A stretch of DNA of 64,000 nt, from NCBI GenBank assembly GCA_950295325.1, contig OX485803.1, positions 5,518,001 through 5,582,000 of the forward strand. Reading direction: 5' to 3'. Source of the stretch: Polytrichum commune. Its lineage: Eukaryota > Streptophyta > Polytrichopsida > Polytrichales > Polytrichaceae. Below, piece by piece: positions 1 to 64,000 of the stretch (the stretch's first letter is position 1; the number at the start of each line of letters is the position of its first letter). The notes under the pieces were generated by a model that saw only the letters and a program-made list of their open reading frames with translations, was not told the DNA's origin and did no database searches. A program made the position numbers and the translations under genes.

Positions 1-503
1 CGGTAACCCGTTTGATGAGAACCAGCTATGAACCGATAATGGTGTGCATGGTCGGTTGACCAGCAAGCATCCACAGCTTTTTGTGCTCTCTCTCTTCAAA
101 CATGTTCTTGTGTGGTACGAGAGCTTCTTGGGAGTTTATGACTGGCTCCAGCAGAAGAGGATACGAACATTACAGGAATAGGATCTCATCAACATCCAGC
201 GTCCGGACACTTCAAGAGGCAAATCACCAACGTCACCTAAATTGCCAATGTCTTTACCTAAGACGTTCCTTGTAAGGGTCTTGCAGGTACAATCTATGCT
301 TCTTCCGCTTCTTCTTCGTCACCCTCCTTTACAGGAATCGAGTTTCTTCTTTTCATCTGGACACTACAACTTTCAGTCAAAGGGATGGTCACCTTGTCAA
401 TGGGGATCAACTTATTGCGTAAAGATTGGTGGATGAGGAGTTGTTCAATGCGCACAGACTGTGTGCTGATGTGAGTCCCTGCAAATCTCGGGCCAGGTTA
501 TTG
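1..503. other. 5' leader/upstream region of the GARP gene
   Basis: No protein domain is recognisable. The reading frame of the first GARP exon is closed by a stop at 420-422, so coding must begin after that unless a further upstream exon is spliced in. The stretch probably holds promoter and 5' untranslated sequence. Confidence 0.4.
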
Positions 504-3500
504 ATGGAACACAGGGACTCGAGGACAATAACGAATACCGCACCTGTGCAAGGATTCGGGATGCAGGGTGAAGGGGATCACAGTAGTGGCAGCGATGGGG
601 GGACACGTGGGAAGTGGGGGGAGTATTCATCGCGAAAGAGGAACTCATCGTCTAGTGAAGAGTATACTCCAGAACGTTCTTCAGAAAGTCATAACACGGC
701 CACAGGCGGGGGGAGTCCCGGAAGCGGCAATGGTTCTCAAGGAGGTCCCAGTGGAGGAGGAGGAGGTGGTGGTAGGGCTGGAGGAACCGTGCGGCAATAT
801 GTGCGTTCGAAAATGCCTCGGTTGCGTTGGACTCCTGACCTGCACCACTGCTTTGTGGTTGCAGTTGACCGGCTCGGTGGCCAAGACAGTGAGCTCCTAC
901 GCTTCTGAGTCAGACCTTTTCTCAAAGTCGTCGTGGCAAACGAGCTCATTCGCAGCAGTCCTGCAGCTTTTTTGAACGCCCCTTTGACATGAGCGGACTG
1001 AAGCTTCCTTGGTCTTACACTTCTAATTTGATAAATCCTGCTCTGACAGTACCTTTAAAGCAGTCAGGTGGCAACATGGATCCAGCCTACTCGTGTCTGA
1101 AACTGTGGTCAGATAGTTAACTATGAATTTCCTGTCAGAGGCGTCCTTTGGCTTGTCAATCGACAAGGCAAGGTATGACGATCATATGAGCCTCGCCAAA
1201 ATCTGAGGATATGAAACATCGTAGTCCTGTGAAGATGATCAACGCTAGAAGACTCTTACTCTCGCTCACCAAACTGACGGGGATATATGTTGCATGATGG
1301 TTCTGGAGGTCCTCAACGTCACATATCTATGACAAAAGCGGCCTAATACAAACTTCTTAGTGTTACGTGTCACAGTCGATGTAAAGATTGTCCGGTAAAA
1401 AAATTGGCCTAATAAGAACTTAGAGTTACGTGTCTCAATCGATGTCAAGATCGTCAAGTGATTCTTTCTTGAAAGGATACGCATCACACCTCACTTGTAG
1501 GGCAGAAGGTTGGCGGTTGAGAATGTGTGTAACGTCTAGCGATAGGGAATGTGCCGATTAATGTTTCGGAGAAGGTTGTCTACTTCGAAAGATAGATCTG
1601 GTTGGCCGTTTCTTATCTCCAAGTTCTGCAATAACTATCCTGGTCTATTTGAATACGTCGCATGTGTCCGTGCAAACATCATTTCAGTGGCATGTAGGAT
1701 GATGATGGAAAATGATTGGTCTATGATGTCAGGTATGACAATGTTGTGAGCAGCTGACTGAGAGGGCAATCACTGAGTGCAGGAGCAACTCCGAAAATGG
1801 TTCTTCAGCTGATGGATGTCAAGGGCCTCACGATTGCTCATGTCAAAAGCCATCTGCAGGTAGGACTTTGTTTTGAGTACAAAACTATCGCTTCCTCAAG
1901 CTCGCACATGCATTCATTTCAGTTGCCTTCTTCAGAGATTCTGGAAATGCAAGCCATTCCCGCCGTGAGGATTGACAAACGACTAGATAGTCCTTCTGTC
2001 GCTTACTATTTCTCTCATTTAACTCGGTGATCTTAAGCTGTACAATGTACACTTTAGAACCTTTTTTAACAAGGACGATATCAATACAGTGTCACCTGGA
2101 TGTCAGTGGTTTCCAAGGGGAAATTAAACTACAACAGGCATAAAAGGAATCCTACAATATACATTGGTATAGTATTTTTGTTGATTCGTAAGATTTGAAT
2201 TGCCAACAATGCGGCCATCGAAATAGTTGTACGGTAACATTTGCTCAGCTGTATATGCGTTTGCGTTTGGGTAACCAGGTGTGGTGTCCTATTGCACAGA
2301 TGTACAGGAGTATGAAGAACGATGAAAATGGACAAAGTGGTATGTACACCACCCTGCTCTACTTTCTATTGTTTTCATGACAAATTTGCATCCGGAGGGC
2401 GAAGTCACGTCAATTTAGATAAATCACTATAACAGCAATTTTGAGCTTAGAGTTGCGATTCTAGCCACTAATCCGAGAATGAAATATCAGCTTCCTTTAT
2501 GTTTAGAGATGCCTCCTTTACTGTGAAATGTGGTGGTTAGTGCCACGGACATCTCTATTCCGAGAACTTTGAGGAACTGCAACCATTGCGTACGATACGC
2601 AACTTTTGCAAATGAAGGCAGTATATACTGTGAACTGGTTAAAGTTTACGGGATGCCCTTATGATCTCTAGCTCCTTAACTTGTCGAGTTTCTCAAGGAG
2701 AGCTATCACTACAAGCTGACGATATTTCAGAGAAGTCCAATGGAATGGAGTTCTTCACTGAAGGAAAGAGAAATGGAGGCTCTATTTTGAGTGTCAGGTT
2801 CAATTTAATGACGTGCGAGATTTCATTTTTGCGTATTGAATGCATTGGAATTGATTCTGGACCGTGCCCAGTGGCAGAGCTAGTGTGGAGCAATGTGTAA
2901 GGCAAGTTCGATATTTCATTATAAATGGACGAATATCATGTGAGGCCTAAACGTAGTGAGACCTTGCTACTCCGATCATTCTTTCACTCATATTAATCGA
3001 AAGGGATCAAATCTTAACAATATTTTCCAGCATTTTACTTGGCTGTAACCAAATGTACGACAGACGAACTTGATTATTTTCTTCGTGGACTTGACCTCGG
3101 AGTGATAGGACTCCTCGTGGATCTTCCAATCACGATGACTGTCGTTTGTTACAAATTTTTCACATTGCCGAACTTAAGTTGTGAAATTTCGTCTGTAAAT
3201 GAGTTGATTTATTCTATTGCATGTTTGCAACGAATCTATCGTCATTGCAGGGATGATGCACGGAGATCAGATCATGGAAGGTCACGACACTTCCGAAACA
3301 GCCTTTCTGCATTCATCCCTAATGCTTCAGCAAAGGCTTCAGATGCCAAGACATCTACTTCACGTGGATCCTGCTTCGAGCACACCTGCATACTCGGACT
3401 ATCTACATTGTCCTGCTATCATTCAACCTGGACTGGATCACCAGCGAGCCATGTCTTTAAGGTACGCAGTAAGAAGCACGTGACCTGAGGTGAAGAATGA

Positions 3501-5403
3501 ACTGCGACTTGTAACGGCTGAAGTAGATAGCCATTGTCTTATTCACAAAATTCTCTGCAATTCCTTGGTGTCTTGTGAATAGAATAATGTAATTCTTTCT
3601 TCAAGCGTAATTGAAGTTATGAAATGTCTGCATTCTTTCGCTATCTTCAATCAGCTTCGCACTTTTCCTCGTACAGTCCATGGCCAGAACACAATTCGTC
3701 CATCTGAGGTCGTGAAGCTCTGCGGTGCGGTAAGTTCTTGTGCTATGGAAGGCCAGAAGGAAGTTCTGCAATAAGTCATCTTTGGATAAGCAGCTGGCTT
3801 CGAGAGAGTTGTGACATCATTGATAGTAACTTCTGTGAGTTATGTTCCCTTACCAGGCTTGACGGGCATGGAGACTGGATGAATCGACCAGGCAACCATG
3901 CCACGGATGCAATTGGACAGATACCCGGACGTCGTGACAGGTTTGCAGATGACAGTTCACTTGTGCAGTGGACAAAGAGGGAAGGAGACTTGTTCAAGGT
4001 CCATTCGGCATCATCTTTGAATGATCAATCTAAACTTGAGATCTATAAGCAAGAAGATCAATGGTCGAGAAGGCCGTCTCCGGTCCATCTGGATTGGAGA
4101 AACAAGCTACAACAAACCGATGATCTTGGTATTTATCTTATCTTACGATCCTCTCTGTTTCTCAAATTACAAAGGTCTAGCCAAGGACATGAGCTCATGA
4201 CGTCGAGACCTAGGTCGACCAATGCTCCTATATGTTTAGTTGGTGGTCCCTCATTGGTATGTCGTTTAGTTTAGGACTCAGTCACGCTCTGAATGGTATG
4301 GCTTTGCTATTCTTGGAATCAGTTGGACGACGCACTGTCTTTGAAGAAGGACCATCAATGTATCCGGTCGGCCTCGATGCGAATCAAGCTGCACAGCATT
4401 CTGAGGAACTGAAGAGGAAACACATCGCAAGTGAGTGGGATCGATGGCGAGCTCATGAGGCAAGACACGATTTGGCGAAACAAACCAGCAGACATGCCGT
4501 GTACAGCCCGACTTCGTCAATAGATAATCAGAATCAGTTTAAGAACCTGCTTGACCATAGCTCTGGATCTTCGAGTGTCCAACGCGAGCAGCGTGCAAGA
4601 GATGACGAGGTCTCGCATCGCCCATTAGGCTGGCCCATGTTCGGGGTTCAAGATCAACTAACGCTACGGGTACGCAAACCTTAACTTCTAAGTTACATTT
4701 AATGAATCCGACATGAATTATAGTACTGACACAGCATTAATGTTGAAGGATTTTCGACAAACGAATAGACACAAACCTAGTTTCGGCACATTATACAGCT
4801 TTACTTCCATATGAGTGAGAGCCATAACTCATGTTAATGTCACTGAATTATTTGTACATTTTTGGTAGCAAGTATTGACTTTGACAGTGTGTACCCTCCA
4901 GTCTTCTCGTACGCGTAGACTTGGTGTGGTCTCTGCATTGAGTGATTCACGTCGTTCATTCTCGTGAGTATGAGAAGTCTTACGAACATAGACATCTATA
5001 GTGTACTCCATAGGATGCAATATTTCCAACGTTTACAGTACATCAAGTCTGATTTCAGCTTATTAATCATTGTGTGCAGAGAGGTATGACTAGTGAGAGA
5101 CATGCAGAAAGTGCTCGACATGAGTTATCTGCAGAAGAACCAGAAAAGTCCAGTTCCTGGAAATACATGCAGCAGGCCCGGCTTACTTCACCACCGATTG
5201 AGCAGGACTTCGAGCAACCTGATGACACTCTCTCCTTATATCCATACAGTGCCCGTAGTCAGAGTCACTCTCAATCCTCAAAGCTGAAGCCGACAATCAC
5301 CTTGCCGGACATGAACGAGGAAGACTCTATGTCTGAAAGTGTACAGCCATCATCAAAGGGAATCACCTTAGATCTCACAATGTCTATTGGTACGCCAGGT
5401 TAG
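504..5403 (+). CDS. GARP-family (MYB-like) transcription factor, 7 exons
   Basis: Seven exons: 504-888, 1783-1859, 2300-2339, 3251-3461, 3857-4128, 4323-4669 and 5080-5403. All boundaries are GT-AG and the phases add up to 552 codons including the stop. The first in-frame ATG after an upstream stop is at 504. Residues about 97-165 form the single MYB-like GARP domain: KMPRLRWTPDLHHCFV, then GGQDRATPKMVLQLMDVKGL, then IAHVKSHLQMYRSMKND, made by joining exons 1, 2 and 3. This is the motif set of the plant subgroup containing At2g40260 and At1g14600, DNA-binding nuclear regulators. The N-terminal part is rich in Ser, Gly and Glu, with a Gly run near residue 85. The long middle has no domain I recognise. 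The C terminus has ITLDLTMSIG, an EAR-like (LxLxM) repression motif. KANADI was considered, but the HHCF and GGQDRATPK residues fit the other subgroup better. Exons 4-7 are supported by splice sites and phase, not by family similarity. Confidence 0.85.
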
Positions 5404-8273
5404 CGAAGCTGTCCTGACCTATATTTCCATATACTAGATGTCCTTGGATTGAGCGTCTACCTGTAAAATCGGTGTGCAAGCTTCTTGCTAGTTTTGTGCG
5501 GGAATTGAATTAGGAAACTCACTACCTTTACAAAGGCTCACGTATGCATCAGTAGATGGCCACTGGTGTTCATCTTTTCCTGCATCCGTTCAGCTGTAGA
5601 GCTTGAATATGTGTCTGACAGGAAAATAGGCAGAGAGAGAGCAGCTTCACCAGCAGCCATCTTCTAGCGCTGCAGATCTTCCCTGATGATCACAGGATAC
5701 TATGGGACGCTGAGGTTGAAGCTTGATTCAGAAAGACGAGCCAACGGACGCCTCCAGCTTTCTGCGTTACGCTTCTGAACACCGCCCTTTTTTACATTTT
5801 TAGTAGTGTGCGACTTAAACAACTCTATATGCTGTCCAGACTGCTTTTTACTCTTGAATCCAAGAAGTTGGAAATTGAGGGCAGTCGATTTTCATGACAA
5901 ATTAAGACACCAAATGAGCACTTTTTTAGAATCTTTACTCATGACTCTCCCATATGCATTCCTCATTCTACATTCACAGAAGGAGCTACGTCATTAATTT
6001 AGCTCATTCAGGTTGATCTTGATTCGAGAGACAACAATGACTTCCATGATCTTAATCATAGTCGACCAGCTTAGGTTTAGATTCTAAATTCTTCCTCGAA
6101 TATTGAAGGGTAGCTCCTTCTTGAAGCGGGCTTCCAAGTATGTGCCAGTCATTCGCAGAAGGGTGTGGTGATTGTTTTTTGCTCTACATGTCATCGACAG
6201 AGACAGTTATAGGCTCAAGAAAGGAAAATGTTTCGCGTAAAAGCTGAGATTCGCCCATTCACTGCCGCCATCACCATAGCGTTCCGATGAACGTTTAAGT
6301 TCCATTACCATTCAAGCCGCCCTTGGCTAACGTGCATATTCACGTGGAATTTCATAATATTCAATAAAAGTTGACTTCCACTTGATATCCTGTAAATCGC
6401 ATTCAGAGATAACATTGCACAACTATGACATTGTTCTACAACGCAAAGGATTGCAGGACATAAACGGAGTCAGAGCATCTGGTGTTACTTTCGAGGCCAG
6501 TACTTGCCCAACTTCACAGATCCATTTTAAAATCTACAGGTTAATTCTCAGGGCCGCAAGATTGACACCACAACGTAGGTCAAATAGTTATGGTCTTTGT
6601 GAATTGAGATGAACTTGTCTCTATCTTCACTAACTTCACGATTATATGAACATTTCGTACCCGACAGTGCAGGATCAGGGGAATCGAGTTATATCGTTGC
6701 ATCTCAATCCTTGTGAACGCTCCACTGAACAAAAGATGCTTCGAGTTGTTGATTGGCTACGCAGTGCAGGTATTCTTTTACGCTTGAAACACATAAATCT
6801 AGATGAAGACTGCTTAAGTGAGGGTCGAAACAAACTAAAATCCTGGGCTGGGTGCATCTTGCGAAGCCGAGATTCCTCCCGCGCTTTGATGTGACACTTT
6901 ATGACTGCACACTACTGCAGTGACTCTTGCAGCAGGTCTGCACTGACGAGCACGCTAAAAGAGGCACGCAGGTGCCGCAGTAATCATGGAATTATATGAC
7001 TTTTTGTCGGAAACAATAATGCAAAAGTGCAGAGTGCCTTATATGTGACTAGCTACTGCCGCAATCAACATCGTCGTCGGTTTTACGCAATATTATCACC
7101 CCGTTGTCCCATCTCTTTGAAACGAAGGGTTTCTTCCCTATGATTATGTTCCCTCATTACCACAGATAAGGATTACTATAGTTACGAGAGTTGACAGTGT
7201 ACCACACGAGTAGTCCTTCCCCGCTTAGGTTTCACTAATTTGAAGAGCCAAGGACCACTGTTCCCAGTCCACTGATGATTGCCTAACCTCATTTGGCTGA
7301 TGGCACCGAATGATTTGATGGAACGCACACACCAGAATCTCAAAATCCAGCCGGAGGACATAAAGTGTAGGCCCTGAGTACATGGATGGAACAGCCCCCA
7401 TCGCCGTCGACTTCTTGCAGGTCACTCTCAACGGTAAAGTCCTCTTTCTCTATAAAGACTCTCATTATGCAAGTAATGATAACTTACTGTCCCTTTGCCA
7501 CTCCTGCTTGTCCTCTACCTTCGTCTCTCCTAGTCAAACTTTTCAATCTTCACCACGCCAAGTTACTCGTTTTCTGCTATATTAGCTCTGATCTCAATAT
7601 ATCTGAGGCCCTCTTCTGAGTCCTAACTCATGTCACAGAATGAGAATTACCATGATGATTTAGATTAAATTTTCACCCTGAAATTAGCAAAGTAACAATT
7701 GTAGATTCTCGAAGTCAGCAGCTTGTCCTGCCACTCTGCCAAGCACCGACTCAGACAGTCTGCAACCTTTTGATTAATCTGCCGTATTTATGAGCACGTT
7801 GCATCTGGACACCAGCGTCTACTGTGCCAAAATCTAGAGCTCAATATATAACCTAATAGACTCTGGAGCCTCTATAATGCACACTGAACCGTCTGTAGTA
7901 GGTACATCCTCCCCCCCCCCCCCCCCCAACTCATCAGTAACATAAGATCAGTCTTTCTTTACCATTCAGTCTGAGTTCCCATGGTATTCACCTTGAGAAT
8001 TCAACATCATGATTCATGACTGCCCATTTACTGTTGACAAGAGCCTCAATGCAGCTTGATGTGACCCACTGCAGTCAGAACTTAAATAACGTACTCAAGT
8101 AGATTCAGCTCTTTGTGCCTTCAATTTCTTGACAGTTCCATTTTCTCTCTCCAACACCGTGAAGGTTTCTGTGTCCACATCACCGTAGAGGACTCTTGAT
8201 ACCATCCAAAACATTCAATTTCGTGTACAATCTTTGATTCTATTTGGCACTGAGTTTCTTACTTTGAATTTTT
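5404..8273. other. Gene-free stretch after the GARP gene
   Basis: The first few hundred bases are probably the 3' untranslated region. Short open frames at 5806-5997, 6382-6612 and 6646-6894 show no domain and no splice context, so I do not call them. A poly(C) run of about 17-18 bases lies near 7911-7928. Confidence 0.4.
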
Positions 8274-8285
8274 GGTGTGTGTGTG

Positions 8286-8332
<47 letters not shown>

Positions 8333-8346
8333 CTATGTGTGTGTGT
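8274..8346. repeat. Self-complementary microsatellite (TG)n(TA)n(CA)n(TG)n
   Basis: A run of TG is followed by TA, then a longer CA run, then TG again. TG and CA arms are complementary, so the locus can fold into a hairpin. Confidence 0.9.
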
Positions 8347-8509
8347 TTCAGTGTTGCATTTTGACTAAAGATTCTATTTCGATATTCTAATGGAATCATT
8401 TGATATGTTCTTTCATTCATATTATCTTCTTCTAGGATGAACAATTGTTATGCTTACTAGGTGAATCTTCTACTAAGGTGAACGGGTCTTTTTTTCTTTT
8501 TTCTTTTTT

Positions 8510-8700
8510 CTTTCTGATAGCCCACTTCATCTAAGATATCAAACACACAATTGATATAAGACAATTAGCTAATTTAGCCATAGCTATTTTTTCATGATTT
8601 TGGAGTTCCTATGAATATCTTAATCATTGTCAAAGTAATAATTTTCTTTTCTTCTTCTTGAAAGAGCATATAGGTCCTCCCCAATCATATTGGCTACCAA
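8510..8700 (+). repeat. Dispersed repeat family 1, copy 1
   Basis: Shares order and wording with 26000-26170 (phrases such as cccacttc, atgaaacacacaatt and catataggt). A shorter related piece lies in inverse orientation near 46150-46225. The element type is unknown; divergence is high. Confidence 0.45.
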
Positions 8701-9637
8701 ACTTCAAACACGTTTTCCAAGTTCTTTTTTATGTATGTTATTGGATCCACACTTAACCACACACTAGGTATTCATGAATTGAAATAAGTTCTTACCATGT
8801 GTTGCCCACAAGTGCCATCTGATGAATTTGGAACATTCATACCACCTTTGATTTCAAGGGCATTTCAACCCAATAACACCAACATATTATGTTATGATTA
8901 GTCACTTGTACATAAAAATCAACCCCAATATGCATATATGGGAAGATAAATCTCATGGTTTTGACCAAATTTGAGAAATTCCAAAAATCGCAAAGTTGAA
9001 GATTGTAAGTTAGTGATTAACAATGGCAAATTTGATGAAATTCCAACAATCGCAAAGCTAGTGAAAATCTTAATTCTTCTAAATTTGGAAGACGCAACTC
9101 TCAACAAGGAAAGTCAATGATATCAAATAAAAATTGTATATAATTACATTACACATATGTGAGGATTTGTATTTTTGGACTTAGTGTTCATTTCCCTATT
9201 TTAGAGGTGGTCAAAGTTCATTGACCAAATAATGAGTGTCTCTCATAATGAGCTTAAATGCCATTTAAAAAACATTTGTGGTGTTGTCCACACTAGCAAA
9301 TATGGTTGATGCTTGTTGTGGGCAACACCCAAAACTTGAAAATATGCTCCTCCTAGGTTCCTCCAAGTTCAAGTCTTCATGACCTACAAGGCTTGAAAAG
9401 TATTTTGGAGCATCATTTTGACTCCTTCAAATCAAAGCAAAATTTAAAGAGACTTGCATCTATCTATTCCTGAAACATTAGAGAATCTCTATGCCAAATG
9501 GGAGGCCCATATGGAGACATGACATGGCTCCATGGTGGCTTCCCTTTTTCAAAGAGAGCCCATGGGGCTCTTGTAGGTAAGAATGGGTTAATCCATTTAG
9601 CAAAAAGTTTGTCATCAAGACTGTGCTGACATCAACC

Positions 9638-10236
9638 CTCAGGGGGGTCACTCCCTCTTATATTAATGCATAGACGTGCACTCAAGTCATGTTTATCGCG
9701 GGGCTATTTACCTTGCAGAAAAAATTATAAGGTATGGTATTTTTCAAAATTAAGGTAAATGCTTGTATTTTAGTACACCCTATGTTTTGGGGAGAGTCAT
9801 TTAAAAATACCCTAAGTTTACTTATATTGCCAAATAAAATTGGAAAGAAGATTGCAAGTCAAACAACGCACGGTAGAGAACATTAACTCCACATTGGATA
9901 CGTTGGTTCAATAACGTTCAAGCCAGCCATCATGCGAAGTCATCCATCCAAGCTTTTTCACAATAAGATTACTTATTTTCATCCACTAGCATAGACCCTA
10001 CCTTAGACCCGCTACCCCTAATAATTGTTTCCACGTTATTTTACATGTATTGACTAGATAAAAGAGGCCATTCTATGTGATGGTATTTGACATGTAAACA
10101 TGTTTCATTATTTTTAAACCCCCTATATTAAATGTATTTTTTTTGCAAATTTTATCTACAATGAATATATTAGACCTTATTTTTTATCGCACGTTGTTTC
10201 TACGATTGTCGCCAGTGACCCCCCCCCCCCCCAAAG
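9638..10236. mobile_element. MITE-like DNA transposon, family M, long copy (599 bp)
   Basis: The left end ctcaggggggtcact and the right end (agtgac followed by a C run and aaag) are inverted, though the right end has decayed. The element is flanked by the 8-bp direct repeat catcaacc at 9630-9637 and 10237-10244. It shares its outer parts with the 287-bp copy at 19155-19441. No transposase is encoded. An 8-bp duplication fits hAT, P or Merlin relatives; I cannot choose between them. Confidence 0.8.
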
Positions 10237-10369
10237 CATCAACCACATAAAAAGAAGTATGTGTTGCAACATTATTGGATGCATCATGAGTGCACAATAC
10301 ATAAAATGAGCTTGCTCACAATGTTTCAACCCAAGTCAATAAAGTTCTTTGCAAATTCTCTGAGTCAAA

Positions 10370-10720
10370 CTCTGGGTAACTTGGTTAAAAAATGACTTTG
10401 GGAGCTTATGCATAAATTGTTTTATTATAGCTTTAATTAACATGCTAGAGATTAGGCCCAAGTTTTTTAAACCTAGCTTTCTAGTTTGTTATAGATCTAG
10501 AAATAGTTACCCACGCTAGCCTTGCATAGGTCAAGCCAAAATGTTGCCTATAGGGTGACCGATCCCATAAGTCACATCCTAGCCTAGGATTTAGAGGTCT
10601 GTTAGTTTCTTTGGATTGAAAGAAGAGGTCCAAGCTTAGGGAGTTTCACCCATGATTCAAAACTAGATGACTGAAGCAAATGTGGGCGACCCAAACTTCA
10701 TTTCATGGTCAAAAGAATTT
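10370..10720 (+). repeat. Dispersed repeat family 2, copy 1
   Basis: Resembles 59130-59450 (+) and, in inverse orientation, 63830-63960. Shared phrases include tgactttg, cagtgc-free AT-rich spacers, gccttgcatagg and a final agaagaggt(c/t)caag block. The element type is unknown. An open frame at 10705-10917 has no recognisable domain. Confidence 0.45.
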
Positions 10721-13700
10721 TCAGGCAACCCTCATTAGGGAGAGGGTTGCCCTACCTCCGAAAGTTGGTGTGGATGCCAATGTTGATCCATGGGGACTCT
10801 CCCTATCCACTCTACAGAGTGGATGAGGTTGAGCATGAGGAGAGGCCCTTAGAGTTAAGAAGCTTGGACCCATCTAGCCAAACCCACATATCCAAATCCA
10901 ATTGCAAAGTGGCCTGAAGGGTTGCCCATAAAGGTAAAGCAAATCAAAGCCTTTTAAGAAAAAATTGAAATAAGATGAATTACAAGGAAATATGTGGGGT
11001 AGTCAATGTAAGAAAATTAATACTTCAATCCACCGTGTCTTAACATAATTGTATTTCTACATTGTTTAAACTTATGTTGTACGCAAAATTTATATTAATT
11101 TAGTATTTGAATTAATTAAAGCTATGTTTTATTTGACTAGTTCAAATGAGTCATAGTTCTATTGGCGGACCCATAAACATACTTTTGATATTTTTAAAAT
11201 TTCATTGGAGACATGTGAAATCGCAATGATTAGTTGACTGCTATAATATTAACATGTTAAGATAAAGTAAAAACATGAAATATATTTTTATTAACTATTG
11301 ACGAGTACAATCTAACAAAATATTCTTTTAAAATCACCAAATCATCTTACCATACAATTCCATCAAAATATCTTATGATAATCTTCAGTATGTTGTAATT
11401 TTAGATTAAGCAACTCTTATAAGTTTGTGTTGAGCATATTATTTTTTTATCGGTACAACACTATGTAATATTTGCCATCACATTTTTACGCATGGATTTA
11501 TGGCATGTCAAGATGTTATATAAATATAACTTTCAAATGTATGAATATAATCTTGAAGCAATAAGTTGTAACATATTCTCTCGAAATGTTAATAATATTG
11601 AGTGTTGAAATCCCTTCATCTTAAATCATCTCAATTTGGGGGGGGGGGTTAACTCTTGACATTCAAGTATTAATGTGATATGTTAGTTTATCAAATGTTG
11701 CAATTTATCTTTCATATTCAATCTTGAGAAATTAAAGAATTGTTTTCAGGAGTTTGAAATTGTTACTCCTCTTTCAAGGAGACATTTAAAGGTTGGAACT
11801 TGTCCAAGAGGGAAGATAAGACATGAGCGATAAGTAATGACCAATGAGCGATAACATGTGAGCAATAAAAATATAATAAATTCCATGACTATAGGGGTCA
11901 TAACTTAAATTTGGGACTACATTTATTTATTTTACTCAATTATTCATTACTAAAACTCCAAGAACTGAGAACATAATGGGGTCTATTACCATTGACTAGT
12001 AGAAAAATATTCAAACAACTAGTGATTTTACTTGTAATAATCCAAAACATTGTTGCATGCAATTATAGTAGATTAGGAGAAATTAGTGTCATCGATTGAC
12101 ATTTTGGAACATTACGATGAACACTATACTAGCATCACTACTTGTGTTCAACAACACCGACATGCTCAAGTAGTCACATGACCTTGCTGTAGGTATGTGT
12201 TGGAGCGTGGATGAATTTGTCGTTGTTGGAATTCACTTTGGATAGAAATCTAAACTCATAGTACATGTGTTTGCAATACATCCATTTTTCTTTCTATCCC
12301 AAAGCCATGGAAGACAATACGATGAAGTCCAAGCATGTGCATTATGGGATGTCACCAATTGCAACATAGTAGGAGTTATCCTCCTTGGAGACAATGTTGA
12401 TGATCACTCCAAATCCTAGATACGAAATGGCAATGACTCCAACAACATAGTATCGTCCATAAGTTTGTCACTCTCCCGTTTATTTTTGTGATTTGCCATT
12501 GGTGATGTTGGATTGTGACACACTGATTTTGAAAATATGGAATTTTGATGGATATCACGGTTTAGTGGCATACAAAAATGTAATTAAGGGAACGGGAGTG
12601 TTCCAATTGCTAAGAGCCTAAAACGAAGCAAAAGTGCCTCCCTTTGCCCTAATTAGAACATGATGCCCTCTAGCACCAATACCTTCTCCCTTGAGATATT
12701 GATTCCTATCTTCACCGGCCATGTGTTGGGTACTATAGGGTTAGGGAGTGGACTCTTCTTACCATGTATGAACTAACATTAGTGTACATAGTATACATTA
12801 GGGAGAGGTATTGTTTTTCTCTAATGTGCACATCTAGAAAGGCTATTGATTTTTTAATGTACAAAGAGGGCCCTAAGGTTTAGAGAAAAATTTGACAATA
12901 AGTTTGTTAGTTTCATCCAATTTGTGTGTTGACCATTGTTATCATATGGTCATAATTCTTAAAGAATATAATGTATGTTTTTGTTAGGGTTTGCATCTGG
13001 GCTCTACTTTTTGACAAACTAAAGGCTCTTGGGGCACTCATGGGCTTCCTTTTAGTTTTGCTTTGAAATTGTGGCTAAATTAATGTGATTTCGTCTTTGT
13101 TTGTTTGATACAATCATTGAATTTCATACGAGTGTGACTAGCACATGAGCATGCTCATGTGAGCAGAACCATTGAGCTTATTTTTGTGAATTTATAGGTC
13201 TACATATAGACCCACCTCCAATTTTTTTGGCAACCCAAATTTTGTTATGTTGTTCCCAGAAGTTTTCAAGTTTGCCCGTGAAGGTATTTGTTTTTGAGGG
13301 GCTACCCAAAAAAATTATATTTGAGTGTTGGCCAACAAATTGTTTGTCATTGTTCTAAAAACAATGAAAACACACACACCACTGCATTGTTAACTTAATT
13401 TTGTTCAAGATTGGATTCCAATAATACACATCTCCCATGGCCTAGGTACAAAACACATATTTGATTATCTTATAATGCAAACAATTACATCCAAGTATGT
13501 TGATCTAGAAAACAATACCAAATCCCAATAACATGCATGTGGCTTTCATATGCATACATTTGTCGAGGGTGCCTTGCATATATCATATGCTTTGCAAGTA
13601 GGAAATAGTGTGTATCCACTTTGCACAATTATTTGTATTTGTTGTTTTCAAAAAAATTATACTTGCTTGTGGAGAATTGTATTCTTCAAAAAAAAATGTA

Positions 13701-16426
13701 AAATATAGCATTATGTATTAAAAAATGTACTAGATGTCACACAACAATGCTAACATCTTGGACTAACCCCTGCAAATGAATTGATAACGACTTAAATTAT
13801 ATCCACTACAGTGTAAACCATAGGATCATGGGTAAGGAGTTTATGCACAACATACACTATATTCAATAAATTGAGTTTTTTTTCATGATTTGAAGACTAA
13901 TGAAGGACTTGAAGATTGAATTACATGACACAAAATACAAGAAAGATAAACAAGTTACATGGAAATCAATCAATTACAACCTTAATATCAAATAAAAAAA
14001 CAACAAATGTTTGATATTGCACATGTGGCATAGCATCCAAATCCAAATCCAATTCCCAAACAATAAAGATAATAAGGATGCATCCAAATGTATGCAATGC
14101 AAAACAAACAACATATGAAGATCAAAAATGAAATATACATATATTATATTCCCAACATAGAACATAAAGAAACAATCTTTAACGAACGATTTGAATGCCA
14201 AATTCAAATTCGAGTCCACATTATTTATCTAAGTACTAGGGAGCTTAATAATTCACTTATTAATTGCAAAAGCCTTTACGATTGCCTCTTTTCTTTTGTT
14301 CATTATGCCTAGACAACCCGAAAAAATTGAATTGTAACTTGTGGTGTGGATTGGGCCCATTGATCCGAGGGCATTCAAATAATTCTGTTGGAAGACCGCA
14401 CTATGGGAGGATTTGTAGCTTGGTGTAATGTTTGCTAAGGATTGTCTAACACTCTGGCAAAACACAAGAAAATATTGAGACTATGATGGGCCACCTATTG
14501 TTGGAGCAAATACCTATAAGGTTCACATAACACCACATAATACAACGTTTAGGATGCGAGTCCATAACATAGATTCATTAGTCACTACAAGTAAGGAACA
14601 TATCACCAATAGTTCATAGTTTGGGATGCAAGGCCAACAAGTTTTAAAATGAAAGCACAATGGAAGCTAGCAAATGTTTAATTTTGGATGTAATTCCAAG
14701 AACTAGTATGTTATAAAATGGAATGAAGAGGAAGTGAGAACGCACCTTGGTTGTGGGCTCCCGGGATAGGGGTTACGGTTTCAAACGGGGCAACAAAAAC
14801 ATTTGCAAGCAAACTTTGAAGAGGAATATCTCCCACTTTGGCGAAGGGCGACATAATTGTCAGACTCAGACGTGCCAACCATGAAAGGAGGTGATGAAAT
14901 AGGGTGTATGATGATGGGCAACATGCATGAGGTGGCATAGACACATGCAGGCTCCTTCATCAAGGCTAAGTTAGTGGGACAAGGAATGAGATTGACATGG
15001 ATGTTGCACAAAGGAACCTCCATGTAAAGATGTTTGCTCAGCCTTGGACAAACGTTGTTTTGTCATGCCCAGACAGTGAGGTGTCTTGACAACATTTGAG
15101 CACTCATTTCTCTTTGCATGAGAGAGAGGGTGACATAGCATATGTAAGGTTGGCAACTCTTGTGGGTGGGCTATCCATGACATCCTCATTGACCTTGGCA
15201 TCCTTGGAGTAATCAACAATGTAGGCTACTTCCACCTTCAAGAACTGGTAGAGTGAGGGCAATTGAAAGTTGCACATGCCGTGAGAAAGGGAGCCAAGGC
15301 AAGGTGGGGACGCAAAAGGGCCATTGGTAAGACGAAACACACTTTGAGGACACAACTATGAGAGCACAAATCCTTGCCAAAAAAAAAAGTAAACATTAGA
15401 TTCAACAATGTCAAAGAAACTTAATATATAATCACAAACATAGAAGGTTTTCATATTAGATTATTGAATTATGCCAATTGGAAAATGGCCTTATATACAT
15501 TACTAGTAGGAGTTATTGGTGCATTGCCGATAGAGCTGGAGAGAACAAAATTGCGGATGCTACCAGGGTAGTATATAAGCCTCCTCAAATAAGGAGCTAG
15601 CTCATTCATTAAGAAGGTGTTTTTTTTTTAATCACTGGTCAATGTGTTGGAGAAAATGACGGTGCCAAGGGGAGTTAAGGGCATTCTTACTAGGGTTGTC
15701 GTCCAAAAAGATGGTGTTCTTCAGAGTTGACCACCACCGGTGATGACCCCCTTGTAGTGGCAATTGCTACTCCAATCGAAATAACGACCCACAAGATTGG
15801 CCGGATGGGAGGACTACTCTAGTGTCTTCAAGCAATGACCTTCAATCTCTTACAATCATCTAAATGCATCACATTCATCCCACCACTTCTTCATTTATGG
15901 AAACCACCCGAAGTTTATCCTAAGTCCACTATATCATCCCTCACAAAATCAATCTTCATCCAACCTAAATCATCCTAACTTCATCTAAAGTTCATCCATA
16001 ATATTTGTTCACACACAATTCACTACATTGGCCACACATCCAACAACAATTCTCCAAGAGGATTTACAAATCGTTTTATTCAACGTTAACATGATTTACA
16101 AGCCCATTTATTCAATATTGATTTTGCTAGTATTCTAAGAACTTTGTAGGACTACCTATGTGGAAGGGGTGGGGGGAAGAGGGGGGGGGGGGAGAAAGAA
16201 AGTCCTAACTAAGAGATAGAGCGAGATTGAGCTTGATGCTAACCTTCGTAGACCACCCCCTTCCAATTATAAAGCTTTATTGGCCGTAGATCTAACATAC
16301 CTAAATTTAACAATTAACATCTACGGCCGACTCCATCCTACCTATCATTCTTCTAAACGTCTAAATCCAACGATATGTATTCGTCGCCCTCTCAACCCAA
16401 TGGCCTTCGCATTCGTCCGCACATGC
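10721..16426. other. Gene-free AT-rich intergenic stretch
   Basis: No gene is supported. There is a G run near 11638-11649 and several short open frames (13974-14312, 14711-15355) without recognisable domains or splice context. A G-rich stretch lies at about 16165-16195. The sequence is probably old, decayed repeat. Confidence 0.4.
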
Positions 16427-16545
16427 CTTCATCTGCACACGTTTTCATCTACATACGTCTTCATCCGCATATGTTGTCATCAGTTCAAGCCTTTATCTGC
16501 ATATGTTTTTATCTGCATGTGCATTCATCTGCACATGTTTTCATT
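16427..16545 (+). repeat. Degenerate minisatellite, unit about 15-16 bp
   Basis: Roughly seven or eight imperfect copies of a unit like ttcatctgcacatgtt follow one another. They happen to keep a frame open, giving a repetitive His/Phe/Ile/Cys-rich translation that I regard as non-coding. Confidence 0.7.
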
Positions 16546-19154
16546 TGTACAACATCATGTCGGATCTTCGTGCATTGCCTAATCATCTAATATAACTACC
16601 AATTGATGTTAACCTAACTTCTAACAACTAGCTTCATTTCTTAACTAAATAATGAGCCTTAACTCAAACCGCGAACAATTTGAGTGGCTCACAACATTCT
16701 AATGCCATGTGTCATTTGTGTACACTTTGTAGTCCATTGTATAATATAGTCTTTCACCTCATATCACTATCAAAGATACTCGTGTGAAGATATTAGTAAG
16801 CACACTTGAACGCCAAGTGTCACATGTGAGGTGATATACATATTGAAGTTGTTGATCATTGGTGTAACCTAGCCACATATTTACGCCTCAAAATAGGGTA
16901 AATGACATCACTGTAGAGGACTCTCTATTTCATCTTTACATGTGCCATAATGTAGTTTCTATGTGGGGATACAAGTTAGTCTTAGCGAATGTGAGCATGA
17001 CATGTGGCAAAAATTGAGGGAAAAGTAGTTATTTTGTCTTAGAATAAAGAGCCCTCTATGTTATTATGCATGTCATACTAAATATCATAAACGATGTTGT
17101 CAAAAAAGGTTGTCAATCATGGTGGCATAAGCAAAGAGTTTGTAATGTAATCTCAAGGTAAACTATTATCAAGAAATGGATAGCATTTATTTGATTGCCA
17201 TTAGAACAATTTTGTAACATCTCTCAAGAATAGAGAGGAAAAATAATGAGAGGCATGATCCACCCAACCTTGACCCATGTATACTTGTAGGAACCAAGAG
17301 TTGAAGCTCCCCTCAACTACATCATTTGGTCTAAATAGTGTGGGTGGATAATTTATATGGGTTGGAATTTAGTTTGACTCAAATTAATTTTATGTACTTG
17401 CCTTGCATTGAAATTTCATCCAAATATATAGACGAAAAAATCCACACTAATTTTTCACATCAGAAAATACAATGGGCCACTTCTAATAATAATAATAATG
17501 TGGTAATTGGGAATTTGTGTGGCCCACACTAAAAGCAATGCAGTCTTCAAGCATATAGTTGATTGGCTCTCTCTCCTTTGGGTGAGTTAAGTGCTCTTAA
17601 CTAATGGTCATTACTTATGAGGTGAGAACACTGTGTAACACCATAGTCTCAACTAGTAGGTAACTCCCCTTTACCTTTGAGAATTATTAGATCTCCCATG
17701 GTGGAATCTTCTAATCTTGTAGATAGTAGAGTCTGATTTGAATAAGAGATAGCAAAGGTAACTAATAAATAGATACTCATTACATATTTAGAAGAGCAAA
17801 AAAAAAGACACTTATTGAATGGCCAAAGTCAAGCTTATCCTCGAGGTTGTGTGTAGAAGCTTTACTGGCATCACATCCTATGTGGTTAACATATGTCCAA
17901 CAAGCACTAACATGTTCATCGAGGAGAAGGCCTAGAGCCTCCTGCCGAAATGTTGCCCTTTGAGGCGGCCACGTCGCCTCAGAGGGTAGGGTTAGGGTTT
18001 TTCACTTGTGTTGACAAGTTTAGATTACCTAGAAATCTTACAAGTAAGGTTTCCTACACCATCACTAGTGACACTTTGATGTACCTATTTTAGTCAACGC
18101 CTATGCATTACAAATTGGACATCCTACACCCTTACACTTATTACTATGGGTTGAAAGTTAGCAAAGGGCAAGAAAATATCAAGCCCATTGTATAAAAGTG
18201 TGGGTTTTAAATAAGGGTGGCTTATATATTAATAAAATATTCATATTCATAATCAAATGTAAAATGATAAAATGTTAACACAAGAATGATAAATATGATG
18301 AAATTTTGACATTAATATTTACCTTATTTTTCCAACCCATAGATTTTCATGTTCATGTAGATCACATTGATTCCAAATTCCTAGTTTTTACATATGATAT
18401 TGCAGGCTCAGAAAATGATGTGGACATATAAAAGTTACACTACCCTTAAATATTATGTTATGACAAAATTATAGCAGACCACAATAATAGGTGTAGAAAG
18501 TTTAGTGCTCTTAGACATCAAATACATACCATGTATGTGCAATGATGGTAACTACCGTATCACTTATGACTTTGCTTTTACTTCCTTTTTAATTAAGTGC
18601 TGAATGTTATAGATCACATTAATCATTATTTCAATATTTGTTGAGGGTTTGTATAAGTCATCACATATCCCCTATAAACACATCCACGTCCTCTAAGGGT
18701 CGATACAACACAACATGCTAGAGTGATATGTACAACTAGGTTGCCTTCATGAATAGATTTCCTCTTTACCCATGCAGATTACCTTGGACCAAAATCAAAT
18801 CACAAAAAACTTATAACTTTGTTCTTTCATATGTATAAATCCCACATCAAATAAAACATGATGATTATATTTCGTAATTATTGTAATAAATGCTCAAAAT
18901 GGTGTGGGATGTTCATAATTTAGTGCAGGGCAACCTAATTGCACATACGGTGTAGATCGCTTTGGTAGCATATAAATACTCTCTTAAGTATCACCATAAG
19001 TTGGTAGAGTGTGAGTGCAAGCTCACCACGTGCATACCCATGCTAGATTTCCTTCTCCCATTTGTATCATGTTCGTTCCACAACATTCCATACCAATTAT
19101 CTTGTAGATTGATCTAGAGAATGGAGGATAAAGTTTGCAATGGTTTGGAAAAGT
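16546..19154. other. Gene-free intergenic stretch
   Basis: AT-rich, with a short (aat)n tract near 17485. I see no supported gene or element boundary. Confidence 0.35.
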
Positions 19155-19441
19155 CTCGGGGGGTTCACTCCCTCTTATATTTTGCATACATGTGCGTTCG
19201 GGACCTATTTATTGGGGGGGTTATTTACCTTGCAGAAAAGATTATAAGGTGATGGTATTTTACATGTAAAAAGCCTAAAAATATTATATGTGATGGTATT
19301 TTACATGTAAACATGTTTCACTATTTTAAAATCCCCTATTTTACATGTACATTTTTTTATAAAATTTATCTACAATGAATGTATTGGACCCTATTTTTTA
19401 TCGCACGTTGTTCTACGATTTTTGCCAGTGAACCCCCCGAG
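19155..19441. mobile_element. MITE-like DNA transposon, family M, short copy (287 bp)
   Basis: Perfect 15-bp terminal inverted repeats: ctcggggggttcact at the left and its exact complement at the right. They are flanked by the 8-bp direct repeat ggaaaagt at 19147-19154 and 19442-19449. Internal sequence matches the two outer parts of the 599-bp copy at 9638-10236, for example gtgatggtattt.acatgtaa and tctacaatgaat.tatt. It is a deletion derivative of the same family. The perfect ends suggest a younger insertion than the long copy. Confidence 0.9.
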
Positions 19442-20189
19442 GGAAAAGTTTGGAAATGTCTGAAGAAGTTGGGAACCGATAGCAATTGTAAGAAACAATG
19501 ACACAATTTGGACACGGAGTTTTTGTTCGTCTCCATTGGACTTTTTGACACTCATCATTGTTCATCTTCAAGATCAAGCAACCAATCATCCTCACAAACT
19601 TGAGAGAGAAACAACTTGGGGGAGGACTAAATTCCCCTCAACAAGCATTGCCAACCTTATACAAGGGGGGGGGGTATTGGGGTGGTCAACCTTGGTCACC
19701 AACATATGTAACCTGACTTGCTACTATGGTCTAGGATGGGTTGGAATGTGCATTGAAGAACAAACATTAGTGTGAGTCTCAGAATAAATGCTCATAAATA
19801 TTGTCATACAATGCACCAACATTTTAAAAATCATTTTAAAATCTAGTGCACAAACAATATCTTGTGCAGATGATGTCTTGCTCCACTTGTCAAATCTTGT
19901 ATTCGAAATCATAATGAAGAATTTGAGCTCCCCTAGCAATGTACATGCAAGCATGAGTTTGGGCTTTGAAAAACAAGCTAAGGATGTTGTCTTGCAAGTT
20001 CCACATGGACTTAAGCCGTATTCATCAGAGTTAGTTGGGTTGGACTTTATTACAAGATCATATGTTTTTCATTACACCAACGAAATTCTATATGCTTTAT
20101 GAAAGTTGTAATTTTCACATATTTTGGCAAGTCTAAAGGAGAAACAAAATGGATTTCAACAAAATATTGAAAAAATAATTCCAAGATCA

Positions 20190-20640
20190 AATGTGCGCAA
20201 TTTTCTAGGAGCAAGAAGGAAGGCGCATTCATATGGTCTATTGCATAAAGTGGTGGCCGTTGACTCACGGAGGGCCAAATTTATTGCCATATTGATGACA
20301 AGTGTCTCATGTGTATGGGTGGGATTCCCAAAACACTTGCACATACATTACGAGATTCTTATTAGATTGCCAAGAGAACTTGAAACTTCTCAATTGACAT
20401 AATGAATACCATGAAAGCACCCACCGGCCAAAAAGGATCATGGCGGCCTTTGGATAGGCAACATGAGTTATTTGGTAAGAAATTCTCTCATCTTTAAGCA
20501 AATTCTCAAGAATTTGGCTTTTACACAAATGGATTTGTATGTGGATCATTTGGGTAGCAAGGAATGTTGTAACCTTCAAAAGCATGCATTGGGACATCAA
20601 GAAGACCCAACAATCAATTTGGCGTGGTCTCCTTAACTAC
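20190..20640 (+). pseudogene. Decayed LINE C-terminal (zf-RVT) remnant
   Basis: Read across broken frames, the stretch recalls the zinc-binding C-terminal region of plant L1 reverse transcriptases. FIWSIA is followed by RAKFIA, then DDKCLMCMGGIPKTLAHTL, then WNFS-like text, and further on WIIWVARNVVTFKSMHWDI. The last phrase resembles the end of many plant L1 ORF2 proteins. Several frame changes and stops are needed, so the copy is old. No RT core is visible upstream. Confidence 0.45.
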
Positions 20641-20708
20641 CAATGTTAGAATTGCATGGGGTAAAGCCCTTAATACCAATGCTAGAATTGCATGGGGTAA
20701 AGCCCTTA
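20639..20708. repeat. Tandem duplication, period 36 bp
   Basis: Two 34-bp units (20639-20672 and 20675-20708) beginning accaatg.tagaattg differ at one position. They lie at the end of the decayed LINE remnant. Confidence 0.9.
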
Positions 20709-21643
20709 AAGATGCGGATAGGCAACTATCTATGATAACACTCTTGCTAACTTTGATCAAGTTTGGGCTGGTAAAGAACTCCTTCACCACATAGATAATA
20801 CTAGGAGATTAATATGAAACATCAGAGTGTCCAATGTGGACTTAGTTGATAATGTTTAGTTGATTTACTCTAGAGTAAAGGCACTCATAAGTATAATCAC
20901 TTAAGAGATTTTGCGCTAGATTTGGAGAAGTATAAAGTGGTGCAAATTTTTCCTATGTAGGAAGATAGAAATAAAAATGATTGCAATTTTTTTTTGGTAA
21001 TTTTTTTTATTAAATTGGAATTATTATGAACTTTTGAAGCCAAAAGAAGAGTGATATTAAGAAGGTTGATATTGCAAAGTTTAAAATGTATCTTAGTTTC
21101 TTACATGAATTTATAGTTATCCAATCCACATTCATCCGAATACATTCATAGAGGGACGAACTTATGGGCGAGAAAGATTAGCAAACCATGAGATTTGGTC
21201 AAGGGCATAGCTAAGAAACGTTGTTCCATTTGTCTCAAAAAGAAGGAGAAATGAAAGTGGGCAGAAACTACTGAGAATGCCCTCTATGTTCAGAGCCAAT
21301 AGGGATCCTACACGTCAGCTTATCCCCCCACTTCATGGACATTACGTGGCATGGATGGTCTTGTATGTGATACTTTTGCTTTTAACATGGAATGCCTCAA
21401 AAGTATGGCCTTCCCTTATGAAATGTTTACTCTTTAGCTTTGGACGGGGACATTTCAGAGGCCAACTCCGAAGTAACGAACCCTCCGCTGCAAACCCTCG
21501 TTCAAGGGGTCTCGGAATTGCTACGCCGGGAGGCATCATCACTAGCACCATCGAAGCGTTCGGAATTCTGAATTCGGAACTTAGAATCGACTTCTCATCG
21601 CAAGGCCTGAGCGGAGGAGCAGTCACAGAAAACGAGAAGGACG
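20709..21643. other. Upstream region of the RTF2 gene
   Basis: No separate gene is supported. Base composition changes near 21260, where GC rises, which probably marks the promoter and 5' leader of RTF2. The open frame at 21277-21663 overlaps the RTF2 start in another frame and shows no domain. Confidence 0.4.
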
Positions 21644-23319
21644 ATGCAGATATTTGTGAATAAGGGGACTGGTAGCACACAGGCGGTGCCCGTGTTGCGA
21701 CATCACACGATCGGGGATGTGAAGAGAATGGTGATGCCACAGGCGGATATATGGGAAGATGTTTATCTCTCATTCGCAGGTCGGCCGTTGGCAGATGCGT
21801 CGAAGCTCGTGGATTGTGGTATACAGGGTTTCAGCACATTAGGGTTAGGGTTTAGAGTCCGCGGAGGTGGTGGAGATGGAGGTGCGACAGGTGCGGAGTC
21901 GAGAGATTGCTACTTGAACATGTACGCTGTGAAGAAACCTGACAAAGTTGATCCTAATGAAATTAAGCTTGCGAAATTCACAAACTGTGCTCTATCTTCG
22001 GAGCCTTTGAAGCCACCATGCGTTATAGACTTCCTTGGCAACATATACAACAAAGAAGCAGTTGTGAGTGCACTCTTAACAAAGTCGTTGCCGAAGAAAT
22101 TGGGGTACATCAAAGGACTGAAGGACTTGATTGCGGTGGAATTCACTCCGATACCTGGGGTTGTTGCTGATGGAGTTACCTCTGGTAGCAAGTTCCAGTG
22201 TCCAGTCACGGGGCAGGAAGTCAATGGGAAGTTCAAGTTCTATGCGTTGCGGAAGTGTGGTCATGTCTTGAGTGCCCGGGCCTTGAAGGAAGTGTCTTCT
22301 TCAACTTGTGCAGTCTGCTATACGCCCTTCACCGATGTTGATAAGTTTCCACTCAATGGAACTGAAGAAGAGGTATGTTGTTGCAATCATTCCATAAAGT
22401 TATTAGGGTTTTTTTACACTACAATCGCTCGCAGGGTTAAATTTTTGGTATATGCAAGGTAGAAAGGTCTTGATCAACTACCAATATAAACACTTCCGTG
22501 CTCAAAATGGTTTAATATTCTCCTAAAACGAACATTTCTAGGATACTCTCAAGGATTAATATGACAGCTCATTGGTTGTGATGGCCAAAAAGTCAGTGGA
22601 CAACACCCGCTCAACACTCACCGCTTTAGTCATCTTTGTGACCATTTAAGAGGATCGCAGATATGTTTTTTGAAAGTTCGTCACAAAATGACGTTTAGTC
22701 ACCTTAATCTCATTCTTATGGCATTGGATTTGTACACACCATGCTGTGATGTAGACAAGCCTATTACGGTTACTTCCAGGAGGTTTAGCCCCTTCTGGCG
22801 GTATGCAACAAATCCAGGAACAAAAACCCAGTTCATTAGCAAATTACTTGTCTTTTATCTGGAATTGATGGTGTTGCACCTTTGTCATTCACTAACAATA
22901 AGTTTTTTTCCAATTCTTGCCAGGTACTTATGTTAAGGGAGAGAATGGAGACTGAAAAAGAATCTATCCGAGATAAGAAGGCAAAGAAATCAAAGAACAG
23001 GAATGTAGATAGCGGCGAGCAAATTATAGCAGGCACACCTACTTTGCTAACTGATGAGAACAGAAGATTGGAAAAGTCTATGTTGCAAAATGGTAAGAGA
23101 AAAGGCGATGTTTCAAGGACAGTGGAGGTAGCAGAAGTGGCAGCTGTTGTGCGACCGAAAGGATCGGACTTGGTGATGGTGACTAAGAAGTACAAGGCAT
23201 CCGATAAACTGCCTGACAATGCAACGAAGTCAGTCTATGCTTCAATATTTACATCTTCAAGCAAAGGGACTTTCAAAGAGACATACTCTTGTCGGTCCCT
23301 TCCTCTCGGAAGAAACTGA
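21644..23319 (+). CDS. RTF2: RTF2 (replication termination factor 2) with ubiquitin-like N terminus, 2 exons
   Basis: Exons 21644-22372 and 22924-23319 join in phase 0 across a GT-AG intron to give 374 codons plus stop. Residues 1-75 form a ubiquitin-like domain beginning MQIFVNK and ending FRVRGGGG, a fusion known in plant RTF2. The RTF2 domain follows: LNMYAVKKPDKVDPNE, then the RING-like part with FQCPVTGQEVNG, RKCGHVLSARALKE and STCAVCYTPF, continuing across the exon joint into VLMLRERME. The C terminus has the highly conserved ATKSVYASIFTSSSKG and ends FKETYSCRSLPLGRN. RTF2 acts in the nucleus at stalled replication forks; in plants it is also linked to pre-mRNA splicing. Length and both ends match the family, so the model is probably complete. 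Confidence 0.95.
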
Positions 23320-26300
23320 ATTTGTAATATGAAGAGTTACTTGTACAGCTGTTTAGCTATTATGAACTTCATATAGGCAGTGTCTGCTCCCGATGAGCAT
23401 GCACATCCTGTGATGAAGACATGTCACAATTGATACATATTGATGTCCTGCACTTAAGCAAGAACTTAGAAAAGCTGCATGGAGCTATTCAGAATCAAGA
23501 GCCACTCAGCAAAACTCAAAGGTAGTCAGCAAGTCATTAAAGTAGCCTGTCCTGTTGGGATACCTCCAAATTCTGGCACTCTAGTTGGAGTTGCCCTCTT
23601 GTAACATCTTGCTCTGGAAGTTGATTTGATTTTTGCTCCAAAGAGGGTCACATTCTAAACTATATAGGTATAGGGGATTTTTCCTGCATTGAGTTGCTTG
23701 TTTTGATTTTTAGATAGAACCCAAATACAAAATTTCTCTTATGGATCTTTTGCACTTGTGCAGGGTGCATACATCTGAAAGCTGTTGGATGTCTCTTTGT
23801 GCCACTTAAACCAATACAAAGAATTGTTATCCTGTAATAAAGTCTCTGCTTGTTGGGGGACATTGCTGCCAGAATGTCTTTCAATTTGTGTGCTCATTTA
23901 TGGAGTTATTCTGGCATTTCGAGTTGTCACTATTGCCTAACTAACAAAGTGACAATTGCATGGTGAGTGACAATATAAACCATCTTAAGCAATAGTGACA
24001 ACAGGCTGCCTAAGACGGTTAGTATTGTTTCCCTTGGTGAGTGAGCTTCTTCAGAAAGTTTGACATCTGAGAATGATCTACTCTTACAGGCCTCATAAAG
24101 GAGATCTAAATAGGCAGATTTACAAGTTTTTACGAGTTCACATGGTTATGGATATCTGCATACTAAAGAGATCCGGCAATTTAAGTTATAAAGCATGGCA
24201 GTTTGATTTCCATTGATCATTCTGGAATGCAGATGTTTTTGGATGCCTACACCAAGGTATGTGGGTGTTATTCGGTTAGTGTTTCATGTTCTCCATTTTC
24301 TATTGATCGGATTTAAGTACCATCTTTTTTGTTAAAAAAAGTGGCAAATCTGTGATGATGTTGCAGCAGAATTCAACCTCACCTGAGTTTGTTATGATTC
24401 TCAGAAGTGCATCAATGTCGGTTCAATTGACTACCTAGGGAGCTCCATGTATTGAGCGCAGACAATATTGTGGATACAAAGGATCTGTGCGCTTGAGTGT
24501 TATCTTGAGTGGAATGTCCTTGAAGTAACCTTTATGTAAGCACACCTGCTTCTTTATTTAACATGTGGGTGTCAGCCACCTTGCATGCATAAGGTAAGGT
24601 AGATGAGATTAATTTGGACACCTCCAGCTCTGTGGGATCATCCAGCCGATGGATTCAAGCATTAGAAGCTTGAGCATGTTAGCAATTGCAATTTAGGATC
24701 AAAGAATTGAAATCGTTGAAATCAGAGTTGAGGAAGGTGTTGAGCTAGGCTTTGGAATCAAAGATTCTCTTACTTCCTAATCTGGTGATATAGGGAGGGA
24801 CTCTTTTATTGTTCAATGTTGTGTAAGTGGACGACATCATTAGTATATTCTACATGTGTCATTTGCCAATAAAAACCAAGTCTAATGTCAAAATTGGTTG
24901 TGTCATGTCTTTAACCCTTAAAGGACATATGCTTTCTCGATACCACACCCAAAATTTGTTTTAAAATTCATTTTAAGCATGATTAACCAATTAATTTACA
25001 TAGGCTCTATTCTAAAGAAGTATAGATCTTGCTAAGGTGCTCGATTTGGCATTCTAAAAACCCCATTTGGTGCAATGGAGTAGAAGTTTTAAACAAGATT
25101 CTCCCAAAATAATACCAAGCCCATGGGGCTTGCATTGTCGTTTAAGGGTTAAAGTGGTCACATGTAAGATAAAATGTTGTTGAATTGGCATTTCATTATA
25201 GAATACTCACAATTCAAGTTGGTCAACACCTGACAATCACATGTTGCCTCCTAATTTGCTCAAGTTGTCACCTCCTAATTTGTCCACTTTGCTCACAAAA
25301 ATCAAGTGTGTCATAGCTCGGTGGATAGCACTCATAATCATGAAGGATGATGGGTGTAGTTTGATTTTTGCAAAGGTGACTAACCCAAATATCATGAAGG
25401 TGGTGGCAAAATCACCATGTATTACCGACTAGGAGCCAAAAATAGATGTCCGATTAAGGAAGTGATCAAATTAGCCTCATCTACCTTATGTGGGTGTTAT
25501 GTGGTTCCTTTTTCATTATTTGCAACTTCTACTAATTAGTTTTACACAACCAAACTCACGTTGCATTAACAAATCTATGATGAAACATTTGCAAAATCAT
25601 AACTCCTTGATTTAGTTATGGTTATTGGAAGTGCATGTTTGTTGGTTTCTTAACTAGATACCTAAGTCCTATCAATTATGTTCACTATTGAGTGTAGAGT
25701 AGTTATTAATATTTGAAGACGTAGCTCAATTTCTTTTAAACATGCGTCTTTATGATGTTTGCTCTTTGATCCTCACCGAACTACATACCAATCAACTCTA
25801 AGGTTCTGATTAAGAAAAGTAGCCACTTAAGGCCCATCAGCCTTACACTCTAGAGCACTTCCAAATTTCACCCACAAGGTAGTGGCCCATGCATTTGTAA
25901 GTGGTTGTGAGTGTCATGTTTAAAAAAATCCCTCATCTAAGCCCAAGCCCATCTTGCTTGAGATTGGTGGCTTAACATAGAAGTGTGTTATTTGGATATT
26001 TCTCTCTTGGCACCCACTTCTTGTAGGATATGAAACACACAATTAGTGTGGAATGATTAACCCGTAGCCATCTCATAATTTTTGGGGCTCATTAGAATAT
26101 CTAATTCATTCTCAAAGTGAAGATTCTCATATTCATTAAGTGGTCATATAGGTTCCCCCAAATCTTGTTGACATATTGAGCAACATGTCACCTTCTAAGA
26201 GTCAATATAATTAGTAAAAGTTGGCGAATGTTTAGTTGAATTTGGGTCCACCTTGATGACAATGTTTAACTGAGAAATTATGGGATCGGAAAGTGCAAAA

Positions 26301-29300
26301 GCTTCTTTAGCCAATTGTTGGAAGAAAAAAAACAAGGTCAAAAAAAAAAACACAAATACAAGTACCAAGTTTTTTTTTTTTAAAAAAAAACAAACCTTAT
26401 CAGAGGGACACATCTTTCGAAACTTTAAAGCCATCTGAAAAGCGGGAGTGGAATTTTAGAGCTCCAACCACACACATTTAGTTGGGAATGCACTTTCAAT
26501 ACCACAAGATGTTGAAACTTTTTTATTCATATGAGGTTTACCAGAATACAAGTCATATTTTTCTTTAATTCTAGCTAAGAATTTAGGACCTAAGAAAATA
26601 TTTGCAAAGGGCAAATGCATTGTAGGACTAGAATCCAACTTGACACATTTAGCATCTATTGCTGCATTCATGACCTCAAATATACATTCAAAGTACCAGT
26701 CTAACTCTAGTGTCTAACGCTGAAAAATGAGAAAAATCATTAAACAACCACAACAATATGATATAAATATTAACGTGTAGAATTTTGATGAATAAAACAA
26801 ATGGAAATATGGTAAGAAACATATGTATTTAAAAATAATCCAAGAAAAACTCCTTGGTAAGTAAATACCATGCTGCAATAGTTTTAGTGACACATTTTTG
26901 TACTAATCAAGTGTCAATATTTTTTTGAAACTCTTGATTGGCAAAATTCTAATAACTTGTATCCGAGATTGGTCTTTACATATGAATGTTGAATATGACT
27001 GAAACATATAAACATTACCAGTATGCATAAAAAAATTTGAATATATATTAAGAAAAAAAATCAAAACGAAAAGCAAAATCAACATCAACACCAAAACAAA
27101 GCCAAAACCAAAATCAAAATTGAAACCAAATGACATAATTAAAAATGACATAACTTACTTATTGAGGTCATATATGGCAATGAGACATACAACGATATCA
27201 TGAGATGAAGGAAACAAGATTGAATCTACAGGAATATGCCAATCGAACTCATTAGAATGAACCTAATCTACAATCAATTTTTAGGCTTGCAAGCAACAAT
27301 TTTCATCCTAAATCCAAAATATCTTGTTAGCGAAGCATTTCAAATAGTCATCATGCTTCAAAACCTCACAACATTTTTCACTAGATTTTTTCCAATGAAT
27401 ACTTTAAGAAGCAAACAACTTTGAAGTGACCAATTAGGTCTCCATATAATCATTTGTTAATGAAATATAAAAAAATCGCATTTTCAAACTGGTATTCATA
27501 AGAAACCTCGATTTGGAAGAAGGTAGAAAAGAAAGCTTGTCAATGACTGATTTGAAATCAAACACATTTCTCTGTCAAAATAAAATTTACTCTCAAATAA
27601 AAATAAATGAATAAAAATAAAAAACTCATCAACTTGATATTCCAATGCAATATCCAACTGCTTAGAATTGGAGAAAAATGATCAAAACAGTCAGTTGTAT
27701 CAATTTGCAAGAAAGAAATAAGAATTGTTTTTTAATAAGAAATAACTATGAATAATAGAAAAAATTATTTCGATAATTAATTAGTCATGAAATATGAAAC
27801 CAAAAAAAAAATACATTACATGAAATAGATGTAAAAAAAATTTATGAAAACGTAGCCAAAAAATTTAAATGAATCCACTCAAATTTGAAATTTTTATAAA
27901 TAATTATAGTTGCCCAATTACGAGAGCTACCACAAAAGAAAAAATTAAAAAATATCGAAGGAATATATTGAATTAGTAAATTTACGCAACAAAAAAATGA
28001 CGGACTTTGAAAATTAAAATTAAAAATGATTGAGCATCCTTAAATTCTCAAAATAATGTAACAAACATTTAATTATTTGTTGCAAATTTCTTTTAAATGA
28101 ACCACCCAACCACAAGATAAGATAAAACATTCCCTTATATTTGCTAAAAGGTTTTTTATATACCTCCCCTCCATACTTGGTTGTCTCAAGTTTAACTAAA
28201 GTAAAATCATGTTTATGATTAGCTCATATAATAAACTTTATGCTTTTACTTTAAATTCATTCTAAATTCTTATTATCCTAGTTCGAGTTAATATATACCA
28301 ATAATGGACTTTGTTACAACAAATCACCTAAATTTATGAACTTTAATTATATGGTCACAATTTTTTTGAATATAAACCCTAAACCCTAAATCTATTTAAA
28401 GAAATCTACCAATTTCAGAAAAACTCATACCTCTTCTTTACTATTACATTAAACCTCAATATTTTTATTTAGTCATTACTTGATCTTTGAAAGGTATTAG
28501 CGGCACTGACAATATTCCACATGCATAAAATTATTATAAGTTTCAGAGGGTTCAATGGTATTGGTCTTGCCGCCAATACCCCACAAGGAGAAAACCATTC
28601 CTTACTTCAGGATACATCAAGGTGACACCACCAATACCCCTAAAGAAAATATTTTCTTAGATGCTGAGATATCCGAATATTAGTAATCACTTTAAAAATC
28701 AAAGGAATTTTTTCTTTATTCATATATGTAGTATCTTTATTACCTTTATTTATAAAATCATTCACAAAAAAATACACCAAAATTTTAATACAAATGTTCA
28801 AATGTATTGTTACAGTGTTTGATCTTCAACGATCTTCCACTATCGTCCCTTCTATTATATTATTTCTTATCCTACTGCTCTTCAATTTTTCCACATCCGC
28901 TTCTCACCTCGCCTCCATCCATAATTTTAATAAAAAAATTAAGAAAATTAATTTATATATTTTATGATGAAATTAAAAATGATTAATAAATTAATATAGT
29001 TGAATAAACCCATTATACACGATTTAGTTTTCTCCATTCATTTTTTTCCTTCTTTTGGAATATTGGCGGCACCGCTAATATTCCTAAGGCTTTTAAAATT
29101 ATTTTTTATTTTTACCCCTCGGGCTATTGTAGTCACCTGTAGACCTAAGTGAAACCAATTTTATCTTTTTGTTCCGGTTTTTAAACGCACCACCAATATA
29201 AATATTATTTTCCTAATATCATTTAATAGTTATACGAGTATATAATTTATGGCATAAAAATTCTCCAAAATTTACAGAATTGGATTTCTATTTGTTTTCT

Positions 29301-31166
29301 GTATGGTAAAATATGCACCCCTTAGGTTTTCAAGTCAAAGAGTTGGTTTGCGCTTACCCTTAGTTTATAAATAATATATTTTAGACTCGACAGCCTTGCG
29401 AGTGAGAAAATTTGATTAGTCCTCCTAAACGTCTAATTAGTCTAATACAAGCATAGTTGTCGAAGAATATGCAACTTAGATTTTTATTATAGTTATTTTA
29501 TTAAAATTCAATACAAAGTGGCATAAAAATTAATATAATTCTGAAATATTTTTAATTATTAAATAGAAAATATAAAGAGAGAAGATTTTTGTGAGTTGCC
29601 TCACGGAAATGCTCATAACTTCTCGTGAAAAATTTAAAATGAAACAAAACAGATTGGACCAAAAAGATAACTTCAACATCTATCTAGAATTATAAAAATC
29701 ATAGAAAATTGATACTATAACAAGCCGGGTAAAACTGCAAAATTAGTAATATTAAAACAAAAGCTGTATCATGGAAAAAAACCTATAAATTCTAGACAGA
29801 ATTATAAATTTCTATGAGACTAATTTTCTTGGCAAAAAACCTTTAAGACCTATTCATGCATATATAATATGTTAGAAGTGGACTTTAAATCAAGATATGA
29901 TGAGCTTTTGAAGTTTGGTATCTCTCTCAACCTAAAACTAATAACTAACGTTACATTGTATAGAAACTAATTATGCTTTAAGAACAAAAAAAATTATAAT
30001 ACAATTTTGATATAAAAATAATAACTAAATGAACTATAAGAAAATATTTTTTTAAGTGATAAAAACACCTCGCTGCATCCAAAAAAATAGTCATACTTAA
30101 AACTTCTAAGTAGCCAACATCGAGTTTTTCGATCAAGTGTAAGGATAATAAAATCGAAAATGGTTGGGATTGGAGAAGAGAAAAAACTAGACTCAATGCA
30201 ATTTGGACATGTGAAAGTTCAAGACTAAAAAATAATGAAAGACTAATGAAGATGCTTCAATGAAACTTCAATATTTTAAAAATAAAGTTGTTTCACACGG
30301 CAAGATTAAATTATCTTATTAATTTTTGTTTTGTCGTATATCCTCTTGCATTGGATCATTTTAGTCACCATCAATCATTTTTATCTAAATTTCAGTCATT
30401 CGTAATTTTGTAATGTCAAAAGAGACTTTCCAAAATGAATTCTACATTGTCAAGGCGAAGCGGCTAAGTCGAAGGGCATCTTTTATAGCCAATATCGTTT
30501 ACTCTACTTGTTTGATTGTTTTGGCACATAATCATTTTAGATCCTTGGAATATCCTAAACGTTATTCTTATCAATTGTTTATTTATTAATTTGAATTTAA
30601 TCAATCCTACAATAATAATTTAATAATCTATTGCCGCTTGTCTTTTTAGGATTTTACTTATTAAATTAATTTTAAAATCAAAATTTATCTAACCGATCTA
30701 AAATTTTAATATCTAATTCTTATTTGCCATTACTACTATATTAATTTGATGAAGAAATCAAAATTACCCTTCACACTCTCTCAGTATGGGAGATGGGTAA
30801 CTTATCAGGAGCGAAGAGGACTATAAGAGACGAACGCAAATCCAAAGGGAGAGAATGAGGGGGGGGGGGAGTTCGACAACACTCTGTGATCCCTGCTGAG
30901 CCACAAAGAAGTGGACTGAATCCACATCGTCTATATGAACGGCGGAGATGTCGCCACGTAGTGCGTTCGTGCACTCCCAACCTGCAACCAACGCCCAAAA
31001 CCCCAACGTCCGCAAACCCCGACTTTTCGGAGTTGATGTGCCGCGGAGCATCTGATGCTAACTTGTGTTGAGCATTGCCGATATTGGTGGCGTCAATATA
31101 GGTCGTTGACATCAGAGATGTGGAGGCTATTCATCCCCACAAGATTCGGATACAACCATAGAACAC
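23320..31166. other. Long gene-free, AT-rich intergenic region
   Basis: No gene is supported. The stretch from about 27.4 to 30.7 kb is very AT-rich with many A and T runs. A second copy of dispersed repeat family 1 lies near 26000-26170. Two telomere-like units (aaaccctaaaccctaaa) are at 28374-28390. Open frames at 26195-26434, 26456-26671 and 30771-31112 carry no domain I recognise; the last sits in more GC-rich sequence next to the fragment at 31167-31493. Confidence 0.4.
26000..26170 (+). repeat. Dispersed repeat family 1, copy 2
   Basis: Matches 8510-8700 in order and orientation, with phrases gcacccacttcttgt, atgaaacacacaatta and catataggttcccccaaatc. The first phrase is also found inverted near 46200. 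Confidence 0.45.
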
Positions 31167-31493
31167 TTAGCATGTAAGAAACACGTACAGACTCAATGCC
31201 GCTTGTTCCATGGGCTTCATGATCTCCTTGATCTTCGCAACGCGTTTGTTGCGTTCCAGCTCATAGGAGCACCTATTCAGGTCCGTATCTTCATCTTCAG
31301 TGGGACCACTGACAACAAGCTGCCCACGCTTCTCCTTGGTCTTGGGAGGTCTGAGAGGTTCGGTCACAGAGTCCATATCTTCAGCCTTATACTTCAAATA
31401 ATCGCACAAACTACTTCTATACTCTCTACAGATAAGACAACAATCTGAATCTCTTGCCTTGAGCCCAGACGTGCAATACGCCATGGACTGCAT
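31167..31493 (-). CDS. Gene fragment of unknown function
   Basis: A 108-codon open frame on the minus strand in a local GC-richer patch. It contains RPPKTKEKRGQLVVSG and YELERNKRVAKIKEIMKP. The second piece resembles the short basic helix (YE..R..RI.EN...) found near the N terminus of some plant nuclear and B3-like proteins. No second exon is clearly joined; the frame at 30771-31112 might belong to it, but I found no convincing splice pair. The nearest neighbour is the CACTA element starting at 31552, about 60 bp upstream of this frame. This could be a broken gene or an exon captured by transposons. Confidence 0.3.
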   Translation of the reverse strand: MQSMAYCTSGLKARDSDCCLICREYRSSLCDYLKYKAEDMDSVTEPLRPPKTKEKRGQLVVSGPTEDEDTDLNRCSYELERNKRVAKIKEIMKPMEQAALSLYVFLTC

Positions 31494-31548
31494 TGTATTT
31501 AGGGACGGGGACCTAACAGATACAATTCGAGGCGCTAGGGCTTCACTC

Positions 31549-31551
31549 TAT
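31549..31551. repeat. 3-bp target duplication (TAT) of the CACTA element, left
   Basis: TAT directly precedes the terminal CACTACTAG and is repeated at 45386-45388, as expected for CACTA transposons. Confidence 0.75.
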
Positions 31552-32075
31552 CACTACTAGAAAATCATGACCAAGTCAACAAAAAATCAACAAATCTTTG
31601 TTGATCCGGGCACTGCAATGACCGATTTCACTGATTTTTGAATTTTTATAAAAATCAACAGTTTACTGCCTACATTTTTGTTGATCTGAATAGTACAATG
31701 ATAAAATCAACAAAATTTTAATACATGTGAAATCTTTGGAATATTCTAGAATCTATTGGAATATTGTAAACTCTTTTTAATCTTTTGCAATTTATGAAAT
31801 TGTAAATGTATGGGTGTGGAAATAATTACGAATTCAAATGTGTGTAAATATTATAAAGATTATAAATAATTAATATTATATATTATTAATTAATATGTAT
31901 AAATTAATATATAATATATAATATATATATAATATATATGTATATATTAATATATTTACTGTAATTATATACAGTAAATATATACATCAAATAGGTAGTA
32001 AATAGAAAATAGTGGCCTTAGTCTAGAAAGGTTTAAAACACTCCATCTATATCATGTGTGATGTGATGACCTAGT

Positions 32076-32091
32076 GGTTAAGGCACATGTG
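32076..32091. repeat. 16-bp target duplication of the L1, left copy
   Basis: ggttaaggcacatgtg here is identical to 45009-45024. The two copies bracket the L1 exactly and restore a continuous SINE sequence when merged. Confidence 0.8.
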
Positions 32092-32130
32092 AGGTAGTCG
32101 CAACCAATCACGCCATTCGAAAGAGATGAG

Positions 32131-33266
32131 TTGATCTCACCAAGACTCAGAGACAGAAATGGAAGGCAGCATACGAAGCACAATTTGACGACATCATCGC
32201 TGCGGAATCCGAATTACAACACAACTGGGGGTCGATACCAGCAAGAGAAAAACTTAGCAATGCACAAGCTGCATTGCACGAAGTTAGACAACAAAAATTT
32301 CAACATCAGGAGAGTGCTATTCTATCCAAGTGGGCAAGAGTAGGAGACAGGTGTACAAAGGAGTTTTTCGAATACCATGCAGGTTTGAAGAGGCCAACCC
32401 CAATAACCCAAATGCTGGATGGAGAGAACCGACTCACTACACAAACAGAAATCGAACAACATATTCTAGCCTTCTATGAACATCTTTATTCCAAAGACGA
32501 ACAGGTGGAAAGCAATGAGGCAGCCCGAGATGATTGTTTCAGCTTCATAAGACGTTAAGTCACAGAGGAGCAAAACTAGGAACTTCTGTGACCACTTTTG
32601 TTAGAGGAAGTCACTAATGCTATTATACAACAACTACCGGCAGGTAAAGCACCAGGGGCAGATACTATTCCAATAGAATTTTATCAGGAACTCTGGGAGG
32701 ACATAGAATTTGACATGTTCAACTTTGTGGAGGAAGCAATTTCACAAGCACATATAACGGAGGAGCTGAATACAAGTAAGATTGCACTACTGCCCAAAAC
32801 CGCAGACATGCTTAGAATCCAGAACTTCCGACCCATATCTCTCCTCAATACCCTCTACAAAGTCGTAGCCAAAGTTTATGCTAATAGGATGAAACCTCTC
32901 CTTCACCATTGGATCCTGCCCTCCCAAACAAGATTTGTCCCAATAGATGCATCCTAGACAACATTTTCCTGGCATTCGAAGCAATAGAATGGACCCAAGA
33001 AAACAACCAACCTTTATGCATGCTTCTACTAGACTTCGAAAAGGCCTATGATCGAGTGAACTGGACATTCCTCAAACAAACTATGGAGAGAATGAGTTTC
33101 CAAGACCAATGGATAAGACAGGTGATGTCCCTCAATTTCAACGCCTCAGCTTCTATTCTGGTCAACGGCCAATCATCCAAAACATTCAAATTACAACGTT
33201 CGGTTAGGCAAGGTTGTCCATTGGCACCATACCTGTTCATGCTCACAGTTGATGTGCTTGGCCAAA
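32131..33266 (+). pseudogene. L1 ORF2, reverse transcriptase N-terminal half
   Basis: The frame reads KWARVGDRCTKEFFEYH, then LPAGKAPGADTIPIEFYQ, FRPISLLNTLYKVVAKVYAN, LLLDFEKAYDRVNWTFLKQ (first catalytic Asp) and VRQGCPLAPYLFML, ending DVLGQ at the insertion point. These are RT motifs 0-5 of plant L1 elements. Three in-frame stops lie at about 32556-32595 and a frame change lies near 32940. The stops are of the kind produced by C-to-T change (CAG to TAG, CGA to TGA). Confidence 0.85.
33255..33266. repeat. 12-bp target duplication of the 2A LINE, left copy
   Basis: tgcttggccaaa is identical to 41108-41119. Joining the flanks at this word restores the L1 frame as DVLGQMLQHPQCGVQG, continuing to the second RT catalytic motif MFADDT. 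Confidence 0.95.
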
Positions 33267-33402
33267 CGTAGCGATAAAACCAACCAATACCAAAGTATAT
33301 ATATATACTAAAACACTCTACAAAATAATAAACAAAATAATATACAAAGTATTACTAAATACTATAACAATATACATCAAAACAAATAAAAAACACAATA
33401 CA

Positions 33403-34686
33403 ATGACAAAAATCAACACTAATACACTCCTATACCATAAGCAACTCCATACACCTTATTTCTTAAACATAAAGGAAACGCACAAGGGTAAACATATAAC
33501 ATACCATAAACATCTTCTCATAAAACTAAACAAATATCACAACCACAACACAAAACAAACGGTCTCGGCCTACCGGCCTCGACAAATAAAGAAAACAAAA
33601 AACACAGCCCACCACCAGACCTATAACATAATTAAGCAAAATACATACAAAAACTACAAAAACACACGATATCACCTAAATCAAAATACGGAAAGAATAA
33701 CTAATAGAATAAAGAAAAGATACCTAAACAAAACCCCCCAAAAACAACCAATAACACTAAACCATATTCATAACGATCTTCTGCTAGCACAATGTGGCGA
33801 CATTGAAACCAACCCCGGCCCAATGCCCAATATATTACAAAACCACCCAACGGCACACAAAAGACGACATACAACCTACTTTATACCTAGTACAATAAAG
33901 TTACAACCGGAATACCAACACCTAGCCACCAACTTCAAACCATTATTCCAAAACACACATCCCCTACATACACAAGTTACTTCCTCACTCCCACACCTAC
34001 ACAACTATATACAGCAGAACAATAGCCAACCGCCCCCCAGACTAATATACGCACTAATTGTAACAATTAGCCCCTCTACTAAAGAATGTGACACATATCT
34101 ACAACAACAACCAACGTCTAACTGGACCGCACAAATACTAGAAAAAATGGCAAATCTACCTAACCCGCCGGAAAGACATGTTGAAACCCCACACCCATAC
34201 ACACAGTTCCTATATACACACCAAGACAAAATAACCCCCTCAAATACAATACATCATACACTATATGACCATATACACCGCCACTCCGTACCACCCAACC
34301 TCCAGGACCTACAACACACATTCTCATACCTACCCCAACAACTACTTATAGAAGCACTAAGATGCACAGAACCTATCACGGAATATACACACCCTACCCC
34401 CCCGATAATACATAACCAAATACCGCCACCCAGACCATCAACACCCACAAGCTTTGAAACATACATCATAACATGGAATGCTGCGTCACTCAACACAGCA
34501 ATGCCATGCCTCCATGAACTAATAACACACTCCCAGTACCCCCCAACAGCCATAACCATACAAAGAAACCAAACTTACTGCCACCAAATCCACCAAATAC
34601 ATACAAAACATCTTCCCCCAATACAAACTCTTCTTCAACAATACACACAATATCACACGTACCATACGTCAAAGAATGACACATAG
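33403..34686 (+). CDS. 2A-LINE polyprotein, N-terminal part: basic leader, 2A, start of AP endonuclease
   Basis: Starts with ATG at 33403. Residues 1-124 are rich in Lys, His, Asn, Thr and Tyr, with no domain I know, possibly an RNA-binding leader protein. Residues 126-140 are the 2A motif LLLAQCGDIETNPGP. After it comes a Pro/His/Thr/Gln-rich spacer of about 210 residues. From residue about 351 the AP endonuclease begins (YIITWNAASLNTAM). A one-base insertion in the A run near 34560 shifts the frame. The +1 frame continues with ETKLT, the conserved E-T-K-L of AP endonucleases, then RNYRGGLLTLIHNKH and LLINI. The frame upstream of the shift runs on to a stop at 34684-34686. Confidence 0.8.
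   Translation: MTKINTNTLLYHKQLHTPYFLNIKETHKGKHITYHKHLLIKLNKYHNHNTKQTVSAYRPRQIKKTKNTAHHQTYNIIKQNTYKNYKNTRYHLNQNTERITNRIKKRYLNKTPQKQPITLNHIHNDLLLAQCGDIETNPGPMPNILQNHPTAHKRRHTTYFIPSTIKLQPEYQHLATNFKPLFQNTHPLHTQVTSSLPHLHNYIQQNNSQPPPRLIYALIVTISPSTKECDTYLQQQPTSNWTAQILEKMANLPNPPERHVETPHPYTQFLYTHQDKITPSNTIHHTLYDHIHRHSVPPNLQDLQHTFSYLPQQLLIEALRCTEPITEYTHPTPPIIHNQIPPPRPSTPTSFETYIITWNAASLNTAMPCLHELITHSQYPPTAITIQRNQTYCHQIHQIHTKHLPPIQTLLQQYTQYHTYHTSKNDT
33778..33822 (+). other. 2A-like ribosome-skipping signal
   Basis: Encodes LLLAQCGDIETNPGP, matching the 2A consensus D-(V/I)-E-x-N-P-G-P with the usual upstream leucines and a Gly before the Asp. In viruses and in trypanosome L1Tc and several animal LINEs, this motif makes the ribosome skip the final Gly-Pro bond. 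Here it would release a 139-residue leader from the enzyme part, with the downstream product starting at Pro140 (codon 33820-33822). Confidence 0.9.
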
Positions 34687-36946
34687 AAACTACAGAGGTG
34701 GTCTTCTCACCCTCATCCATAATAAACATGCGTTCCCTGGCAACCTGTCAAAAATACCCACCCCGGTAAACATTTCACCATTTCTCCAAATAATCCGTAT
34801 AGCTAACCAACCCCTCCATTCATGGCTACTAATTAATATATAAATGCCATCCCACGACGAAGATCTACCCCTCATTCCCAACATACAAGTCACCATAACC
34901 GAACAAATCAATGCCCACCCTAACCACGCTTATATAATATGTGGCGACTTTAATCGAGATATAGCACTCATAGGAAGACAAAACGACCAACAAACCACAC
35001 CACCACAATCAGAAGATTATCAATGGAGGTCATTTATGGACAACCTAGAACTTACATACATTAAAACAAACTCCACATTTTCAAGACAAGGAGGAAATAA
35101 CTACACGCATAATAGCCTTATAGATGGCTTCTTTATAAAAACCCCTGACAACAATCTATATAAGTCAACCACAAACCTAGATATAAACCTCAACTCTGAC
35201 CACGTACCCGTACAATTATATATCCCGCCTAATACACTGATTGCTAGAATACCATCATCCAAACCGGACCCGCCACCAAGAATACTCAACCCCATACCAA
35301 AGGCAAATCTAGAAAATTTCCACGTACAGTTCTTCGAGGCCAACTCAATACAAATAAACGAACTCACACTAATGCTTGAAACTAATACAACCCTAACAAC
35401 AGAACAATGGCAAGTGACATGCGTAGCATTCGAAACCCTTATCAATAACATCTCTAATACAGTCTTGGAAACATGCAGCGCACCACAAATCCCAAACTTA
35501 CCAAACCACATTGCCAAACAAGGAGGCTACCTCCCAAAAAAACTCCAAAAATAATGGAAAAAACACCTTGCCACCTATCATCTCATCCGGAAAATAATAT
35601 ACATTACAAAAATTAATCCGAACTGGAGAGACCACCCCATCATTCAACAAATGGACAACCACCCGCATACTACTCTACCAAAACCCCCAATCCACCCTCT
35701 CCCACATAATACATGGATAGAAGATCTAGCTAACACAACAAAAATAGCCAAAAACGACGCTCGAAAAATTACAACGGAATTCTCGTTAAAACAGATTAAA
35801 AAAGCCATATCTAAATATCAACAGTTATACGATAAAAATCCCAAAAAAATAAACAAAAATGTCTTCAAAGAAAACGAATCACCCCCACTAGATTGCATAA
35901 TAGATAAATATAACAACATCCTCACCAACCCAGATGACATCGCCAAAGAAATCTACACTCAACAATCTATCATTAGCAAACCTACAGTTCTCACATGTCA
36001 CTTTCAACCGGACCACCCACAATACTGCACATGTGGAGTCAAGCAATACCCATGGCACGATCTAGATGGATACACTATCGAAAAAAGAGGTGAACTAAAT
36101 ATCCCCTTACACACATACCTAGATCAAGAAACATACGACACATGTCTCCGAAACCTAGCAAATGGAAAAATCCCAGGGCCAGACAAAATCCCTAATGCTA
36201 TACTAAAATCCATGCCCTCACGCTTCCACACACTACTATTCCTCTTCTTTACACATTGCTATAAACAAAAACGCATCCCAAAATCCTGAAAAACGAGTCT
36301 TACCATACTTTTGTATAAGAAAGGTAACCCACACTACCTCAACAATCACAGACCAATAGCTCTTGCCAACACAATATACAAATTCTTTACCAGCACACTC
36401 ACTAGCATTCTCGCCACATACGGTGAAAGACATCAAATTCTACATGACAATCAAGAAGGATTCAGGGCTGAGAGATGTACATCAAGACAACTACAAACCC
36501 TTATATCAGCCCTTGAAGATGCCAGACTCACAAACCAAAATATCTACATACTATATATAGACTTCAAAAATGCCTTTGGCTCAATTGATCACGCTAGACT
36601 ACTGGCCATAATGAAAGACCTTGGGTATCTACAAGATGCCGTAGCACTGATAGGAAACATTTACTCGCAATCTACCACCACATATATCGGAGAAAACTTT
36701 GGCAAAACACAACCAATCCCCATACAAAGAGGAACCATACAAGGCGATACCCTAAGTCCATACTTATTTATTATCTTCCTAGAACCCCTATTACGATGGC
36801 TAGAAAAGGGGAACAATGGATATACCTTCAAAACCTCTACCACTAAGTTAAACTCCGCAGCATATGCCGACGATTTAGCCGCCCTATCCAACAAAGTAAC
36901 ATCCTTACAATTACAACTAAACAAACCAGATAAGTTTTGTGAATAG
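34565..36946 (+). pseudogene. 2A-LINE polyprotein, AP endonuclease and reverse transcriptase
   Basis: One frame runs from the shift near 34560 through 36946, with in-frame stops at 34841, 35552 and 36287 and a further one at 36944. The endonuclease shows IICGDFNRDIALIG and, near its end, LNSDHVPVQLYIP, both catalytic motifs of AP-type LINE nucleases. RT begins with NGKIPGPDKIPNAILK and has NNHRPIALANTIYKF, YILYIDFKNAFGSIDHARL (first Asp), IQRGTIQGDTLSPYLFIIF and AAYADDLAAL (paired Asp). A Cys/His cluster CTCGVKQYPWH precedes the RT. Two of the stops sit where Trp is expected (PKS-stop-KTS, FCE-stop-AGMD), as TGG to TGA or TAG change would give. Confidence 0.85.
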
Positions 36947-36952
36947 GCAGGA

Positions 36953-39900
36953 ATGGACCTAAGTATACCCAAATGCGCAATCACTGGATGCCCCAATAAA
37001 TCAAAACTAAACTCACAAGCCTTTAAAACCCACTTACAAGACGCCAACATCAATTTTAGACACCAATCAATACCCATACTTAGTCAACACGAACCATATG
37101 TATACCTTGGAATCAATCTAGTCCCCTCATTACAATGGAAAACACAAATGCACATCACCACGGCTAAACTAACCAAACAAAGTAAGCTCTTAATAACATG
37201 TCCAGCTACCATGAAACAAAAAATAAAAATGGTAGATACAGTCATAAGAACTGGTATTGCTTATAGCTTTTATGCTGATCCATACTCCCTCCCGGCCATT
37301 AAAAAATTAGACAAGAAAATCATCGCCCTACACAAAACCATATGTGGTCTACCGAAATGTATGTCAAACGCCGTCACACAACTACCACACGACATGTTCG
37401 GGACAGAAGCTTTCTCATTAAAAAACGCATACATAACATGTATAGGAGAACAACTCATAAATGCCCTAAACGATAAAAGAAGGCTCGGCAAAATATATAA
37501 CGGATTAATACAACATATACTTGCCAAACACGGAGGAGCCCAAAACCTAACACGTCTCTCACCCCATGATTGCATGAGATCACCAATTACAAGATCTTTA
37601 TTCTTATTGAAGAAAACAAGTGGAGCCCACCTCAAAAGTACACTAGGAAACTTCCTCCTCACCCCTACGCCACTAGAAACACAATGGATGCTACAAGCAA
37701 GAAACACCCCAACACTCACTCCAAAATTATCATTAAAATACCTCCACAAACTAATATTGCATAACATATTCGAAATAAAACATATCACATGTCCTAACGG
37801 AACACACCTAATGGATAATGACGAATTCAAAAACCACTACAATAAACCCACTAAAATAGAGAAAACTGCACTTGAATTTGCTAGAAAACTATTCTGCAAA
37901 CCAACATGTCTTACCCAATGCACACGACAATGCCTAATACATACGACACCAAACACCCTGAAAGATGAATATAAAATATTAGACCTTAACACACTCACAA
38001 ACCCCCAAACACATCACACCCCTATACCACTTACAATAAGCGTAGAATACCCGAAACCACCCCCTCACATACTTAATGACCCAACACACTACCCGATATA
38101 TAAAATAAAGAATGACAAACCATGCACATACACAGATAAGTTCAAAATCAAGAAAAAATACACATCCTACCTTTGTCAATGGACACTCCCCAATGAAACA
38201 TCCTATGACAAATGGCTACCCCAAAAAGAGTTGTTCCCATGGAACAACCAAAACAATATAAACCACAATATTTCACTACTAACACAATATTACACCCAAA
38301 AACAACACCAACACTTTACCAATATCCTCAACATAAACTTCAATCAAGAGCAAAGAAGGGACACCAGATATATTCCCCCACCTCAGACCATACCCTTATG
38401 TCACATACACATCCACGAATGTAACCCAGAGGATGATATTGCATGCACACAATATACTATTCAAACCCAATATGACAATGCACACATTTATGACAACACT
38501 GGACGCCACATAATTACCATCCCAAAACCAAGACTAAAGTGGCTGTGGGACCAATACCACACATCACTAAACAAACCCCATAATCTAGAGCCCCCCACTC
38601 AATCATTTGAAACAGAAATAACATGGTTATACCAAAGATATAAATACAAAACCCCCAAAAACGACCCCCTTAAATTTTCTCAATACACACTCCCAAATGC
38701 CATCCTCGAAAACCTCATAAACACATTCCAAATAACACATTCATATTTCTCATCACCAGTCACATGCCCCACCACACTTAGACAATTCCACTCCCCATTC
38801 GCTAGAGATGTAATATTTGGATCAATTGGAAAAGCATTCCAGCATAAATGGCATGGAAATGGATACGCACATCCACATACGAACACCGAGACGCAACAAG
38901 CCCTCCATTGGGCCCGCCTAGCAGCTGAAAACGACTCCAATTCTATCACAATACTGGTCATGCCAGACGAAAATTGGTACCACAATCCTAACTCCCAAAA
39001 TGGACCCTTTCCAGATTCCCATGTCATCACACACTTCAAAGCCGACACCATAACATACGAAGAACCAACAATTCCCCTAGAACTCAGAAAAGAACCTAGA
39101 ACAGAAAATCACGTTATACAAATAATATGCATACACCACAAGAACACACCCATAGGAACAGAGACCTTTACCCAACAAATGAAAGATATTGCCAACACAC
39201 TACAAATCCCCGAAATGGTCTGTCAAATTGCCCCACCAACGCTACCAGACACACCAGTAAACCGCAATAAAAAATGGGCCAAACTCACATACCCACCCCC
39301 ACACATCCCGCCAATCATCCAAATACCATCTAACCTATGGAATAACAACCTAGTACAATGCCTACCGCTTAAATACCCGCCTCAATTTTGCTATTACACA
39401 GACGGGTCATTCAAACCACCAAAACAGATAAACAATGGACAATGGAGACGAGAGAAAGCCGGATATGGCATATATAACCCTTTCAAAAACCTAAAAATCG
39501 CAGAAAGGCTACCAGGACTACAAAATATTCTCCGTGCAGAAATGATGGCCATACACCACACCCTACAACTCCTCACCACAACATACCGAAACGAACCAGC
39601 ACACATATTCACAGACTGTCTAAACATACTATATCTTCTCAACACCCAAATCAAACACCCCACCAGTCATAATAGCCATCCGGACAAAATAATCCTAGAA
39701 AGTATGCTTAAAATGTTAATATCCCGTACACAAATAACCACACTCCACAAAATCAAGGCCCATACAAACATAGGGGGTAATGACCAAGCGGATACACTAG
39801 CCAAACAAGGATGTGAACTAGACCATAGGGATGCCACAGCACCATATGAACATGCACACCCCACACCATACTATCTACAAAAAGATTGGTGGCACTCCAT

Positions 39901-40576
39901 GCAAGAAACACCTGACAAGGGTCCCATTAGGCACCTCAGCAAATATATCCTCAAACACGATAATGAACATAATCTAGCCACAATAGCAAACCAAACGCAT
40001 CAATTACACAAATGGCTGGAAAATGACGACATAGACAAAATACTATCAAATGATTTCTGGACGAATCCTAACATCACAGATAAACAAAAAACATGTTTAA
40101 TCAAATTCCGAACAGGACAATATATGGGTCATGCCCGAAAACAACTCTTTTTTGGAATAGAAGCCTTCCCATCGAGAACATGCCCCATATGCAATTCGAC
40201 AAATGCCGATACATGGCTACATGTACTACTTAAATGCAAACAACAACACATCCATGCACTCATAACAAAAAGGCACAACAAAGCGGTATGGGAGATACGA
40301 AAACTCATTGTCTCAAATAGAACATCAAGACACTACACATTAATGAATGCAGGAACACATAATGAACAACCCCAAGAAAATATAGTTCCACCATGGTTAC
40401 TCCCATGTACATGTGATTCCCAAAGATGTCACTGTAATGCCATGCTCAAACCTGACATACTATGCATCATAGGCCATCCATATAACAACCCCCCCCAGAA
40501 ACCCCCACACCAGACGTTACCGTACAGTGTATCGAATTCACATACTGCAACGATAGATTCGCCACTGAAACCTTAA
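36953..40576 (+). CDS. 2A-LINE polyprotein, C-terminal enzyme part (chromodomain-like, PCIF1-like, RNase H, CCHC)
   Basis: An uninterrupted frame of 1207 codons. The first 350 residues are the RT thumb and linker. Next, IYKIKNDKP then YTSYLCQWTLPNETSYDKWL and PQKEL resemble a chromodomain (aromatic cage, YLV+W, W.P...L). Then YFSSPVTC, RQFHSPFARDVIFGSIGKAF, ETQQALHWARLA and SITILVMPDENW match the order of blocks in the PCIF1 methyltransferase fold. The NPPF catalytic block is AHPH here, so it is probably not an active methylase. RNase H is complete: YYTDGSF, RAEMMAIH, IFTDCLN and GNDQADTLA give D-E-D-D. The end has the CCHC finger CPICNSTNADTWLHVLLKC. A C-run slip near 40485-40500 moves the frame just inside the nuclease. 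Confidence 0.8.
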   Translation: MDLSIPKCAITGCPNKSKLNSQAFKTHLQDANINFRHQSIPILSQHEPYVYLGINLVPSLQWKTQMHITTAKLTKQSKLLITCPATMKQKIKMVDTVIRTGIAYSFYADPYSLPAIKKLDKKIIALHKTICGLPKCMSNAVTQLPHDMFGTEAFSLKNAYITCIGEQLINALNDKRRLGKIYNGLIQHILAKHGGAQNLTRLSPHDCMRSPITRSLFLLKKTSGAHLKSTLGNFLLTPTPLETQWMLQARNTPTLTPKLSLKYLHKLILHNIFEIKHITCPNGTHLMDNDEFKNHYNKPTKIEKTALEFARKLFCKPTCLTQCTRQCLIHTTPNTLKDEYKILDLNTLTNPQTHHTPIPLTISVEYPKPPPHILNDPTHYPIYKIKNDKPCTYTDKFKIKKKYTSYLCQWTLPNETSYDKWLPQKELFPWNNQNNINHNISLLTQYYTQKQHQHFTNILNINFNQEQRRDTRYIPPPQTIPLCHIHIHECNPEDDIACTQYTIQTQYDNAHIYDNTGRHIITIPKPRLKWLWDQYHTSLNKPHNLEPPTQSFETEITWLYQRYKYKTPKNDPLKFSQYTLPNAILENLINTFQITHSYFSSPVTCPTTLRQFHSPFARDVIFGSIGKAFQHKWHGNGYAHPHTNTETQQALHWARLAAENDSNSITILVMPDENWYHNPNSQNGPFPDSHVITHFKADTITYEEPTIPLELRKEPRTENHVIQIICIHHKNTPIGTETFTQQMKDIANTLQIPEMVCQIAPPTLPDTPVNRNKKWAKLTYPPPHIPPIIQIPSNLWNNNLVQCLPLKYPPQFCYYTDGSFKPPKQINNGQWRREKAGYGIYNPFKNLKIAERLPGLQNILRAEMMAIHHTLQLLTTTYRNEPAHIFTDCLNILYLLNTQIKHPTSHNSHPDKIILESMLKMLISRTQITTLHKIKAHTNIGGNDQADTLAKQGCELDHRDATAPYEHAHPTPYYLQKDWWHSMQETPDKGPIRHLSKYILKHDNEHNLATIANQTHQLHKWLENDDIDKILSNDFWTNPNITDKQKTCLIKFRTGQYMGHARKQLFFGIEAFPSRTCPICNSTNADTWLHVLLKCKQQHIHALITKRHNKAVWEIRKLIVSNRTSRHYTLMNAGTHNEQPQENIVPPWLLPCTCDSQRCHCNAMLKPDILCIIGHPYNNPPQKPPHQTLPYSVSNSHTATIDSPLKP

Positions 40577-40854
40577 ACAGGAAAATCACGAAATATCAAC
40601 CACTCATAAACAACATCGCAGCAAAGGGATGGAAAGTAGCCCCACTCATGGTACTAGCCGCGGGGGCAAGAGGCACAACATACATCCCATCAATGAAAAA
40701 CCTGGAAAAAACATTCACACTCCCCATCACGAAAATCAAAAACACGTTTAAACAAATAAACACAATTGCCACACAATACGCACACTCCATACTTGTACAC
40801 AAACGAAGAATAGATAACCGACAAACCATTACTGATCTTCAAGACCCCCCATAA
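40446..40854 (+). pseudogene. 2A-LINE PD-(D/E)xK restriction-like endonuclease end
   Basis: In the upstream frame LKPDILCIIG provides the PD element. After a frame change in the C-rich tract at 40485-40510, the other frame gives VQCIEFTYCNDRFA (acidic residue), LNRKITKYQPL (K..KY) and WKVAPLMVLAAGARGTTYIP, ending LQDPP at a TAA (40852-40854). PD, then E, then K..KY following a CCHC finger is the layout of the restriction-like nuclease in R2-group and Dualen LINEs. The match is by motif order only. Confidence 0.6.
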
Positions 40855-41107
40855 TTAAACCTCCCCACTTAAAGCAAACCCCTCCCTAATATCCAAATAC
40901 CCAAATACCTAAATAAGTCCCATATGCAGGTTACAAGTTACCGAAAATTAACAATGATTACTAACTATAGTGTCTACGTCCTGAAAGGGGCGAAGTAGTT
41001 TTACATCTAAAGCCAATGTCGTAAGACATGGCCTAGGATGTTCTACGAACAGACACTTCATTCACTCCGGCCTTAACAGAGACTGGAGTTCTTCTTCTTC
41101 TTCTTCT
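40855..41107 (+). other. 3' leader and (ttc)n tail of the 2A LINE
   Basis: 253 bp ending in about five ttc repeats at 41092-41107, directly against the right target duplication. Simple-repeat tails instead of poly(A) are typical of several non-L1 LINE groups and support this as the true 3' end. Confidence 0.85.
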
Positions 41108-41119
41108 TGCTTGGCCAAA
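41108..41119. repeat. 12-bp target duplication of the 2A LINE, right copy
   Basis: tgcttggccaaa, identical to 33255-33266; the L1 frame resumes directly after it. Confidence 0.95.
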
Positions 41120-44100
41120 TGCTCCAACATCCCCAATGTGGAGTACAAGGACTAAGACTACCCGACAACACCACAATCACTAACCAAATGTTCGCGGACG
41201 ATACCCTGTTACTCTTGGATGGCAAGATAGAAAACATGGACAGAGCACTGGATGTCATCACAAGGTTCGGGGCAACATCAGGAGCGAAATTGAATTACAC
41301 AAGTCAATAGGCATCTGGGTAGCAAACATAGAACGGACATGGCAATGGGGGGAAGCAGCAGGATTAACATGGCTACCTCCAGGGGAGGTGACAAGGTACC
41401 TCGGATACCCTTTCGGCCTGAATATCCCACAGAGGGAGAAGGACAACAGAATGCTCAACCAAATCAGGAAACACCTGGCTAGATGGTCGGATAAAAAACT
41501 GTCCCTGGCTGGTAGGATAATGGTTTCTAACCAAGTAATCTTATCATCCATCTGGTACTTAGCCTCCTGCTCCGACATCTCAGGAAAAACATTGAAAATA
41601 ACCAGAACAACAGTCAGAAACTTCATGTGGTCTGGACAAAAGGAATCAAAGGCCAGGGCGAGAGTGAGATGGTCCACAGCTGTGTTGCCAATAGTCAGGG
41701 GAGGAATTAAGATACTCGATCCGCAATGGCAAACATCGGCTTTACTTGTCAAACCGTTGGTGAGAGGACTTACTGTGGGATACGAGCCGTGGAAGGTCTT
41801 AGTGCGTCACAGGGTGGCACAAACCAAACAATCCCGGAGAGGACGGTGGCCGGCCCACGCCAACTGGATCATGAACTCACCTCATCTTGTCAAACAAGGC
41901 TCATCGATGTGGCAAGGAGTGATGAAGGCATGGAGCTCCATCCAATTTGGCCTAGAGCAACAAGATCCTACCAGTTGGGCGGAGATTAACAGACAACCCC
42001 TTTTCGGAAACAAGTTACTAACAAATGACAACGGAATCCCCTGGGGAATGGAGCAACGATCTAACATGCTATGGTGGGCGGAGAAGGAGATACGCTCCCT
42101 CAAAGATATAGCCAGGCCGGAAGGTTACGGGTGGCAAACGCTGGAAGAACTGAAACTAAGACGAACCAGGATATCTCTCCCATTATACGCCAAGGTAGTG
42201 AGGAATATTCCATGGGAAGCTCGACCGATGCCGCCACCAGAAGTAGGACAGTGGCTGGCGATGCCTGACAGGGAGGGGAGCATCAAAACGGTTTACAAGG
42301 TCACCCAAACGGAACCACTTACTGTCACAACGTACCACAAAGAGGCATCCGAACAACTCAAGCTCACGGCGGAAAACCAACCAATACCAGAGGGGTCCAA
42401 GGAGGTAAGGATTATCAGAAGTGGAGGCCCCAAACGAACAGTAATTGATTTTAACCCCATAGAAGAATTGGAACCCGACCAAGCTCTCTGGCTATGGGGG
42501 GATGCATGGATTAGTAATCTAGAGTGGGATCCGAAGGAGTGGACTTGGCGGCGCATCGGCATCCTTCCCGACACGAACGTCCTGAATTACACAACAAAAC
42601 GTGGCTACAGGGTAGCCTTAAGGCAAGACAACAACCGTATGGAGGTGGATGCTGAACTGGAGGCCGCAAGACTCAACAGTAAAACTCGAGCCAAATTCTT
42701 CAATAGAATTTGGCATCCATATCTCCCAAGGAAAGTCTCAGCGCTACAGTGGCTTATCCTCACCGGGGGTTTACCTGTTGGGGCATGGCGGGAAAGGATC
42801 GGACTACCAAGTGGCTGCCAGCTATGTCCTACAGGGGAAAAAGAGACGCTCAAACATGCCTTTCAAAGCTGCACGGAAGTTCGACAGGTGTGGGACTTGT
42901 TCAGGACAACTCGAGAACTGTCACACCTACCACCAACATATCAGTCCTGGAAAGAAATTAGCCGGGGGCTGATGGCCGAACCAGACGGACCAAGCATGGA
43001 AGAGGACTTACAATGGGATACCGCATCTTCTTTCTCAATTAATGTAGAAACACCCTGGGACATCCTACGCGCGCAGCTTCTATGGTCCACTTGGTGCCAA
43101 AGGGTCGCACATGCATTCAGCGATGATCAATTTCACCTAGGAGTAGTACTTTGGCACGCATGGCGTAACACAATTTATTGTGCTATGGAGGCGTACAAAG
43201 AACTGTTTAGACATAAAAGAAACGAAGAGAAAAGACAGGAAGCCATCACGTGCTCCCATACAATTTGGACAAGGGGTAACATCTTCGGCCAGCGCAACGG
43301 ACAAAAAATCAGGTGGCACATAACACCGCATCAGGAATTTCTGCCTCAAGATTTAGGCGCCTGGACCATACCTCCCATCAACATCCGTCGACTCTCCCCG
43401 ACACCAGGTAGGGAAGCCGAATTCACAGCTAGGACAGACTTTGATACACTAGTCCAAAACTTCCTACAAGAAGTAGGTAACACTTGGGTACCGACAACAT
43501 CAGAACCGGACACAACAACGGGGCTGCATCCTCCGGATGCAGCCCACACTTGGATGGCAGAGTCAACACCACACAGACTAGGAGTATCTGAGGAAAACCA
43601 ACAGGAACACACCATGCACTCGGCATCCAGGTTCCAAGCTAACACAAGTAACCAGCAGGAGGCGTCCACCAACGGCCCCAAAAGCCGCCCCAAAAAGAAA
43701 TGCCCCAGATTCTCCCGCAAGAAGACAGACACACACACACTGGTTCAACGACCCCCCAGGAGCATCTTAGGAGAATGCAATCCCAACCTACCACAAAACC
43801 TCGACCGGATCCCGCCTGCAACGCAGTCGAACGACAGGCCCCCCCACAGTCGTCGCAAGGCCAAATGCAAGTTTGGACCCACCAGACGCCCCCGAACTAA
43901 CCCGAAGCAACCGCCCACGCATCAGGAACCCGCAGCCAACATTGGGCACAGTGTGGGACACAGGGAGGCATCCGAACTCGAGGATCTCCTCCGAGAAATA
44001 GACAGTGTCCGTAACCAGGAAGAACCACCCGACTCACACCAGGAAACACCCACAACTCTCCACAGAGACGACCCACCAGGCAATTCCATCAGAGGGACAA

Positions 44101-44735
44101 GACAATGTACCCACCTCAGGAGCAGACCAAAAGCCAAATGTGCATTTGGCCCAAATAAAGGGAGGGCAAGAGAACCCACCTTTTGCTTGAGAGAGACACC
44201 AGCCGGAACGCCACCTGACCCTCGTACGAACGAGGTGGAGGCGATTGAAACGACAGCCACCCCCACTCACCCCAATGAGCGAGATCAAACCTCGGCGGCG
44301 GCCCAACCGTCCTCGTCCAGGTACACCTCCACTCTCTTCAATCCAGAGTACCCCCCACCAGATCGGGTCACTCTGCAACCTCCTGCCCCGCAATGGCGCA
44401 CACCATGCGACCACTACAAGGCAACCGCGGCGCCGGAAGACACACCTTGCCCCTACCGTTTTGCTCTCAAGAGACTAGGCCTCACCAAGGAAGAATTCGA
44501 TGACCGAGTTGCAAGAGAGGTGGATGAGCTCCTAGGGGACCTGCTGGACCAGAGAAAGCAAGATGTCCCACTCACTAAAGATGATTGCTTGCAATTCTTC
44601 CAACGTACAGGCCGGCCTCCAGAGGGCTCACTTTACGGCGTGTATCGATGGGCTGCTGACCTCGGGATCCCGCGGTTTAACTTCGATTTTGAGTTCACTC
44701 CCGAGAACATCCGTCTCTTTGACGCGTATGACTGA
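41120..44735 (+). pseudogene. L1 ORF2, RT C-terminal half, zinc finger and long C-terminal extension
   Basis: Begins with MLQHPQCGVQG and NQMFADDTLLLLDGK (RT catalytic pair). After a frame change near 41305, a 1115-codon frame (from 41388) runs to the stop at 44733-44735. It contains WSDKKLSLAGRIMVSNQVIL (thumb), FNRIWHPYLPRKVSALQWL and the CCHC finger CQLCPTGEKETLKHAFQSC. Residues from about 670 are an unusual extension, rich in Pro, Arg, Thr and Glu, with three spaced basic Cys motifs (RPKKKCPRF, RRKAKCKFGP, RPKAKCAFGP). It closes with a compact, well-kept end: YRFALKRLGLTKEEFDDRVA, LTKDDCLQFFQRTGRPPEGS, LYGVYRWAADLGIPRFNFDF. I do not recognise that last domain. Confidence 0.85.
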
Positions 44736-45008
44736 AAGTTCCCCGCCATGCCAAGCTGCAAGGTCGCCACCTGGACTTGGGCACGGGAAGCCCTGGAACA
44801 CACCCCTCGTCTTTCCCTCCCTCCCTTTCTTTTTTGCTTCGTTTTTCGTTGTTTAGATTGGACCTTTTCCGCCCGGGAAGGTTGTTTCCCTTGGGCTACC
44901 AGGCCTTCCCTGGTCCCCACCCGGCCTTCGTCCTCCCTTGAGGCTGTGACGGTTGGCGGGATTTTGTACTATGTTACCTTTTCTCATTAACCTCGGTGAG
45001 GTCTTCAC
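44736..45008 (+). other. L1 3' untranslated region
   Basis: From the ORF2 stop to the right target duplication. It is T/C-rich with no poly(A) tail. Its end is set by the 16-bp duplication at 45009-45024. Confidence 0.6.
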
Positions 45009-45024
45009 GGTTAAGGCACATGTG
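45009..45024. repeat. 16-bp target duplication of the L1, right copy
   Basis: ggttaaggcacatgtg, identical to 32076-32091; the SINE body continues directly after it. Confidence 0.8.
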
Positions 45025-45385
45025 TGGGTGTTACTAGGTGCAAGGTTCGAACCCCGTGGCCGACACCTTTGGCCTTGGCCTTGCCACCTAGGTGAGTGGT
45101 AGGTAGTCTATTGTTGTAGGTGAGGTATAGGTTGAGGGTTATATGAGAGGGGTTAGAAGTTGCAGACCTGCCAACCATTTATGTTTGATTTTGTAATGAT
45201 ATATATATGTATATAAATAAATAAAATAAGTTAAAAAAAAAAAATCTTTTTGTGACCAGATCAACAAAGAAAATCAACAAAATTGTGTTACATCATGTCT
45301 AGGTCAACGCGTCCTAAGTAACAACCGCGACCAACGTCTTTCTGTTGATTTTTTGTTGATCCGGACGCAGAATTTTCTACTAGTG

Positions 45386-45388
45386 TAT
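45386..45388. repeat. 3-bp target duplication (TAT) of the CACTA element, right
   Basis: Follows the terminal CTAGTG directly and matches 31549-31551. Confidence 0.75.
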
Positions 45389-45406
45389 AGACTGTTCAAA
45401 TTTGAA

Positions 45407-46400
45407 GAATAACTAGTGAATGACTGGTGAGTGACTAGTGAATGACTTGTGAACAACTGTTGAATGACTAGTGATATTTGAACACATGATCACAATAGCA
45501 ATTATAAGCTCATGACATATTTTTTAAGTGCTGATTCAAATCTCTGGCACAAGACATGTGCATAGTCATCTTTATTTTTTGGAGGTTCATTTGGCTCACT
45601 TATGAGGGTCGTCAAACACGGTGTTGGCTTCCCACATTGTATATCCTTCTCCATTTGTGATATTTGCAATTATAACCTTTTCAAATGTCCTTGTATTTGT
45701 GGACAAAATTTGCAGATACTAGTGATACCATTCAATTTTTCTTTAATGATTTGAGGTATATTTAATGAGATTCATGTAGTATGACCAATAATTTTCCTTT
45801 ACTTTATGAATGTTAACTATTTATTCCTCAAACCCAACCGGCTCATCTGTCACTAGCGGGCAGTTCTCCTTAATCATTGGTGAAGGCCAACTTAACGAAG
45901 CTTCCCAATCCACTTGATATTGGGACTTCAAATTTAAGAGTGGACCTGCATTTCACAAACTCATGCCCAAGTCTCCACTTTGGAACTTAGTCTGCAAGGC
46001 CAACTTTCTTTTTCCTCCTGTATACGTTGTATGGTCAACATGATGGAAGGAATGTACATGTGTGTTTGATGAGCTCGAGAATCTTCCGGTCAATGATGAA
46101 CAATAATATCCTCATAGCTTTGACAACCATGAGCATAATACCCACAACTTATTTGAAAATTGCAACCATTTCACACTAATTAGTGTTTTGCAAACCACAA
46201 GAAGTGGGCACCAAGCTAAGTTTGTCCATTTAAGAGCCGTTGACCTTAAATTCAAAGTTAATGACTAGTGAATGACTAGTGGCTGACTGCTGAATGACCA
46301 GTGAATAACTAGTTCATGTTGAGTGTTCTCTACGTATACATGAACAACTACTGTGTGACTAGTATACGACCAGTTTATGACAGATGAACAACCATTAAAT
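45407..46400. repeat. Short-unit arrays of the (GAA)TGACTAGTG type, two clusters
   Basis: Clusters at 45407-45475 and 46255-46400 consist of degenerate 10-14 bp units around tgactagtg and gaatgact. They lie just before a CACTA transposase-associated frame, where subterminal repeats of a CACTA element would be expected. Between them is non-coding sequence, including an inverted piece of dispersed repeat family 1 (about 46150-46225). Confidence 0.6.
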
Positions 46401-46448
46401 GGGTGGTGGGAACCCTGTTTGAAGAGCACACATTACAGTCACTGATAT

Positions 46449-46915
46449 GTGCATAGTGGCAAGTTTGTAGGGGACATGAACGGAGGAAGACTTCCTTTTA
46501 ATGATAGGAGACGGCAACAACATCGCGACGACCGTCTGTGGAGGAAGGAGCAAGAGAGGACCACCTTGTATAACCTAAAACGAATTCATTGCCCATGCTG
46601 CAAATACAAAAGACGAGTTCAATGCTCTATTGCAAAAGTAAATGATCATCTAATCAGGAATGGGAGGGAACCCACATTTAGAGTGTGGAGGGGGCCTGGA
46701 GAGAGAGACGGCTCCAATGAGGAGTGGGAATAGAAGTTTAGGAGACCCTCAAGACCACATGACGGACACATCGACGAAGGATTGGATATGCATATCATGC
46801 TTGAGGAAGCATTCCAGGAAATTGATGAGGCACCAGTCCAGCCCTGCACAACGTCATTGGTGGGAGCCATAGAACTATCACATTCCGATAACTCCTTAGC
46901 ACTAGCTAAATTTTA
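46449..46915 (+). pseudogene. CACTA transposase-associated domain remnant
   Basis: The frame gives RIHCPCCKYKRRVQCSIA, then KVNDHLIRNGREPTFRVW, matching the CPC..C.N...EV..HL...GF...Y..W pattern of the transposase-associated domain (PF13963) at the front of plant CACTA transposases. After one in-frame stop at 46731-46733 it continues with DEGLDMHIMLEEAFQEIDEA, then LALAKF and a stop. Plain DNA transposon fossil; the transposase core is absent from the window. Confidence 0.65.
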
Positions 46916-48760
46916 GGTGTTTGTCCTTACAAAAGCCTAGCTGGGCTTACAAATGTCCTTAGTGGGTTGTACTCAACAATACTATGACTGAACAACAACT
47001 CCACTATGACTTACATGTCCACGTCATTGAGTACGTGACATGAAAAATGAAATGATTTGTGCGTGCCCGGTACCCGCCATTGAACTTATGATTTCAGACC
47101 TCCATCATATGTGCACCTTGGCAATGAATATCTTCCATATACGTCAATACATGTACTAAGCTTATGTCATCGATGACACGGCATGCCACCTCATCGTGTT
47201 GACACATGTTTAGTGACCAATATGTTGTGTTTGCCACCATTATACTGTATCTCACATGTGTACTCATCCTTTGGTGTGGGCATAGTCGTACTTACAATGT
47301 GTTGGAGAGTCATAGTTAAGTATGGGTTGGTCAAGGGCAACACATAAATGACTGCACATTTGCTACATCAGAATTGCCTTGGCACGTCACACCGACATGG
47401 ATGAATTGGACGATGAATAACTAACTATAAATCAATATTTGGGGTTGTCGCTTGCACATTTCATCCATGAGTCATTTCAGTAACTGAACAATGACTGAAC
47501 GCTTATACACGTCATCCCAAATTCAGCAGGCATGTGAGTCAGTCATTTACTGAGTTCTTTAGGACACGTAGTCATTGATACCATGGTTGGAATGGACAAG
47601 GTTTGTTGTAGTGATGTTTCATACCGCTCAAATACAAGTGTCCAAGAGTGGCCATGACTCGCTGCATAAGGCCCACATACCTTATTTGCTACTATGCAAA
47701 TTGTTTCCTTCTTGACCTCAAGTTTGGTCATTTGAATTTTACGGTAATGTAAGTGCACCTATTATGAACTATGACACCTCCGTTGTGACAACAATGGGTT
47801 TGAGCAATAAGGTATATCCAAGTCTAAAGTGTACATGACTGATGAAATATGTCCATATGCCTTTCACCTTCAATAATTTAAAAGGGTATTTTCCCTAACT
47901 CCAATAATAGCAAGCTCCATCTCATGTTTCTCATTAAGTTTGCTAGTGTTTTATTGTGATTTTTGTTTCGTGATCAAACATTTATATATGTTGAAATGTT
48001 AAGAGTGTTCATATTATAGATGCACAAAATGTTTGCTTGAGAAAATTGGTGGCCTATAAGGTGATTGCACTTGTCATTTAACCATGACCTATGATGGATT
48101 CTAGGATAAATTTGTACATGGCTATATTTTAAAACATACATATATGACAGGATCCATTGTAGGTCATTTATGAGATTTTACTTTAAGAATACAAAATATC
48201 CCACCTTGACTCCACAAATAGCAAGATGATCTATCATGTTACTCACTAGGATTTGATGATGCACTCATGCATTATTATGTATTTATGTTATCAAACCTCT
48301 ATGTATGCTGAAATTAAAAAAATGTCCATAAAATATGCGCACTCACCTTATCATATAGATTGCCTTAACTTTTTATTTCTCTTATAAAAATTTCTAAATA
48401 TGTTGAAATACAGATAATGTTGATAAATAGGTGCACCGAGTTAAATTTAATCATGTAATTATTATTTGTTTAAATAATATTTTTAAAATTTCAAGAAGTT
48501 TGAAGTGGTGACAATTATTGGAGTGATGAAACCACATATACAGTATGGCCCCCTCTTTTGCCTAGAAAGAATAAAGTTGACACTGACCTTGTTTTTATAA
48601 AAGATGATGGATGTGGCTAAATCGCACATAACAATAAATTGAACAGAAGCCATGGGATATTTCCAGCCCATTTCTTTGGACTCTCAACAAAGTTTGGCCA
48701 TTCAATCCCAGGGCCTGTGGACTTGGACGGCCATAGTGTGAAGCAGCGGCGCTTAAGTTA
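46916..48760. other. Gene-free stretch after the CACTA remnant
   Basis: No gene is supported. Repeated words such as gactgaac and catgac hint at further decayed CACTA sequence. Short open frames at 47543-47758 and 48483-48671 carry no domain. Confidence 0.35.
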
Positions 48761-48839
48761 AGTTACTTTAGAGGGAGGGGGAAAGGGAGGAAAATGAGGA
48801 ATATGCCGCGGTCATAATCCAGAGGGAGCCTACGTAAGC

Positions 48840-49075
48840 TTAAGTCCATGGACTGCCGTGCTTGCCTTCCTCTCCTCTCCTCTCCCTTGCACTTGGATAA
48901 GAAGAATCTCATCATCCGTCTCGCCATCTTCAACCGCCGCAACCTCGTGCTCTCACCACTCCGTCTGGGTTGCACAATTCTTGCCTGCCTTCGGAAGGAA
49001 GGAAGGAAGGAAAGAAGGCACATTGATCTCGCTCCCACCCACCTCGTCTCTCTCTCTCTCTCTCGGCCTCTGTTT
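48840..49075 (+). promoter_or_regulatory. Possible leader of a plant transcript, with CT-rich tracts
   Basis: A C/T-rich stretch with ctcctctcctctccc, a (ggaa)n tract near 48992-49010 and (tc)n near 49050-49065. Its base composition resembles plant 5' leaders. It could be a distant leader exon of the SPD1 gene or belong to the repeats that follow. Open frames on both strands here have no domain. Confidence 0.25.
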
Positions 49076-49361
49076 ACAGTGATTGCCGATTGACTCGTAT
49101 ACAAAGCCCACACGGTGGTTGTATCACTGCCACTGCGGAATTGGGATGTTTCCAAGGTTTTGAAGACTCGTCGATGTCAATTTACAAGACAAACTGTGGC
49201 ATCAAGCGTTGCCATTTGTGATTGATGATGGATGTGTTGGGTTAGGTGATGCAAGTTGGAACCCTCCATGAGTAGCTCGCTTCACATGAGGTGTGCCACT
49301 TGAGGTGACTTGAACGGATGTATATATTCGTTGGGCGTGTTCAAAAGGTACATTAATGGAT

Positions 49362-49410
<49 letters not shown>

Positions 49411-49975
49411 GGCCTCTGTTATCAGTGCTTGCGGAATTCGTCGTACACAATGTCCACAAGAATTTGTTTCACTGCCACTGCGGAATTGGGTTGTTTTGTA
49501 AGGTTGAAGACTTCTTGATCACGACCTCAAATTTGCTGTGGCATCAAGCATTGCATTTTGGGATGGATTGATTGGGTTGGGTGATGGGACCTCCACGAGT
49601 AGCTCGCATCTGGGTGACTGAACGGATGTATTTTTGATCTTTTGAGTAGGTTCGAGAGGAAGAAGGTAAGCACAGTTCGTTGTCACCGACCTCTTTTTGC
49701 AATGATTGCCAAATTCGTTTCTACGCAAAGTGCACATGAATTTCTATTCTCTGCCACCATGGAATTGGATTGAATTTTCATAATGGTTTGAAGACTTCTT
49801 GATCACATTTTCAAAAGCTTCTGTGCCATCAAGTATTGCAATTTCGGATTGATTGATTGATTGGTTGGGTTGGGTGATGGAACCTCCATGAATTAAGTAG
49901 CTCACTCCACATGGGAGGTGCTGCTTGAGGTGCATTTGGATGACTGAACAGATGTATTTATTTGTGGTTTAGAGT
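49050..49975. repeat. Three diverged tandem copies of an approximately 300-bp sequence
   Basis: Copies at about 49066-49350, 49409-49655 and 49683-49975 share the same order of phrases: ggcctctgtt.. , actgccactgcggaattgg, gaagactt/cttgatcac, gtggcatcaagc.ttgc, ttgggttgggtgatg, cctccatgagtagctc and gaacggatgtat. They have diverged by substitutions and small gaps. CT runs precede copies 1 and 2. Confidence 0.85.
49364..49408. repeat. (CT)n microsatellite
   Basis: An uninterrupted CT run of about 22 units between tandem copies 1 and 2. Confidence 0.95.
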
Positions 49976-51725
49976 CTGTTTGTTCCGGCACAAACTGTCA
50001 GAACTTATATAGGTACTATTCTGTGTTGACTATTTGGCAGCTGGTGCACCACACCAGAGCTTCCTTGGTAACGTATGTGGCCCTATTGTGGGCACTTGCA
50101 ACTCCACAGTTAATTTTACTGACAGTTGGATTGAATGAAATCGGGATTGTCTCATCTGGTCATCTGGTTAGCTATTGCGATGAGTCACATAGATTGCCAT
50201 TTCAAGTTTCAAAACCAGACTTGAGACGCATAAGTTACAGGAGGTTAAAGTGAGGATTCGCTTTTTTTTTAAACGATCGCATAGGCCCTTCCATTCCAAT
50301 CATGTTAACAATTGAATCTAGAATGGTTTAATTGAACCTACAATTTGACCTATACCTTGAGGACGTAGTCTAATCTCATTGGAACCCTTGTCTTTTTGTC
50401 CATTTTAATGTATTTTGAGCGGTATTTGTCCATATATACCACTTGAATATAGGTGTCCGGCTATGAGAGTGATCACATAAGGTCCACAGACCTTGAATGT
50501 AATAATTTATGCATCTCTGGAGGTCTATTCGTCCTAGTATGAGTTTATTGGATCATATAGTATTCGTTGCAGAGTTGGGTGTCACATTGCAAGGTTAAAA
50601 TCAAGGTTACGGGCAATTCTATATTAGTGAATCTTAAACGGGCCCTACTATAGACAATTTTGGAGGTTTGGGGTTGGTCGCGAGGGCATCGATGTATGAA
50701 TTGTTGCTAGAGATAGATAATCAGAGAACATCTTTTGTTGCTGGAACTTTGGAACTATCACACCCGATTTTGCATCTTTGAAAGGTGCAAGTTTTCCCTT
50801 ACTATTGTATCGTGGTCGAATTTTTCAGGGTTAATATACAGGTCAATTCAAAATGTGGACTGTCTGCGATGGAATAGGTCAAAGTCGAGTTTTTCCTTAA
50901 GCAATTTGAACCCATCCTAGTGACAGATATTCAATAAAGAAAAATCTCGTAAAATGACGATGGTGCTCCGCTTTTTGGCTACTTGTCGACAGGAATTGAC
51001 AATGCTTGGTTCAGGCTTCATGTAGCCTGTGGACTCTTGTAATCGTGATACTTTTCATGTTTCTCTGAATGTCTGTTATGAAGCGTGAAGTTTGGGTCCA
51101 ATTGTCAATATTAACACGCAGCGTTGCCTTTCGAACTGTGCACCTGGTTAGACAATTAGGACAAATTTACACATATTTGAAGTGGTGGAATTCCATTATG
51201 GTGGTAATTTTTACGAAGTGAGGCCTGTACTACTTTTTAGAGCACATTGGATTCTTCGTTTATGAGCGTTTCTTCTGCCCTCAAGTATGTCCTCTTATTC
51301 TAGTCTTGTATAAGGAGAAGAATTCAGCTCTGGGGTGTGGTTGAATCAATGTGCTCTCCAATTTGTAACCCTGGTTTTTTGGGGAGACCTCAGAGGTGGA
51401 GGAGCCTATGAACTTTTTCCTATACTGACTTTTACCTGTGCATCTAGGGGCAGTGCGGAGGGACATCCTGATAAGAATATTGCAAAGTATTTTCGAAGAT
51501 CGTTTACTTTTCACTACAATTTCTGGAAACCTGGAGTGCTTGGCCCGTTGATTCCATTCATCACATGACTATATGTTTTGTGTAAGATCAAGACGAGCAT
51601 GACCAATTTTTCTTTTGTGTTAGTAGCATTGCGAAGCTGTGGCTCAGTGGCTTGGAAATGTTCTCCAGAAATTCTGTAGTGCAACTTTATGGTCATCTCA
51701 ATATTGAAGATAAGATCTGAGAAGG
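49976..51725. other. Upstream region of the SPD1-like gene
   Basis: No separate gene is supported. The open frames at 50023-50253 and 51281-51792 carry no domain. The promoter and 5' leader of the downstream gene are expected here. Confidence 0.4.
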
Positions 51726-54700
51726 ATGGAGTCTGTTCTTGCAACGAATTTGTCGACTTCGAGGGCGTCTTATGCGTCCAAAAGTTGCTCAATTGGCTCA
51801 GGTCCTATTCTGTTGTACTCTAGGGATGCAATTTGTAGGACATTTCGCCCTCGGAGAGTATATGCGTCCCATCGCTTGCAGCGATCATCACCTAGCCAGA
51901 GATTTTCATCTACTACAGTATGTTTTCGGGGTCTGCATTTTCAGAAGACCTTCAAGTTGGCAGTATTCCATTCCAATCCCGAGAGGAGACGAGCTCATTC
52001 TTGTAAAGCCAGTGTAACGAATTCGCGTAATTTAGCTGTGGATCCTCAACCCTCAGGATTTAGGCCTGATCCTGATAGTTTAAACTCTTTTGATACTGTT
52101 CCGTTCTCGAACAATTCCGAAGACTCTGCAGTCCAGGAGGGGAATGAGTCTGCCGCGGAGATCAGTGATGAGCTTTGGAAATTGCTGGTGCTCGTTCCTG
52201 AGCACATCGGAGAGAAGCTGGTGTCACATCCTGAGATTCAAGGTTTGGTGGAAATTGTGCTGGACTTAGGGCGCCGTCCTTTGGCCCGCTTTCCATCTGG
52301 TGATTGGTTCATATCAGAGACTAAGGTTACTGAGCAGGATCTTCAACATGCTATATCCATGGTAAATATCAATCTGTTTGTATTCTTCTACCTAATTTCT
52401 GGTTTCACACATGTTCAAAGTCGCCATTTGGAAACTAATTTCTGGGGGTCACAGATGTTCAAAGTCGCCATGTGGAAACGGAGTTAGGTATAATTGTTCA
52501 TTTCCAACTCTGGTTATAGAGGAATTTTGGCCTTGACATGTGTCCGACCTAATTCTACTCTGGTCAGAGTTGTCCATGTAATATTACTGTCTTTTACTAG
52601 TGTTCAAATCATAGCATTTTTGTAAGGACGTTTCTCTATATACTAGCTTCAATAATAATCCAAGTATCAAGGTCCTTGATTTCATGCATGATTACCAAAC
52701 ATAGTATAGTGGCATGCTCTCTTTAGTTGTCACTCATCGTTGAACAAATCCTTCTCTCGTTTACCACGATTCAACTTCAAGACCTTGCCAAAAGAATCTC
52801 ACTGAGTGTATACTCTCCAAGATGCATATCCAGGGAGAACACTCACTAAACCACTTAAGAATGCTGTGATGAATGATCAGACGGACTCTTTTTTTGTTTC
52901 TTGGGGCATTTCTCCATTCTAACGCTGCAAGCTTGGACAGGTAGGAGACTTTGGAGAGGATAACCGAGCGGGAATCGATCGCACCTTGCATCGTATAAGT
53001 GCAATGCGAACACGATCAGGTCGAGTTGTGGGGCTCACATGTAGGGTCGGCCGTGCCATATCTGGCAGTGCAGAAATGGTTCGGGATCTGGTGGGAAGCG
53101 GTGGCTCATTGTTGCTCATGGGCCCTCCTGGTGTTGGGAAAACTACCGCAATCAGGTGTGTTTAACCAACTTAACATCAAACTTGTCCTTTTTTATATAA
53201 CTTGCACAGCAGTTTGCAATTCAGGGCCACATCAAATTATGGCTATCAATGGCTGTGACCATGAAATGGGAGGATCCTTGAAACTCGTCTGAAGGCCGTA
53301 CCAAGGAGACTTGAAACTCATTTTTGTGTTGCCACGGGCCTTTTAAGTGTAATGTAATGTCATACATGACCTGGCTCTCAACTGAATGCTGTTTCATATC
53401 CATCCTACTTACATGGTCTCTTCAAGACAATGATTTGTAAGAAATCAAGGGTTGTGAGATTTTGAAGTGTCATAGTCTCACAATTTTGTGGTAGACCCAG
53501 GTCAAAGAGGTGGGCTTGATGCAAAATTTGGCAGACCATGAAATATTACCTATTGCGTGTCATGTAGGACTATATGTAGGTTTTTCCATTTATCCAAACT
53601 TCCTTGGTCCCTTGGACCCTCAAGCTCTAGTGCGAAGCGAAGTGGGACGGTCTTGTCATTTTCCACCAATGAGAGATTTAGATTTCAATGGTCACGGGCC
53701 ATCAAGTTCCAGTGTAAAGTGCCTTTCTGATTATAGTCAAGTTACTTATCGTCTTGCTTGGTTTCTCATTCTTTCCCAAGATGCACCCTACACATCCTGG
53801 ATAGGAGTCAGTACTGATGATAATATGCAAAGATTCTTCAGCTGCCATACTTATTAGTTATACTGAATGTCTTGCATTGCCCACTAGGAACAGTGGACCT
53901 CAACCAATCACGAGTGCACATGAGATGTATCACATTTTCAAAGCATAAGCTTTTGTATTGGTCTTTCTTGGTAAAAGTAGAATCCGGATTTCACAGATTC
54001 ATTGGACTTCATGCAGGGAAGTTGCACGGATGTTGGCTGATGAGTATGAGAAGAGGGTGGTCATAGTGGACACATCAAATGAAATAGCTGGTGACGGTGA
54101 TATTCCACATGCAGGCATTGGTATGGCTCGACGTATGCAAGTTCCTAAAGTCGATCTTCAACACAAGGTTAGCTTTGTCACCATGTTCTCTCATTCCAGT
54201 TGTCTTTTCAGGTTGTGGTGATCATGTCTTTAATGCTCATATCCCGTGGGTGCACACATCACATGATAAGAATAATTGTTGCAGATAATGATTGAAGCAG
54301 TGGAGAACCACATGCCTCAAGTTATTGTGATTGATGAGATTGGGACTGAGCTAGAGGCTTTGGCTGCGGGGACGATCGCCCAACGAGGTGTGCAATTAGT
54401 AGGCACTGCACATGGCATGACTGTGGAGAATTTGATCAAGAACCCATCTCTGCAGATGTTGGCTGGTGGCATTCAGGTATGCAGTTGCTATAAAAAATTG
54501 GTATGTAGATGCATGGGGTGGTAACTATTTGTAGCACTTGCAGGGGTCAGCGTCTTTAGAACATGGTTTGGAGCTGCTAAGCATTTCAAAGAAGTATATT
54601 TCTGGTGCTCCTTTCGCATTAGAAGCATTTTGAAGGATATAATTTCTAAGAGATTTTTTGATTCTTCTTAGAAGTGAAAATGAATACCTCGGGTGTCTGG

Positions 54701-57700
54701 ATGGTGACCCTTGCTTTAGAAAAAGTGCTTTTAATCAGTTCCAAGAACATTATTTGAAAGTGTAAAACGACCATTTCTACTTCAGACTCAAATGGTATCA
54801 ATGGATTCTCTCAATGCCCTCTTTCTCAGCATGTTGCTCCTCTCTGTGTTGTAGCTGTGGTTTGAGTTCCCCATGCGGTTCCAGAAGCATTTAAACTGAT
54901 ATAGAAACAATTGATCTAAGATGGAGAGTTACCACCACGGAGACACATGTATGCTTAAACCTATGGTCTTATCCCGGATCCCATGGGAATTTGGGAGGTT
55001 AAGGTTGAGTTTCCATGTAGGTTGCTTGCCCACCAAATTCTGGTGGGAATGAGGACAAATTTAGATGGAATCTGGTGGGGTAGTGTTCGTTTGTGCCGAT
55101 CAAGTATTGCTATTTCAAGTGTTTAGTGGGCGTTTGGAAGTCTAGCAGCCCATGGCCACGGTCTTGCACATTCTAGTAGGCCACCAAAATGTGATTGGTT
55201 GGTTGCTTTTGTATATCTACATCATAACACCTCCAACGCACTATTATCTAGAATCTAGTGGGCGAGCAACCTACATGGAAACTCACCCTCAGCTGCCTTT
55301 TGCCTTTACCCAGAATAGGAACTCAAATGGATCATCTAGCACTTGATTCCCAGTGCATGCTACCACCGATAATCCACTCATAGTGGGGGCATCCTATTGA
55401 ACGGGATATGTTCAACTAACCATGTGGGAACCTAAGAGCTTGTCCTTTGGTGGAGATAGGTGCAAGCTGGCTTGTCCGTCCATTCAAGGTGTTCACCTTT
55501 CAAAGGAGGCAGTAATCCTTGGGGGCCCTCTAATTCTCATGATACTTTGTGGGATTATAAATAGACTTAGACTTAGACCAACTCGACGATGAAGCAACAC
55601 CATAATTCACGCCAGTGGCAACATCAGAGTCTTCCATCTTTCTTTCCTTCTTGTTTTCTTGCTACCCCTGTTTGACCCCTTTGAAGGGAGTTTTGACCAT
55701 TAGCATGAAAGAAAACATGCTCACAAGGTTGGTGGGACGGGTGTGAAATTGGAGGTGGTCAAAAGAGCGTGACACTCGGTGACGAGGAAGCACGTCGGAG
55801 GCGAGTGCAGAAGAGTGTGTTGGAGAGGCAGGGTCCACCAACCTTCACAGCTGCTTGTGAGATGGTGTCTCGAACCGAGTGGAGAGTGCACCGCAGTTTG
55901 GCTGCCACCGTGGATGCGCTGCTTGCCGGTCCCTACTTTCTTCTTCCTCTCAATTGTTTTAGCACATCCTGTCTGCACTGCCAGCTTGTGAAGTGAAGTT
56001 GAAAATGTTACAAATTCTATGCAATTACAAGCTATGATGGAAAGTTTGTTCTCTTACGAAACAGGAAAAGCGCCCCGAGTAGAGGTACGAAAGATGAATG
56101 AGAATGGACAAGTTGTGGTGGGAAATGCTACTGGTTCTGAGTACACCACCGGCTCCAGGCCTGAGTATAGCAGTCCAGGCTCTAGGTCAGGATATTCAAC
56201 TGATTGGGTCGACGAGGGCGTAAGTGAAGACACAGAGGATTTCTCAGAGGGAGAGTTTTTAGAAGGTAGAAAGGCTGGAAATTCTTGGGACCGATCAGAG
56301 GTTCCTATTCTACTCTATTTATATCAGGTACCTTTCTACACATTATGAAACTACAGGGAAGGCCTTGTAACATTCACAACACTAAACATCTGACTTAGTG
56401 TGGCCCACACTATTCATCATTGACCCACATTATCTGTCTTGCAATCACTGGGTGTCAACTCGACAGGGTGTCATATGACACTTGGGGCTACATGACAAGT
56501 CACAAAGACTACTCTGATTAACATGACTTACCAATCTTAGGGCGGCTTTATATTAGGGGCCATTTGGCGGCCGGGCCATTTGGAGTAGAGGCAACTTGGA
56601 CTTGAAGTGGCCCTTACTTTACTCTAACTCTAGCTCTACTTTACAAAGTAGCCCGTTGAGTGGCCCTTGCAATATAAAGTCCATAGGACCACTTGTAGGG
56701 TCCAAATTGGAAATTCCGCTTTAAAGTGGGCCTTCCAAATGGCCCTAGGGACTTTATATTGTAAGGGCCACTCAACGGGCCACTTTGTCTTAAATGAATT
56801 ATGCCCTTTCTTGAACTAAAGTCATAAAGTCATAAAGTCATAAATGACTATATGACGGAAGTTGGGTGAAGTGGCCCGTAGATGCGAAGTGGCTCTCCAT
56901 AAACCCTCGACCCATTTTTTTGCCGGCGGGCCACTTTTTCCCTCCAAAACGCCGCCATGTCACCCGCCACGCAAGCTTTAGGAGAAGTGGGCCGACTCTC
57001 AATATAAAGCCCTCGGGGCCATATTAGGGGCCATTTGGCCAATCTAAGCACTCTCATTGGTTGATGCCTAGGGTTTGGAAACGGCCCCTAGAAATGGCCC
57101 CTAATATAAAGCGGCCCTTAATGCCACACTAAATCAGATGTTTAGTGAAGTTTTGTTCTTTTCTAAGCTGCCATCCTGGACAGTTTGTGTTGAAGCTTAT
57201 CTGCACCTAAAATAGTGAGTTCGTATTAATGTAGTGCTGAGACTCTGTAGAGCAATTTGTTCAGGGTATTTAGAATAGGATCACTGATCTTTTAGCTCCG
57301 GTGCCCTCCTCAGGTTACCGAAGAATCACTGGAGCAAGTGATGGATGTCATGGGTCTGGAGAATACAGTCCAGATCACTGAAGACATAGGGGCAGCTGAC
57401 GCAGTTCTTGCTCTCCGGTCCAAATTAAAAACAAATTCTTGGGTTCGGGGGATGGCGAAATTTCGGCAGCTACCTATTTTTGCCATTAAGGTCAGTTATT
57501 TACTTGTTGGAATGTGTTGAGCAATTCCTCCAGCTGCTGTCTCGTATTCGCCTCTCCTGACCTTATTGTTGAATGTGGCAGGCAAACACAATGGCTCAGA
57601 TGGTGAGAGCGATGCGTGCAATTTTAAGCATGGAGTCCTTAGGAAATGACAAATTGAGAGGAGATGATGGGCGCGATGTTCAAGATGTCCGAAAATTAGA

Positions 57701-58508
57701 GTCGACCAGGCAGTCAACCCTGGAAGATGAGATTGATGCCTTAGAGGTGAACACTTAAGCAATTCACAAACTTTTGAAATATCACAAGTTGCAGGAGTTG
57801 TTTTGTATACATAGGACCTACGTAGTGGTGAGGCCAAGTGGTTTTGCCGATGTGTTCATTCCTGATTGGATATGGAGGCACATTGTCACTTGTATTTGAT
57901 GACTCTCAACATAACTTGACCACTACGTCCCCGTAATGGACATGTGTTTCCATGCCCATTGGCTGTAGTATATATTACTTGTGCAAGTTTACACCACCTG
58001 AACATCTGATATAGGTGTTAGTTTCAAGTCACTTACAAATGAAATTGTAAACCCTTATAACTTCTGCATTCAGTATCCAAACCATTCTTTCTTCATTGCA
58101 TTGGAATCCTTTTGATCTTGACAAGAAGAAAATATATTAAATTGCTTCATTTCTCACACAGTTTGTGTCTTCTTGTTCCTGCAGGAAGCACGTATAGCTG
58201 TGGAACAGATAGTGATACCAAAAGGGCAACCTGCAGAGCTTCTCCCCAGGTCCCTGGAGGTGATTGCGTTGCAGGTGAAGCTAGTAGAAGGTTATCAGTT
58301 AGCAACGGAGAAAGTTGGTGCCGAAGTGAACATAAGACTACGGATACTGCCAACTCAATTGAATGTGAAAACTAGTGACCCAGTTTACAATGAAGAAGCC
58401 GAATCTGAATTTGAAGAAGATGAAGAGTTTGACTCTGATGTTGAGGATCTAGGTGTTTCCATTGCAGGAGGCACAAGCCCTGGAAGGCTACCAATTCTTC
58501 CCGAGTGA
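51726..58508 (+). CDS. SPD1: SPD1/Ycf45-like plastid P-loop (AAA) ATPase, 9 exons
   Basis: Exons 51726-52361, 52941-53155, 54017-54167, 54285-54476, 55766-55928, 56065-56327, 57314-57490, 57582-57746 and 58185-58508 are all GT-AG with matching phases, giving 761 codons plus stop. Residues 1-70 are Ser/Arg-rich, as in a chloroplast transit peptide. The core begins [20 protein letters not shown] and has Walker A GPPGVGKT (273-280), [18 protein letters not shown] and Walker B VIVIDEIG (Asp351, Glu352). ERGV-like [13 protein letters not shown] and [20 protein letters not shown] follow. The last exon holds the R3H-like end and an acidic tail. This matches Arabidopsis SPD1 (At3g10420) and algal plastid Ycf45, needed for early plastid development. 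Intron 4's acceptor (aaaag/agc) lacks a pyrimidine tract. Confidence 0.92.
56380..57147. mobile_element. Inverted-repeat (foldback/MITE-like) element in intron 6 of the SPD1-like gene
   Basis: Three nested pairs of inverted repeats. The outer pair is 25 bp (56380-56404 and 57123-57147, starting cactaaacatctga, one mismatch). The middle pair is about 28 bp (56538-56565 and 57092-57120, with gctttatattaggggccatt). The inner pair is 39 bp (56644-56682 and 56749-56787, nearly perfect). The phrase ggggccatttgg recurs inside. No target duplication is evident and no protein is encoded. The whole lies within the intron, so it should be removed by splicing. Confidence 0.75.
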
Positions 58509-60110
58509 TCAATGGCCTCCCGTTATTTATGTACATTCATTTGAACTCTTATTGGGACAAACAGGAAAACAATTGCTCTCAGATTAACGCCACAGTTTCA
58601 GATGTCTCTTACTTGATTGCAGTTTGAAAACTTCTTCCTGTTAAAGAAGACCCAAAGAAAACATGGTGATAGAGGGACCCATCACACTTCTAACTAACTT
58701 AATGAGTTTCAGTTTGACGGCTTCTTTCATTTTGAGGTCCGTCACATACTGCATTTTGAAATACCCGAGTGTATTAATGTATAGCCAGAAGGCCTTGGCA
58801 TGATTTCTAGATTGTATATGCACTAAAGTCCACCAAGCTACACAGTAATAAATCCCCATCATCATCACTAGAATTGACTCCACGTTGTAGGTTACCTGTC
58901 CACTGAAAATGTTCTTATGTTTCTTCAAGCAACATTTTTCTTGAAAGCACTTGTGTCTATCGAACCTTCATACATCAACATGTATTGATGTAAATAAGTA
59001 ATTGGACAATTGCTTAAGGCTAGTTTCAGAAGGCCATGCTTACAATTGCTACAGAGATTTGGGCAGCAGCTGCTATGATATGCCTCCATAAATGGAATCT
59101 TCATTGGAGTTATACATAAAGCCTTGGGATTAAACACCCGGTTGGTTGGCTAAAATATGACTTTGAGGGTTAATCCATAAAGTCGCCCAAGTTTTCTCGA
59201 AGAGTGGTGTTAGGTAATCAAACAATGGCTTTGCTGACTTGTCATATTAGGCTAATTGTAGTTGAGCTACAATAGCCTTGCATAGGCTCATCTAGAATTA
59301 TGGCTGGTAGGTCCCATGGGCAAACCCTACTTTAAACCCTAAAGTTCTCTCAACCTTTTAGGGGTGATAGGAAGAGGTTCAAGGCATTTCACACAACTCT
59401 CTTATATTAGATTCCACGCCACAAACTAACATGTTCTTAATAGGAAAGTCCCTCTTTTGGAGTTTGGTCCCTCTTTGATACTTTGTTGCAACACCCTATT
59501 GTCATTTCAAGTTTAACCCTTAAAAGATGTTGCCCCGTGTTGGTGGGTGCATGTAGAGCAGCAGTATTTTGGGGTAGAGGTGCATTTGGGAGCTGGTATA
59601 GAGTGCTACATGGAACCGACTTGATTGCAGCTTTTTTGGGAGGGTGGGTCCCGAAGTGTGGATGACAGCGGTGAGGTTCTTTCTTGAAATGTTTATGCAG
59701 AAAATTACTGTTGCATTTCCAAGTCTGTGGGGGTGCGGTGGGTTGTGGAAATGGTATACGTATCCAGTAAGGCATGTATACGGTAGTGGGGTGGGGGTTA
59801 GAGGTACTCTGGACGCAGACAGGGGTGCGTCCTTTTTGGCCAACGTGACGTCAGACAGGGAGTCCCCCGGTGACCATGTTACCGGCTCAGCTTGTTTCCT
59901 GCTCCAACCGTTTTGTGAGGTGACCTCGTGGGCAAGGACTGTGTGCCAAATGGACGAATGGGGATCGACTTCTGGAGAATGGCATGAGGTGAGTCCCTGT
60001 CCCTGGACAGTGGCATCCCAACCGGCTGTGTGTCCATGGACCGCGGCACGCTGGTTTCGGTGCGCTGAGGGTTTGCAAACACTCTGCATTCGGGCTGCGA
60101 GTTGCCATTT
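58509..60110. other. Gene-free stretch between the SPD1-like and B3 genes
   Basis: Contains the SPD1-like 3' leader, then dispersed repeat family 2 (about 59130-59450), then a GC-richer part. A palindromic bZIP-type site tgacgtca is at 59846-59853. Long open frames at 59520-60299 (-) and 59644-60126 (+) overlap each other and have no domain, so I do not call them genes. Confidence 0.4.
59130..59450 (+). repeat. Dispersed repeat family 2, copy 2
   Basis: Shares tgactttgag, ataaagtcgcccaagttt, gccttgcatagg and a final gaagaggttcaagg with 10370-10720 and with the inverse of 63830-63960. Confidence 0.45.
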
Positions 60111-60197
60111 CGGATGTTCCGAATAGGACTGTACATATATAAACCAATCTGGTCGGATGTTTTGAATAGGACTGTACATATATAAAGCCGTTCTGGT
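60111..60197 (+). promoter_or_regulatory. Tandemly duplicated TATA unit
   Basis: Two units of 43 and 44 bp (60111-60153 and 60154-60197), each starting cggatgtt and each containing gaataggactgtacatat and tatataaa (60136-60143 and 60179-60186). A strong TATA-like word on the + strand is therefore present twice. No gene starts within the next few hundred bases on that strand, so its use as a promoter is uncertain. Confidence 0.5.
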
Positions 60198-60541
60198 GTT
60201 ACATGCCAAAATGTTCGCGATTTCAAAGCCCACAGACAGAGTTCTGTGGAATCCCTCCGGGATTGTTGCTCTCACGCTCTCATAGCCTTCCCTAAACAAA
60301 ACCCGCTACACTTTGTGCGCGTTGTGCACAACTAGTCTTCACTATGTAAGATCGAGCTACACCTTGCCGCACGTACTAGCACGTAGTACAGTCTTCAAAT
60401 GTGCAAAGGGAGTTGTATACCACACATCAACGTCCTACTCCTATGCCGAACCCAACTGTAACGCAGTTGGATGTAGAAGTACACCTTGTTGTCGACGCCA
60501 TTTGCGGGGTTATGTGTTTAGCTCCAACGAGGCCCACCTGA

Positions 60542-61685
60542 TCACAGCTTCGTCACCTCGAATTCGCCAACGCCAACCAGAGTGAATTCCACCGTATCGC
60601 CGACCTTCAGTGCGTTGCCGGTGCAGAAGCCCGCCCAACCTAAAGTGAAAGAGCAGAACGTCTGCTTGCCATAGGTTTGGGTAGTTGTCTTCACGTTCCA
60701 TGGCTGCAGCGGGTCGTGTAGAGTGTACCAGATGCCGCCGAACAATTCCGCTCCGTGGGTGCGCCAGAACGACGTTGGGATATCCTGCGCCCACCCCCCT
60801 GCACTTACAATTCTGGTCCAATGCAGCAAATACCCTAAAATGCAACAATGAGTGTCGACAATTAGGTGACCTAGGGTTCGCACTTACAAATCGGCTGGAG
60901 TCTTGTTTCTTCGTGTGCGACTTGCGGAGTGTCTTGCGAAACTGGGGGCGATCGTTGCCCCGGACCAAAGACGGGAGCTGCGGGGACTGTCTGGGGTGAT
61001 TGTGGCCACCGTCGGGGGGCTCGCGCTGAAGGCAGTCTCGCGCCAATCCAGTGTCCACGTCGGGCATGTGTGGCTGCGATAAGTCTTCGGGTGCGCTGCG
61101 ATGGTGGAGGGCGGCCACAAGACGGCGTGAATCCGCGACCTCAAACGTCAGGAACGCTCCTGGTCCGAGCTTCTGGTCGGCGATGAACTTCTCCCACCCG
61201 TCACCGACGCTCACTGCTGTAACAGTCCCCTTGCGCACATCGTGGAGCCACCGGAATTTCAGCGGCCACTCCAACACCGTGCTGATCGATGTCACCAGTG
61301 CACAATCCTCCTCGCCCGGCCAACCCGTCTCGGCGGTGAAGGACGCGGGAATCTCCTGCGGGAGGCCAACCCCATGCCCACCATTAGGAATGCACCCAAG
61401 ATCTTACCCAACCACCCTGTGCAAACACTCACATGTGCTGCTACTAAGAAGAGGATTCGCGACCTCAAGCCAAATGACTGACCTGCGACTTACCAAGTAG
61501 TGCCGCGATGACGGAGAGTGCAGGGTGAGAGCGAAGTAACGAGCATTTGCTTCGTCCGGCTCGCGCAGCACATCCAACGCCAACCACGACTCCGCCATGT
61601 GTAAGTACATTCGGTGCTTGCTGTTACCGAAGCCCCTGTGCTGACCCGGTGAAGCGGTACCTCCAACGTACTTCGACGCTGTCAC
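60542..61685 (-). CDS. B3-domain (REM-like) DNA-binding protein, 5' end not found
   Basis: Minus-strand exons: 61685-61494, 61355-60888 and 60798-60542 (stop). The first two join in phase 0 across GTAAGT...CAG to form a B3 domain: ARYFALTLHSPSSRHYL, EIPASFTAE, WPLKFRWLHDVR, VSVGDGWEKFIADQKLGPGA and FLTFEVAD. The last exon gives a second B3: WAQDIPTSFWRTHGAELFG, FTLGWAGFCTGNALKVGDTV and EFTLVGVGEFEVTKL. The 60799-60887 intron has a perfect GTAAGT donor, but the exon frame of the first domain does not match the phase of the last exon. A missed small intron or a one-base frameshift must lie around 60900-61100. B3 proteins are plant nuclear DNA-binding factors. The start codon lies in an upstream exon I could not identify. 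Confidence 0.65.
61427..61456. repeat. 30-bp exact direct repeat, copy 1 (in a B3 intron)
   Basis: Identical to 62921-62950. With the six bases before it, the match is 35 of 36. On the minus strand it ends ...agcagcacat followed by gtgagt, a splice-donor-like word in both copies. Confidence 0.95.
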
Positions 61686-62357
61686 CTGCACTACACGGGA
61701 GCCATAGAGCAGTCTGAATAGCGGGTAGTGTGATCAAATCGGGGAAGGGGACAAGACACTCTGGAGCTCTGAGCCATGGTTAGCACGGGATCGAAGTACG
61801 GGGTAACATGGTTGCCCATTATGACCGAATCGGATTATGTTTGAGAGCACATCATGCATATCGGGCCTCTTCGACCATCATGGTCGGCGGAGCATTAATT
61901 GAGGGCGGTGTCGTAATGATTACTTGGTTGGTACAGCGTAACCAGGGGAGGTAAGCCATTTCCATGAAGTAGGCCAAACAAAAGCCAAGAATCTAAGATG
62001 GCTTGGAGGAAATCCCCTAATTTGTTGCTTGGAAGGCTTGGACAAGGCTCAAGCTCCCCTGTCAGGGACCCGGCAGCGCCTTCTGTGTTGCTAGAAACAC
62101 TCGAATTGTAGGGGTTCTGACAATAGGGAAAAGGCCTCTAGTTATACTAATGTTCATTTCATATAGTAGTAAAACCCTCGATCCAGGAATAAAAAAACTC
62201 AAACTACCCATGCTCACCCTGCTATTGAGAATCTCATCCCAAACTGCTTCCTGTTCTCAAAACTTCATGATCCCTTGTGCTTCTAACATTGGGAACCTTA
62301 TGTGCAGGAGGTTTATCTTAGTTGCCCTTAAAAATGCACGAGCATACATAGACTTAC
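61686..62357. other. Stretch between the B3 gene and the hydrolase fragment
   Basis: Probably holds the B3 promoter or first exon(s) on the minus strand. I cannot define an exon. Confidence 0.3.
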
Positions 62358-62725
62358 ATGTGATGTTGGGTTTCTCGGAGCGCCCAAAGCCCACCAAATT
62401 GAGAGCCCAAACACAGCAGCCTTTTGCTGGCAAACCCTTCAAATTATTGTCCCCCTAGTGCTCCCAAAATGCCCCAATTCCATGCACTAACAGCACTGCT
62501 GGACCTTCATTTCCCACGGACGAGAACTGTACAAATAGAATCAACGCAAATTTTAGTAGACATGCTGACACTAATAATGTCTTCTCAAAACAGAGCATGT
62601 GCATGTGAGGAAAGAAGGAAGGAATCCTTCTTTTTCTAGAGATGGGGCACCTGGACATGATGGCCGCGCCACTTCCAAGCACCAACATGAAGGCTCCACT
62701 CACTACCTTGCTTTTTACTCTTCTT
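62358..62725 (-). pseudogene. Alpha/beta-hydrolase (pheophytinase-like) gene fragment
   Basis: Two minus-strand exons: 62725-62651 (WSLHVGAWKWRGHHVQ) and 62526-62358 (FSSVGNEGPAVLLVHGIGAF, WEH, then stop, then LPAKGCCVWALNLVGFGRSE and KPNIT). They fit the N-terminal part of plastid-type hydrolases: W-x-W-R-G, GPAVLLVHG (oxyanion region) and LxGFGRSEKP. The second exon has an in-frame TAG at 62455-62457, where Tyr or Trp is usual after the WEH. The nucleophile exon with GNSxGG is not visible downstream. This is therefore a broken or partial gene, unless the stop is a sequencing error. Confidence 0.5.
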
Positions 62726-62920
62726 CTGCAACAGCTCGAACCACCGCCAAATAATGCTCCCCTGTAAGTACGTTTGAAAACCATAGGCTTGAACTGAGTG
62801 CCATTGTCAACTCCCATAGCTATAATGACTAGAGCATAACCCTGCATCCATTATCTTTCTCACTAAAGTGGCATGATATGCAGAATAAGATAGTGGGACC
62901 TTCAAATGAAAAAGGCAAAT

Positions 62921-62950
62921 ACTCACATGTGCTGCTACTAAGAAGAGGAT
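62921..62950. repeat. 30-bp exact direct repeat, copy 2
   Basis: Identical to 61427-61456, 1.49 kb apart. On the minus strand it is followed by gtgagt and could be an exon end of the hydrolase gene. Confidence 0.95.
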
Positions 62951-63829
62951 CAGCCTCTTCCACACCTTTCACTGCAATTAAACCCATTTACTCCCAATCA
63001 CCTCGCCAGGCTATATCCATTCCATACCTAAAAAACTTGAGAGAAATGAGCACGAAGCTGTATCAGTATTCAAGGCAAGGGTATTTGGATCGGTAATATC
63101 ATTCTCACCATAGACGGGGATCGTGGGGATGCGATTTTAGTCTGTGGTTGATAAAGAACTGTTGCAGTTGCCTTCTTGTGTATAGGTGTTGCCAAAGTAG
63201 GTCAACAATGCAACCTGACAATGCGTGTGTCGTTGACATTGAGCAAAAATAACCTTGCCTTTCAACAGGTCTTGAGAAGCATAACTGAAATAACGTTGGA
63301 AAAGAGAGGAACTTGGAGGGTTAGGGTAACCCTGTGAGGATAAAGGAGCCCATGCACAATGACTACAATACCTATTATGAACTGCAGAAATTTATCCAGC
63401 ATACCACTCTCCAAAGCACGTATATCAGCCCAATTGCGGTTACAAGTACCTAATTGTTGAAGAGGATATGTCCATGGTAAATTACCATGAGCAGTCAATA
63501 AGATTGTCCCAACAATCATGCTCCTCAAACACTGGCTGCGCGTCTCCAACAACTCCCAAACTGATGTCAAACTCTGCTTGCTCGCTGCAAGTTCACATGA
63601 CCATGAGTTCCGGGGGCACGAGCACATAATGCAACCAGATGGCTCGATTCTATTATATGTGAGTTTAAATAAGTTGGCCTAATTAGGGGGACTGCCTAAT
63701 TATGTCCTCCTAAATTTCAGTGGTGGGTGGTTACGTGCACATTCTAGGAATGGACACCAGACAGACATGTGCTTAAAAGAGCTTGGACTATGTACATTCA
63801 TGCTGGTTGAAAGCCAGTTTTGTATGTTT
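62951..63829 (-). other. Possible upstream part of the hydrolase gene
   Basis: A minus-strand frame at 63262-63627 contains CELAASKQSLTSVWELLETR. It faintly recalls the photolyase-like N-terminal half that some plant alpha/beta-hydrolases carry (the At4g25290 type). The match is too weak to call; otherwise nothing is recognised here. Confidence 0.2.
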
Positions 63830-63960
63830 TGGTCGACCCAATTTTAGCATGTTAAGCAATTCTGGTAGCAAACTTGGGCGACTTTATGCAGAAGCTCTCA
63901 AACTCACCTAGTAGCCAAACCCCATAGAGTTTTACCCAGGGACTTACAGATAATTCAATC
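63830..63960 (-). repeat. Dispersed repeat family 2, copy 3 (inverse)
   Basis: The complement reads gggtaaaactc, ggtttggcta, gagcttctgcataaagtc, gcccaagttt, in the same order as the copies at 10370 and 59130. Confidence 0.45.
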
Positions 63961-64000
63961 GACTTTCAAGCATGTCCATCGGTTTTTATCAGTGAATGGA

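Follow-up and report, generated by a model that had tools for sequence, protein, structure and literature searches.

A 2A (StopGo) peptide lets the ribosome free one protein and begin the next without a stop codon. Such peptides are known mainly from animal viruses and from animal and trypanosome jumping genes. Work by Heras in 2006 is said to have located a 2A in the trypanosome L1Tc/Ingi, an APE-type non-LTR retrotransposon, and work by Odon in 2013 reportedly placed 2A signals in animal LINEs. A 2A in an APE-type LINE is a known kind of arrangement.

For viral StopGo, the accessible text of a cryo-EM study and survey (PMC12846837, 2026) covers nearly 10,000 sequences and gives no evidence for natural use by plant viruses. 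It describes L-rich upstream classes that end in (A/S/C)G before D12, biases at p15 (P, S, T and L among them), and a rare natural H at p14 and p16, with more than 95% activity in natural contexts. According to the same text, engineered StopGo functions in plants, and the available part of PMC4981915 reports that sea-urchin NLR 2A signal sequences act in Nicotiana cells. No report of a 2A in a plant LINE was among the matches listed in a literature search that did not extend to Odon 2013, Luke 2014 and Rao 2025. Here we describe an abundant APE-type LINE family of Polytrichum commune whose ORF2 likely contains a natural, working StopGo site, predicted from its sequence to free a leader from the enzyme.

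The LINE copy in the window

The window, the whole 64,000-nucleotide stretch of DNA analysed here, carries one decayed copy of this family (Table 1). The 12-bp target-site duplication, the (TTC)6T tail and a reconstruction of the empty site, in which the reverse-transcriptase (RT) frame of a host L1 runs uninterrupted over the insertion junction, indicate that the LINE is nested in an older L1; the latter bears a zf-RVT domain (Pfam). The copy has the AP endonuclease, RT, target-site duplication and 3' tail of an APE-type non-LTR retrotransposon, and no LTRs. A PDB sequence search with the APE-RT part returned three matches, to exonuclease III, at E 0.07-0.08.

Table 1. Features of the LINE copy and its insertion site, in window coordinates
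Feature	Position	Strand	Details
Left target-site duplication	33255..33266		TGCTTGGCCAAA; 12 bp
LINE copy	33267..41107	+	7,841 bases; 5'-truncated, decayed
ORF2 leader-frame remnant	33268..33798	+	2A frame stop-free; first in-frame ATG 33403
Hairpin-forming nucleotide motif	33561..33584	+	core CTCGGCCTACCGGCCTCG at 33564-33581
Predicted StopGo/2A signal	33778..33822	+	LLLAQCG + DIETNPGP = LLLAQCGDIETNPGP
AP-endonuclease domain	34459..35224	+	interrupted by stops and a frame change; PF14529 (Pfam) at 34874-35212
Reverse transcriptase	36317..36925	+	PF00078
Chromodomain-like fold	38066..38311	+	model residues 5-86
PCIF1/CAPAM-like methyltransferase fold	38573..39196	+	PF12237 at 38573-38965; model residues 204-381
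RNase H	39386..39814	+	PF00075
3' tail	41089..41107	+	(TTC)6T
Right target-site duplication	41108..41119		12 bp; pairs with the left one

The preliminary description had read a canonical 2A motif in frame with the APE-RT enzyme, at residues 126-140 and in a frame open on both sides, and all of this holds. Specifically, the residue numbers are correct when counted from the first in-frame ATG of the element, DIETNPGP conforms to the StopGo core D(V/I)ExNPGP or an active variant of it (p14 in the family is E, H, K or Q), and the stop-to-stop frame around the site extends from 33253 to 34686. The expected break lies between Gly 33817-33819 and Pro 33820-33822. The 532-nt upstream remnant has no stop in the 2A frame, compared with 11 and 22 stops in the other two frames, and is thus open beyond chance.

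The enzyme part is interrupted by stops at 34684, 34841, 35552, 36287, 36944 and 40574. It changes frame between 34587 and 34694, and the C-terminal end goes on in another frame to 40851. Because the copy is 5'-truncated and broken, the full two-product output is not possible from the window copy itself.

Downstream of the RT, the region with PF12237 has a PCIF1-type fold, and this domain is conserved in relatives. The catalytic motif of the PCIF1/CAPAM methyltransferase is of the NPPF type. This motif is absent at the aligned place in all 14 rows inspected, which read AHPH (10 rows), AHPN, AHPY, AFPT and AIPP (one row each). A search for PCIF1-like domains in LINEs gave no relevant paper among the matches listed. 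The chromodomain-like fold, modelled between the RT and the PCIF1-like domain, might guide insertion; Pfam Chromo matches weakly in one relative only, below the cut-off.

Two host genes lie elsewhere in the window. The gene at 21611-22462 encodes an Rtf2 protein whose start bears a weak resemblance to ubiquitin. The gene at 51714-57520 is split by introns, and its exons resemble what we take to be a plastid Ycf45-type P-loop ATPase. Both genes, together with the zf-RVT-bearing L1, count as plant-like features of the window.

Conservation of the motif among copies and relatives

Within the 408-Mb host genome, a 23-base back-translated motif pattern matches exactly at 54 sites, distributed across all seven large contigs (C1-C7), and at none when read backwards. 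Because an exact pattern favours copies that keep the motif, homologous copies were also sought with only the 287 residues that follow it, and at least 136 were scored. Of these, 27 are also in the exact-match list; among the other 109, 100 were read, four were dropped with a match beginning beyond residue 8, and five were left unread. An in-frame NPGP is present in 104 of the 127 homology-chosen copies (the 27 of the exact list and 77 of the 100 read), in three of them at another offset from the homology match. The prediction that related copies might lack the motif, on which the preliminary description was to be judged, is thus not borne out. Most of the 23 copies without NPGP look decayed, and some have HPGP, a reported active variant.

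The loss of NPGP tracks copy decay. With the three offset copies counted as misses, NPGP is kept in 16 of 16 copies whose frames reach 1,200 codons or more (two of which have one stop inside the matched stretch) versus 84 of 107 shorter ones. For the 123 copies whose homology match starts at residue 1, the proportions are 21/32, 39/46, 24/29, 8/8 and 8/8 for open frames of <500, 500-800, 800-1,200, 1,200-2,000 and >2,000 codons, respectively.

The codon comparison, made on 117 homology-chosen copies (1,022 non-independent pairs at 70-99.5% identity), defines the level at which the motif is conserved. In the core codons other than p14 and p15, the differences at codon positions 1, 2 and 3 are 0.020, 0.020 and 0.298. 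The corresponding values are 0.165, 0.199 and 0.299 for the twelve upstream codons (-20 to -9) and 0.107, 0.050 and 0.316 for the six codons downstream of the core. The octapeptide is thus selected as a peptide, more strongly than its neighbours, and has the strongest peptide-level constraint within its surroundings. Conservation as RNA or DNA is rejected by the third positions, at 0.298 versus 0.020 at the first and second. Directly upstream of the octapeptide, the first codon position varies but the second is conserved, giving leucine-like residues.

Residues were tallied in the 100 read copies, with the three offset copies counted at the original offset. The residue at p14 is E in 52, H in 32, K in 11 and Q in one; p15 is P in 69, T in 15, S in 11 and L in two; p16 is N in 89 and H in seven. 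Upstream, L occupies -4 in 92 copies, C occupies -2 in 73 and G occupies -1 in 95. The family context, L-L-L-L-x-(C/G/S)-G, fits the L-rich StopGo classes in the accessible text of PMC12846837, as judged by eye rather than with MEME/FIMO. Lysine at p14, which is not among the variants flagged in that text, occurs in five of the 16 long-frame copies, some of them near-identical to one another.

Relatives were also found among metagenomic and genomic predictions. NPGP is present in 32 of 76 proteins from the first search and, with a further search, in 43 of 97 close relatives. Many of the other 54 appear to begin downstream of the site, and a few relatives show degenerate forms such as NLGP or NPDP.

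The motif is flanked on either side by in-frame coding sequence and is under selection as a peptide, and by these sequence data the abundant LINE family has a very probable natural StopGo site. In the main alternative, the conserved peptide is made but does something else, for instance serves as a pause, a targeting signal or a binding motif, and skipping in the host is slight or absent. The E, H and K found at p14 make that position more variable than in viral 2As, and skipping in the host is itself a prediction. Nevertheless, tested StopGo sites show a matching pattern of conserved positions and substitutions (H at p14, H at p16, a free p15, and an L-rich context with G at its end), and we regard this alternative as unlikely.

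The leader, ORF1 and a predicted route of translation

The motif had been described as lying at the N terminus, behind a basic leader. Both statements apply to a truncation remnant only; the site is internal to ORF2 in open copies. Specifically, five open copies, picked from the homology list for long frames, have stop-free leaders of 578, 576, 277, 277 and 315 codons; over the same stretch the other frames have 19-41 stops. Over 900 nt, two pairs among them show 99% and 100% identity, and the five copies therefore amount to three sequences. The 125 residues before the window's 2A are rejected as the real leader, since the window copy is 5'-truncated and the leaders of open copies are far longer.

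The open leader frame is also seen in a larger set of 46 copies, comprising 40 chosen by exact motif, the five chosen for long frames and the window copy. Over 300 nt upstream of the 2A, these copies have 46 stops in the 2A frame versus 283 and 293 in the other two. The 2A frame is stop-free over this stretch in 28 of the 46 copies, and either other frame in none. As a protein, the leader is weakly constrained among copies chosen by exact motif, and many copies have no in-frame ATG in the leader stretch read. A hydrophobic leader start is found in one own-genome copy and resembles that of 10 of the 39 relatives' leaders of at least 60 residues.

Some leaders (L009, P0061, P0023 and P0048) contain degenerate second 2As, e.g. 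KDTETNLGP and GDMEPNPSP. By eye, some also contain stretches resembling duplicated post-2A or endonuclease pieces, as if they had grown by internal duplication.

The leader stretch includes a second conserved element. The CTCGGCCTACCGGCCTCG motif is near-invariant about 200-280 nt 5' of the 2A in many copies, is present in 36 of the 46 copies and is sometimes repeated further up. Because it is found in all three frames relative to the 2A, and because relatives read it as two peptides (ARPTGLA and ASAYRPRH), this hairpin motif seems to be conserved as RNA or DNA. One outer pair of the hairpin is GC in 27, AT in three, TA in two and unpaired in nine of 41 pattern-picked instances. Searches of Rfam were negative around the site up to E 10 and, at gathering scores, in the window and seven copies.

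An ORF1 lies upstream of ORF2 in all three open copies whose upstream DNA was read, one per sequence. Its open frames span 725-766 codons within the stretch read, with identities of 40% and 27% among copies over 437-459 residues (two comparisons), and Pfam gave no family above the cut-off. ORF1 terminates inside the beginning of the ORF2 frame. One of the three copies has its ORF2 ATG within ATGACTAG, five nt ahead of the ORF1 stop, an overlap that fits the AUGn(2)UGA-type spacing given for termination-reinitiation in the accessible part of a review (PMC5972666). In the other two, the first in-frame ATG lies 107 and 125 nt beyond the ORF1 stop, and the leader that begins at the former ATG is the one with the hydrophobic start.

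The resulting layout of ORF2 is a weakly conserved, stop-free leader, the octapeptide, and an endonuclease-RT-chromo-like-PCIF1-like-RNase H polyprotein. In the route that we propose, ribosomes would enter ORF2, for which the ATGACTAG overlap in one of three copies suits termination-reinitiation. The leader would be translated and then released at NPG, and translation would resume from the Pro to yield the enzyme as a separate protein. More tentatively, the use of the site may be to free the enzyme from a fast-changing leader, which has a conserved hydrophobic segment at its start in part of the family and might otherwise misdirect the enzyme.

Another route would have the enzyme initiate at the Met after NPGP (NPGP-MPNIL), with the leader and its 2A being a vestige or 5' untranslated. 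Met directly follows NPGP in 94 of the 100 own-genome copies read, and several predicted metagenomic proteins start exactly there. However, the 43 NPGP-bearing relatives divide into 23 with Met at this place and 20 without, the leader frame stays stop-free, and the constraint on the octapeptide at codon positions 1 and 2 is not expected of an untranslated stretch; initiation at this Met is accordingly quite improbable. Contamination, non-host sequence or a chance match has a negligible probability and is rejected, given 54 exact sites on seven large contigs versus none reversed, the homologous copies scored, and an insertion with target-site duplication into a zf-RVT-bearing L1.

RT phylogeny and comparison with known systems

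The RT tree, with 32 mostly unnamed protein rows, recovers the family as a 100/100 group that is distinct from the 2A-bearing rows of two other groups; by RT, the family does not cluster with the remaining 2A-bearing LINE proteins found. With two long rows removed, a forced union with P0118 and P0120 is rejected at an AU p of 0.018, and one with five NPGP-bearing rows at p 0.0005; the groups tested were defined once the tree was known, and the branch leading to the family is long. One of the five rows, P0125, has NPGP without a canonical core. The parallel with L1Tc drawn in the preliminary description stands for the signal, but the RT tests reject a union of the family with the 2A-bearing LINE proteins found here. 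This separation suggests that the family gained its 2A separately from the other 2A-bearing LINE groups found.

Several distant LINE proteins (P0118, P0120, P0122, P0133, P0134 and P0135) have a 2A motif close to the N terminus, reading GDIEQNPGP, GDVESNPGP, GDIHPNPGP or GDVRPNPGP. The occurrence of GDIHPNPGP there means that DIHPNPGP is not family-specific.

A broader reading is that StopGo was acquired independently by a lineage of land-plant LINEs lying outside the 2A-bearing LINE groups, where it serves to split a long and partly membrane-directed ORF2 leader from the enzyme; we put this forward as a tentative possibility, somewhat less probable than its opposite. If true, this would be the first natural use of StopGo in a plant; lysine at p14 would count as a new natural variant, and two adjacent ORFs would give three proteins. 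It also raises the question of whether LINEs gained 2A more than once. A multi-copy transposon family with a selected site would offer a natural plant system for StopGo. Its copies amount to a natural set of core variants in native context (E, H, K and Q at p14, N and H at p16, and several residues at p15), which would allow sequence tolerance and efficiency to be measured in plants.

What appears new is the lineage, the lysine variant at p14 and an architecture that includes chromo-like and PCIF1-like domains. Like trypanosome L1Tc/Ingi and animal LINEs, the family has a DxExNPGP-type signal in frame 5' of an AP endonuclease and RT. Unlike in those elements, the site lies 277-578 codons into ORF2 in open copies, an ORF1 lies upstream in the three copies checked, and the enzyme adds the chromo-like and PCIF1-like domains. 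The family is also set apart in the RT tree from the (unnamed) 2A-bearing LINE proteins found here.

Compared with viral StopGo motifs 2 and 6, as given in the accessible text of PMC12846837, the family shares the L-rich stretch ending in (A/S/C)G before D12, a natural H at p14 and p16, and a p15 that is often P, S, T or L. It differs in that the site belongs to a plant transposon and that K, unflagged in that text, is common at p14. In the sea-urchin NLR proteins (PMC4981915, available part), a 2A likewise follows a hydrophobic N-terminal segment, so that skipping can change the destination of the downstream protein; in that host gene, the two roles of signal and 2A fall to a single short N-terminal peptide, whereas here a long leader lies between the two. 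Finally, the overlap of ORF1 stop and ORF2 start in one of three copies resembles the SART1-type coupling in the accessible part of PMC5972666, while the other two copies, with their ATG 107 and 125 nt past the ORF1 stop, depart from it.
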